From assembly GCA_001314865.1 (NCBI GenBank), contig LJZR01000032.1, positions 1 to 46,948 on the forward strand: DNA of 46,948 nucleotides, written 5' to 3'. Below, piece after piece: positions 1-46,948 of the stretch; position 1 is the stretch's first letter, and each line of letters begins with the position of its first letter. A program made the translations under genes and the position numbers. The notes below the pieces were generated by a model. The model was not told where the DNA came from. It worked only from the letters and a program-made list of their open reading frames with translations, and did no database searches. Source of the stretch: Phormidesmis priestleyi Ana (GTDB lineage: Bacteria; Cyanobacteriota; Cyanobacteriia; Phormidesmidales; Phormidesmidaceae).

Positions 1-189
1 CAGAGCCCCCAAATTTTGGGAAACCCATTATTGGCTCAAGGAATAAATCTTATATTTCTATAGGGGGCAATGCAGTATCTACGATTTAATTATGCCAACC
101 TACTTAACGTGCTGAGATGACGCTTTCTGTTGGGATTTTATTGAGATTTTATTGTAGTTTTGTTGCAATTTTGTTGCAATTAGGCAAAG

Positions 190-231
190 GTATCTAATCA
201 CACAATCTTGTCAAAATCCCCTCTGTACGAT
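190..231 (+). promoter_or_regulatory. Candidate NtcA-activated promoter of the formamidase gene
   Basis: GTATCTAATCACAC (190-203) matches the NtcA consensus GTA-N8-TAC at five of six fixed bases (CAC instead of TAC). Exactly 22 bases later comes TACGAT (226-231), which fits the TANNNT -10 box of class II NtcA promoters. The predicted transcript start is about 238, some 70 bases before the ATG. The spacing is the strongest argument; the single mismatch weakens it. NtcA is the global nitrogen regulator of cyanobacteria, which fits an ammonium-releasing amidase. Confidence 0.5.
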
Positions 232-242
232 GACCTCAGCTA

Positions 243-276
243 TATAGCTATAAATATAGCTATATCCATAGCTATG
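243..276. promoter_or_regulatory. Three iterated 10-bp palindromes with exact 12-bp period
   Basis: TATAGCTATA at 243-252 and 255-264 and CATAGCTATG at 267-276 are each self-palindromic and start exactly 12 bases apart. They lie between the predicted transcript start and the formamidase ATG at 310, so they would be in the 5' leader. They could be a cooperative operator, or fold into small hairpins in the RNA. No known regulator is recognised for this sequence. Confidence 0.4.
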
Positions 277-309
277 AAGAGTTATCAAGAGTTATGAGGA
301 GTAAAAGTC

Positions 310-1656
310 ATGTGGAAAGAATCCAGACGCTGGGCCTATGGATTGCTAGGGCTGGGCGTCGCTGTTGTGCTCACTTTAGGCAGTTTGTTTTTTGACTATG
401 GACGCGTATTTGCAGCTTCGCCCCAAAAGCACTATCTCGCGGCCAACGCCGAAACGGTGCATTGGGGCTATTTTAGCCAATTGATACCGCCCGAACTAAC
501 CATCAATTCTGGCGATATTGTAACTGTTGAAACGCTCACCCATCATGCCAACGACGATGCCAGTCGGATGGTGAAAGGCGATCCAGGGGCGGAGAGTGTG
601 TTTGCCTGGAGTGCAGATGCCAAGGGCGTTGACAGACGCGGTGCTGGGCCAATGGATGCTGAGGTAGGAGCGGGTGCTGGCTATGGCGTACATATTTTAA
701 CGGGGCCGATTTATGTGAATGGGGCTGAGCCCGGCGATGTCATAGAGGTACAAATTTTAGACACAGCGCTTCGGCCCAGCGCAAATCCTGAATATCGGGG
801 AAAAACCTTTGGCAGTAATGCGGCAGCCTGGTGGGGCTATCACTACAACGACCTGATTGAAGAGCCGAAGCCCCGCGAGGTAATCACCATTTATGAAATG
901 GACGCGACCGCAGAAGAGAATTGGGCCAAGGCGGTTTACAACTATCAGTGGGTTCCTCAAACCGACCCCTATGGCGTGGTTCATGAAACGATTGACTATC
1001 CTGGTGTGCCCGTAGATCACAGCACAATTGATAAAAATCTGGAGGTGCTCGAAGGAGTTCGGATACCGGTTCGGAACCATTTTGGCACCCTGGGATTAGC
1101 GCCAAAAGAGGCGGACTTTGTGAATTCTATTCCCCCCAGTTATTTTGGTGGCAATATTGACAATTGGCGCATAGGAAAGGGTGCAACCATGTATTATCCG
1201 GTAGCGGTAGAAGGAGGACTGCTCTCATTGGGAGATCCCCATGCGGCCCAAGGCGACTCGGAGCTCGCAGGAACGGCGATTGAAACTTCTTTGACGGGCG
1301 TACTGAAGGTGACTGTTCACAAACAGGCAGATTTACCCGGCACCATTCTAGAAGATCTGGACTATCCGCTGCTAGAAACCGACGATGAATATGTGGTGCA
1401 TGGCTTTAGCTATACGAACTATTTAGAAGAACTCGGAGAAACTGCTCAGGCCGATATTTTTGCCAAGTCTTCGGTAGATGGAGCTATGCGGGACGCATTT
1501 CGGAAAATGCGCCACTTTTTGATGACGACTCAAGGGTTGTCGGAAGACGAGGCTATTTCTCTGATGTCAGTGGCGGTAGACTTTGGAATCACACAGGTCG
1601 TAGACGGGAATTGGGGCGTGCATGGTGCGATCGCCAAAAGCGTATTGCCCGGTTGA
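310..1656 (+). CDS. Exported acetamidase/formamidase (FmdA/AmdA family)
   Basis: 448 residues. Enzymes of this family hydrolyse formamide or acetamide to the carboxylate and ammonium. Residues 1-36 form a signal peptide (basic start, long hydrophobic core, VFAA cleavage-like site), so the enzyme should be periplasmic, or membrane-anchored if uncleaved. Family blocks visible are VHWGYF near 50, the glycine-rich GPIYVNGAEPGDVIEV block near 137-151, GNIDNW followed by KGATMYYPV near 290, and LGDPHAAQGDSEL near 310. A GAGGAG ribosome site precedes the ATG by about 10 bases. The gene converges on the nitrile hydratase operon, whose product is an amide, so the two probably form one pathway. The export signal is odd because nitrile hydratase has none. 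Exact amide substrate is not evident. Confidence 0.85.
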   Translation: MWKESRRWAYGLLGLGVAVVLTLGSLFFDYGRVFAASPQKHYLAANAETVHWGYFSQLIPPELTINSGDIVTVETLTHHANDDASRMVKGDPGAESVFAWSADAKGVDRRGAGPMDAEVGAGAGYGVHILTGPIYVNGAEPGDVIEVQILDTALRPSANPEYRGKTFGSNAAAWWGYHYNDLIEEPKPREVITIYEMDATAEENWAKAVYNYQWVPQTDPYGVVHETIDYPGVPVDHSTIDKNLEVLEGVRIPVRNHFGTLGLAPKEADFVNSIPPSYFGGNIDNWRIGKGATMYYPVAVEGGLLSLGDPHAAQGDSELAGTAIETSLTGVLKVTVHKQADLPGTILEDLDYPLLETDDEYVVHGFSYTNYLEELGETAQADIFAKSSVDGAMRDAFRKMRHFLMTTQGLSEDEAISLMSVAVDFGITQVVDGNWGVHGAIAKSVLPG

Positions 1657-1707
1657 GATAGAGCAACAACAATAACGCCCGTCCCAACGGGAAAAAGACA
1701 CCAGAAA

Positions 1708-1752
1708 AGGGCTGTCGGACGATGGTTTTCATACTATTGGCCCGGCAGCCCT
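1708..1752 (-). terminator. Probable terminator of the nitrile hydratase operon
   Basis: Arms AGGGCTGTCGG (1708-1718) and CCGGCAGCCCT (1742-1752) pair with one G-U, with a 23-base loop. Read on the minus strand the hairpin is followed by a short T run (CCCTTTTC), 40 bases past the hupE-like stop. It lies between two convergent genes and may serve both, though the plus-strand side lacks a T run. Confidence 0.5.
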
Positions 1753-1792
1753 ATAAATTCAAGAAACTAAAACAAATCGATTGGATCAAGAA

Positions 1793-2455
1793 CTAACCCA
1801 AAACCACACCACTCATAACGGCAGCACCGACACCACACAGGGCGAATCCCATAAACCGCAGGTGTAACTGACCTTTCATCGCATTGGCCTTTAGCAAACT
1901 CTCTCCCAGCACCCAAGCGCCTAAACTAATTGACAGTTGAATAGTGGCAAAGCCAACCAGGTAGGCAACCAGCGGTGTCATATCGGCACCCACCACCGCT
2001 TCGCCATAAGCATAGCCATGAAACAAACCGGCCATCATCCCCAAAGCCGCCACTGCGGGCAAATTAAGCGACTTACCCACAGCGAGAACCAAACCGAACA
2101 ACAAAATTGATACAGAAATCATAAATTCTGGTGCAGGCAAATTAAACAGCCATAAATGCAGCCCAGTGCCGCCCAACGACGCCAACACAAAAGCAATGGG
2201 GATTACAATGCCCCGGCGCATCAGGGCACCGACAAGGCCAGCAGCAATCACAAAGGCGAGATGATCTATTCCAATGACGGGATGCGCCAAGCCGGAAAAC
2301 AGCCCTTCAAACATATTGGCTGGCAAACGCCCGTCCAACGGATGATGGGCGAAGGCCGGAGATGAAAGCAACAGCAGCGATACTATGCCTAAGCCAACAA
2401 TGCAGCTCCCCCGCTGAATAGACTGAATCACCTGGGTTTTTAGATTTTTTCTCAT
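1793..2455 (-). CDS. HupE/UreJ family nickel/cobalt permease
   Basis: 220 residues with a signal-like hydrophobic start ending SPAFA at about 36, immediately followed by HH, then about six membrane segments. HupE/UreJ signatures are visible: the HHPLDG start of the mature protein, HPVIGIDHLAF around 58-68 and FHGYAYGE around 145-152, whose histidines and acidic residues bind metal. The family imports Ni(II) or Co(II). No hydrogenase or urease gene is nearby, while the operon encodes a cobalt-type nitrile hydratase and a CobW-type chaperone, so cobalt supply is the likely role (inference). AGAGGAG lies 9-10 bases before the ATG. It is the last gene of the operon. Confidence 0.8.
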   Translation of the reverse strand: MRKNLKTQVIQSIQRGSCIVGLGIVSLLLLSSPAFAHHPLDGRLPANMFEGLFSGLAHPVIGIDHLAFVIAAGLVGALMRRGIVIPIAFVLASLGGTGLHLWLFNLPAPEFMISVSILLFGLVLAVGKSLNLPAVAALGMMAGLFHGYAYGEAVVGADMTPLVAYLVGFATIQLSISLGAWVLGESLLKANAMKGQLHLRFMGFALCGVGAAVMSGVVLG

Positions 2456-2531
2456 GTTGACTGGTCTCCTCTGGGTGTATTGAATGTTGAAAGGTGTTTA
2501 ATGTTGAAAGGGATAGACTGTTGAAGGATAT

Positions 2532-2888
2532 TTAAGAATGTGTTGCTTTGCAGTTCAAAAGCTGCATAGCCTCCGCTTCTAGCTCACCTGAGGCCAGCAC
2601 GCCTGACTTTACAATCATCTTTTCTAGGGTTGTCAGCCAGCATTGGTAATAGTCCCATTCAGGGTCATCGAGCGCATGAGTGGTTTCCCATTCTTTAATG
2701 GTGACCATGAGCATTTGCCGAAACTCCTCCCATTCATAGTGACCTTGTTTGGAGAGTGCGATCGCTACCCCAAAAGCCATTTTTTCCCAATCGCGATCAA
2801 AATGGAGATGACCCGCCCGGCGCGGGGGCGCTTCTTCGGGTGACCCCATCAAACTGGTAGCGGCAAAGTGTTCAAACTTTGTAAACAT
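2532..2888 (-). CDS. Nitrile hydratase accessory protein
   Basis: 118 residues, soluble. It resembles the N-terminal half of nitrile hydratase beta subunits (pattern FDRDWEKMAFGVAIALSKQGHYEWEEFR), as known small nitrile hydratase activators do; these help load cobalt into the alpha subunit, by a subunit-swapping mechanism in well studied systems. It sits directly after the alpha gene, separated by 69 bases made almost entirely of a 14-bp tandem repeat. AGGAAAGAG precedes the ATG. Length is normal for the accessory family and too short for a catalytic beta subunit, which is present upstream. Confidence 0.75.
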   Translation of the reverse strand: MFTKFEHFAATSLMGSPEEAPPRRAGHLHFDRDWEKMAFGVAIALSKQGHYEWEEFRQMLMVTIKEWETTHALDDPEWDYYQCWLTTLEKMIVKSGVLASGELEAEAMQLLNCKATHS

Positions 2889-2900
2889 ATCTCTTTCCTA

Positions 2901-2956
2901 ATTGCACTGGCCTTATTACACTGGCCTCATTACACTGGCCTTACTACACTGGCCTC
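2901..2956. repeat. Tandem repeat, 14 bp x 4, between NHase alpha and accessory genes
   Basis: Four 14-base units of the form ATTACACTGGCCTY run from 2901 to 2956, with a fifth partial copy entering the alpha gene stop codon at 2958. They fill the spacer of the operon. Confidence 0.9.
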
Positions 2957-2957
2957 A

Positions 2958-3581
2958 TTACACCTGAACAGTGGCTACGCCCATCATGGCCTCTGGCGTC
3001 AGCAACGCCGCCAAGGCTTCCTCACTCATGCCTTCTGTTCCAGCAGGGCGCATGGGCAGCACCCACCAGCGAATCTGGGCACTGCTATCCCACACTCGAA
3101 CTTCAACCGATTCATCCAACTCCACCCCAAACTCAGCGAGCACTACGCGAGGCTCTCGCACCACGCGGGCTCGGAAGGTGGGATCTTTAAACCAATAGGG
3201 CGGAAGCCCTAAGGTTGGCCATGGATAGCAAGAGCACAAGGTACACACAATCACGTTATGCACCGCTGGCGTATTCTCTACAATCCGCATGTGCTCACCT
3301 TCTGCGCCAGACATACCCGCCGGAAAGTCCAATTCATCACACGCGGCATTACAGTCCGCAATCAAACGCGCCTTAAAGTCTGGATCTACCCAGGCACGCG
3401 CCACGAGCTTTGCCCCATTAAAAGGCCCCATTTCTGTTTCAAAATAGCCCAGCACCGTATCGACGGTATTGCCTGTAATCACACCTTTTTCAATTAAAAG
3501 AGACTCTAGTGCCTTGACCTTAGCCGCACTAAAGGTTTCTCTATCTGCATCGTACTGAAATCCTGGATAGTTGCTTGGCAT
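2958..3581 (-). CDS. nthA: Cobalt-type nitrile hydratase, alpha subunit
   Basis: 207 residues, the usual length. The metal-binding claw [10 protein letters not shown] is at 112-121, with Cys113, Cys116 and Cys118 as predicted ligands. Thr between the first two Cys (CTLCSC) marks the cobalt class, whereas iron enzymes have CSLCSC. In the family the last two cysteines become sulfinate and sulfenate. Other family blocks are [18 protein letters not shown] near 57-73 and [13 protein letters not shown] near 137-149. The enzyme hydrates nitriles to amides in the cytoplasm; no signal peptide is seen. AAAGGAG lies 8-9 bases before the ATG. It follows the beta gene (beta-alpha order), as is common for cobalt enzymes. 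A thiocyanate hydrolase gamma subunit is the alternative, but the unsplit beta gene argues against that. Confidence 0.9.
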
Positions 3582-3649
3582 TTGTTTTGCTCCTTTAGTA
3601 TTGTCCCTTTAATGTTGTTTCTTTAGTCTTCTCCGCTCATTTTGTTGGA

Positions 3650-4396
3650 CTAGGCTGCCTCAATATAGGCTTCAAAAATGTCGTTGTAATAAATCATATT
3701 TGGCTCAGTTGTCGTCGCTTCCCAAAGCGTTTCGGCTTGAAAGGCCAAACTATATACCGGCATAGGCTCCCCAATCCCATCGGTAGTCGGGAAAAAATAA
3801 GCGAAGGCATTGTCGTATACCTTAATGACCGTGGCGATTTTTCCTTTCAAGTTTCCAGGCAAACGACTGTGCTCTCCCGAATTGACCTCTTTTATTTTTA
3901 CTTGATCGCCCAGTGCAAACTTAGGCGGGGCCGACAAGGCCCGCATCGGAGAATCGCCTTCGCGTAAATACTTCACGACCTGCTCATCAATGGCCGGTTC
4001 GCCGCCTTGGGGCAGTGGGGCCGCAGCCAGTTCGCTACTGGCCAAAAATTCAGCTGTGCGGGTGTCTAATTCTTCTTGGGTGATGTAGCCTTCTGACACA
4101 AAAAAGCCAGAAATACCGCCCAGCCACTTCTCGTAATAACGCAGTCGGAAGTATTCAAAAGGGTGCATGTTTTCTGCGCCCATACGCAGATGCCCCCAGG
4201 TCCAAAAGCTTTCAAACGTCGTGGGAACTTCTTCAATTGCATATTGGGGCGGCGAAGAACCGAGCTGATTGCTGAGCGCCATCATGGCCGTATGGATGCC
4301 AAAAATTCGTTGTTCCCAGGGTTCAACAAATACTTGTACTTCGGTGTTGATAGGGTCTAACCCTTCTAGCCCGCCGAGATTGTGCTGTAGTTTCAT
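3650..4396 (-). CDS. nthB: Nitrile hydratase, beta subunit
   Basis: 249 residues when started at the ATG at 4396 (MKLQHNLGGLEG), which matches family N-termini. An open frame continues 31 codons upstream but that part is unlike the family, and no clear ribosome site supports either start. The N-terminal helical part contains FEPWEQRIFGIHTAMMAL-like sequence, and WTWGHLRMGAENMHPFEYFRLRYYEKWL near 80-107. The C-terminal barrel starts around 160 with FALGDQVKIKEVNSGEHSRLPGNLKGKIATVIKVY, typical of the beta domain. Both halves are in one chain, unlike thiocyanate hydrolase, where they are separate subunits. It pairs with the alpha chain 68 bases downstream. Confidence 0.88.
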   Translation of the reverse strand: MKLQHNLGGLEGLDPINTEVQVFVEPWEQRIFGIHTAMMALSNQLGSSPPQYAIEEVPTTFESFWTWGHLRMGAENMHPFEYFRLRYYEKWLGGISGFFVSEGYITQEELDTRTAEFLASSELAAAPLPQGGEPAIDEQVVKYLREGDSPMRALSAPPKFALGDQVKIKEVNSGEHSRLPGNLKGKIATVIKVYDNAFAYFFPTTDGIGEPMPVYSLAFQAETLWEATTTEPNMIYYNDIFEAYIEAA

Positions 4397-4477
4397 AAGT
4401 TTGCGAATGTAATCAGTTGAGGTGAATGATTGAATAGAGAATGTTGATCTACAAAATTGTTGGCCTGTGAAATTATT

Positions 4478-4561
4478 AGGCTTCTGCACTTAGGCTTCTG
4501 CACTTAGGCTTCTGTACTTAGGCTTCTGCACGTAGGCTTCTGTACTTAGGCTTCTGTATAT
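4478..4561. repeat. Tandem repeat, 14 bp x 6, upstream of NHase beta
   Basis: Six consecutive 14-base units AGGCTTCTGYACKT with only point differences occupy nearly half of the 178-base spacer between the CobW-like gene and the beta gene. Confidence 0.9.
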
Positions 4562-4574
4562 CGAGACGACCTAA

Positions 4575-5564
4575 CTAGCCAACGCAGGCAGCAACAGGCA
4601 GATCGCTAAAGCAACCCTGAAACCCTTCTCTTAGCTCCGCTTCGTCTAAATTTCGGCCAATAAAAACCAGCTCATTGCGGCGCGTTTCTGTCGGTTTCCA
4701 AGGTTTTCCAGGCCGACCCTCTAGCGTCATATGAACGCCCTGAAACACAAATCGCCGCTCGGCATTATCCACATCTAAAATGCCTTTCATCCGAAAAATA
4801 TCTGCGCCCCGCACCTGTACGAGCTGATAGAGCCAGCGGTTGAGCTTATCACTATCAACACTACCTTGCGCAGTAATTGCCACCGAGCCCACAGAATCGT
4901 CATGTTCATGGGCTTCCTCTTCTAGGAAGGCCGGATCGATGCTCAAAGCATTTTTAAGATCGAAGGCTTGCACGCCTAGCACGGTATCGATAGCAATGTC
5001 ACAGTTTTGGGTGAAATGAATTTTAGCGATCGTATTCATCTTCCTTACCTTGCTCTCCAATGCCCGCAATACATCAGCAGAAACCAAGTCTGTTTTATTG
5101 ATCAAAACAACATCGGCAAACGCAATCTGCTCTTGCGCTTCACTACTCTCCCAATGATCCCAAATATACTTAGCATCTACCACAGTCACCACAGCATCTA
5201 GCTGGGTTGTTTGCAGCATCACTTCATCCATAAAAAAAGACTGAATCACCGGGGCCGGATCGGCCAATCCTGTTGTTTCAATCACCAAATGGTCAAAGCC
5301 GTCTGGGCGAGACATCAGCTCACTAATCATCCGAATCAGGTCGCCCCGCACCGTACAACAAATGCAGCCATTGTTCATTTCAAAAATCTCTTCGTCGGCA
5401 TTCATCACCAGCTGATGATCAATCCCCACTTCGCCAAACTCATTGACAATCACCGCCACGCGCTGGTTGTGTTCTTCGGTAAGAATGCGATTGAGCAGAG
5501 TCGTTTTTCCCGCACCCAAGTATCCGGTCAATACAGTGACCGGAATCTTTTGCAGTAAAGCCAT
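4575..5564 (-). CDS. CobW/P47K-family GTPase, probable cobalt chaperone of nitrile hydratase
   Basis: 329 residues of the COG0523 family. Walker [10 protein letters not shown] is at 14-22, [13 protein letters not shown] at 42-54, the metal-binding CxCC motif (GCICC, 67-71) follows, then [10 protein letters not shown] near 95, the NKTD guanine-specificity motif near 155, and a C-terminal CobW_C domain after about 230. A short acidic/His stretch EEEAHEHDD lies near 215. Members deliver Zn, Co or Fe to target enzymes using GTP, and one branch (P47K) is the nitrile hydratase activator. Its position in the operon directly upstream of beta-alpha indicates cobalt delivery to this enzyme. Confidence 0.85.
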
Positions 5565-5632
5565 AGGTTATAGTCTCTCTCTTGAAGTATTCATCAAACC
5601 GTATTCATCAAACCGTATCGAAGCGCTAGAAG

Positions 5633-6577
5633 CTACGTCGCTACAACCCGGAAGCCAATGGTGCGGTTTAGCCCTGTTTCGTCATACCCAGAGCGATTAG
5701 TCGAGCGCAGTTTATCTGGACCATCTAACCAACTTCCGCCTCTGATTGCTCGCTGTGTCTGGGCCCTGGCTTGTCTGTACAGCCCCTGGCGATCAGCGGC
5801 CTGCCACTTATCCGCACACCATTCCCAAACATTGCCGTGCATGTCATGCAGTCCAAAAGCATTCGGCAAAAAATCACCGACCGGCAGCGTCGATTTGCGA
5901 TAGCGACCGGGAGGTTCAGACTTGTATGTGTAAGTGCTAACATAGTCAGCCATATTGCCGGTAATGGTTTCGCCTGTGTGAAAGGGGGTATGAGTGCCTG
6001 CCCGGCAGGCGTATTCCCATTGCGCTTCACTGGGCAGTTGATACTGACGGCCCGTGTGTTTGGTGAGGCGATCGCAAAACTCCACCGCCTCTAACCAAGA
6101 AATACTCTCTACAGGTAAGGCACTCCCTCGAAAGTGAGCCGGGGCTGGGGCTAATTCTCTGTGAATTTTAGGCAATGCTGCGATCGCGGCCCACTGAGAC
6201 TGCACAATCGGATACTTACTGATAAAAAAAGGCGACAGCTTAACACGACGGTGAGAAGACATGCCCCCTGAGAGGGCGACCATCTCTAACCGAGTATCAC
6301 TGCTTTCGCCACTATGCCTTTTTGTGTATGGTAACGACTCAGAGAAAAACTGTGCGGTGAAAGACTGCTGTTGTGTAATTCGACCAGCGCGATCAACAGT
6401 CGGCGTACGATAGGTGAAAGATTCTAAAGGAGCACCAATAGAAGACTTCGGAACCTTGGAGTTAGAGGACTGAGCGCCTGCCGCTTGGGCAACACTTGCC
6501 AATGAACTCTCTTTACTCGCAAGGACAAGACCAACACCTCCAAAACTCGCGTACTGAAAGAACTTTCTTCGCTTCAT
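5633..6577 (-). CDS. SUMF1/FGE-like domain protein with Tat signal, lacking the FGE catalytic cysteines
   Basis: 314 residues. The start MKRRKFFQ plus a hydrophobic stretch to about 33 looks like a twin-arginine signal, so the protein is probably exported folded. From about 90 a formylglycine-generating-enzyme fold follows: the ISKYPIVQSQW block, SWLEAVEFCDRLT, LPSEAQWEYACRAG, DMHGNVWEWC, RGGSWLDG and GFRVV at the end. True FGE enzymes carry two active-site cysteines after RGGS; here RGGSWLDGPDKLRSTNRSGYDETG contains none, so sulfatase activation is unlikely. It is the first gene of the nitrile hydratase operon (68 bases before cobW), with GAGGAG 12-13 bases before the ATG. Its role there is unknown. 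Confidence 0.75.
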   Translation of the reverse strand: MKRRKFFQYASFGGVGLVLASKESSLASVAQAAGAQSSNSKVPKSSIGAPLESFTYRTPTVDRAGRITQQQSFTAQFFSESLPYTKRHSGESSDTRLEMVALSGGMSSHRRVKLSPFFISKYPIVQSQWAAIAALPKIHRELAPAPAHFRGSALPVESISWLEAVEFCDRLTKHTGRQYQLPSEAQWEYACRAGTHTPFHTGETITGNMADYVSTYTYKSEPPGRYRKSTLPVGDFLPNAFGLHDMHGNVWEWCADKWQAADRQGLYRQARAQTQRAIRGGSWLDGPDKLRSTNRSGYDETGLNRTIGFRVVAT

Positions 6578-6637
6578 ACACGCTATAACTCCTCAATAAT
6601 TTATCGAGTGATTGCAAACTGGTGCCATCAATATCAG

Positions 6638-6687
6638 GAATCTGGCATCAAGAATCTGGCATCAAGAATCTGGCATCAAGAATCTGG
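6638..6687. repeat. Tandem repeat, 14 bp x 3.6, in the leader of the nitrile hydratase operon
   Basis: GAATCTGGCATCAA repeats perfectly three times from 6638 with a partial fourth copy to 6687, 60-110 bases upstream of the SUMF1-like ATG. It lies in the 375-base spacer 6578-6952, which must hold the operon promoter or act as a long read-through spacer after the ABC ATPase. Confidence 0.9.
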
Positions 6688-6835
6688 CCCGCAACCGGAA
6701 ACTAAAATCAGTAAACAACAAAGGCTGTTGCAATAATTGTATTCATCAACACATTTGCCTACTTACGTAAGGAAACAAAGATATTTGCGTGAGACTGTTT
6801 CTCAAGAAGCAAGACAAACAATTGTTAAGTTTAAG

Positions 6836-6857
6836 AATATACTCAACACGGTATATT
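6836..6857. promoter_or_regulatory. Inverted repeat AATATAC-N8-GTATATT
   Basis: Perfect 7-base arms (6836-6842 and 6851-6857) with an 8-base spacer. The geometry is that of a dimeric regulator site, with TAC-N8-GTA at the centre: the reverse order of the NtcA consensus. It lies about 260 bases upstream of the SUMF1-like gene and 96 bases past the ABC ATPase stop. Also nearby is the 10-base palindrome CTTACGTAAG (6764-6773). Regulator unknown. Confidence 0.35.
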
Positions 6858-6952
6858 CCCAGATTGTTTGACGCCAGGAAAATTTGATCGCCTATTATTG
6901 AAAAAATAGAAGAAATTCGACACTTGCCGACCGTCGCGAGTCTATAATCGCC

Positions 6953-7807
6953 CTAATTCTCCATACTCTTCAATGTCTCTTCTCGAATTAAATCAAACAC
7001 CTGCCGACTAATCTGGGTAAAGTCGGGCGTCAACATATCGTCTAGCTGGCGGGGCCGAGGTAAGGGAACCGATAACTCAGCCTTAATACGACCTGGCTGT
7101 ACGCCCATCACAAAGATGCGATCGCCCAAAAACACAGCCTCCTCAATATCGTGAGTTACAAACACAATAGTTGTCTTCAGCGTGTCCCATACATTCAATA
7201 GCAGCGCCTGCATCATGTGCCGCGTCTGCGCATCTAGCGCCGCAAAAGGCTCATCCATAAGCAGTACCGACGGCGAATTTACCAGGGCACGAATAATACT
7301 CGCCCGCTGTTTCATCCCACCCGATAGCTCACTGGGGTAAGCATCCCGATACTTTGCCAACCCAACCAAATTCAAATACTCGCCCACAATATCCTGCCGC
7401 TCAGCCTTGGGCAAGCCCTTAATCTTCAGTCCTAACTCCACATTTTGAAACGTGGTTTTCCAAGGCAACAAAGAATACTGCTGAAACACAAACCCTCGAT
7501 CGGCCCCTGGTTTTGTCACCGGTTGCTGATCGACCATCACATAGCCTGATGTCGGCTGCACAAACCCAGCAATAATGTTCAACAGCGTTGACTTACCACA
7601 GCCTGACGGCCCAAGCAAGCAAGCGAGTTCACCGGGCTTTATTTGAAAGTTTACCGAGTCCAACACTTGATTTGTTTTACCGCGATGACGCAGCCTCTCC
7701 TGCGGAGAGTCGCCAAAGATCATCGACACCCCTTCTACATTCACCGCTCCTTTTACAGCACTTTCTATTTTTGGCACTCTTGTCAATGTCTCTCGTCCCA
7801 CGCGCAT
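6953..7807 (-). CDS. NitT/TauT-type ABC importer, ATP-binding protein
   Basis: 284 residues. Walker A GPSGCGKST near 68-76, Q-loop FVFQQYSLLPWKTT near 106-120, signature LSGGMKQR near 162, Walker B VLLMDEPFAALD near 181 and the H-loop VTHDIEEAVFLGDR near 218 are all intact. The class is that of NrtD, SsuB and TauB. GAGGAG lies just before the ATG at 7807, and the gene is 38 bases behind the permease gene. It energises the importer encoded upstream and is probably co-transcribed from the NtcA-type promoter at 10462-10503. Confidence 0.9.
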   Translation of the reverse strand: MRVGRETLTRVPKIESAVKGAVNVEGVSMIFGDSPQERLRHRGKTNQVLDSVNFQIKPGELACLLGPSGCGKSTLLNIIAGFVQPTSGYVMVDQQPVTKPGADRGFVFQQYSLLPWKTTFQNVELGLKIKGLPKAERQDIVGEYLNLVGLAKYRDAYPSELSGGMKQRASIIRALVNSPSVLLMDEPFAALDAQTRHMMQALLLNVWDTLKTTIVFVTHDIEEAVFLGDRIFVMGVQPGRIKAELSVPLPRPRQLDDMLTPDFTQISRQVFDLIREETLKSMEN

Positions 7808-7845
7808 CAGCTCCTCAGCATTTTAATTCCAACACATCTCACTTT

Positions 7846-8709
7846 TTAGGCGCCCTGTTTCTTAATCACGCGCCAAGGCATCAATGCCTGCATCCCGCGC
7901 CCTACCGCCCAAGAACTCATTGCTCCCATCAGCCCAATCAACAACATCCCCATCACAATCGGCGGATAATTCGACGTCACATAAGACTCCCAGGTAATAT
8001 AGCCCACACCATATCGCCCCGCTAAAATCTCAGCCGTCACCAGGCAAAACCAAGCATTTCCCATGCCAATTGTCAGGCCACCTGCAATTCCCGGCAATGC
8101 CCCCGGCAGCACAATATCCTTGAAAATAAACCACTTATTAGCGCCCAGGCATTGCCCCACTCGAATCAACACAATGTCATGCAAAATATTCTCCACCGCG
8201 CGAATCGTACTGATTAAAACAGGAAAAAACGCACCAATAAACGTGATGTAAATCATCCCGGTTTCAGCCGTCGGAAAAATTAAAATCGCCAGAGGAATCC
8301 AAGCCACTGCTGGAATCGGTCGGAGCAACTCTAGCCATGGCATCATCAGATCTTCAATGATTTGAAACCAGCCAATGAACAGACCTAAAATAACGCCTAA
8401 TACCGAAGCAACTGCGAAGCCCAACAGCACGCGCGAAACACTCGATCGGATATGGACGCCCGGATCACTCGTGAAAAATTCTACCGTAGCGCCTACAACC
8501 TCCCAAGGAGAGGGCACTAGCTGAAAATTAATGAAGAACTTAAAGCCCGTTATGCATAGAACCTGCCAGATGCCAAAAAAGAGTATGAGCGACAAACAGC
8601 GAGTGGCTGAGCGGTTGGCAAAAAAGAGAATTTGGAGTGTTCGCCACAGCTTGGCCACTGGGGCAACAGCATCAGCATGAACACGACTTTGAGGAAGGGT
8701 GCTAGCCAT
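7846..8709 (-). CDS. NitT/TauT-type ABC importer, permease
   Basis: 287 residues with about six membrane segments and the BPD-type EAA loop near 190-210 (LIRVGQCLGANKWFIFKDIVLPGALPGIAGGL). FFGIWQVL and LELLRPIPAVAWIPLAILIF are typical of SsuC/TauC/NrtB permeases. It would form the homodimeric channel for the lipoprotein encoded 116 bases upstream. Substrate specificity cannot be read from the sequence. Confidence 0.9.
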   Translation of the reverse strand: MASTLPQSRVHADAVAPVAKLWRTLQILFFANRSATRCLSLILFFGIWQVLCITGFKFFINFQLVPSPWEVVGATVEFFTSDPGVHIRSSVSRVLLGFAVASVLGVILGLFIGWFQIIEDLMMPWLELLRPIPAVAWIPLAILIFPTAETGMIYITFIGAFFPVLISTIRAVENILHDIVLIRVGQCLGANKWFIFKDIVLPGALPGIAGGLTIGMGNAWFCLVTAEILAGRYGVGYITWESYVTSNYPPIVMGMLLIGLMGAMSSWAVGRGMQALMPWRVIKKQGA

Positions 8710-8825
8710 GATAAAAAGCGATTTAAAGAATAAGGTCAGGAAGGTCTAGTGAAAGACCCAAGGAAAAGCCTATGGAAAGGCCCAAACGCATATCCCTTGG
8801 GAACAAGAGGCAAGCGATCGCCCCC

Positions 8826-10433
8826 CTATCCGGCCAACATCGGCAACACCCGCTCTAGCGCGAGCAACAACCGATCCCTTGTCAACCGGCTCATCTGCAC
8901 AGGCTGTGGCCCACTCGCATAGGTTTGCAGCAAGTCCTTAAAGCTCGTCACCTGACCGCCTGATTCAGCCGCAAACGCCTTCGCATCATCTGCCAACAAA
9001 AAGGCCGATACCTCATCGCCATTCGTCACATAGTGGGAGTTTTCTGCAAACAGCTTCCAGCCTTTATTACGATCATGTACAAAAATAACATCAGCCGCTT
9101 TTCCTTCTTCCTGCAAGGTATTTAGCTGCTTCACCATATTGGGAATCGAAGCAAAATTAGTCACTGTCGGTTCTTCTTGAATCCACAGTTGAGCCGCCAT
9201 TTTCGGATCTGTAATCTCCTCATCGGTCAGGGCATCTTTCCCGGTAATCACATAGCTTTCACCCTCTGCAATCACCTCGTCGTAGTCCAGCCCCGACTTC
9301 TCCATCGCATTTTTCAAAAAGCCTTCGTCTACCCATGCTGTCACATCTTCCGGATCTACAGGTGACTCAATTTTTCCTAAACTAATCAGCGTAGCAATGC
9401 TATTTTTCAGCGCACTTAGCTGCACCTCGCCAATGCTCGGATTAATCGGCTGTAAACCCGATGGCCCTAAAAACATGTACACAACTTCTTTCTCAATTCC
9501 AGACCACTCTTCAATCTGAGCAGAAATCTCTTCTGGCTTTTCTCGAAACATTTGATTGGCTTCGAGCACTGCTTGGAGATAAGCCTCGACAATTTCAGGA
9601 TGTTCTTCAGAAAAGTCAGAGCGAACGACAATTCCATGCAGCGTTGGCACATTGGTTTGGGCACCGTCAAAAATCTTTTTAGCGAATCCTCGAAAAGGAA
9701 ACAGTTCTCCAAAAGGAACAAAGTCCGCATGGGCGTCAATTTGTCCGGTTCGCAAGCTGGTGCCGCCAACTTCGGGTGATTGGCTAATCAGCTTCACATC
9801 TTTTTCTGGGTCAATGCCTGCATCCTTTAGCGCCTTAAGAACCATGCCGTGAGCCGCAGAACCAAAGGGCACCGACACAGCGCTCCCTTTGAGATCGGCC
9901 AAAGATTCTACGTCACTATCTTTGGGCACAACGACTGCATTCCCTGCGCCGTTAGGACTGTAGGCGAGGGTGCCAATAAAGGTTGACTCAACCCCTTCTA
10001 ATTCTTCTTGAAACTTGATCAAGTTAATGACGGCAGGGAAGTCTCCCATTAGGCCGATATCAATTTGGTCGGCAAGCATTTTGTTGGTAATAGGCGGGCC
10101 AGAGGTATAGCTCGACCATTCAATCTCGTACTTTACGCCCTCATACTTTCCAGTGGTTGGCAAGTACTTTTCTAAGAGGCCTAATTCTCTTACCGTAGCA
10201 CCGCCAACAGCTGTATTAATGACCTGATCTTGCGTGCCAATAGAGATTCGGATCGTTTTTCCACTGTTAGATCCAGTCGAGCCAGCTTCGGCGCTGGCGG
10301 TTTCAGTTGCGTTCTCTCCGGGTGCTGCCGTTTCGGATGGGCTAGAGCAAGCAACCAGTGTTGTAGAGAGGGCCAACACACAGGCAACGGAAAGGCTTTT
10401 CAACCAGGTGTAGGTAAAATTATTGGGCTTCAT
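8826..10433 (-). CDS. NitT/TauT-type ABC importer, substrate-binding lipoprotein with extra C-terminal domain
   Basis: 535 residues, longer than the usual 320-400. Lipobox LVAC ends at Cys29, followed by a Ser/Thr/Ala-rich linker to about 58. Residues 60-375 are an NMT1/SsuA-like binding fold (KTIRISIGTQDQVINTAVGG, DIGLMGDFPAVI, LKGSAVSVPFGSAAH, GQIDAHADFVPFGELF). The remaining 150 residues hold an added domain whose end (SAFLLADDAKAFAAESGGQVTSF, 476-498) resembles NosL-like proteins, though a NosL metal site is not seen. First gene of the importer operon, with AAGGAG before the ATG and a perfect NtcA box upstream. Candidate ligands are a nitrile, amide or related small nitrogen compound, inferred from the neighbours. 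Confidence 0.85.
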   Translation of the reverse strand: MKPNNFTYTWLKSLSVACVLALSTTLVACSSPSETAAPGENATETASAEAGSTGSNSGKTIRISIGTQDQVINTAVGGATVRELGLLEKYLPTTGKYEGVKYEIEWSSYTSGPPITNKMLADQIDIGLMGDFPAVINLIKFQEELEGVESTFIGTLAYSPNGAGNAVVVPKDSDVESLADLKGSAVSVPFGSAAHGMVLKALKDAGIDPEKDVKLISQSPEVGGTSLRTGQIDAHADFVPFGELFPFRGFAKKIFDGAQTNVPTLHGIVVRSDFSEEHPEIVEAYLQAVLEANQMFREKPEEISAQIEEWSGIEKEVVYMFLGPSGLQPINPSIGEVQLSALKNSIATLISLGKIESPVDPEDVTAWVDEGFLKNAMEKSGLDYDEVIAEGESYVITGKDALTDEEITDPKMAAQLWIQEEPTVTNFASIPNMVKQLNTLQEEGKAADVIFVHDRNKGWKLFAENSHYVTNGDEVSAFLLADDAKAFAAESGGQVTSFKDLLQTYASGPQPVQMSRLTRDRLLLALERVLPMLAG

Positions 10434-10461
10434 GTTTAGGCAACTCCTTGTGAATTGCCTT

Positions 10462-10503
10462 ATTTAATCTGTGAGGCTAGCTAGCATTTGTATCTCTACG
10501 TAC
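10462..10503 (-). promoter_or_regulatory. NtcA-type promoter of the ABC importer operon
   Basis: Read on the minus strand: GTACGTAGAGATAC (10503-10490) is a perfect GTA-N8-TAC box. After exactly 22 bases comes TTAAAT (10467-10462) as -10 box, then AAGGAG and the ATG at 10433. The box also sits inside a wider inverted repeat GTATCT/AGATAC (10490-10495 and 10504-10509). This is the canonical class II layout of NtcA-activated nitrogen genes. Confidence 0.75.
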
Positions 10504-10629
10504 AGATACCGAGCTGTAGGCCTTTTTGTGGATAACGATTTTAAGTGAACCCATAAAATTCTTTTGTAGCAATGATTGCTTAGCGATAGGGTCTACACGG
10601 CTCGGTATGGGCGTGGTTTAAAGGTCGAT

Positions 10630-11016
10630 CTACTGACCGAACACTTGCTTTAATACGGCTAGGCGCGATCGCTCCCAATAGTCCACATGAGAACAAATCA
10701 ACCCGGCTTCATTCACACCTAGCTCCGTGTGGCCAGGAATAGAAAGCCGGGGCGACCAAGGCAAAGGAGCCGTCATATTCAACGTCCACTTTAGAGTGAT
10801 GAGTGAGGGGTTAACTTGCTCAATGTTGTGCAGATCCATTTGAACATCGCTAAAAAACCAGCCGAGAAAGCCAATCATGCTCCGGTACTTGGCAACCCCA
10901 TCAAACTCATTCATCGGATCTTTAAAATGCACATCGTCCGCATATAAAGCGTAGGTTTGATCCTTTGGGAATCTAGCGTAGTCCTGCTTTAGCTGCGCCA
11001 CCAAATCCATCTTCAT
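10630..11016 (-). CDS. DUF2358 family protein (SnoaL/NTF2-like fold)
   Basis: 128 residues, soluble. The pattern LKQDYARFPKDQTYALYADDVHFKDPMNEFDGVAKYRSMIGFL and the closing HVDYWERSRLAVLKQVFGQ mark DUF2358, a small family of cyanobacteria and plastid-bearing plants with an NTF2/SnoaL-like cone fold. No biochemical function is established. It lies between the groEL terminator and the NtcA-type promoter of the importer operon, so it is probably transcribed alone. A second in-frame ATG two codons on is an equal start candidate. Confidence 0.8.
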   Translation of the reverse strand: MKMDLVAQLKQDYARFPKDQTYALYADDVHFKDPMNEFDGVAKYRSMIGFLGWFFSDVQMDLHNIEQVNPSLITLKWTLNMTAPLPWSPRLSIPGHTELGVNEAGLICSHVDYWERSRLAVLKQVFGQ

Positions 11017-11086
11017 AAGCTGCTCTTTTTTCCTTTAATTACTCAACTTCGCCCCATAGCCACACCTTATAAAGGTATCAGTTGAC

Positions 11087-11128
11087 AATAAAAAAGCGGA
11101 CTGCCCGAAGACAGACCGCTTTTTTATT
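11087..11128 (-). terminator. Rho-independent terminator of groESL
   Basis: 17-base arms (11087-11103 and 11112-11128) pair with one mismatch around an 8-base loop; the GC-rich core GCGG/CCGC is flanked by A6 and T6 runs, so it works in both directions. It lies 70 bases past the groEL stop and ahead of the DUF2358 gene. Confidence 0.9.
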
Positions 11129-11198
11129 TTTAAAACCCAACAAGAGGTTAAATAACCTTACAAGAGGTTAAATGACTTTAGATGACTTTTAGATGACT

Positions 11199-12848
<1,650 letters not shown>

Positions 12849-12892
12849 TTAGTTAAATGGAGTTTATGAGATCGTTTTAAGGACAGCGGCGG

Positions 12893-13204
12893 CTATGCAA
12901 CGGTTGCCAAAATGTCCTTTTCTGAGAGCAAGATATACTCATCGTCGCCCAGCTTGATTTCGGTGCCCGCATACTTGGAGTACAGCACCTTATCGCCAAC
13001 GTTCACATCCATGCTGCGGCGGGTGCCGTTATCGTCCACCTTGCCAGGCCCCACAGCTGTAATTTCACCCACTTGAGGCTTTTCTTTGGCTGCATCAGGC
13101 AAAATAATGCCGCCTGCTGTTTGAGCTTCAGATGCGCTTACTTTGATGAAGACGCGATCGCCCAGAGGCTTGAGCGTTGAATTACCTAAAGAGATAGCTG
13201 CCAT
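12893..13204 (-). CDS. groES: Co-chaperonin GroES
   Basis: 103 residues. Typical blocks are [38 protein letters not shown] (mobile loop GGIILPD), GPGKVDDNG and [31 protein letters not shown]. It caps GroEL. First gene of groESL, with CIRCE 75 bases and the K-box 141 bases upstream of the ATG. Confidence 0.98.
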
Positions 13205-13278
13205 AGTTTCTTACGTTCTCCACGATGAATCAAAAAATACTTAAAAAAGCTTACGAGCAAAGCCTGTGAGCATAGAGA

Positions 13279-13305
13279 TTAGCACTCTCTGCTGTTGAGT
13301 GCTAA
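13279..13305 (-). promoter_or_regulatory. CIRCE operator of groESL
   Basis: TTAGCACTC (13279-13287), nine bases, GAGTGCTAA (13297-13305): a perfect match to the HrcA-binding CIRCE inverted repeat. HrcA represses groESL until heat stress titrates it away from GroEL. Confidence 0.98.
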
Positions 13306-13333
13306 TCTATCCAATTGAGATTGCCCTATGCAA
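13304..13333 (-). promoter_or_regulatory. Possible groES promoter (-35/-10)
   Basis: On the minus strand TTGCAT (13333-13328), 18 bases, TAGATT (13309-13304). The -10 touches the CIRCE edge, so HrcA binding would block start of transcription. The matches to sigma-70 consensus are only fair. Confidence 0.4.
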
Positions 13334-13344
13334 TATGCGCTTCG

Positions 13345-13360
13345 GTACGGGTTCCCGAAC
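13345..13360 (-). promoter_or_regulatory. K-box, light/heat control element of cyanobacterial groE genes
   Basis: Minus strand reads GTTCGG-GAAC-CCGTAC, a full match to the K-box pattern GTTCGG-NNAN-CCNNAC described upstream of cyanobacterial groE genes as giving HrcA-independent induction by light and heat. It lies just ahead of the candidate -35. Confidence 0.8.
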
Positions 13361-13379
13361 TCACAAAAGCAATCACAAA

Positions 13380-13419
13380 GCGATTCAAAAGCGATTCAAA
13401 GGCGATTCAAAGGCGATTA
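13380..13419. repeat. Tandem repeat, 11 bp x 3.6, groES-atpB spacer
   Basis: GCGATTCAAAG units (first with A at the end) at 13380-13412, then a partial fourth, running into a HIP1 octamer. The 459-base divergent spacer 13205-13663 holds this array, CIRCE, the K-box and a second array near atpB. Confidence 0.9.
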
Positions 13420-13585
13420 GGTGCGATCGCACTGCTCTTTAGCTTTGTCGTTCATACTTCATAATTTTTAAAGGCGCTGCATCTAGTGATAATCTTAAAC
13501 ATGGCACTTGAAGGACACGCTTAACTCATAGTGAATACGCCACCTAAGTTCGTTTTGTACTAAGTTCGTAAGTTACTAGAGTTAG

Positions 13586-15121
<1,536 letters not shown>

Positions 15122-15136
15122 TCGCCAACGCGTGAC

Positions 15137-15184
15137 ATCTGCGGGAGACTGTATCTGCGGGAGACTCTATCTGCCGGAGACTGT
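15137..15184. repeat. Tandem repeat, 16 bp x 3, atpB-atpC spacer
   Basis: ATCTGCGGGAGACTGT and two near copies (one base change each) follow the atpB stop by 15 bases. The spacer to atpC is 230 bases, unusually long for this operon; the open frame in its second half has no family similarity. Confidence 0.9.
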
Positions 15185-15351
15185 AGAGAAGAAGATCCGT
15201 ATCCGCAAGGTCGTCGGCTATGGAGGGGCACACATATGCAGTGCATATACATGTCCCTACATGGCCAGCACCTACAGTCCCTACGCAAACAGATCTAACC
15301 ACCAAAATCTGTTTGACCAAAATAAGAATCAACCTTAAACATAAGGAAGCT

Positions 15352-15768
15352 ATGTCTTTAGTTGTGCGCGTGGTTGCGCCTGATAAAACAGTCTGGGATG
15401 CCGAAGCTGAAGAAGTTATTTTACCGAGTACCACGGGTCAGCTAGGAATATTAGGCGGACACGCGCCGCTGCTGACTGCGCTAGATACGGGCGTATTGCG
15501 CGTTCGAGCAACTAGCGGCAGTAAAGAATGGACATCGATTGCCCTAATGGGTGGCTTTGCAGAAGTCGAAGCAGACGAAGTAACCATATTGGTAAACGGC
15601 GCCGAGCTAGGCAGCAGTATTGACCAAACCGAAGCTGAAAAAGCTTACGAAGCAGCTCAGGCTAAGTCAACTGGCGTTTCAGCTGATGACCGCAAAGCTG
15701 TATTGCAGGCTAGCAATGCTTTGAAAAAAGCTCGCGCTCGCTTGCAGGCTTCGGGTGGTAGCGTCTAG
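15352..15768 (+). CDS. atpC: ATP synthase F1 epsilon subunit
   Basis: 139 residues from the ATG at 15352 ([51 protein letters not shown]), preceded by AAGGAAG. The frame stays open for 44 codons upstream, but that part is spacer and unlike any epsilon subunit. The N-terminal beta sandwich is followed by a helical hairpin ([25 protein letters not shown]). It regulates F1 rotation and, in cyanobacteria, limits dark ATP hydrolysis. Also named atpE in plastid nomenclature. Confidence 0.96.
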
Positions 15769-15992
15769 CTAGACCACTGATATCTAGATAATATCTGGAC
15801 AACTGAGTTAATTGTGTCGCCATGGTTTCCGCCTTGCAAGGGTTAAGGAACTGTGGCGATATTAGTATGGCGATAGATATTAATGCGGCACGAGTTTGGA
15901 CTCATACAACTGCCCACAGATGGTTGCGCGAATGTAGCCACTTCGCATAATTATGACAACAAACGTTTATTCCCTATAGCCTAATAACCCTT

Positions 15993-17489
15993 ATGAAATT
16001 TGAGCGCGCCAGCGGTATTTTGCTTCACCCAACTAGCCTGCCTAGCCCCCATGGAATTGGTGACTTAGGAGCATCTGCCTATGAATTCATTGATTTTATG
16101 GTGAGCAGCGGTCAAACCCTATGGCAAATTTTGCCTTTAGGCCCGACTGGCTATGACCATTCGCCATACACCATGAACTTCAGCGCCTTTGCGGGCAATC
16201 CGCTGATGGTGAGCTTAGAAAAGCTAGTAGAAGAGGGCTTGCTAAAGGCCGATGAGGTGTCGCCGCTGGCAGATGTGCCGCCAGAACGCGTGTCGTTTAG
16301 CAAGGTGATTCCGCATAAAATGGCCCTGCTACGAAAAGCGTTTGAGCGATTTGACGGATCTACGCCCGAGATGGAAGCGTTTTCGGATCAGCAGGGCTGG
16401 TGGCTAGAAGATTTTGTGCTATTTATGGCGTTGCTAGAGGCTAATGAGGGTAAACCCTGGAGCCAGTGGGAGGATAGCATTGCACGCCGCGAGCCAGCAG
16501 CGATGAAGGCCAAGGCAGAAGAACTGAAGGAGAGCGTTGCGTTTCAGCGGTTCGTACAGTTTAAGTTTTTTGAGCAGTGGATGGCGTTGCGTCGGTATGC
16601 CAATGACAACAGTATTCAAATTATTGGCGATGTCTCTATTTATGTATGCCATAACAGCTCGGACGTGTGGGCGCATCCGCAGCTGTTTAAGCTCGATCCA
16701 GAAACGCTGGAGTCGGCCTATATTGCGGGTGTGCCGCCCGACTACTTTAGTGAAACCGGGCAGCTATGGGGTAACCCTGTGTATGACTGGGAGGCCTGTA
16801 AGGCGTCGGGCTTTGAATGGTGGATTTCTCGCTTTAGGGCGACGCTGCAGTATGTAGACTGGGTTAGGGTCGATCACTTTCGGGGGTTTGAGGCTTACTG
16901 GCAGGTGCCAGCCAGCGAAGAGACCGCGATGAATGGGGAGTGGGTGAAGGCACCGGGCGAGGCTTTTTTTGAAACGCTAGCAGATAAATTGGGCAGCTTA
17001 CCGGTGCTAGCCGAGGATTTGGGAATTATTACGCCTGAAGTAGAAGTGCTGCGCGATCGCTTCAATTTTCCCGGTATGAAAATTCTGATGTTCGCCTTTA
17101 ATGGCGACCCCAACAACACCCATTTGCCGCAGCACTACCCAACCAACTGCATTGTGTACTCCGGCACCCACGACAACGACACCGCGATTGGCTGGTGGAA
17201 TACGCTCGCACCCGCAGAAAAACAGGTATTAGCCCAAACCTTAGGCTACGGCAGTCCCGATGAGATCCAAGAGATTAACTGGGTGTTAATTGAAACGGCG
17301 CTGGCTTCGCGGGCAGATTTGGCCATTGTGCCGCTGCAAGATTTGTTGGGGCTCGATGGCAGTGCCCGAATGAATGACCCGAGTAAAATTCCAGGGAACT
17401 GGCGCTGGCGCTATGACAGCTCCAAAGTGCTGACCGATGAAATCAGCGATCGCCTCCGCACACTCACTCATCAATATAATCGGCGGTAG
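15993..17489 (+). CDS. malQ: 4-alpha-glucanotransferase (amylomaltase)
   Basis: 498 residues, GH77. Hallmarks: RASGILLHPTSLPSPHGIGDLG at the start, WQILPLGPTG near 45, the nucleophile in WVRVDHFRGFEAYW near 290-303, acid/base in LAEDLGIITPEV near 339 and the third carboxylate in GTHDNDTAIGWW near 390. It transfers maltodextrin chains in glycogen breakdown. Stands alone between atpC and the dehydrogenase-like gene. The 224-base spacer before it contains only an imperfect inverted repeat and no clear promoter. Its stop codon is part of an 11-bp tandem repeat. Confidence 0.95.
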   Translation: MKFERASGILLHPTSLPSPHGIGDLGASAYEFIDFMVSSGQTLWQILPLGPTGYDHSPYTMNFSAFAGNPLMVSLEKLVEEGLLKADEVSPLADVPPERVSFSKVIPHKMALLRKAFERFDGSTPEMEAFSDQQGWWLEDFVLFMALLEANEGKPWSQWEDSIARREPAAMKAKAEELKESVAFQRFVQFKFFEQWMALRRYANDNSIQIIGDVSIYVCHNSSDVWAHPQLFKLDPETLESAYIAGVPPDYFSETGQLWGNPVYDWEACKASGFEWWISRFRATLQYVDWVRVDHFRGFEAYWQVPASEETAMNGEWVKAPGEAFFETLADKLGSLPVLAEDLGIITPEVEVLRDRFNFPGMKILMFAFNGDPNNTHLPQHYPTNCIVYSGTHDNDTAIGWWNTLAPAEKQVLAQTLGYGSPDEIQEINWVLIETALASRADLAIVPLQDLLGLDGSARMNDPSKIPGNWRWRYDSSKVLTDEISDRLRTLTHQYNRR

Positions 17490-17532
17490 ATCTACCGTCG
17501 ATCTACCGTCGATCTACCGTCGATCGGCTGTC
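17489..17532. repeat. Tandem repeat, 11 bp x 4, at the malQ stop codon
   Basis: GATCTACCGTC three times (17489, 17500, 17511) and GATCGGCTGTC once (17522), starting in the malQ TAG codon. Confidence 0.9.
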
Positions 17533-17655
17533 GATCTATATCTACAGCAGGCGACTCTTAGCCACATACCGTATTCCCGCGAACAGCCCACATCCCAAAG
17601 CCTATGCTTAACTAAAGCGGACACGCCATCTTAAAGACTGAATAAAGAAAACGCC

Positions 17656-18714
17656 ATGGATGTCTCGGTAATTGGGGCGAGCGGTGACTGCGGCAGGGAA
17701 ATTGTGGCACAGCTCGTGGTGCTTGGCGTGTTAGATCCGACCGAGCGATTGCAGCTAGTAGGACGCGAGGCCGGACAAAGCAGTCAGGTGCTTTATGGCC
17801 TGTGCAGTGACTTGAGCGATGCCTATGCGGAGAAAGCACCTATTTTTGATGTGGCGCTGCGGCCTGAGGATATTGTTGCCGATGTGATTGTGATGACAGC
17901 AGGGGCAACCGTAGGCGGCCAAGTCACTTCACGATCACAGCTGGCATCGGCTAATTTGCCAATATTTGAAAGCTACGCCAAAGCGATCGCTCAGCACGGC
18001 TACGGCCATGAAGTCGTCATCATTGTGACCAATCCAGTAGAGCTAGCCGTTGCGGTGTTCAGCCGTCATTTGGGTCGGCATCGGGTGATTGGGGTGGGTG
18101 CTTATTCCGATACCCTGCGGTTTCGCCGGGAAATTGCGACCGATTTGGGCGTGCGGCGGCAGCTAGTGCAGGGCTTTGTGGTGGGTGAACATGGCGAGGG
18201 CATGGTGCCTTTGTGGAGTAGCGTCAAAGTTCACGGAATGACCCCCGAAGAACTGCGAGAAATTCGCCGTCGGCTCCAGCAAGGACTGAGCGTCAGAGAT
18301 TTTCCAGATGCGGTGCTGCGCGAAAAGCAGTCCGTTATGGCGATTATTAAAACGGGTGATATTGCTCAAGCCTACCGCTATGTAGACGGGCTCTCTTCTG
18401 ACCTGCGCGTGGTGATCAAGCCTTTTGTCACACAGCTTTCAGGCGCGAAAACTATTGCGGCTACGGCCAATGTCACGGTGGACTTAGTGCATAGCCTATT
18501 GCAGGGCAAAGAGATGGTTGTTTCCGGCCAAGTTCAGCTGGCAGGAGAATTTTATGATATTCAAACGCCGCTAGGGGTGCCCATATTGGTGACGCCTAGT
18601 GGCTGGAGCAGGGTCGTGACGTTGCAGCTATGGGCTGAAGAAGCTGAGATGTTGCAAAAGTCTGCTGAAACCATCAGCCGCCGGTTAAAGGAGGATTTAG
18701 CACAGCATGGATAA
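17656..18714 (+). CDS. Malate/lactate dehydrogenase family protein
   Basis: 352 residues, about 30-40 longer than usual members. Rossmann start VSVIGASGDCGREI at 3-16 (the GASGxxG form of malate dehydrogenases); VTNPVELAVAVF near 116; the substrate-arginine loop with DTLRFR near 155; the catalytic His in GEHGEGMVPLWS near 176-187. After the second beta strand the usual Asp is replaced by LVGRE, which may favour NADP(H) (inference). It should interconvert a 2-hydroxy- and 2-keto-acid; the substrate is not clear, and it is divergent from the normal cyanobacterial malate dehydrogenase. Overlaps the next gene by 8 bases, so they are translationally coupled. Confidence 0.75.
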   Translation: MDVSVIGASGDCGREIVAQLVVLGVLDPTERLQLVGREAGQSSQVLYGLCSDLSDAYAEKAPIFDVALRPEDIVADVIVMTAGATVGGQVTSRSQLASANLPIFESYAKAIAQHGYGHEVVIIVTNPVELAVAVFSRHLGRHRVIGVGAYSDTLRFRREIATDLGVRRQLVQGFVVGEHGEGMVPLWSSVKVHGMTPEELREIRRRLQQGLSVRDFPDAVLREKQSVMAIIKTGDIAQAYRYVDGLSSDLRVVIKPFVTQLSGAKTIAATANVTVDLVHSLLQGKEMVVSGQVQLAGEFYDIQTPLGVPILVTPSGWSRVVTLQLWAEEAEMLQKSAETISRRLKEDLAQHG

Positions 18715-19198
18715 TCTAGCGACCTATTCAGATGCTCAGCAGCGGTGGGTGTTTGTAGTGCGGGCTTTAAACAGGCCGGGAACGGTGACGGCAGCAGCGG
18801 CGGTTTTCTCTAATCGGGGCGTGTCGCTAGAAGGAATTTTAGGCAGCGGCATTGATACGATGAGCGTAGAAGATGGAAGATTGTTGTTTAGGTTTAGATC
18901 AACTGAACGCAAGCAGGATTTGTTGAAGCGATCGCTCGAAAGACTGCCCAGCATTTTTCAGGTAGATGCCTATGCCTACGAAGATCCGCGACTGCGGGCG
19001 ATCGCCGTGGCCAAGCTCACAGCCGATGCCAAACTCAGCCATGATTTAGAAGATCTATCCATAGAGACCATTTCGCGCAGTAGTTCGTCAGCATTCCTGC
19101 TATTGAGTGGCGGAACAATGGCAGTGGAAGATGCGATCGCCTATTTTCGGCAGCAGCAGCAGCTCGAAGATGTGGTGATGTCTGCCATTACCGTCTAA
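18707..19198 (+). CDS. ACT-like regulatory domain protein coupled to the dehydrogenase
   Basis: 163 residues. RWVFVVRALNRPGTVTAAAAVFSNRGVSLEGILG (residues 13-46) has the beta-alpha-beta start of an ACT domain, as in IlvH-type regulatory subunits. A second, more diverged repeat may follow (residues 70-163). ACT domains bind amino acids or other small ligands and regulate enzymes. AAAGGAGG lies inside the dehydrogenase gene, 11 bases before this ATG, and the two genes overlap by 8 bases, so a regulatory subunit of the dehydrogenase is likely (inference). Confidence 0.6.
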   Translation: MDNLATYSDAQQRWVFVVRALNRPGTVTAAAAVFSNRGVSLEGILGSGIDTMSVEDGRLLFRFRSTERKQDLLKRSLERLPSIFQVDAYAYEDPRLRAIAVAKLTADAKLSHDLEDLSIETISRSSSSAFLLLSGGTMAVEDAIAYFRQQQQLEDVVMSAITV

Positions 19199-19200
19199 AA

Positions 19201-19284
19201 CCAAGCCCTAAAGCCAAGCCCTCAAACCAAGCCCTAAAGCCAAGCCAGTCAAGATCAGTCAAGCCAGTCAAGATCAGTCAAGCT
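19201..19284. repeat. Two abutting tandem repeats (13 bp x 3.5 and 19 bp x 2)
   Basis: CCAAGCCCTAAAG-type 13-base units run 19201-19246. They pass directly into AGTCAAGATCAGTCAAGCC twice (19247-19284), whose end overlaps the stop of the convergent Rieske/FAD gene. Confidence 0.9.
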
Positions 19285-20885
19285 TGAGCCAACATCGCGC
19301 TAGCATCAGTGCCGTTGAAATCGCTAACAGCAGGCATTTTGCCAAGGCGCATCAATTCTGAAATCGCCGCAATATCGCGATCGCGCCCTGCACCAGCAAC
19401 CGCCATCACCTGATTGTTCTGCATATAAAAAGCTAAAAACTCGTGATCGTCCAAACTGCCCTGCACAATCACATCGTCCCACTTTTCAGCATGACCTACA
19501 TAGCGCAGCTTTAGGTCAAACTGCCCAGTCCAAAAAAAAGGCACTGCCTTAAAGGGAATACTTTGCCCTGCCATATTGTAAGCAGCAATACGACCATGCT
19601 GCATCGCGAGCCGCCAATGCTCTATCCGCACCGGCTCACCCGTCACAAAGTGAGGAAAGCGCGCAATGTCACCCGCAGCATATACCCCTGGCGCTGCCTG
19701 CAAGTACTGATTAACCGGTACGCTTTGGTCTTGTTCATCTAGCAAAATTTGCTTAGCGTCTATAAAATCAGTCGCAGGCGTTACCCCAATACCGACTACC
19801 ACCAAATCAGCCGGCAAACTTTCACCCGTATCTAGCTCGACTGTTGTAACCTGACCCTCTCCTTTGAAGGCCTTTGCCTTGCAGCCTAGCTTAAACACAA
19901 CGCCATGGGCCTGATGCATGGTCAAGAACATTTTGCCCACCTCTGCACCTAGCACCTTTTCAAAAGGCACTTCGCCCGGTGCCACAACCGTAACCGTTAG
20001 CCCCTGCTGGCGAAGGCTAGAAGCCACCTCCATACCAATAAATCCAGTGCCAACAATCACCACTCGCTGAGACCTTTGAGCAGTCTTTAAAATCCGTTGG
20101 GCGTCTTTAATGCTACGCAGCGTGAATACATTCTTAAGCGTGCTGCCTGCAATGGGCAGCTCGTTCACTTTGCCACCAGTCGCCAGCAAAAGTGAATCAT
20201 AGATCAGGGTTTCACCATTGCCGTAGGTAAGCTGTTGGGAGCCTGCGTCTAGCTGACTAACTGTTGCATTGGTTTTGACTTCTATGCCATGTTTTTGATA
20301 AAAATCAGCAGATCGCAGCAAATCTGCGTCCTTCACCTCATCGCCCTGCAAAAATGCCTTGCTCAGCTTAGTGCGGTCGTAAGGCAAGGCCTGCTCAGCC
20401 GTCAGCATCACAAGGCGACCGGCAAAACCGACCTGCCTGAGCATTTCAGCGGCTGCACTTCCCGCCGCGCCACCGCCTACAATCACAAAGGTCTTTTGCC
20501 TATCCGTCTTTTGCACATCGGGGGCATCAGCAGGCACAGCCATTGGCGGCGTCACATGCGCTTCGCCAGCTTCCGGTAACGCTACATACACGACGCCTGC
20601 CTCTACGCTAACCGAGTATTGCAACAGATCTTTTCGACCTGGTGGCTCTAGCTGCTTACCCGACGCGGCACTATAGCAGGCGTTGTGCCAGGGGCATACA
20701 ATCCGGCCTGCATGTAAAACGCCTTTAGCCAGTGGCGCACCATAGTGCGAGCAGCGAGTTGCCAGCGCAGTGACGGTTTCTCCTTCTCGCACCAGTAAGA
20801 TCTCTCTATCTGCAACCGAAAACTGTTGCATCTCGCCTTGTTTTAGCTCGCTAAGCGAACAAACAGATACGCGCTGAGTGATCAT
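19278..20885 (-). CDS. Rieske [2Fe-2S] / FAD-dependent pyridine nucleotide-disulfide oxidoreductase
   Basis: 535 residues from the ATG at 20885 (MITQRVSVCSLSEL); an open frame extends 45 codons further but looks unlike protein. Residues 1-100 form a Rieske domain with CSHYGAPL and CPWHNACY ligand motifs (Cys-x-His and Cys-x2-His). Then FVIVGGGAAGSAAAEMLR (FAD) and VVIVGTGFIGMEVASSLR (NAD) Rossmann motifs follow, with GVYAAGDIARFP binding FAD. The C-terminal reductase domain begins with PFFWTGQFDLKLRYVGHA. The architecture equals AIFM3-type/ferredoxin reductases of the rubredoxin-reductase group. It moves electrons between NAD(P)H and an iron-sulfur or haem partner; the partner is unknown. Confidence 0.88.
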   Translation of the reverse strand: MITQRVSVCSLSELKQGEMQQFSVADREILLVREGETVTALATRCSHYGAPLAKGVLHAGRIVCPWHNACYSAASGKQLEPPGRKDLLQYSVSVEAGVVYVALPEAGEAHVTPPMAVPADAPDVQKTDRQKTFVIVGGGAAGSAAAEMLRQVGFAGRLVMLTAEQALPYDRTKLSKAFLQGDEVKDADLLRSADFYQKHGIEVKTNATVSQLDAGSQQLTYGNGETLIYDSLLLATGGKVNELPIAGSTLKNVFTLRSIKDAQRILKTAQRSQRVVIVGTGFIGMEVASSLRQQGLTVTVVAPGEVPFEKVLGAEVGKMFLTMHQAHGVVFKLGCKAKAFKGEGQVTTVELDTGESLPADLVVVGIGVTPATDFIDAKQILLDEQDQSVPVNQYLQAAPGVYAAGDIARFPHFVTGEPVRIEHWRLAMQHGRIAAYNMAGQSIPFKAVPFFWTGQFDLKLRYVGHAEKWDDVIVQGSLDDHEFLAFYMQNNQVMAVAGAGRDRDIAAISELMRLGKMPAVSDFNGTDASAMLAQA

Positions 20886-21047
20886 AATGAATGGCCCGAC
20901 TGGTTCGACTGGCTTGGTTCGACTGACTTGACAGTGATGTCTTGCCAGTGGGTCTTGCCAGGGGTGTGCGATCGCTAGCGTAGGAAAGAGGCTGAAGCGC
21001 AAACATCTTCCCCACGGCACACCTCACCGAGGCCAATAGAAAGAAAT

Positions 21048-21236
21048 CTAAGCCATTTCCATCCAGTCAAAAATTCTTTCGAGCTGCTGCAAGGTGAGCA
21101 CGCCCTGCTGCCATAGCACCATTGGCAACGGGCCAAGGTCCTCGCGGCATTGCTGAAGCGCTAGCTTAATAGAGGTGGGTGGAACGGAGAGTTCGTCTTG
21201 CAAAAATCGAATGAGTGGAGTGTAATCATGGGCCAT
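21048..21236 (-). CDS. DUF2949 family protein
   Basis: 62 residues from the ATG at 21236 (MAHDYTPLIRFLQDELSVPPTSIKLALQQC). The whole protein is the small helical DUF2949 unit, known mainly from cyanobacteria, with no assigned function. LPMVLWQQGVLTLQQLERIFDW is typical of its second half. It lies 162 bases upstream of the Rieske/FAD start in the same direction and may be co-transcribed. Confidence 0.75.
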   Translation of the reverse strand: MAHDYTPLIRFLQDELSVPPTSIKLALQQCREDLGPLPMVLWQQGVLTLQQLERIFDWMEMA

Positions 21237-21413
21237 GGTTGAATCAGCGTTTAACAAGCGTTTAATAAATTAAATTTGGTAGCAACAGGCATTTCAGAAA
21301 GGCGTAGCCAATGTATAGACACAACCTATGTAACTGACCTCTACCTTTAGCTATATTTTTGGCGTATGGAATTGAAAAGCCCTATCCTGCTGACTTACTT
21401 TGCCAAAGGGTCT

Positions 21414-21441
21414 CTAGTAGCCAGTGTCTAGTAGCCAGTGT
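21414..21441. repeat. Tandem repeat, 14 bp x 2
   Basis: CTAGTAGCCAGTGT occurs twice in tandem, followed by two diverged copies of a related CCAGTG-CTGATGGCAGAC block. Confidence 0.85.
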
Positions 21442-21566
21442 CTGATGGCAGACTAATGACCAGTGCCTGATGGCAGACACTTTAAAAAGCTATCCGCTCA
21501 CTAGACAAGCCCATAAGCAAGCAGGCGTTTTAGTAATCCCGGTTTTGCCTTAAGACCGTGAAAACC

Positions 21567-21593
21567 TTACGGAGTGCTATTTGAATTCCGTAA
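21567..21593. promoter_or_regulatory. Inverted repeat TTACGGA-N13-TCCGTAA
   Basis: Perfect 7-base arms at 21567-21573 and 21587-21593. It is not followed by a T run, so an operator is more likely than a terminator. It lies about 330 bases upstream of the DUF2949 start. No known regulator is recognised. Confidence 0.3.
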
Positions 21594-21695
21594 TGCTACG
21601 GTAGTTTGGCAGAAATGTATTTCTTCTATATATTTGCTTAATATTTCGTATTTTTGGCGTTCTGCACTATTAAGCCAGCACTTTAAGACGGCACT

Positions 21696-22346
21696 TTAAG
21701 GCAGCACTGTAACCGTGACCATATCGCCCGTCTCAAGACCTAGTTCAGCAGCACGACCGCTGCGTAGCTCTAGCACTTGGTCTACGAGTTGATCATCCGG
21801 GCCATAGGTGGGGCAGGGTTCTGCGGGGCAAGGGGGCGCTTCAGGGGCGATCGCGACAACTTTTTCGTTCCGTAAAAACACCATATCCAACGGAACCGGC
21901 ACGTCTTTCATCCAAAATCGGGTGCGCCTGGGGGACGAAAACGGAAAGAGCATACCGCGATTGTCCGGCAGCGCCGAACGAAACATGAGACCTAACGCCT
22001 GCTGATCGGGGGTTTGAGCAACTTCTAAATCAAACCTTTCACCTTTGATTTCTGCGATCGCTGTAATTGGCAGCAGCTGCCCTGGCCCGTTGAGCGTGAT
22101 AGGGCTGTCCATCGTGTCTGTAGGCGAGGCTGCTGACGGGTCATCGGTCGGTGACGTTGGAGCGTTAGGAGATGAGGCGTTAGGAGAGGGAGCGTCCGGA
22201 GAAGGGCCATCGGGAATGGAGCAGCTAACCAGGATTACACCCAAGGTTATGCCTAAAGTCGCTCGCCAAAGGATATGAGTAACTTTAGACAAGGCGACAG
22301 ACGATGCTGTCGGCCGAAGAGCTGAATCGCGATGAAAAAGGGGCAT
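21696..22346 (-). CDS. DUF192 lipoprotein
   Basis: 216 residues. A basic/hydrophobic start runs to a lipobox-like VILVSC, with Cys at about 42. A low-complexity Pro/Ser/Asn/Asp linker follows (PSPDAPSPNASSPNAP and similar, about 45-80), built from short repeats. The DUF192 domain then follows: FDLEVAQTPDQQALGLMFRSALPDNRGMLFPF, FWMKDVPVPLDMVFL, and GRAAELGLETGDMV at the end. DUF192 proteins are small secreted barrels without an established activity. 48 bases downstream of the response-regulator gene, same strand. Confidence 0.85.
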   Translation of the reverse strand: MPLFHRDSALRPTASSVALSKVTHILWRATLGITLGVILVSCSIPDGPSPDAPSPNASSPNAPTSPTDDPSAASPTDTMDSPITLNGPGQLLPITAIAEIKGERFDLEVAQTPDQQALGLMFRSALPDNRGMLFPFSSPRRTRFWMKDVPVPLDMVFLRNEKVVAIAPEAPPCPAEPCPTYGPDDQLVDQVLELRSGRAAELGLETGDMVTVTVLP

Positions 22347-22394
22347 GGTATTGATTTAAATTAAGTTCGGCAATGATTGGGGAGGAGGAGTACG

Positions 22395-23138
22395 TTAGCT
22401 TTCTCGCAATACGTAGCCTACGCTGCGCACAGTTTGAATCAGCCGCTTTTCGTTTTCGCCATCAATTTTAAGGCGCAAATATCGGATGTACACCTCAATG
22501 ACATTGGACTCACCAATGAAGTCGTAGCCCCAAACGCTCTCTAAAATTTGCTTGCGGGTGAGGACTTCGCGAGGATGCTCCATCAGATACTTCAGCAGCT
22601 CAAATTCTTTCATCGTCAGCTCAATGATGCGGTTGTTGCGAACGACCTGCCGCTGAGCAATATCCAGCACTAAATCGGCAAAGCGGAGCTGTTCGCCAAT
22701 GGCGGCGCTGGGCTGGAGGTAGGCGTTCACTCGCCGGATAAAGTCGTCGCTGCGGTAAGGGGCTAAAAAGTAATCGTCAGCGCCTGATTCCAAACAGGCA
22801 ACCCGGTCGGCGAGGGCATCATGCGCCATCATCAGCAAAATGGGTACGCGGTTTTCCTCGGTGCGTAGCTGACGGCACAGGTCTAAGCCCGACTCATCAC
22901 CTAGGCGCTGGGCCACCACAACCAAAGCTGGACCGTGCGTGTGAACCAAGGCGATCGCACTCGTCAAGCTATAGGCTTTTAACAAGGCATAGCCTGCTTC
23001 GTGCAGATCCACACCCATTTGGGCAGCTAAGCCTTCGTTACTTTCCACAATCAAAACCTTGGGCAGGCTGCCGCTAGCGCCTAAGGAAGGCGGGCCTTGA
23101 GGCGGCGAAGCACCGGAAGAATCAGAAGATACACTCAT
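22395..23138 (-). CDS. OmpR-family regulator with degenerate (non-phosphorylatable) receiver
   Basis: 247 residues. A 26-residue Ser/Pro/Gly-rich start, then a receiver domain (27-140) and a winged-helix DNA-binding domain (150-247: LTMKEFELLKYLMEHPREVLTRKQILESVWGYDF, VIEVYIRYLRLKID, VRSVGYVLRES). The output domain is intact, but the receiver has lost its chemistry: the acidic pair is Glu32-Ser33, the phosphoacceptor is Ala76 (LVVVAQRL) and the conserved Lys is Ala126 (LAPY). It cannot be a normal phosphorelay target. It could be an NblR-like phosphorylation-independent regulator of cyanobacteria (tentative). It starts 26 bases after the NAD kinase gene, so the two are probably one operon. 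Confidence 0.85.
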   Translation of the reverse strand: MSVSSDSSGASPPQGPPSLGASGSLPKVLIVESNEGLAAQMGVDLHEAGYALLKAYSLTSAIALVHTHGPALVVVAQRLGDESGLDLCRQLRTEENRVPILLMMAHDALADRVACLESGADDYFLAPYRSDDFIRRVNAYLQPSAAIGEQLRFADLVLDIAQRQVVRNNRIIELTMKEFELLKYLMEHPREVLTRKQILESVWGYDFIGESNVIEVYIRYLRLKIDGENEKRLIQTVRSVGYVLRES

Positions 23139-23164
23139 AAAGCGGCGCTCATCAACGTTCCCGC

Positions 23165-24082
23165 TCAGGGTAGCTCTACCGAAGTCGGCTTGGCAACATG
23201 CGGTAACCCCCAGCCTAACTTTTCTCGTAGCACGCGAAAGAACTCAGGTGGCTTGAGCCGGACAAAGCGAGCGGCATAGGCTGACCGGGTTAAACAGATG
23301 CGATCGCTCGGCACCACATAGCAGCCCGCATTACCATCGACCACCATCACCAAAGATTCAGGATTGGCCGAGGTAATCGTCACCGGCTCAGCATCTGGAA
23401 AAACCAATCCCCGAGAGGCCAGTGAATGGGGACAAATGGGCATGAGCTGAAGCACCGGCACACCCGGCACAATCACCGGGCCACCGGCAGAGAGAGAATA
23501 GGCCGTCGAGCCCGTCGGCGTCGAGATAATAATGCCATCAGCCGCAATATCTACCGGGGCATGGTTGCCGACCTGCACCTCAAAATGGCACATGCTAGTA
23601 AGCGGCTGGCGATGCAGCACCAGCTCATTCATGCACAGTGCTTCCCAGCTCAGATGGTCCTCGCTGTATAACTGAACCAACACCATCGCCCGCGCTTCAA
23701 TTTGATAGTTACCCTCGGCGAGCTGATTGACTGCCTGCTCTAGCTGATTGAGGTAAATTTCGGTTAAAAAGCCCATATGCCCTGTATTGACCGCCAGCAG
23801 GGGAATACCATTGGGCGCAACCTGACGAAAGGCCGAGAGCACAGTACCATCGCCGCCAAACACCACTGCAAACTCCATATCCTGATCAAAACCAGGCGGG
23901 CTCAAGCTTTCTACCGGGGTATGACATACAGGCTTACCGGGCTGCGAATAGCCTAAAATGCCGGTCGCGCCTGTTGCCAAGCAAACCTCATAGCCCAGCG
24001 CCTCTAGCTGGACGCGAAGCTTGTCAGCAGCTGCCATCGCAACGGGCTTGATGTCGTTATAGATGATGCCGACTTTAGGCAC
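23165..24082 (-). CDS. nadK: NAD kinase
   Basis: 305 residues, GTG start ([12 protein letters not shown]). The family motif [20 protein letters not shown] near 72-91 contains the GGDG signature, and [39 protein letters not shown] and [10 protein letters not shown] follow. Phosphorylates NAD+ to NADP+ in the cytoplasm, a key supply for photosynthetic electron transfer. Cyanobacteria usually carry two NAD kinases; which one this is cannot be decided here. The response-regulator gene follows after 26 bases. Confidence 0.95.
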
Positions 24083-24443
24083 AGCAAATTCTCGGGTAAA
24101 TATCCTGATGACAAACTTTTTTCACCAGCTTTTGAGCGGTTAACCGCCGAGCTGGCAAATTTAGGCTGGCAGATTCTTAAAGAAACTCAAAGAAGAAATT
24201 AGGATGGATGAATACCTTATAGGCTACCGCCTTTGTCGATATCTTGAATAGAGGGAAAGGTGTGAATATTACAAGGCGTCACTTTAATCAGGGTGATCGA
24301 GAAGCCGCTTTCTTAATAAAATTTTTAAGTGCCGTTCATCCTTTAGAAAGGCGCTTGGGGTAGCTGCGACACAGGTAGCCCGCTATGTTTAAACCAACCC
24401 CAGTTTCAAGCCAGCAGTTTTCTATTTTTGGTGATCGGTTCGC
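24083..24443. other. 361-base divergent spacer nadK / DUF3146
   Basis: No supported gene is seen. The only structured element is the nested inverted repeat at 24125-24155. The rest should contain the two divergent promoters, which I could not place with confidence. Confidence 0.5.
24125..24155. promoter_or_regulatory. Nested palindrome upstream of nadK
   Basis: GCGGTTAACCGC (24136-24147) is a perfect 12-base palindrome, framed by CCAGCT (24125-24130) and AGCTGG (24150-24155). It lies 43-73 bases before the nadK GTG and has no T run after it, which suggests an operator. Confidence 0.35.
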
Positions 24444-24710
24444 GTGAGTTCTAGCCCATATTTGCCTGCTACCACAGCCCATGTTCGCATTACTTATCAG
24501 TCTTGGCGCAGCGGCAAGATTGAAGGCGAGGTGAGTGCCAACGAGTTTGAGTGGCGCTTTCGCTGGCGCTTTCGCCAGGGGCAGCTGACCGTAGAGCCCT
24601 CTTTAGGCCGAGCCCTGATTCAAGAGCCGCTAGGCCGCTTTTTAGAACAGTTCGACTATCAGCTAGAGCCCGGTGGTGACTACTCGTTTACCATTCGGGC
24701 ACAGCTGTGA
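24444..24710 (+). CDS. DUF3146 family protein
   Basis: 88 residues, GTG start. AHVRITYQSWRSGKIEGEVSANEFEWRFRWRFRQGQLTVEPSLGRALIQEPLGRFLEQFDYQLEPGGDYSF covers the whole short DUF3146 family known from cyanobacteria. No function is established. The RFRWRFRQG stretch comes from a small internal repeat (GGCGCTTTCGCT/GGCGCTTTCGCC). The gene ends inside a 17-bp tandem repeat and converges on the YqgF-like gene. Confidence 0.7.
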   Translation: MSSSPYLPATTAHVRITYQSWRSGKIEGEVSANEFEWRFRWRFRQGQLTVEPSLGRALIQEPLGRFLEQFDYQLEPGGDYSFTIRAQL

Positions 24711-24753
24711 CTAGCCCTCTGCTGTGACTAGCCCTCTGCTGTGACTAGCCCTC
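24705..24753. repeat. Tandem repeat, 17 bp x 3, covering two convergent gene ends
   Basis: CTGTGACTAGCCCTCTG repeats from 24705. The first copy contains the stop of the DUF3146 gene and the last overlaps the end of the YqgF-like gene, so part of the array is coding on the other strand. Confidence 0.9.
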
Positions 24754-25218
24754 TCCAGAGAGCTTTTTTAAGTACCGTTCTATGAGCAAAATGGCCACGA
24801 TGTCATCAATGGGCCGAGGGATGCTGCGCAGGCTTTGAGGCATGAGCTTGCCCAGGCCAGTCGGCGGATACATTTGCCAGTAGCGATCGCGCGCCTCCAG
24901 CGAGCTATATCGTTCATCGATCAAAATAACTCTAGGCGCATTCGGCAGCTGTTCTAGCGTTTGCAGCCACTGCTTAGCATGGGTCTGATCACCCAGCACA
25001 ATATTAGAAACCGGATAGGTATCGCGCAGGGTCTGAATCGTTTCGGTGACGGCCTCTACCGGAACCACCTGATGATAGTGCAGCGAGCGGTCAAGACCGA
25101 CCACAGCCAGTCCGCACTTGACACTGCCGGGGTCTATCCCAAGGAAGGCAGGCCCCAAAAGCCCCTTAGAAACTGGGGGCGGTGATGACGGTGGCTGAGA
25201 AAAAGGGGAAGAAGACAC
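24745..25218 (-). CDS. YqgF/RuvX-family RNase H-like nuclease
   Basis: 157 residues from a GTG at 25218; a TTG three codons earlier is also possible, and no ribosome site decides. FLGIDPGSVKCGLAVV carries the first acidic residue of the RNase H fold. IVLGD, IDERYSSLEARDRYW (DER motif) and PIDDIVAILLIERYL (DD) give the others. Bacterial YqgF matures the 5' end of 16S rRNA; older annotation calls it a Holliday junction resolvase. This is the shorter, divergent cyanobacterial branch with a Pro/Ser-rich start. Divergent from smc. Confidence 0.75.
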   Translation of the reverse strand: MSSSPFSQPPSSPPPVSKGLLGPAFLGIDPGSVKCGLAVVGLDRSLHYHQVVPVEAVTETIQTLRDTYPVSNIVLGDQTHAKQWLQTLEQLPNAPRVILIDERYSSLEARDRYWQMYPPTGLGKLMPQSLRSIPRPIDDIVAILLIERYLKKLSGEG

Positions 25219-25451
25219 GTAGACCAAAGCGCCGCTAAGCGCATAGAAGTAAGCAACATCAGCGAATCGCAGCCGCCCCTTTAAAATAACGAGAATTTAG
25301 CCAAAAGAACGTTCACAAAATACATTTATTCTCTGAACCAGCAAAAACAATATTTGAGACTTTTTACAGAAAAGGATGATCTTTGCACCATTCTTTGTTA
25401 AGAATACGACTTACCAACGCTATCTTTGTTATTTTAGTTAGTACAACCGTA

Positions 25452-25467
25452 CGCACTACTTAGTGCG
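25452..25467 (+). promoter_or_regulatory. Hairpin CGCACTA-CT-TAGTGCG just before the smc start
   Basis: Perfect 7-base arms with a 2-base loop end 8 bases before the GTG. There is no Shine-Dalgarno sequence between them, so the hairpin occupies the ribosome-binding position; it may be a translational control element or a promoter operator. Confidence 0.35.
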
Positions 25468-25475
25468 ACGCCTGC

Positions 25476-28400
25476 GTGCACGTAAAAAGAGTCGAACTTT
25501 CAAATTTTAAATCGTTTGGTGGAGCAACCGATGTTCCCTTGCTAGAGGGATTTACGGTCATCTCTGGGCCAAACGGCTCTGGCAAGTCGAATATTCTCGA
25601 CTCGCTACTGTTTTGCCTGGGCTTGGCGAGTTCGCGAGGCATGCGGGCAGAGCGACTGCCCGACCTGGTGAACCAAAATCAGGCCAAACGCCGATCTACG
25701 GTAGAAACCATTGTCACGGCAACGTTTGACATCAGCGACGTGGCCGATAGGCTCATCACCGACGAGGCCGAAGTGCGCTCTGAAAGCGATGACTTTGAAG
25801 AATTTAGAGACGAGGGAGATGGCGGATCGGCGGATAGAGATGCCGGAGAGAAGGCTCAGGAAAACCGCGCGACTCTTGCGATCGCTAACCCTCACTCGAA
25901 TGGCAATGCGCAATCGAATGGCAGTACAAACGGCAGCTCAAACGGCAGCTCAAACGGCAGCAAGCCTGCTGTAGCTGCGCATGAATGGAAGGTGACTCGT
26001 CGGCTGCGGGTCACTGCGCAGGGAACCTATACCTCCAACTACTACATCAACGAAGAGCCCTGTACGGTCACACAGCTGCATGAGCAGCTACAGCGCTTTC
26101 GGATTTATCCAGAAGGCTACAATGTGGTACTTCAGGGCGATGTCACCAGCATTATTTCTATGAACGCCCGTGAGCGGCGAGAAATTATTGACGAGCTGGC
26201 GGGAGTGGCTTCTTTTGATCGCAAAATTAACCAGGCCAAGTCCAAGCTAGACGTGGTTAAAGATCGAGAAGAGCGCTTTCGAATTGTAGAAACAGAGCTC
26301 ATTGCTCAGCTAGAGCGGCTAGACCAAGATCGCAAAAAGGCAGAGAAGTACAAGCAAATCAAGGCGACCTTGCAGGAAAAGCAGGCTTGGGAAGGGGTGA
26401 TGCAGTGGCGTCAGCAAACCCAGCAGGCCGCACAGCTGACCACAGCGATTGCAAAAGGACAGGCAGAAGGAGAGGCGATCGCCCAAAAAATTACCGCTCT
26501 CAACGCCCAAATGGAGAAAACGGCTGAGGAGTTAGCCGTTTTGAACGCTCAGGTCAAGGCATTGGGAGAAGAAGAGTATCTGGCTCTGCAAGCCAAGCTG
26601 GCCACGCAGGAGGCTGAGCTGCGGCAGCTGGTTCGCCAAGAAGATGATCTCAAGCATTCCACTCGCGGCCTAGCGACGCGGCTCGGTGAAATTCAAGCAG
26701 GCATTCAAACCCAGGAGGCTGAACTCGGCACCCTGGGAGGGCAGCTCACCCGCCTCACAGAAGACGGGCTGGCCACGCTCACGCAAGAAAAGGATGCAGC
26801 CGCAGCGCAGTTAGAGGCCAAGCGAGAGGAAACCAATGCGATCGCCTCTCAGTCTCAGGCATGGGTACAGGCGCAAACCAACCTGCGCAAGCAGGTAGAA
26901 GCCCTACTCGCCGAGCTAGAACCTCAGCGATCTGAACGGGTGCGCTTGCAAGAGCGAATCAGTCAGCTAGAGGCGCAGATCAGGACGCAGCGCGAAGCAT
27001 TAGAAGACGTTGACACGGATCAGTCTGCGGATCAGTCTGCTAAGAAAAAAGACGGCACACAGGACGGCGAAGGAGAAGATACGCGCAATCAAGCAGATCA
27101 AAGAGCCTTGGAAGCTGATCAAGCCAAAATTCGCGAACTCGCACAAACGGTCGCAGCGGTAGAGGCTGAATTGCAGACCCAAACGCAAACCCTCAACCGA
27201 CTGCTACAAGAGCAGCGAGAAAAGCAGCGTGAGTTAGACCGGTTAGAAGCACAAGAGCAAGCCACTAAAGAATCTCAAGGAACGCAGGCCACCGAGACGC
27301 TGAAACGGAGCGGGCTAGAAGGGCTGTGCGGCATTGTGGCTGAACTCGGCCAAGCAGACAAACGATTCCAGCTGGCATTGGAAATTGCGGCAGGCGGACG
27401 CATGGGCTTCATGGTCGTAGAAGATGACCGAGTCGCTTCACGCGGGATTGAGCTGCTGAAGCAAAAGCGGGCAGGACGGGCGACCTTTCTACCGCTTAAT
27501 AAAATACGGGTCCCCAGTTTTAAGCCTGCCGATAAATGGAACCGGCCCGATGGCTTTATTGACTATGCCGTGAACTTAATTGAGTGCGATGACAAGTATG
27601 CCGATGTGTTTGCCTTTGTGTTTGGCAGCACAGTGGTGTTTGAATCGCTAGCCGAGGCCCGGCGCAACATGGGCAAGTTTCGCATGGTGACCCTAGAGGG
27701 CGAAATTCTAGAGTCTACCGGGGCGATGACGGGAGGCAGCTTACGTCAGGGCGGGCGGCTGCATTTTGGCACAGTCGCAGCAGGTGAGTCGCAGGCTGCC
27801 AAAGATTTGCGCGATCGCCTCCAAGAAATCGACAGCATTTTGACCCGCGCTCAGCAAAAGGTGAACCAACTCACCCTCAAGGCCAAAGAAAAATCGCAGG
27901 CGCTCACAGAGGCACGGCAAGCCTATCGAGAAGCAGAAATTAAAGCCACTCAGGCCGCCAGCCAGCGACAAGACTTAGCGCAAAGGCTAAAGCTAGCGCA
28001 AGCACAGCTAGACCGCGCAGAACGCGAGCAGGCCCAAGCTCAAGTCCGGTTAGATGAACTAGCCCAAACCTTACCTGCCAAAGAAAAGGAGCTCGCTGAG
28101 CAGCGGCAAGCGCTGGACGATTTAGAAAAATCGCACACGCACAGCGAATGGCAGCAGTCACAGTCGGTAGTACGGGCCTTAGAAAAGCAGCTAACCGAGC
28201 GGCAGGATCGGCTGCGATCAGCCGAAAAGCAGCAGCAGGATTTAATCGCGCAGCAGCAGCGCCTACAGGAAAAAGTGCAGCGCGACATTGAGCAAATCGA
28301 GGCATTGCGGCAGCAGCAGCAACAGCAGATCAATCAGCAGTCGGCCTTGGCACAACAACAGCAAGGGTTACAAGAAACCATTGCGCAGAGTCAGCGCGCG

Positions 28401-29279
28401 ATCGCCCTGTTAGACGACCAGCTCAAGCAGGAAAAAAACGCCCGCGACACCGTAGAGCGCCAGTACAAAACCGAACAAAACCAGCAACAGCAAAACCAAT
28501 GGCAGCTCGAAAAGCTCAAAGAAACCCAGACCCTTCGTCAGCAGCAGCTGCACGATCTGCACGCTGCCATTGAGCGTCAGCGCATCGAACTGCCCGACCC
28601 CATGCCCGAAATTCCAGACGACTTAACCCTAGAAGAACTGCACAAATCGCTCAAAACCTTGCAGCGACGGCTCGAAGCGCTAGAACCTGTAAACATGCTC
28701 GCCCTCGAAGAATACGAACGCACCCAAGAGCGACTAGAAGAACTCACCGAAAAACTCACCACCTTAGAAGAAGAACGCACCGAACTGCTGCTGCGCATTG
28801 AAAACTTCACCACCCTGCGCAAAGAAGCCTTTAAAGAAGCCTTTGACGCCGTCAATGAAAACTTTCAGACCATCTTTGAAGAACTCTCTGACGGCGACGG
28901 CCACCTCCAGCTCGACGACGCCAACGATCCGTTTGCGGGCGGGCTTACCCTAGTAGCTCATCCCAAAGGCAAACAAGTTCGCCGCCTTGCCTCCATGTCA
29001 GGCGGCGAAAAGTCGCTCACTGCCCTAAGCTTCATCTTCGCCCTTCAGCGCTATCGCCCCTCACCCTTTTACGCCTTTGACGAGGTAGACATGTTTTTAG
29101 ACGGAGCCAACGTAGAGCGGCTTTCAAAAATGATTCAGCAGCAGGCTAAGCAAGCGCAATTTATTGTCGTGAGCTTGCGTCGCCCCATGATTGAAGCGGC
29201 TGAGCGAACCATTGGGGTCACACAGGCACGGGGAGCCTATACGCAGGTGCTCGGCATTAATCTGGCCAAGGCGACGTAG
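25476..29279 (+). CDS. smc: Chromosome segregation protein SMC
   Basis: 1267 residues, GTG start (HVKRVELSNFKSFGG). Walker A GPNGSGKSN is near 33. A low-complexity insert of about 25 residues rich in Asn, Gly and Ser (NGSSNGS type) lies near 140-165 within the N-terminal head, and appears to be a local expansion. Long Gln/Glu-rich coiled coils run about 250-610 and 790-1070 around a hinge (GLEGLCGIVAELGQ to TGAMTGGSLRQGG). The C-terminal head has MSGGEKSLTALSFIFA and Walker B FYAFDEVDMFLDG. It compacts and segregates the chromosome. Somewhat longer than usual because of the insert and an Asp/Glu/Gln-rich stretch near 510-540. Confidence 0.97.
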   Translation: MHVKRVELSNFKSFGGATDVPLLEGFTVISGPNGSGKSNILDSLLFCLGLASSRGMRAERLPDLVNQNQAKRRSTVETIVTATFDISDVADRLITDEAEVRSESDDFEEFRDEGDGGSADRDAGEKAQENRATLAIANPHSNGNAQSNGSTNGSSNGSSNGSKPAVAAHEWKVTRRLRVTAQGTYTSNYYINEEPCTVTQLHEQLQRFRIYPEGYNVVLQGDVTSIISMNARERREIIDELAGVASFDRKINQAKSKLDVVKDREERFRIVETELIAQLERLDQDRKKAEKYKQIKATLQEKQAWEGVMQWRQQTQQAAQLTTAIAKGQAEGEAIAQKITALNAQMEKTAEELAVLNAQVKALGEEEYLALQAKLATQEAELRQLVRQEDDLKHSTRGLATRLGEIQAGIQTQEAELGTLGGQLTRLTEDGLATLTQEKDAAAAQLEAKREETNAIASQSQAWVQAQTNLRKQVEALLAELEPQRSERVRLQERISQLEAQIRTQREALEDVDTDQSADQSAKKKDGTQDGEGEDTRNQADQRALEADQAKIRELAQTVAAVEAELQTQTQTLNRLLQEQREKQRELDRLEAQEQATKESQGTQATETLKRSGLEGLCGIVAELGQADKRFQLALEIAAGGRMGFMVVEDDRVASRGIELLKQKRAGRATFLPLNKIRVPSFKPADKWNRPDGFIDYAVNLIECDDKYADVFAFVFGSTVVFESLAEARRNMGKFRMVTLEGEILESTGAMTGGSLRQGGRLHFGTVAAGESQAAKDLRDRLQEIDSILTRAQQKVNQLTLKAKEKSQALTEARQAYREAEIKATQAASQRQDLAQRLKLAQAQLDRAEREQAQAQVRLDELAQTLPAKEKELAEQRQALDDLEKSHTHSEWQQSQSVVRALEKQLTERQDRLRSAEKQQQDLIAQQQRLQEKVQRDIEQIEALRQQQQQQINQQSALAQQQQGLQETIAQSQRAIALLDDQLKQEKNARDTVERQYKTEQNQQQQNQWQLEKLKETQTLRQQQLHDLHAAIERQRIELPDPMPEIPDDLTLEELHKSLKTLQRRLEALEPVNMLALEEYERTQERLEELTEKLTTLEEERTELLLRIENFTTLRKEAFKEAFDAVNENFQTIFEELSDGDGHLQLDDANDPFAGGLTLVAHPKGKQVRRLASMSGGEKSLTALSFIFALQRYRPSPFYAFDEVDMFLDGANVERLSKMIQQQAKQAQFIVVSLRRPMIEAAERTIGVTQARGAYTQVLGINLAKAT
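25929..25961 (+). repeat. In-frame 12-bp tandem repeat in smc
   Basis: AACGGCAGCTCA (Asn-Gly-Ser-Ser) repeats twice plus a partial copy. Diverged forerunners (AATGGCAATGCG, AATGGCAGTACA) begin about 25900, so the array grew from an older, drifted one. Confidence 0.85.
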
Positions 29280-29418
29280 GGTTGACAGCGCAAAAGTTAC
29301 AGACGGTTCGGCATTCCCTATCTGATGAAAGCGCAGCCGATTCGATACAATGGGCAGTTAATAGGGTATAGTCCCTCAATCTCGCATGATGCCGTTTTAG
29401 GCAATTTTTGAACAAGTC

Positions 29419-30354
29419 ATGACTTTTGAACAAAGCCGACTCCGCTCTGACATCGTAGGCACTCAGGTAATTACTCGCAGCACGGGTCGTCGTCTGGGAG
29501 TGGTCAGTCAGCTTTGGGTCGATCTTGACCGGCTAGAAGTACTGGCCTTGGGATTGCAGGAGAATATTTTATCTAAAGTAATCGCCAGCAACGAAAAGGT
29601 GATGCTGCTGAGCGACATCCGGCAGATGGGCGATGTGCTGCTAGTAGATGACGACACAGTGCTAGATGGCGATATCAATACCGCTTCGTTTAGCAACTTG
29701 GTCAACAGCGAAGTCATTACCGAGTCAGGTGAGGTGCTAGGCCGGGTACGGGGTTTTAAGTTTGATGTCGTGACTGGCAAGCTAGAAACGCTGGTTGTTG
29801 CTTCGTTAGGGTTACCCCAGATTCCTGATCAGGTCGTGAGTACCTATGAGCTACCAGTCGAAGAAATTGTTAGCACTGGCCCTGACCGAATTATTGTGTT
29901 TGAAGGCAGCGAAGAAAAGCTCGTACAGCTCAGCGTGGGCTTGCTAGAGCGGCTAGGTTTGGGCAGCGCACCGTGGGATCGAGGGCTGAGCGATGGCTAT
30001 GTGATGCCTGTTTCGGCGTCTAATCAGCTGCCTTCTGGCATTAAAAACGAAGGCCGGATGGACAGTTCTCAAGGACGTGCTAGGGTAGAAGACCGGTGGC
30101 GCGAAGAAGCACCGCCACAGCGAGAGCTGCAAAGAGAATCCCGCAGAGAGCCCCAAAGAGAGCCCCAAAGAGAAGTCAGAAGAGAAGCGAGAAGAGAGCC
30201 GCCTCTCCAAGAAGAACCGCCGATTCTAAATGACGATCTGACAGAAGATTTGTGGGACGATTCTAACAAGCAAGAAGAGCTCATTGAGGTTCAAAAGCCC
30301 CTGAATATTCCGAAGAAAAAAGTGATGGAGTACGAAGAAGAAACAGACTATTAA
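29419..30354 (+). CDS. PRC-barrel domain protein
   Basis: 311 residues. Two PRC-barrel units are visible: LRSDIVGTQVITRSTGRRLGVVSQLWVDLDRLEVLALGL (8-46) and VNSEVITESGEVLGRVRGFKFDVVTGKLETLVVASLG (about 94-131). After about 170 comes a linker, then an Arg/Glu-rich low-complexity tail (REPQREPQREVRREARREP, about 232-255) and an acidic end. PRC barrels are protein-binding beta folds found in photosynthetic reaction-centre H subunits and RNA-processing proteins. The role of this cyanobacterial form is not established. It lies 139 bases after smc, same strand. Confidence 0.8.
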   Translation: MTFEQSRLRSDIVGTQVITRSTGRRLGVVSQLWVDLDRLEVLALGLQENILSKVIASNEKVMLLSDIRQMGDVLLVDDDTVLDGDINTASFSNLVNSEVITESGEVLGRVRGFKFDVVTGKLETLVVASLGLPQIPDQVVSTYELPVEEIVSTGPDRIIVFEGSEEKLVQLSVGLLERLGLGSAPWDRGLSDGYVMPVSASNQLPSGIKNEGRMDSSQGRARVEDRWREEAPPQRELQRESRREPQREPQREVRREARREPPLQEEPPILNDDLTEDLWDDSNKQEELIEVQKPLNIPKKKVMEYEEETDY

Positions 30355-30378
30355 TTGTTTCTAAAGGGTCTTTCGTTA

Positions 30379-30434
30379 TCTCGAAACATGTGTCTCAAAA
30401 CATCTGTCTCGAAACATCTGTCTCAAAACATCTG
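30379..30434. repeat. Tandem repeat, 14 bp x 4
   Basis: TCTCRAAACATSTG units, four in a row, starting 25 bases after the PRC-barrel stop and ending 45 bases before the glycosyltransferase start. Confidence 0.9.
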
Positions 30435-30478
30435 TTTGATATTCCATTCGCTATTAGATAACAGGGTGGCTAACGACT

Positions 30479-31249
30479 GTGCCCGAATATGAAACATTAG
30501 ACACGCTATCGGTGATGGGTCTGCCAGTGCATCATGCTGAGCGAGACATGAGTAGCGATATCAGCCTAAATGGCTACATTGGCTGGCTCAACAACCGCAT
30601 TACTCAGGGCAAAGGGGCTCACGTGGTGACGCTCAATGCTGAAATGTGCATGCAGGCGCAGAAGGATGGGCAGTTACATCGGCTGATTTCTGAGGCTGAT
30701 TTGGTGGTGCCCGACGGCTCCGGAATCGAGCTGTACTTTCGGTTTTTAACCAACGATCCAATACAGCGATATCCCGGTATTGAGGTAGCAGCTGATTTGC
30801 TAGAGAGCCTAGGGCCGACAACGAAGGTGGCCTTTTACGGCGGTAAGCCCGAAGTGGTGACAGCAGCAGCAACCTATTGGCGATCGCGCTCACCTCATTT
30901 AAACCTAGTGATAGTGCAGCATGGCTACGCCCAAGCCGTTGAGCTAGACGACTTTATCAATCGGCTCACCGAAATACAGCCGGACGTTATCTTTGTGGGC
31001 CTTGGCGTACCCCGGCAAGAGTTTTGGATTGCCGAGCATCGAAACCTGTGCCCCAACGCAATTTGGGTTGGCGTAGGCGGCAGTTTTGACATTTGGTCGG
31101 GAGTAAAAACTCGGGCTCCCAAGTGGTTGCAAAACATTCATTTAGAATGGCTATTTCGGCTTTATCAAGAGCCTTGGCGATGGCGCAGAATGTTAGCACT
31201 GCCCCATTTTGTGTGGGCTTCGTTTTGGTATCGCCTGAGTAAGGGATAG
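30479..31249 (+). CDS. WecB/TagA/CpsF family glycosyltransferase
   Basis: 256 residues, GTG start. Family blocks: VVTLNAEMCMQAQKDGQLHRLISEADLVVPDGSGIEL near 55-90 (the catalytic Asp lies in VPDG), KVAFYGGKPEVV, IFVGLGVPRQEFWI near 170-183, and WVGVGGSFDIWSGVKTRAPKWLQNIHLEWLFRLYQEPWRWRR near the end. It transfers an N-acetylhexosamine-type sugar to a lipid-linked acceptor in cell-surface polymer synthesis (GT26). No other polysaccharide genes are adjacent. The last 27 bases before the stop are part of a large inverted repeat. Confidence 0.9.
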   Translation: MPEYETLDTLSVMGLPVHHAERDMSSDISLNGYIGWLNNRITQGKGAHVVTLNAEMCMQAQKDGQLHRLISEADLVVPDGSGIELYFRFLTNDPIQRYPGIEVAADLLESLGPTTKVAFYGGKPEVVTAAATYWRSRSPHLNLVIVQHGYAQAVELDDFINRLTEIQPDVIFVGLGVPRQEFWIAEHRNLCPNAIWVGVGGSFDIWSGVKTRAPKWLQNIHLEWLFRLYQEPWRWRRMLALPHFVWASFWYRLSKG

Positions 31250-31286
31250 TGTGATTACAGTGCGCTCAGGCAGGCGATACCAAAAC
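31222..31286. repeat. Perfect 16-bp inverted repeat across a gene end
   Basis: GTTTTGGTATCGCCTG (31222-31237, inside the glycosyltransferase gene) is repeated inverted as CAGGCGATACCAAAAC (31271-31286) in the spacer, with the stop codon in the 33-base loop. There is no T run, so it is not a classical terminator, but a strong RNA hairpin is expected. Confidence 0.85.
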
Positions 31287-31325
31287 AGGACTCGAAAACA
31301 GGCAGATAAAAAAGGTATGGCATAA

Positions 31326-32162
31326 ATGAAGCGGCGTTGGTTTTTAGCAGGGTTAACACTGTCGGCGATAAGTGCTAGCTGCAATACAGCCACCGATAAT
31401 GCAGCAGAAGGCAATGAAGTCTCTGCTGAAGGCGAAGGCAGCCAGGCCAGTGCTCAATTGCGCCGTGATGACAAAACCTTGGTTGTGGCGACCACTGCCA
31501 ACTATCCGCCTTATGAATTTCGTCAGTCTGAAGGTGATGAAGACGCTGAAGGTGATGAAGCTCAATCACTGGTAGGCTTTGATATTGATCTGGCCAAGCT
31601 GATTGCACAAAGGTTGGAGCGCCAGATAGAGTTTGTAGAGTTAGAGTTTGAGGCGCTGATTCCGGCATTGATGAACAATGAGGTAGATATGGCGATCGCA
31701 GCACTGGGGCCCGACCGTAACCGCAAGCAACAGGTCGATTTTTCTAACATTTACTATCGTTCTCGTCAGGCGCTGGTTTCGGTAGATGGGTACTTACAAC
31801 CCCGAGATCTGAGCTATCAAACCATCGGCATTCGGGCAGGCAGCGTACAGGCCCGGTATGCCCACCGCATTGGCAGCGAATATCCTAACTTAGAGATCGT
31901 CCCCTACGATTCGATGGATGAAATGTTTGCAGCCCTAGAATCGGGTTCAGTAAACGGGCTATTTGTCGAAGCCAACATTGCCGATGACGCTCTACGCCCA
32001 TATCCTGACTTCAAAGCGCAGATTATGCCCAGTGACCAGCCCAGCGGCAGTGCGATCGCCCTCCCCAAAGGCTCATCCCTACGCCGCGAAATCAACACCA
32101 TCCTGGCCGAAATCAAGGCCAATGGAGAAATGGATCAGTTTATTAAAAAGTGGTTTAGCTGA
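31326..32162 (+). CDS. Amino-acid-type ABC substrate-binding lipoprotein
   Basis: 278 residues. Signal start MKRRWFLAGLTLSAISASC with the lipid-attachment Cys at 19, an acidic linker to about 48, and a family 3 (type 2) periplasmic binding fold: LVVATTANYPPYEF, LVGFDIDLAKLIAQRL, IPALMNNEVDMAIAALG, QTIGIRAGSVQA and INTILAEIKANGEMDQFIKKWF. No permease or ATPase for it is adjacent (the following ABC ATPase is of FtsE type), so it probably works with a distant transporter or as a sensor. Its stop codon lies inside a 14-bp tandem repeat. Confidence 0.88.
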   Translation: MKRRWFLAGLTLSAISASCNTATDNAAEGNEVSAEGEGSQASAQLRRDDKTLVVATTANYPPYEFRQSEGDEDAEGDEAQSLVGFDIDLAKLIAQRLERQIEFVELEFEALIPALMNNEVDMAIAALGPDRNRKQQVDFSNIYYRSRQALVSVDGYLQPRDLSYQTIGIRAGSVQARYAHRIGSEYPNLEIVPYDSMDEMFAALESGSVNGLFVEANIADDALRPYPDFKAQIMPSDQPSGSAIALPKGSSLRREINTILAEIKANGEMDQFIKKWFS

Positions 32163-32210
32163 AAAGGGTTAGCTGAAGAGGATTAGCTGAAAAGGTTTAC
32201 CTGAAAAGGG
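32155..32210. repeat. Tandem repeat, 14 bp x 4, at the binding-protein stop codon
   Basis: TTAGCTGAAAAGGG-type units from 32155; the first copy supplies the last sense codons and stop of the lipoprotein gene. Confidence 0.9.
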
Positions 32211-32336
32211 TTAGAAAACAAAATAACCTTTTTTGTTCAGTCAAGCATCAACTCTGACTGATGAAAGGGAATATTGAGGCCAGCGCATTTAGCTTTGGTC
32301 TCCATTTTCCTTCGTCTTTCCTTCGTCACGGCCTTT

Positions 32337-33140
32337 ATGATTTCTATTCTTTCGCGTAAGCCTAGATCCTCAGCCGTCATCCCAAAGCACTCGGCTAATT
32401 CAACGGCTCCACTACCTGAGCCATTGAATCAAGCTCCCGCCGAATCACTAGGCACTCGCCCCATCCCAACGGCAGCGCCCATTATCGCGCTTAACCGCGT
32501 CTGTAAAAACTACGCCAACAACACACCCGCGCTGATAGATATCAACTTGGCAATGGTCAAGGGCGACTTTTTATTTATTACTGGCCCATCGGGAGCAGGG
32601 AAGTCTACCCTACTCAAAATGCTCTACGGTGAGGAAAAGCCTACAACAGGCAGCATCCACATCAACGGGCAAAATATCGGCCAGCTTAAGGGCGATCGCT
32701 TAGCTATGTTGCGCCGTCGCATCGGTGTCGTCTATCAAGACTACAAGCTCATTCCCCTGCGCACCGTCGCCGAAAACGTCGCCTTTGTCCTTCATGCCCA
32801 AGGCTACAGCCGCAAAGAAATTAACCGCCGCCTACCCATAACCCTCAAAATGGTGGGCCTCCAAGACAAAGCTGACCGTTTCCCCTCTCAGCTGTCTGGA
32901 GGCGAGCAGCAAAGGGCCAGCATTGCCCGAGCGGTCGTCGGCACCCCACCGCTGCTGTTGGCTGATGAGCCCACCGGCAATTTAGACGGTGACAATGCGC
33001 AGCAAGTAATCAAAATTTTGCGCAGGCTTAACGACATGGGCATTACGGTCGTGGTGACCACTCATGACGAAGCCATGGTACAGCAGCTCACCTACCCCGT
33101 CGTTCAGATCCGCAGCCACCGCCTCTACAACTTCCGGTAG
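32337..33140 (+). CDS. ftsE: FtsE-type ABC ATPase
   Basis: 267 residues from the ATG at 32337. The frame opens earlier only from a TTG and no ribosome site is clear, so the start is uncertain; about 48 poorly conserved residues precede the ATPase domain. Walker A GPSGAGKST, the FtsE-typical VVYQDYKLIPLRTVAENVAFVL, signature LSGGEQQRASIARA, Walker B LLLADEPTGNLD and H-loop TTHDEAMV are present. With FtsX it forms a complex that controls cell-wall hydrolases at division. No ftsX is adjacent, which is common in cyanobacteria. Confidence 0.87.
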   Translation: MISILSRKPRSSAVIPKHSANSTAPLPEPLNQAPAESLGTRPIPTAAPIIALNRVCKNYANNTPALIDINLAMVKGDFLFITGPSGAGKSTLLKMLYGEEKPTTGSIHINGQNIGQLKGDRLAMLRRRIGVVYQDYKLIPLRTVAENVAFVLHAQGYSRKEINRRLPITLKMVGLQDKADRFPSQLSGGEQQRASIARAVVGTPPLLLADEPTGNLDGDNAQQVIKILRRLNDMGITVVVTTHDEAMVQQLTYPVVQIRSHRLYNFR

Positions 33141-33150
33141 CGACATTCCG

Positions 33151-33222
33151 GTAGCAGCACTATGCAGCACCCTGTAGCAGCACTATGCAGCACCCTATAG
33201 TGGGGACATTAGTGGGGACATT
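33151..33222. repeat. Two tandem repeats (23 bp x 2 and 12 bp x 2)
   Basis: A 23-base unit starting GTAGCAGCACTATGCAGCAC at 33151 and 33174, then AGTGGGGACATT twice (33199-33222), filling the 98-base spacer between ftsE and the convergent SPFH gene. Confidence 0.9.
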
Positions 33223-33238
33223 ATTAAGGCGCACTTCC

Positions 33239-34195
33239 CTAAGCACTTTCTCCATCACCCACAATAGATTTCATGCTTTCTAATGCGCCGGGGATACTGC
33301 GTGGGTCTAGGAACATAACTTTGCTGCTCTGGCTTTCGCCGATTTGACGGCTCATAGCAATATATTCTTGCGCCAAGATAAATTGCAGGGCTTCGCGAGC
33401 GTTGGGGTCGCTTTTGATTCGTTTAGTGAGCACTTCTACGGCTTCTGCGGTGGCCTGGGCTCTGAGTACCTGTTCTTGACGCCGGGCTTGGGCTCGTAAC
33501 ACGATGGTTTTTTGTTCGGCTTCAGCATCTAAAATGGCTGATTTTTGGCGAGCCTGAGCATCTAGTACCACGGATTCGGCGCGGCCTCTAGCGGAGTTGA
33601 TAGCAGCATCTCGTTCGCCTTCTGAGGCAAGAACGTCAGCGCGCTTTCGCCTTTCGGCGGTCATTTGCAGCTCCATAGAGTCCTGTACGGCCTTGGAGGG
33701 AGAAATGTCTCGCAGCTCTACGCGGGTGACTTTAACGCCCCATGGGTCGGTAGAGATATCTAGCTCACGCAGCAGCAGTTCGTTAATCTCGGAGCGGGCG
33801 GTGAAGGTTTCGTCGAGTTCGAGCTTGCCAATTTCGGAGCGAATTTGAGTGAGTATCAAGTTTACGATGGCCGACTGGAGATTTTCGACCTTATAGTAGG
33901 CTTTTTCTAAATCGACGATGCGCCAGTATACGACGGCATCCACGCTGATTGAAACATTGTCGCGGGTGATGCACTGCTGCGGCGGCACGTCGAGGACTTT
34001 TTCCCGCACGGTTTGCTTGTACACCACACGATCTACAAAGGGCACAGTGAAGTTGAGCCCTGGGTTGAGTTTTTTGCCGCTGTAGCGACCGAGGGTTTCT
34101 ACGAGAGCTTCGTCGCTTTGATTAATGATGCGGACAGATTTGGAAGCAATGCCACCGCCGAGAGCGAGGACGATTAGCCAGACAATAGGATTCAT
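33239..34195 (-). CDS. SPFH/stomatin-prohibitin membrane protein (QmcA type)
   Basis: 318 residues from the ATG at 34195 ([15 protein letters not shown]); 14 further upstream codons are open but less likely. One N-terminal membrane segment, then the SPFH domain ([71 protein letters not shown]-like [11 protein letters not shown]), then an Ala/Glu/Arg-rich coiled coil ([36 protein letters not shown]). Such proteins form large oligomeric cages organising membranes and proteases. It follows a NfeD gene on the same strand, the usual partner. Confidence 0.9.
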
Positions 34196-34249
34196 AGGCG
34201 TTACGAAGAAAGAGGGAACCTGTAGAAGCGTCAGCATCGCTGCGCTATC

Positions 34250-34328
34250 GGGAGATTTGGGAAATGGGGATTTGGGGAATGGGGAAGTGGGGATTTGGGA
34301 TTTGGGATTTGGGGAAATGGGAAAGTGG
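34250..34328 (+). repeat. G-run repeat, G-quadruplex capable
   Basis: Irregular repeats of GGGGATTT/GGGGAAT/GGGGAAGT. 34266-34292 contains four GGGG runs separated by loops of 3-4 bases. It lies between nfeD and the SPFH gene; the G-rich strand is the template strand of that operon. Confidence 0.8.
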
Positions 34329-34329
34329 G

Positions 34330-34752
34330 TTACTGAAAAGAACTTAGGGGCATGACGATTAGGGTGTTGCCTTTGCGCTCTATTACAAAGACTTCTTGGT
34401 CGGGTTCGACGGCGGCATTGTCATCACTACAGCGGGCCTGCCAGGAGTTGCCTTCATAGATGACACGACCTATTTTTCCGGGGGCGATCTCAGTAATTGT
34501 TCTGGCTTCGGTGGCTTCTCTAAGGGCTGGGGCCGTCCGATTGGGAATGAAGCGTTTGAGCGCCCAAAAGGTTAGTGCTGAAAGCACCATCCAGAGTGCA
34601 ATTTGGTAGTTTACGCCGGGTACTACAAACGTCAGCAGGGCGACGATGAAGGCGCTTACGCCCAAGGCCGACTCAATAAAAGCCGTGGGTAGCAGCAGCT
34701 CCATGAGGCAAAGCACGATGCCGATCATCACCCATATTAAAGCAGGAGTCAT
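34330..34752 (-). CDS. NfeD-family membrane protein
   Basis: 140 residues. About three membrane segments in residues 1-72 ([54 protein letters not shown]). A C-terminal OB-fold follows ([50 protein letters not shown]). This is the short NfeD class without a protease domain, which pairs with SPFH proteins. It is first in the operon, 134 bases ahead of the SPFH start. Confidence 0.88.
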
Positions 34753-34992
34753 AAATTGTCTGGGCTGAACAGCCCAGGGTTAGAAGTCACGTCCGTGTTG
34801 ATCCGTATTTAATATATTCTCATGCGAAATTATCGCAAGGGATATCGTAGGAGATATCGCATTGGGTGTCGCAGTTTAGACTGTTCGCCTATGTCGCCAT
34901 GTATCCTTACGTTGGCGAGAAATCCCTTTTCCCCTACCATTGACCTAACTTGATGGCAAGACCGCAAAAATACTCTCACTATTCTCCATTAT

Positions 34993-36954
34993 ATGAACGG
35001 CGAAGACAGTAAATACCCTTTCAGACAGTATGTCTGGGCATTGGGTCAGGGCACAAACACCATCCCCATCGGTACTTTGGTAGATGACCGATACGAAGTA
35101 GTAGCGCCTTCTATTTGGTTGGATACGCAGCCGGAGCGATCGCCCAAGGTGCCTGATCCGGTGCCTAGCTTTGCAATGCCATACCTCAAGGCCTATCCCT
35201 ACCAGCTCAACTTACCAGGGGTGTATGGCATTTGCCATCAGGCTTCAGGGGAAGCTGTGCTACTACTGAGCAACGTGCCAGTGAGCCGGTATGGCCAGCT
35301 AATGCCGGGAATTGCGAAGGCATGGCCGACAGCTTCGGCGTTTCATCAAGTGTACTGGCTATATCAAATGATTGATTTGTGGCAGCCGCTGTGCGAGTTT
35401 GGGGCGGCGGCCAGCCTACTAAAAAAAAGCAATATTCGAGTTGAGTCGTGGCGAGTGCGACTGATTGGGCTATCGACCAATCCGAGCGATCCAAGCTTAA
35501 AGTCCTTGGCAGATGTGTGGGAGCAAACTTATCTGCCTGAGGCAAAGCCTGCGATCGCATCCATGCTTAAGGCCCTCTGCCAAGACATGCGCGCGACAGG
35601 GGCTAACTACGAAGCGATTAAAGCGCAGGTGAACGCTCAGCTATTACAAGCAGCAGCCAGCGAAACCCTGGAGCTACAGGTGGCGGGAGGAACCAGCAGC
35701 GGCCCAGCGAAGGCGCGCAACGAAGATGCCTGCTACCCCAGCCAAGCAGAAATGCAGCGGATAGGGACGGCTGACTTGCCCTTGCTACCTCGCTTAGCCA
35801 TTGTTTGCGATGGGGTGGGCGGTCATGAGGGCGGGGAAATTGCGAGCCAAATGGTAGTGCGATCGCTACAGCTTCAGCTGCGCGGCTTACTCGCAGAAGC
35901 CATGGAACAAAAGCAGGCGCTTTCTGCCTCGGTTGTTATTGACCAAATTGAGGCAGCCATTCGGGTTGCCAACAACTTGGTGGCCCAGCAGAACGATCAG
36001 CAAAACCGCGCCGATCGCCAGCGCATGGGCACCACGCTAGTCATGGCGCTGGTACTCCCTCAAACCATCGAAACGCCCAATGGCCCAACCGAAGTCAATG
36101 AGCTGTATTTGACCCATGTGGGAGATAGCAGAGCCTATTGGATCACCACAGAACACTGCCAGCTGCTGACAGTAGATGATGATATTGCTGGCAAAGAGGT
36201 CAGCGGAGGACATAGCTTTTATGCTACCGCCAAGCAAAGGCCCAATGCAGCCGCACTCAGTCAGGCGGTCGGCACCCGTACCTACGACGCTTTGCAGCCA
36301 CATACCCAGCGTTTTTTATTCCCAAGCAGCGGCGTCTTACTGCTGTGCTCTGACGGGCTCAGCGACAACTATCAGGTCGAAGCCTCTTGGGCGAACTACA
36401 TTGGGCTCATTGTGAAAAAGATCGTGCCGTTGAGTTCTGCGGTGGACTCATGGATAGAGCTGGCTAATCAAAAAAATGGGCATGACAACGTTGCAGTCGT
36501 TCTTATGAGCGTTAATATGCTCAGCGCAGCAGGGGCCGACCCCGATGCACAAGCGCCAGAGGCTGTTGTTGCTAGCTCAGGCTTAAAGGGCGCTCAAGTG
36601 CCTGTAGGCGCGAGCGGCGGGCCTAGCCTATCGGGGGCTGTTCCCCAGCCACCAGCGGCTAGCTCGGCGGCTGACGGTATGACACCCGATTCTAGGGCCT
36701 TGCTATATGGCGAAGATGACGACGACGATACGCCGCTAACGCCAGAAGAAATGGCTGCGGTTCAGCCGGAAGACTCAAGGACTCGGTCAAAAGGACAAAA
36801 GCTGATAACGGTTCTGTTAGCGCTGATTGTATTGGGGACGATTGGCGGGGTGGGCTGGCTACTATGGCAAAATTTTGCCTCGACTGAGCCGACTGCACCC
36901 CCTGTAGAGCCCGTACTGCCAGAGTCTGAGCCGATTGAGCCACCAGAGAATTGA
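34993..36954 (+). CDS. PP2C-type protein phosphatase with kinase-like N-terminus and membrane tail
   Basis: 653 residues. The catalytic domain spans about 230-507: SGPAKARNEDACYP (Asp245), VCDGVGGHEGGEIAS (Asp273), THVGDSRAYWI, LLCSDGLSDN and HDNVAVVLMSV. Metal-binding aspartates are all present. Residues 25-200 begin GTLVDDRYEVV, like the start of Ser/Thr kinase domains, but with no recognisable catalytic loop; I read it as a degenerate kinase-like module (tentative). After the phosphatase comes a Pro/Ala/Ser-rich, acidic linker and one membrane helix (about 602-628), ending in a short Pro/Glu tail. It reverses Ser/Thr phosphorylation. Its stop codon begins a 10-bp tandem repeat. Confidence 0.88.
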   Translation: MNGEDSKYPFRQYVWALGQGTNTIPIGTLVDDRYEVVAPSIWLDTQPERSPKVPDPVPSFAMPYLKAYPYQLNLPGVYGICHQASGEAVLLLSNVPVSRYGQLMPGIAKAWPTASAFHQVYWLYQMIDLWQPLCEFGAAASLLKKSNIRVESWRVRLIGLSTNPSDPSLKSLADVWEQTYLPEAKPAIASMLKALCQDMRATGANYEAIKAQVNAQLLQAAASETLELQVAGGTSSGPAKARNEDACYPSQAEMQRIGTADLPLLPRLAIVCDGVGGHEGGEIASQMVVRSLQLQLRGLLAEAMEQKQALSASVVIDQIEAAIRVANNLVAQQNDQQNRADRQRMGTTLVMALVLPQTIETPNGPTEVNELYLTHVGDSRAYWITTEHCQLLTVDDDIAGKEVSGGHSFYATAKQRPNAAALSQAVGTRTYDALQPHTQRFLFPSSGVLLLCSDGLSDNYQVEASWANYIGLIVKKIVPLSSAVDSWIELANQKNGHDNVAVVLMSVNMLSAAGADPDAQAPEAVVASSGLKGAQVPVGASGGPSLSGAVPQPPAASSAADGMTPDSRALLYGEDDDDDTPLTPEEMAAVQPEDSRTRSKGQKLITVLLALIVLGTIGGVGWLLWQNFASTEPTAPPVEPVLPESEPIEPPEN

Positions 36955-37020
36955 GCCTGATTGAGCCTGATTGAGCCTGATTGAGCTTGATTGAGCCCGA
37001 TTGAGCCCGATTGAGCTAGA
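36951..37020. repeat. Tandem repeat, 10 bp x 7, at the PP2C stop codon
   Basis: TTGAGCCTGA repeats seven times (three perfect, four with one or two changes); the first unit holds the TGA stop. Confidence 0.95.
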
Positions 37021-37159
37021 TTAAACTGGGCTGTTGCAGGCGTTCTTAGGGTTGTTCCTGTGGTTATTTCCTGTGACGGGCAGTGCTGTGAGAGAATGGG
37101 CATCTAGCATTTTGAGTGCTTCATCTCTTTGTTCTGTTGCGTTATTAGTACCCTTTTTT

Positions 37160-37399
37160 ATGAAAGTTGGCGATCGCGTTCGCGTTAAAGCTCCTTTAAT
37201 GCTGTTTAATCACCCCCAGCACCGCAACCAGCCCTTCAACGTAGAGGGTATGGAAGGCACCGTTACCGCTGTCTTAAAAAACTGGGAAGGCAGGCCAATT
37301 AGCGCCAACTATCAAATTGTGACGGCCTTTGAAATAGAAGGGGCTAAGCGACCTTTTAAAGCGCACCTGCATGAGGATGAACTTGAGGTCATTGAATAG
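37160..37399 (+). CDS. ftrV: Ferredoxin-thioredoxin reductase, variable (alpha) chain
   Basis: 79 residues from the ATG at 37160 (MKVGDRVRVKAPLMLFNHPQHRNQPFNVEGMEGTVTAVL); 42 upstream open codons do not resemble the family. NWEGRPISANYQIVTAFEI and KAHLHEDELEVIE complete the SH3-like barrel. The subunit clamps the catalytic FeS chain, which is not encoded here, and together they pass light-driven electrons from ferredoxin to thioredoxin. Only oxygenic phototrophs carry this chain. It converges on the SDR gene with 14 bases between stops. Confidence 0.93.
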   Translation: MKVGDRVRVKAPLMLFNHPQHRNQPFNVEGMEGTVTAVLKNWEGRPISANYQIVTAFEIEGAKRPFKAHLHEDELEVIE

Positions 37400-37413
37400 C
37401 GTTGCTTGAATAG

Positions 37414-38199
37414 CTAGCTTTCTTGGTGGGTGGGACGGACCAAAATATCATTGACTTCCACATGGGCGGGCTGACTGAGCGCATAGCTCACGGCATTGGC
37501 AATATCAACGGCTTGTAGCACTGGAAACTGGCTGTAGGTTTGAGCTGCCTGATCGGCGCTTTGATGATACTTTTGAGCAAATTCGGTTTCGACAATGCCT
37601 GGGCTAACTGAGGTAATGCGGATGGCACTATTGCTTGCCCGTAGCTCTCGGCGTAGGGTTTCGGTGAGCGATCGCACCGCAAACTTAGTCGCCGAATACA
37701 CACCCGTAATCGCTGGCACCCGATGCCCTGACATCGAGCTAACATGCACAATATGGCCCTTATTCACAGGCTGCATCAGGCTAATCGCTTCTCGGGTGCA
37801 AATGCACAGGGCCAGTACGTTGACCTCTAGCATTTCCCGCCAAGCCTCTGTTTCGCCTGACATTAAAGACTCCTTGTGGCCCAGTCCGGCGTTGTTAATC
37901 AACACATCCAGCTGGTTCCACTGGCGCTTTACCGCTGTAAAGAAACTGAGAATTTGCGATTCATCTCGTAAATCAACCACTTGTGACAAGACGTCGATAT
38001 TTTGACGGCGTAAGGTGTTGGCTACTTCGGCGAGGCGATTTTCGCGGCGAGCACAAATGGCTAAGTTGTAGCCGCTGGTTGCAAGCTGCTGGGCAATGGC
38101 TAGCCCAATCCCACTAGAAGCACCAGTAACCATCGCAACAGGTCGTTTTGTGGGGTCTGCTGGCGTCAGCTCTGACGCGCGTGCTATTGGGCTGGCCAT
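37414..38199 (-). CDS. Short-chain dehydrogenase/reductase
   Basis: 261 residues from the ATG at 38199. Classical SDR: cofactor motif TGASSGIGLAIA near 23-34, an Arg-containing CARRENRL after the second strand (NADP preference), NNAGLGH near 100, and the catalytic SSMSGHR / YSATK pair (Ser and Tyr-x3-Lys). RSLTETLRRELRASNSAIRITSVSPGIVETEF follows. YdfG-like members reduce small hydroxy- or keto-acids; the exact substrate is unknown. 26 further upstream codons are open but begin in a 14-bp tandem repeat and are unlikely to be coding. Confidence 0.88.
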   Translation of the reverse strand: MASPIARASELTPADPTKRPVAMVTGASSGIGLAIAQQLATSGYNLAICARRENRLAEVANTLRRQNIDVLSQVVDLRDESQILSFFTAVKRQWNQLDVLINNAGLGHKESLMSGETEAWREMLEVNVLALCICTREAISLMQPVNKGHIVHVSSMSGHRVPAITGVYSATKFAVRSLTETLRRELRASNSAIRITSVSPGIVETEFAQKYHQSADQAAQTYSQFPVLQAVDIANAVSYALSQPAHVEVNDILVRPTHQES

Positions 38200-38228
38200 G
38201 GGTTTTATTTTTGGGTTCGTTTTCGTTG

Positions 38229-38266
38229 TAACGCTTGAGTGGCAACGCTTGAGTGGTAACGCTTGA
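38229..38266. repeat. Tandem repeat, 14 bp x 2.7, upstream of the SDR gene
   Basis: TAACGCTTGAGTGG, CAACGCTTGAGTGG and a partial TAACGCTTGA lie 30-67 bases ahead of the SDR ATG, in the divergent spacer with psbY. Confidence 0.9.
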
Positions 38267-38408
38267 TTTCGCAGCAAAAATCATAATTTCATGCAAAATC
38301 GTAATTTTATACAGAAGCATGAATAGTTTGCCAAAGGATGATGTAGATTATATGAGAGGATTGTTACAACCTTTTAAGCATTCATACTTTTTTCTCAAGA
38401 GGGCTCAA

Positions 38409-38534
38409 ATGGATATTCGCGTCGTTCTGGTTCTGGCTCCTGTGTTGATCGCTGCAAGCTGGGCTGGCTTCAATATTTTTAGAGCTGCCCTGGGGCAGGT
38501 TCAAGACTTGCTAAATAAAAACAATGCGGCTTAG
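38409..38534 (+). CDS. psbY: Photosystem II protein Y
   Basis: 41 residues: [20 protein letters not shown], then [22 protein letters not shown] single membrane helix with the family's xRVxVVLAPxxxAxxWAxFN start matches PsbY, a small peripheral subunit at the edge of photosystem II near cytochrome b559. The frame is open for 52 codons upstream, but only the last ATG gives a PsbY-like N-terminus. A strong terminator follows 45 bases after the stop. Confidence 0.92.
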
Positions 38535-38578
38535 ACCCGTTGAATTTATCAAGTAAATAGCATTGCCTAGGTTGAATG

Positions 38579-38612
38579 AAAAGGTCATCTCTTTTGAGGT
38601 GGCCTTTTTTTT
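38579..38612 (+). terminator. Terminator of psbY
   Basis: Arms AAAAGGTCATCTC (38579-38591) and GAGGTGGCCTTTT (38596-38608) pair with G-U wobbles around a 4-base loop, followed by a run of eight T in total. It stands between convergent psbY and rdgB. Confidence 0.9.
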
Positions 38613-38636
38613 GAGATTTTTTTGAGATTGATGCCT

Positions 38637-39215
38637 CTATACCAGATTCATGGTTTTAAGTTTTGGCATGAGCTGGTCGAAGGCAATGCCGCGATGGCTA
38701 TATGTTTCTTTTTCGGCATTGCTCATTTCGGCGAAGGTTTTGCCCTGGGTTTGCACATAAAAAATGGGATCGTAGCCAAAGCCACCCGCGCCTTGTCCGG
38801 CAGTTAAGATAACGCCAGGGCAGCGGCCTTCGGTTTCAGCGGCGATGGTGCCATCTGGGCGAGCAAGGGCGATCGCACAGACAAACTCGGCACGGCGATC
38901 CGTTTCATCGCCGAGTTCGTGCAGCACTCGGTTAATTCGGTCGGCGTCGCTAGTGCCGTAACGAGCTGAGTACACCCCAGGTGCACCGCCTAGCGCCATC
39001 ACCGAAAGGCCAGAGTCGTCAGCGATCGCCCAATGCCGAGTTGCGATCGCCACCTCAGAGGCCTTCAATCTGGCATTTTCAAGAAAGGTTTTGCCGGTTT
39101 CTTCAACCTCTATTTCCTCAGGCTTTAGCGCCAATGTCCAATCCAACGCTTGAAGATAGGCTTTCAGCTCGGCAAGCTTGCCCGGATTGCCCGTCGCAAC
39201 CACAACAGTAACCAT
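38637..39215 (-). CDS. rdgB: XTP/dITP diphosphatase (non-canonical purine NTP pyrophosphatase)
   Basis: 192 residues from the ATG at 39215 (MVTVVVATGNPGKLAELKAYL); an upstream TTG is less likely. Ham1/RdgB motifs: ATGNPGKLAEL, EETGKTFLENARLKA, AIADDSGLSVMALGGAPGVYSARY, FVCAIALARPDG, GGFGYDPIF and SHRGIAFDQL. It removes inosine and xanthosine triphosphates from the nucleotide pool. Complete and ordinary. Confidence 0.96.
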   Translation of the reverse strand: MVTVVVATGNPGKLAELKAYLQALDWTLALKPEEIEVEETGKTFLENARLKASEVAIATRHWAIADDSGLSVMALGGAPGVYSARYGTSDADRINRVLHELGDETDRRAEFVCAIALARPDGTIAAETEGRCPGVILTAGQGAGGFGYDPIFYVQTQGKTFAEMSNAEKETYSHRGIAFDQLMPKLKTMNLV

Positions 39216-39449
39216 ATACAACGACCCTAAACTTGACTCTAAAACTAAGACTTTAAAACTGACCTCATCATGAGCCTGATGACTTACGGAGATATCGGTA
39301 TAAAAAGATATTGAAAAACTGAGGAAAACACTGATATTCTATCGATATTCATCCTCTTTATTGCAGAATATAACAATATATATTTGTGCTGTGAGGAAGA
39401 TATCCACACTTCGTTTACACATTCGTTTACACCAAGGAATTTTCCGCAT

Positions 39450-39872
39450 ATGGCAAATCGACAAGTAAGGGCTAGAGCGACAAGCTCTGTAGGCAGCTTT
39501 GCAAATGACTTCAAAGACTTTTTGCTGAGGGGCAATGTCGTTGACCTTGCGATCGCAGTTGTCATCGGTGCCGCCTTCGGAACCATCATTACCTCCTTAA
39601 TTGATGACATTATTACACCGTTGCTGTTGGCCCCTGCCTTAGCAGCAGCCCAGGTGGACGATATCGCGAACTTATCTTACAACGGCATTAAGTACGGCTC
39701 TTTTTTGGCCGCAGTGATTAACTTCATTATTATTGCCTTTGTACTGTTTGCGATCATTCGCATGTTTGAGCGGTTGAAGCGCACTGATGAGGTTGAGGCT
39801 GGACCCACACCTACCGAAAAGCTAGACGCAACAATGATGCGTTTGAATGAAACCCTGGAGCGCAAGCTGTAG
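39450..39872 (+). CDS. mscL: Large-conductance mechanosensitive channel
   Basis: 140 residues from the ATG at 39450, which has AAGGAAT ahead. SFANDFKDFLLRGNVVDLAIAVVIGAAFGTIITSLIDDIITPLL is the MscL first helix, GIKYGSFLAAVINFIIIAFVLFAIIRMFERLKR the second. The periplasmic loop is short. Opens under membrane tension to release solutes on osmotic downshock. Slightly unusual is the extra basic stretch (ANRQVRARATSS) before the amphipathic first helix. Confidence 0.95.
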   Translation: MANRQVRARATSSVGSFANDFKDFLLRGNVVDLAIAVVIGAAFGTIITSLIDDIITPLLLAPALAAAQVDDIANLSYNGIKYGSFLAAVINFIIIAFVLFAIIRMFERLKRTDEVEAGPTPTEKLDATMMRLNETLERKL

Positions 39873-39926
39873 ATTTGGGTTGAATGACCGATCAAAAAGA
39901 CTGAATCAAGATCCACAAAACTGATT

Positions 39927-39976
39927 AAAAAGAGACCGAACAGTTAAGCTATCTTGGCTTCTGTGCGGTCTCTTTT
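39927..39976 (+). terminator. Terminator of mscL
   Basis: AAAAGAGACCGAACAG and CTGTGCGGTCTCTTTT pair with one mismatch around a 17-base loop and end in a T run, 55 bases after the mscL stop. It could also act on transcripts from the convergent pentapeptide gene. Confidence 0.9.
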
Positions 39977-40109
39977 GTTACTTTATTTATCTTATATTTT
40001 TTTGTCTTGTATTCTTTGACTGTTATTTTCGACTATTGTTTTCAACTATCTTTCAGTCTTTGTCAAGGCTAGCTTAGGCGGAATTATTAGTCAGAATTAG
40101 TCAACCGGA

Positions 40110-40682
40110 CTAGTCGGGGCAGCCCAGGCTATCGCGAGTGTCTACGCCGGTCACGGGGTTTGTTCCGGCGGCTCGCTTGCACATGTTTTTGACTTGGATG
40201 CGGTCGAGAATAGAGTCTGAAAAGTCAGCGCCTGTGATGATGGCATCGGCAAAGGAACTGCTGGTTGCGATCGCATCTACAAACACCACATTTGTCATAT
40301 CTGCTCCATTAAACAAAACGCGATCGGCAAAGGTTTTTGTAAAGTCCGTATTCGACAGATTCGCGCGGATAAATGTGGCCTTGGTCAAAATGGTACCGCT
40401 CATATCTGCCCCAGCAAAATTGGCATCGCGTACATCTGCCGCCGCAAACGAAGTGCCCGATAGATCTTTGCCCGAAAAATCAGCGCCTGCTTGGTTAGTG
40501 AGGGTGTAATCGACTGAGTTATCTTGAGCGATCGCAGGTGGGGTAAATAGGCTCAGGGTCAGCAGTATAGAAAAAATACTAAAGAAAAAACCAACCAAAA
40601 AGCTTGCCTGTAAACAGGACTTTAGCGATCTCTTGAGGACTGCTGAAATTTTTGTAACTTTTTTGGCTAGCAGCAATTCCAT
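40110..40682 (-). CDS. Exported pentapeptide-repeat protein
   Basis: 190 residues from the ATG at 40682, chosen because GGAG lies nine bases ahead; upstream in-frame starts lack one. A hydrophobic signal ends TPPAIAQ at about 52. A series of A(D/N)LXX-like pentapeptides follows (GADFSGKDLSGTSFAAADVRDANFAGADMSGTILTKATFIRANLSNTDF), which fold as a right-handed beta helix. The tail has two Cys (MCKRAAG, SLGCPD) that may form a disulfide. Similar lumenal pentapeptide proteins occur in cyanobacterial thylakoids. Function not known. Confidence 0.82.
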   Translation of the reverse strand: MELLLAKKVTKISAVLKRSLKSCLQASFLVGFFFSIFSILLTLSLFTPPAIAQDNSVDYTLTNQAGADFSGKDLSGTSFAAADVRDANFAGADMSGTILTKATFIRANLSNTDFTKTFADRVLFNGADMTNVVFVDAIATSSSFADAIITGADFSDSILDRIQVKNMCKRAAGTNPVTGVDTRDSLGCPD

Positions 40683-40942
40683 AAGATCTATCTCCACAGG
40701 GCGCTTCGTTTTATTAATGTGATCATACGGTGTTACGGAGGGATTCATTGCCACTGATTCATGTCGGGTTCACGACGGACAACTACGGACAACTACAGTT
40801 CACGCCCATAGGTGGGACGCTTCAAAACATCAACCGCGCCCAATAAGCGATAATGAGACCCCCCCCAGCTGCTTAACAGCGCCTTATCAAAAGGCCATGC
40901 GATAAAACAACTGGATTTCTATGCAAGCATTCTGCGATCGCC

Positions 40943-41782
40943 ATGAGCACCTCTCCCCCCACTTCCCAATGGCAGCGCTTACTCAAAAATGTTGGAACAT
41001 GGCAGGGCTCGTTTACTCAGTTATCGGCCCAGGGAGAGGTGATCTCCAACATGCCGACGGAAGTGGCGCTGATTTCGCAAGCAGACGATCAGGCCATGCG
41101 TCAGGAAATTCATCGCTATCCGCCTGGGCAAGACAAGCAAAGTACCATTTTGGAATATCGCTCGCTAAATCGGGCAACTGTATTTTTTGAAAACGGCGCA
41201 TTCTCGCAAGGGTCTATCCAATGGGGGCCATTTTCCGAGTTTGGTGCAGAGCTAGGCTTTATTGCAGGCTCAAGGCGGCTGCGGATAGTTCAGCTATTTG
41301 CCCAAGCGTCGCATGAGTTCAAGCAGCTAACTTTAATCCGCGAGCAGCTGAAGGGCACCGACACGCCCGAAAAACCGCCGCTGACACTCAACGACCTCAT
41401 CGGCACTTGGCAAGGTGAAGCCCTCACCCAATATGCTGACCTACGACCCCAAACAACACAGGCCACTCAGCTCAGCATTGAAATCCTCAGCGCCAATCAA
41501 ATTCGACAAACCATTCAGCTGCCTAACCTACCGCCGATTACTTCTATTGGTAGCGTTGCAGGCCAAGTCATTTCCTTTGATGGCGGTTCTCAGCCTGTGC
41601 AGGTTTTGCTGCTTCCAGATGGCGCATCGGCCACTTGTCCCAAGCGCATCATCCCCCGTCAGCCGCTCTTTTTAGAAGCGGGCTGGTTAATAGATTCGCA
41701 CACCCGTCAGCGAATGATTCGCAGCTACGATACTTCAGGGGCATGGTTAAGCCTGACGCTAGTGACTGAGCACAAGATATAG
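40943..41782 (+). CDS. DUF3598 family protein (lipocalin-like)
   Basis: 279 residues. WQRLLKNVGTWQGSFTQLSAQGEVI at the start and LTLNDLIGTWQGEALTQYADLRP near 150 are two lipocalin/CpcS-like repeats, giving a double beta-barrel as in DUF3598, a cyanobacterial family. LPDGASATCPKRI and the WLIDSHTRQRMIRSYDTSGAWLSLTLVTEHKI end fit this family. It may bind a pigment or other hydrophobic ligand; nothing is proven. A run of nine C lies about 80 bases upstream. Confidence 0.7.
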   Translation: MSTSPPTSQWQRLLKNVGTWQGSFTQLSAQGEVISNMPTEVALISQADDQAMRQEIHRYPPGQDKQSTILEYRSLNRATVFFENGAFSQGSIQWGPFSEFGAELGFIAGSRRLRIVQLFAQASHEFKQLTLIREQLKGTDTPEKPPLTLNDLIGTWQGEALTQYADLRPQTTQATQLSIEILSANQIRQTIQLPNLPPITSIGSVAGQVISFDGGSQPVQVLLLPDGASATCPKRIIPRQPLFLEAGWLIDSHTRQRMIRSYDTSGAWLSLTLVTEHKI

Positions 41783-41857
41783 TCAGATATAGCCAAATAT
41801 AGAGATTTATGGCCAGATTCAGCTGGATTTAGCTATATCTAAACTAGATACAGACCA

Positions 41858-42574
41858 CTAACGATGTACCGGATGCTGCCCATAAAAGGGCATGACTGAT
41901 GACCAATCGGGCCGCTCCTGCTGCTGCCATCGTACGGTGGCTAAGTGCATGACCCCCGTGACCGAGTTTGCCGTGCCCGCGTTGGCCCCTGTCGTTACCT
42001 GATGTAATGGCCGTTCCCAGCCTTGCAAAATCTCTGCCCATTCACCTTCTGGAACGACTTCTTCTGTTCGTACGACTATCAGGTCTTCGCCCTTCGCTTG
42101 ATAGATCGCGCCATACACGGCATCCCGCTTGGCTGGCATGGTGACAGCGATAGTTGGCTCAGGCTGTCGCTGGGTTTGATCAAGTTGAGTTTGATCAAGT
42201 TGAGTTCGCTCAAGGCGGGTTTGCTCAAGGCAGGTTTGCTGAATGGATTGGGCTGCTATTGCCGCCAAAGAAGACACCCCAAAGAGAGGAATCTCTAGCT
42301 GCTGAGCCAACGTGCGGGCGGCTACGACCCCAATCCGCGTCCCAGTAAACCCGCCTGGGCCTTTGGCCACAGCGACAAAGCTTAAATCCTGCCAGCTATA
42401 GGGCTGAATAAATTCCATTAGCTTGACATGCAAGTGGCTAGACACCTCACGACCCAAGTCCCATACCTGATGCCTGTTGACCGGATCAGCCGTGATCGGG
42501 CCAGTTGTGGGCTCAACAGTTTGAAGCATTAGCCCTAGCTGTGGGCTACAGGTGTGAATGGCAAGGCCAAGCAT
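41858..42574 (-). CDS. tsaB: tRNA threonylcarbamoyladenosine biosynthesis protein TsaB
   Basis: 238 residues. LGLAIHTCSPQLGLML at the start, SWQDLSFVAVAKGPGGFTGTRIGVVAARTLAQQLEIPLFGVSSLAAIA (60-107) and MPAKRDAVYGAIYQ are TsaB/YeaZ signatures. TsaB is the inactive ASKHA partner of TsaD in t6A synthesis. Between two family blocks, at about residues 110-134, sits an extra Gln/Thr/Leu/Arg stretch (EQTRLERTQLDQTQLDQTQ) made by a 15-bp tandem repeat, a likely recent and neutral insertion. Confidence 0.9.
   Translation of the reverse strand: MLGLAIHTCSPQLGLMLQTVEPTTGPITADPVNRHQVWDLGREVSSHLHVKLMEFIQPYSWQDLSFVAVAKGPGGFTGTRIGVVAARTLAQQLEIPLFGVSSLAAIAAQSIQQTCLEQTRLERTQLDQTQLDQTQRQPEPTIAVTMPAKRDAVYGAIYQAKGEDLIVVRTEEVVPEGEWAEILQGWERPLHQVTTGANAGTANSVTGVMHLATVRWQQQERPDWSSVMPFYGQHPVHR
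42174..42240 (-). repeat. In-frame 15-bp tandem repeat in tsaB
   Basis: GTTTGATCAAGTTGA twice, then GTTCGCTCAAGGCGG, GTTTGCTCAAGGCAG and a partial unit (plus-strand reading) keep the frame. Confidence 0.9.
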
Positions 42575-42579
42575 GAATT

Positions 42580-42650
42580 GGGGAGTGGGGGAGTGGGGAG
42601 TTAGGGAATTGGGGAGTGGGGAGTTAGGGAATTGGAGAGTGGGGAAATTG
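42580..42650 (+). repeat. G-run repeat upstream of tsaB, G-quadruplex capable
   Basis: GGGGAGTGGGGGAGTGGGGAG followed by two copies of a GTTAGGGAATTGGGGAGTGGG-like unit. G runs of 4-5 with 3-base loops begin six bases before the tsaB ATG, G-rich on the template strand. The motif resembles the repeat at 34250-34328. Confidence 0.8.
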
Positions 42651-42695
42651 AGGCGTAAGGTTAGGCTGCAATCGTAGTGAGCAGTCTACCGTAAA

Positions 42696-42739
42696 GTCAG
42701 TGCCTAGCAAGTCAGTGCCTAGCAAGTCAGCGTCTAGCC
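42696..42739. repeat. Tandem repeat, 15 bp x 3
   Basis: GTCAGTGCCTAGCAA twice plus GTCAGCGTCTAGCC, ending 23 bases from the stop of the EEP hydrolase gene. Confidence 0.9.
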
Positions 42740-42762
42740 AGCAGCTTCATGGCTGTCCGGCT

Positions 42763-43830
42763 TTACTTTAGTTGAAACCGCGCCATTAAGGGCAAGTGAT
42801 CTGACGCTTCGCCTGCGGCAGTGACCACTTCAGTGTTTAAGATTTCTATGGTGGCGGGCGTGTACCAGATGTAGTCGAGCTTGTATTCGGGTTGGTTGCT
42901 GGGAAAGGTGGCGGTTGCGACGCCCCAGTCGGCCTGAGGAATGGCTGAGGCGAACAGTTCGGATTGGCCCATGATGTTGATGGAAAAGGCTGACTCTGCA
43001 AGGCGGTTGAGTGAGCTGTTGAAATCGCCCAGTAGGATGACTGGCTGGGTTTTGGCGTAGTCTTCAGCAAGCGATCGCACAAACTTCGTCTGATTCATCC
43101 GCGTTGGTTCATCAAAGGCTTCTAAGTGAACGTTAATGACGGTGAGCGGCTTGCCCTGTAAGTTTATTTGTGAAACCTGGGCGAGTCGGTCTAAATAGAA
43201 GGCTTTGTAGTAAAAGGGCTGGCTGGCGACTTTTTCGAGGACGATGCGGTTATTTTGCTGGATGGGCGATCGCGAAATAATAGACTGTCCAGACAAAATT
43301 TTGCCAAACTGCGCGGTAGGTGGCCAGTAGGGGAACGGGACGTAGTTTTTATCCCAGCTAATGGCGATCGCGCCGTGAGTCAGGCCAAGTGCCTGTGCCA
43401 TTGCCTCAGACTGATCTATGTTGTAAGACCGATTTGAATCAAAATCAATCTCTTGAAACGCCACAATATCAGGCTGTATGGTCTTTAGCGCGGCGATGAC
43501 CTTTTGCTGATTGGCCGCAAAAAACGCGCTATTGGTTTTCGCGGTCGTGTTATTTGCGAGCCCAGAGAGGTAGCCCAGGTTGTAGCTCACGATGGTATGA
43601 GTAGCGGGGTCGGCAGTGCTTAATGGCTTAACGGCTGCGTCATTCTCGGCTGCGTCATTCTCTGCTGTGTCATTCTCTGTGCTGCTGGTTGCGTAGTTGA
43701 CAATAGCCGCATAGGTTTGCTTGTCGTGGCTACCGGCGCTGCCCCAAAGATAAAAAAGCGCGATCGCCACGGTCGGTAGGCCCACGAGTAACCCTAACCA
43801 TTTCACCCAACCCTTCAACAGCCCTTCCAT
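42763..43830 (-). CDS. Membrane-anchored endonuclease/exonuclease/phosphatase-family hydrolase
   Basis: 355 residues. One N-terminal membrane helix (KWLGLLVGLPTVAIALFYLWG), then a variable linker with a 15-bp repeat (ENDTAENDAAENDAAV). The EEP domain follows: HTIVSYNLGYL, IVAFQEIDFDSNRS (metal Glu), LTVINVHLEAFDEPTRMNQ, VILLGDFNSSLN (GDFN) and ASDHLPLMARF (catalytic SDHLP). Relatives cleave nucleic acids, sphingolipids or inositol phosphates; the external placement favours a lipid or phosphoester substrate, unproven. Confidence 0.85.
   Translation of the reverse strand: MEGLLKGWVKWLGLLVGLPTVAIALFYLWGSAGSHDKQTYAAIVNYATSSTENDTAENDAAENDAAVKPLSTADPATHTIVSYNLGYLSGLANNTTAKTNSAFFAANQQKVIAALKTIQPDIVAFQEIDFDSNRSYNIDQSEAMAQALGLTHGAIAISWDKNYVPFPYWPPTAQFGKILSGQSIISRSPIQQNNRIVLEKVASQPFYYKAFYLDRLAQVSQINLQGKPLTVINVHLEAFDEPTRMNQTKFVRSLAEDYAKTQPVILLGDFNSSLNRLAESAFSINIMGQSELFASAIPQADWGVATATFPSNQPEYKLDYIWYTPATIEILNTEVVTAAGEASDHLPLMARFQLK
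43634..43678 (-). repeat. In-frame 15-bp tandem repeat in the EEP hydrolase gene
   Basis: GCTGCGTCATTCTCG and two near copies encode repeated Glu-Asn-Asp-Ala/Thr-Ala units in the linker between membrane helix and catalytic domain. Confidence 0.9.
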
Positions 43831-43985
43831 TTCTCGTTCGCCTCCAAAAATCTGACTCCAAAAATCTGATTAATTCAATACTTGATTCAACATATATTGA
43901 TAGGATTACTTCCGCTGGGTAACTTAATAAAAGTCGTTTGTCCCTGTCATTTCTAACCGACGCTACGCCTGCTCGGAGCTGCTAA

Positions 43986-45227
43986 ATGTCCATCAAAAAT
44001 GTAATCTTCTACGGTTTTCTAGGATTTATCCCCGTATCCTTAGCAGCTCATTTCTTAGGCTGGAGCGACCTCGTTATATTTGTGACTGCGGCGCTAGCGA
44101 TTATCCCCCTGGCTGGGTGGATGGGCGCTGCAACGGAAGAAATTGCCGTTGTCGTAGGCCCTTCATTAGGCGGCTTGATGAACGCAACTTTTGGCAATGC
44201 AACCGAGCTAATTATCGCTGTGTTTGCTCTCCGAGCAGGCCTAGTAAACGTTGTAAAGTCTAGCATTACCGGCTCGATTATCGGCAACTTGCTGCTGGTG
44301 ATGGGCCTTGCGATGTTGCTAGGTGGCCTTAAATACAAAGAGCAAACGTTTCAATCGACCATCGCTCGGCTAAATGCTTCTTCTATGAACCTGGCAGTCA
44401 TTGCCATCCTCATGCCGACTGCCGTTGACTTTACGTCAGCCGGAATCGCTGAGCCCATTTTGCAACAACTCTCAATTGCAGTGGCGATTGTACTGATTGC
44501 GGTGTATGGCCTGACGCTTTTGTTTTCGATGAGGACTCACTCCTATCTTTATGATGTGGGCGTTGCTGAAGAGGAGCCGGTGGAATTGGATGCTCATACC
44601 AACTCTGATCAGGCATCGGCGATCGCATCAACACCAATCGCATCAACACCAATCGCATCAACACCAATCGCATCAACACCAATCGCAGCAAAACCAAGCG
44701 AAGCAAAGGTTCACGACATTCATGACAATGGCCATGCTGAAGCTCATAAGCCCAACCTTAAGCTTTGGGTAGGGGTATTGCTAGCAGCAACGCTAGCGGT
44801 CGCGGTTGAATCTGAGTTTTTGGTCGGCACCTTAGAAGTGGCTTCTGAGCAGTTGGGCCTTTCCGAGCTATTTACCGGCGTCATTATTTTGCCGATTATC
44901 GGTAACGCAGCTGAACACGCGACCGCAGTAACTGTTGCGCTCAAAAACAAAATGGATTTATCCCTGAGCGTTGCGGTGGGCTCTAGTATGCAAATCGCGC
45001 TATTTGTTGCACCTTTGTTGGTTTTAATTGGTGCGGTAATCGGCCAGCCTATGGATTTAGATTTCAACAACTTTGAGCTGCTTTCGGTGGCTGTGGCGGT
45101 ATTAGTGGCAAACTCTATCAGCGCTGATGGCAAATCCAACTGGTTGGAAGGCACGTTACTATTAGCAACCTATGTGGTGATTAGTCTCTCTTTTTACTTT
45201 CATCCAGTGATTGAAGGGATTGGCTAA
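43986..45227 (+). CDS. CAX-type calcium/proton antiporter
   Basis: 413 residues with about eleven membrane segments in two inverted halves. The exchanger motifs GNATELIIAVFAL (about 72-84) and GNAAEHATAVTVAL (about 304-317) are both intact. MGAATEEIAVVVGPSLGGLMNATF precedes the first. Exchanges cytosolic Ca2+ for H+. The cytosolic loop between halves (residues 213-237) consists of ASTPI units from a 15-bp repeat, then a His-rich VHDIHDNGHAEAHK stretch that could bind metal. No close operon partner. Confidence 0.93.
   Translation: MSIKNVIFYGFLGFIPVSLAAHFLGWSDLVIFVTAALAIIPLAGWMGAATEEIAVVVGPSLGGLMNATFGNATELIIAVFALRAGLVNVVKSSITGSIIGNLLLVMGLAMLLGGLKYKEQTFQSTIARLNASSMNLAVIAILMPTAVDFTSAGIAEPILQQLSIAVAIVLIAVYGLTLLFSMRTHSYLYDVGVAEEEPVELDAHTNSDQASAIASTPIASTPIASTPIASTPIAAKPSEAKVHDIHDNGHAEAHKPNLKLWVGVLLAATLAVAVESEFLVGTLEVASEQLGLSELFTGVIILPIIGNAAEHATAVTVALKNKMDLSLSVAVGSSMQIALFVAPLLVLIGAVIGQPMDLDFNNFELLSVAVAVLVANSISADGKSNWLEGTLLLATYVVISLSFYFHPVIEGIG
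44622..44696 (+). repeat. In-frame 15-bp tandem repeat in the CAX gene
   Basis: ATCGCATCAACACCA four times without change and once degenerate. The first unit begins inside a HIP1 octamer (44619-44626). Four identical copies point to a very recent expansion. Confidence 0.95.
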
Positions 45228-45241
45228 GGCCCTTCACAACA

Positions 45242-45289
45242 GAGGCATTAAACGAGGCATTAAACGAGGCATTAAACGAGGCACTAAAA
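45242..45289. repeat. Tandem repeat, 12 bp x 4, after the CAX gene
   Basis: GAGGCATTAAAC three times and a near copy start 15 bases after the CAX stop. Confidence 0.9.
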
Positions 45290-45438
45290 GAGACCTGCGC
45301 TGACCCATTAGCTTAAAAATTAACAGAATAAAGCTGCTGTTTTTGGCGAGTTAAGCTGCTGTAAAGGCGATCGCAAAAGGTGAGTTAATAAAGAGCTGCA
45401 TCATAAAATTCTACTCAGTAGAATTACTAATGTGGCTT

Positions 45439-45622
45439 ATGAAATCTTCTGTAGCAAAGCATGCTATTGCGAAACCTTCTTTAGTGCAGTTTTCGCAAAG
45501 CGTTGGGGCCTCTGCTTTGCTCGCCTCATGAACCGCCAAACCCAACGACAGATATACCTGAGCCAGCTACTGCTGTTGGGCTACTGCTGTTTGCTGCGCT
45601 AGGCTACAGCCTGCGCCATTAA
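45439..45622 (+). pseudogene. Remnant of a PEP-CTERM (exosortase-sorted) secreted protein gene
   Basis: An ATG at 45439 opens a 30-codon frame that reads like a signal peptide (Lys-rich start, then SVGASALLAS) and stops at TGA 45529. In the next frame, 45557-45622 encodes PEPATAVGLLLFAALG then YSLRH and a stop: a complete PEP-CTERM sorting signal (PEP, hydrophobic helix, basic end). Such proteins are normally over 150 residues, so an internal deletion plus frameshift has joined the two ends. No clear ribosome site is seen. The 155 bases that follow could hold more debris. The gene-free stretch 45228-45858 contains only this, a tandem repeat and a terminator. Confidence 0.5.
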
Positions 45623-45776
45623 TCACCACCAATCACCGCAAATCAGCGTTAACCACCTAGATCTTGCTGTACGGCTGCCACGAGCGTAACCTTGACAGAA
45701 ACTGTTGGTGATGCAACCAATGCTGCTTACAGTCAGGTTGCCGACAACTCCGCCAGATCCTAAGGCTATTCCCAAA

Positions 45777-45800
45777 CCGAGCGCTGTGCTCGGGCTTTTT
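45777..45800 (+). terminator. Rho-independent terminator after the PEP-CTERM remnant
   Basis: CCGAGC (45777-45782) and GCTCGG (45788-45793), 5-base loop, then GCTTTTT. It points in the plus direction, 155 bases past the remnant's stop and 59 bases before the convergent aldehyde dehydrogenase end. Confidence 0.8.
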
Positions 45801-45858
45801 CTATTTTCATGTTTAAGAACTTTGGGTACAGCAACGCATGGCGCTTGCAACATTTGCC

Positions 45859-46948
45859 CTATAGCAACCGTTTGAATAGGGGCAATTTGCCTTGGTAAGG
45901 GGGATAGCGAAGCGGGATGTCTGGCCAGTTTGGCTTACCTAAGATGCTTTTGTGATGAGAAAAGGTATCGAATCCGGCTTTACCATGGGCAATGCCCATT
46001 CCACTTTGGCCAACGCCGCCAAAGGGCAGCGTAGAAATGGCGTATTGGGCGATGGTTTCGTTGAAGCAAAGGCTGCCTGAGGCGGTTTGAGTTTGAACGG
46101 CCTGCTGTTGCGCGCGCGCTGTCGAAAATAAATAGAGGGCAAGGGGCTTGGGCCGTTGGTTGATGTAGGCGATCGCATCCGCCAAACGCTCGTAGCCGAC
46201 CACGGGCAAAATGGGGCCAAAAATCTCTTCTTGCATCACTTTGGCCTCCGGGTCAACCTGATCAATAACCGTCAGCGCCATGTATCGCGTGTCGGCGTCG
46301 CACTGGCCGCCAATAATTTTTTCGCCCGAGGCGATCGCCTCGCACATCATTGCTTGCAGTCGTTGAAAATGGCGATCGCTCACAATTCGCCCATAGTCAG
46401 GACTGCTGGCCATATCTTCGCCAAAAAACTCGCGGCTGGTTTGGGCGATCGCAGCCAGCAGATCCGCCTTAATTTGCTGATCTACTAGCAAATAGTCAGG
46501 CGCAATACAGGTCTGCCCCGCATTGAAACATTTGCCCCACACAATCCGCCTTGCCGCCACCTTAATATCTGCACTGGCCGCAACGATGCAAGGGCTTTTG
46601 CCGCCCAGCTCTAACGTCACAGGGCTCAAATGCTCAGCCGCTGCTCGCATGACTATCTTGCCAACCGTTGGACTGCCCGTGAAAAAAATATGATCAAAGG
46701 GTTCGGCTAATAGCGCCTGAGCGGTGTCTACGCCGCCTTCTATCACATGGACGTAGCTCGGTGAAAAAACGCGGGCCACTAGCTGTGCCACGAGCGCTGA
46801 TGTATGAGGCGATATTTCAGAAGGCTTGATGATGACGCAGTTGCCTGCCGCGATCGCACTAACCAACGGCCCTAGCGCTAAATGCAACGGATAGTTCCAC
46901 GGGCTAATAATAAGTACAACGCCCAACGGTTCGGGAACGACCTGGCCG
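45859..46948 (-). CDS. Aldehyde dehydrogenase, class 3-like (5' end outside window)
   Basis: At least 363 codons; the frame stays open to the window edge (GQVVPEPLGVVLIISPWNYPLHLALGPL), so about 80-100 N-terminal residues are missing. IIKPSE and FFTGSPTVGKIVMRAAAEH bind cofactor, the general base lies in VTLELGGKSP, and the catalytic Cys in FNAGQTCIAPDYLLV. EEIFGPILPVVGY, FNETIAQYAISTLPFGGVGQSGMG and the hydrophobic end LPLFKRLL resemble ALDH3-type fatty aldehyde dehydrogenases. In cyanobacteria these oxidise medium/long-chain aldehydes. Substrate inferred from similarity only. Confidence 0.92.
   Translation of the reverse strand, partial: GQVVPEPLGVVLIISPWNYPLHLALGPLVSAIAAGNCVIIKPSEISPHTSALVAQLVARVFSPSYVHVIEGGVDTAQALLAEPFDHIFFTGSPTVGKIVMRAAAEHLSPVTLELGGKSPCIVAASADIKVAARRIVWGKCFNAGQTCIAPDYLLVDQQIKADLLAAIAQTSREFFGEDMASSPDYGRIVSDRHFQRLQAMMCEAIASGEKIIGGQCDADTRYMALTVIDQVDPEAKVMQEEIFGPILPVVGYERLADAIAYINQRPKPLALYLFSTARAQQQAVQTQTASGSLCFNETIAQYAISTLPFGGVGQSGMGIAHGKAGFDTFSHHKSILGKPNWPDIPLRYPPYQGKLPLFKRLL

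Follow-up and report, generated by a model that had tools for sequence, protein, structure and literature searches.

NtcA class II promoters and the site ahead of the importer

The closest described elements are the NtcA class II promoters, among which the excerpted text of Picossi et al. 2014 (PMC3898017) names those of urtA, nirA, ntcB, and glnA and for which it gives TAN3T as the published -10 consensus. According to the same excerpt, the 40 strongest of the NtcA regions detected by ChIP-seq in Anabaena carry T4 and C5 together with A at positions 10 and 11, and a gap of 22 nt separates the NtcA box from the -10 of ilvG (PMC3898017). For the kind of genes that lie downstream in the locus described here, an excerpted report on Arthrospira PCC 8005 (PMC4509649) records up-regulation of nthA1, nthB2, and formamidase under nitrogen limitation.

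We analyzed a stretch of 46,948 bases from Phormidesmis priestleyi Ana (the whole of which is called the window), in which a three-gene ABC importer of the SsuA/TauA/NrtA kind (10433-6953) is preceded by an NtcA-type site (Table 1). In minus-strand order, GTACGTAGAGATAC (10503-10490) is followed after exactly 22 nt by TTAAAT (10467-10462), then by AAGGAG and by the ATG at 10433; the intergenic gap with the box is 196 bp long, and the DUF2358 protein gene upstream ends at 10630. Rereading the window sequence returned the box, the 22-nt spacing, TTAAAT, the strand, and all coordinates exactly as a preliminary description of this DNA had given them, and the start expected at -41.5 from the box center is by arithmetic 10455, in agreement with the position predicted there. 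That description had spoken of a perfect class II NtcA promoter. The class-II-type arrangement, the box, and the spacing were borne out, the last being exactly 22 nt where NtcA class II promoters have about 22 nt from box to -10, whereas the word perfect is too strong, since TTAAAT departs from TAN3T; for this reason we file the site as class-II-type rather than as a canonical example. We hold with high confidence that it is an NtcA-activated class-II-type promoter of the importer with a non-consensus -10, with NtcA binding, the start of transcription, and nitrogen induction as its predicted properties. Sigma-70-like promoter matches number eight in window positions 1-11200 and none coincides with the NtcA-type site, as is expected of an activator-dependent promoter.

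Table 1. Features of the importer locus and of the nitrile hydratase genes downstream (window coordinates)
Feature	Position	Strand	Remark
NtcA box GTA-N8-TAC	10490..10503	-	GTACGTAGAGATAC; extended form TGTA-N8-TACA
Spacer, 22 nt	10468..10489	-	little conserved across species
-10 hexamer TTAAAT	10462..10467	-	kept as WTWAWT, not TAN3T
Predicted transcription start	10455	-	arithmetic: box center 10496.5 minus 41.5
Probable ribosome-binding site AAGGAG	10444..10449	-	
Substrate-binding lipoprotein, 535 aa, SsuA/TauA/NMT1 type	8826..10433	-	C-terminal NosL-like stretch
ABC importer permease	7846..8709	-	
ABC importer ATPase	6953..7807	-	
Degenerate NtcA-like box GTG-N8-TAC, second unit	6739..6752	-	counterparts in relatives
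-10-like TTTACT	6710..6715	-	23 nt past degenerate box
FGE/SUMF1-domain protein	5633..6577	-	first gene of second unit
CobW-type GTPase	4575..5564	-	
Nitrile hydratase beta subunit	3650..4396	-	start codon uncertain; ORF opens at 4489
Nitrile hydratase alpha subunit	2958..3581	-	
Nitrile hydratase accessory protein	2532..2888	-	
HupE/UreJ family protein	1793..2455	-	
Acetamidase/formamidase family protein	310..1656	+	convergent

Rarity of the arrangement in the genome

By itself, GTA-N8-TAC is at chance level. The window holds 4 such boxes (one of them, 4532-4545, is part of a 14-bp tandem repeat) against 3.94 expected from shuffles, and a genome background of 20 stretches of 20 kb each (400 kb, about 6.7% of 5.93 Mb) holds 94 strand-wise matches, equal to 47 sites. 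Both figures are in keeping with the view that a six-letter palindrome lies ahead of the gene by accident. Because the box is at chance level in one sequence, our argument rests on comparison across species.

Among what would speak against its reading, the preliminary description had listed many equally good boxes elsewhere; boxes with N22-TTAAAT number 0 in the 400-kb sample, and WTWAWT at 22 to 23 nt follows 0 of the 94 strand-wise boxes there and 5 of 176 other boxes in the flanks of relatives' loci. A box with N20-24-TTAAAT has 1 match in the 400 kb, before a formamidase-family gene, and the extended form TGTA-N8-TACA occurs at 3 places (6 counting both strands). Looser patterns are unspecific, as N20-24-TAN3T gives 7 matches in the 400 kb, some of them before genes with no evident nitrogen tie, and N22-T[AT]NNNT gives 4.

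The locus with the single N20-24-TTAAAT match (L104:3457-8685, contig C40 of the same genome) comprises a binding protein (assigned by eye), a formamidase-family gene, an ABC ATPase, a permease, and a cyanuric-acid amidohydrolase, the genes of the last two coming after the ATPase gene. The box is located between the divergent formamidase-family and ABC ATPase genes with a -10-like hexamer on either side, and the locus is likely a second one for nitrogen scavenging.

Conservation of the site among cyanobacteria

Of 63 genomes of the order, 28 encode a lipoprotein orthologue, as do 53 of the 388 that were drawn from the class; for named genomes, 352 loci were confirmed, of which the best 80 were kept. 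We counted sites in 70 distinct cyanobacterial upstream regions, each of at least 300 bp, after merging 25 duplicate pairs; L029 (a fragment) was dropped before the count, L068-L087 (wider stretches of loci already counted) were excluded, and L050 and L151 (295 bp) stand outside the 70, L050 being inside the 71-row profile set and the family table. GTA-N8-TAC was found in 54 of the 70 regions, against a mean of 4.11 and a maximum of 11 in 100 dinucleotide shuffles. The box with WTWAWT at 22 to 23 nt was found in 46 of the 70, against a mean of 0.09 and a maximum of 2 (100 runs), the hexamer pattern having been defined after inspection of the sequences and the 46 being related sequences rather than independent events. 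Thus, 46 of the 54 boxes, the window's own among them, have WTWAWT at 22 or 23 nt, whereas TAN3T at 20 to 24 nt accompanies only 5 and is missing from 49.

A profile built from the 54 boxes, equivalent to about 32 effective sequences, consists of two conserved islands, TGTATCT...TTTACAG and ATTAAA. Since the GTA and TAC columns are conserved through row selection, only the remaining columns count as evidence, namely, T at -1 (1.41 bits), T, C, and T at 4 to 6 (0.81, 0.64, and 0.97 bits), T at 11 (1.09 bits), and the A and G following TAC (1.35 and 0.80 bits) in the box island, besides 0.65 to 1.19 bits in the -10 island. The spacer columns 18 to 32 reach at most 0.41 bits, and most flank columns off the islands are also low. 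Two islands around an unconserved spacer are what an activator bound next to a -10 would leave behind, rather than recent descent alone. An accidental palindrome would account neither for the recurrence of the hexamer at its distance far above the shuffles nor for islands that are kept while the spacer between them is not, and we consider it very improbable.

In the window, the TATCT half of the box is on the opposite strand, the same as in L004, L006, and L007, and a symmetrical dimer would allow this half on either strand. The inner T4 and C5 of the footprint match the letters of the Anabaena regions, whereas positions 10 and 11 are T and T rather than A.

Broken down by family (51 loci), the box with WTWAWT is present in families f1 (25 of 27), f23 (7 of 7), f15 (4 of 9), f7 (1 of 1), and f28 (1 of 1) and absent from f5 (0 of 2), f25 (0 of 2), f29 (0 of 1), and f35 (0 of 1). 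A perfect box is absent from 16 of the 70 regions, including those of two Fischerella, Pelatocladus, a Nostocales MAG, four of five Prochlorococcus rows, and a Synechococcaceae single cell; L023 is one letter short of the box (GAC for TAC). In the Bradyrhizobium group, outside the cyanobacteria, 0 of 34 orthologue regions have the box; these are GC-rich regions in which only 1.68 are expected and 0 occurred in 33 of 200 shuffles, so that their value as a negative control is small. One Bradyrhizobium locus has a CRP-type regulator gene (L174:7971-8744) directly ahead of the orthologous importer, in the position that the NtcA box occupies in many cyanobacteria.

NtcA and its expected targets in the same genome

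An NtcA gene is encoded in the genome (374.9 bits, cut-off 244.95) and is itself preceded by a box with TTTAGT at 23 nt. Besides, a type III glutamate-ammonia ligase (C88:167396; 576 bits, cut-off 469.6) and a glutamine synthetase-family protein (C88:154309; under every cut-off shown) are each preceded by a perfect box, N22, and TTTACT. Within the 400-kb sample, which excludes C88:167396, a box with at most one mismatch and TTTA[AC]T at 22 to 23 nt occurs at a single place, before C88:154309. This assembly holds no type I GlnA above cut-off, so that the classic glnA control is absent. Among four Amt-family matches, one is preceded by a box from which CATACT is 22 nt away, and the other three have no box in the 1,500 bp scanned upstream; nor does the best nrtB-type permease match have a box in 1,500 bp upstream, where the operon start may be more distant.

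A different regulator of the CRP/FNR family could in principle act at the site instead of NtcA. In its favor, the NtcA model has 7 further matches in the genome, all under its cut-off, and a CRP-type gene lies directly ahead of the importer in the Bradyrhizobium locus L174. However, the core and the inner T4 and C5 are those of the Anabaena ChIP-seq NtcA consensus as given in the excerpt of PMC3898017, and a like arrangement stands before the glutamine synthetase-family genes, so we regard another family member as improbable and NtcA as the regulator to be expected. The preliminary description had placed the importer under nitrogen control on the strength of box and spacing, which alone are insufficient; the assignment is nevertheless supported, as is that of a class-II-type NtcA promoter, by the cross-species footprint, the specificity of the arrangement in 400 kb, the glutamine synthetase-family parallels, and the presence of NtcA.

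In the mechanism that we propose, nitrogen shortage would raise 2-oxoglutarate, and an NtcA dimer would then occupy GTA-N8-TAC at 10503-10490, centered at -41.5, and recruit RNA polymerase to TTAAAT, a weak -10 that departs from the consensus, with a start near 10455. The transcript from about 10455 would cover the lipoprotein, permease, and ATPase genes, and a second, degenerate NtcA-like promoter in the gap of about 375 bp behind them would drive the FGE-CobW-nitrile hydratase unit. The importer is thus probably switched on under nitrogen shortage in many cyanobacteria, as far as can be judged from sequence.

Importer genes and possible substrate

No NCBIfam family was shown above cut-off for any of the importer genes, for the ATPase among the 25 of 187 matches listed. 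The lipoprotein scores 129.2 bits (E 1.7e-37) with the SsuA family (TIGR01728), under the cut-off of 163.5, and the best of its relatives with solved structures bind sulfonates and taurine. The NosL-like stretch covers residues 410-504 (E 2.5e-6; 28.3 bits, cut-off 24); a Bradyrhizobium orthologue has a weak NosL-like match under cut-off.

In the loci of 37 distinct relatives, the importer is near a LysR-type gene, whose product has about 670 aa, and near a divergent flavoprotein gene. Several loci also have, next to these, genes for a HEAT-repeat protein, for an Mrp/NUBPL-type ATPase (L167), and for a small protein that by eye resembles a ferredoxin (L084), a cluster that was not seen in L048, L076, L077, and L082. 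A membrane protein of PF03601, the family to which YeiH belongs, is encoded both in the locus of Prochlorococcus (L167) and in that of Bradyrhizobium (L174), with look-alikes (by eye) in L069 and L070. In the genome of the window, the LysR, flavoprotein, and HEAT protein genes are on a separate contig, C109. The flavoprotein has the PAPS reductase alpha subunit as its best solved relative (8a8o, 242.7 bits), followed by APS reductases, and bears the NCBIfam name fumarate reductase/succinate dehydrogenase flavoprotein (PRK08275). Its gap to the LysR gene (L049-L067, L127-L172) contains a box in 17 of the 37 distinct relatives' regions, several of these boxes sharing a form that ends in TACAAA, and no box in the own genome; in the species with boxed gaps, the flavoprotein may likewise be under NtcA control.

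The LysR-type regulators are about 660 to 670 aa long (L207:4507-6510 on C109 of the own genome, L084:4720-6714, and L167:10025-11998). Their C-terminal half is homologous to the importer's binding protein (L084 versus the window, 34% identity over residues 345-661, E 3.8e-59), and they also match SsuA-family and NMT1 models; judged by these matches, the regulator seems to have incorporated its own version of the domain with which the importer senses its substrate. A LysR-NMT1 fusion had no match in the literature searched, mostly outside subscription journals.

Such a regulator with a fused substrate-binding domain is another candidate for binding the conserved site, given its gene and the flavoprotein within the importer loci of these 37 relatives and on C109. 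LysR-type regulators bind a T-N11-A motif, but the 24-letter consensus of the conserved island has no such pair; the GTA/TAC halves and the predicted centering at -41.5 fit NtcA, and Prochlorococcus L167 keeps the LysR gene with no box in the region scanned. We therefore give very little credence to LysR in place of NtcA as the protein bound there; it may well act in addition to NtcA.

Since the neighboring genes point to sulfur chemistry and the boxes to nitrogen, we infer that a compound with both would be the simplest reconciliation. Tentatively, and as a less likely than likely extension of the promoter reading, NtcA might govern an undescribed cyanobacterial module composed of the importer, the APS/PAPS-reductase-like flavoprotein with its small partners, the PF03601-type YeiH-like membrane protein, and the SBP-fused LysR, whose binding domain would serve as an intracellular sensor, for nitrogen-controlled scavenging of an N-bearing organosulfur compound, taurine- or sulfamate-like. 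The module reaches Prochlorococcus, where only one of five rows has a box before the importer.

Nitrile hydratase genes downstream

The FGE gene starts about 375 bp after the ATPase gene, and the TTTACT ahead of it is the hexamer found at N22 before the two glutamine synthetase-family genes. Among 12 FGE upstream regions (11 relatives and the window), a perfect box is present in 5, against 0.67 (maximum, 3) in 200 shuffles, and a box with at most one mismatch and TTTA[AC]T at 22 to 23 nt in 6, against 0.04 (maximum, 1), this hexamer having been defined after inspection of the FGE loci; 3 of the 12 (L238, L245, and L255) are without any candidate. In the window, GTR-N8-TAC occurs 25 times versus 19.19 expected, with no clear excess. 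From these comparisons, the nitrile hydratase genes appear to form a second unit under a separate NtcA-type promoter, degenerate in the window. Together with the importer, they would make two nitrogen-controlled units side by side. A single promoter driving all genes as far as HupE is not our default, since FGE has an NtcA-like promoter of its own. The gap between the ATPase and FGE genes has one weak hairpin (6930-6917), terminator-like sites in the region number 16 versus 13.0 in shuffles, and the fold of the gap is not significant (z, -0.98); with so weak a terminator signal, read-through into the second unit is possible. Metal uptake by the HupE/UreJ protein is a conjecture drawn from the name of its family.

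Five period-14 tandem repeats with differing units (2897-2963, 3592-3627, 4476-4556, 5587-5618, and 6633-6688) lie in or beside the gaps of the nitrile hydratase unit.

We also considered whether the neighborhood marks the importer as one for nitriles and rejected this, as nitrile hydratase is present in 0 of 40 relatives' importer stretches (6.2 to 12.6 kb). Conversely, the lipoprotein is present in 0 of 20 relatives' nitrile hydratase stretches (2.7 to 9.5 kb, some ended by contig ends), and the pairing in the window is accordingly not general. In 3 of these 20 (L238, L243, and L247), another ABC ATPase, 40 to 43% identical to that of the window, lies on the same strand ahead of the nitrile hydratase genes. 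An importer of some kind beside nitrile hydratase genes may thus recur.

Comparison with known systems

The nitrile hydratase cluster of Arthrospira PCC 8005 bears on the second unit, not on the importer, of the window through the response of nthA1, nthB2, and formamidase to nitrogen limitation recorded in the excerpt of PMC4509649, although the organism is another. SsuA/TauA importers resemble the window's importer in the solved relatives of the lipoprotein and in its similarity to the SsuA model, whereas the latter importer is under the SsuA cut-off and adds a C-terminal NosL-like stretch and an NtcA box. An importer annotatable as a sulfonate transporter becomes, through its promoter and not its protein sequence, a probable gene of the nitrogen-stress response across many cyanobacteria.

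The promoters of the two glutamine synthetase-family genes on C88 share with the site the perfect box, exactly 22 nt, and a hexamer TT...T; the hexamer letters differ (TTTACT there), those genes are not for uptake, and those promoters are also predictions. In the literature searched on NtcA with sulfonate ABC transporters, nitrile hydratase, and formamidase, mostly outside subscription journals, no NtcA-type promoter of this importer was found, and as far as that literature goes, we describe a known kind of element at a new target gene. A box and a spacing that are ordinary in a single genome become strong evidence under comparison.

With the canonical NtcA class II promoters, the site has in common GTA-N8-TAC, about 22 nt to the -10, an expected center at -41.5, and a nutrient-uptake gene behind it, whereas its -10 is TTAAAT instead of TAN3T and its description here comes from sequence alone. 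This suggests that, in these lineages, TTNNNT is acceptable as the -10 of an NtcA promoter, and searches confined to TAN3T would miss such sites.
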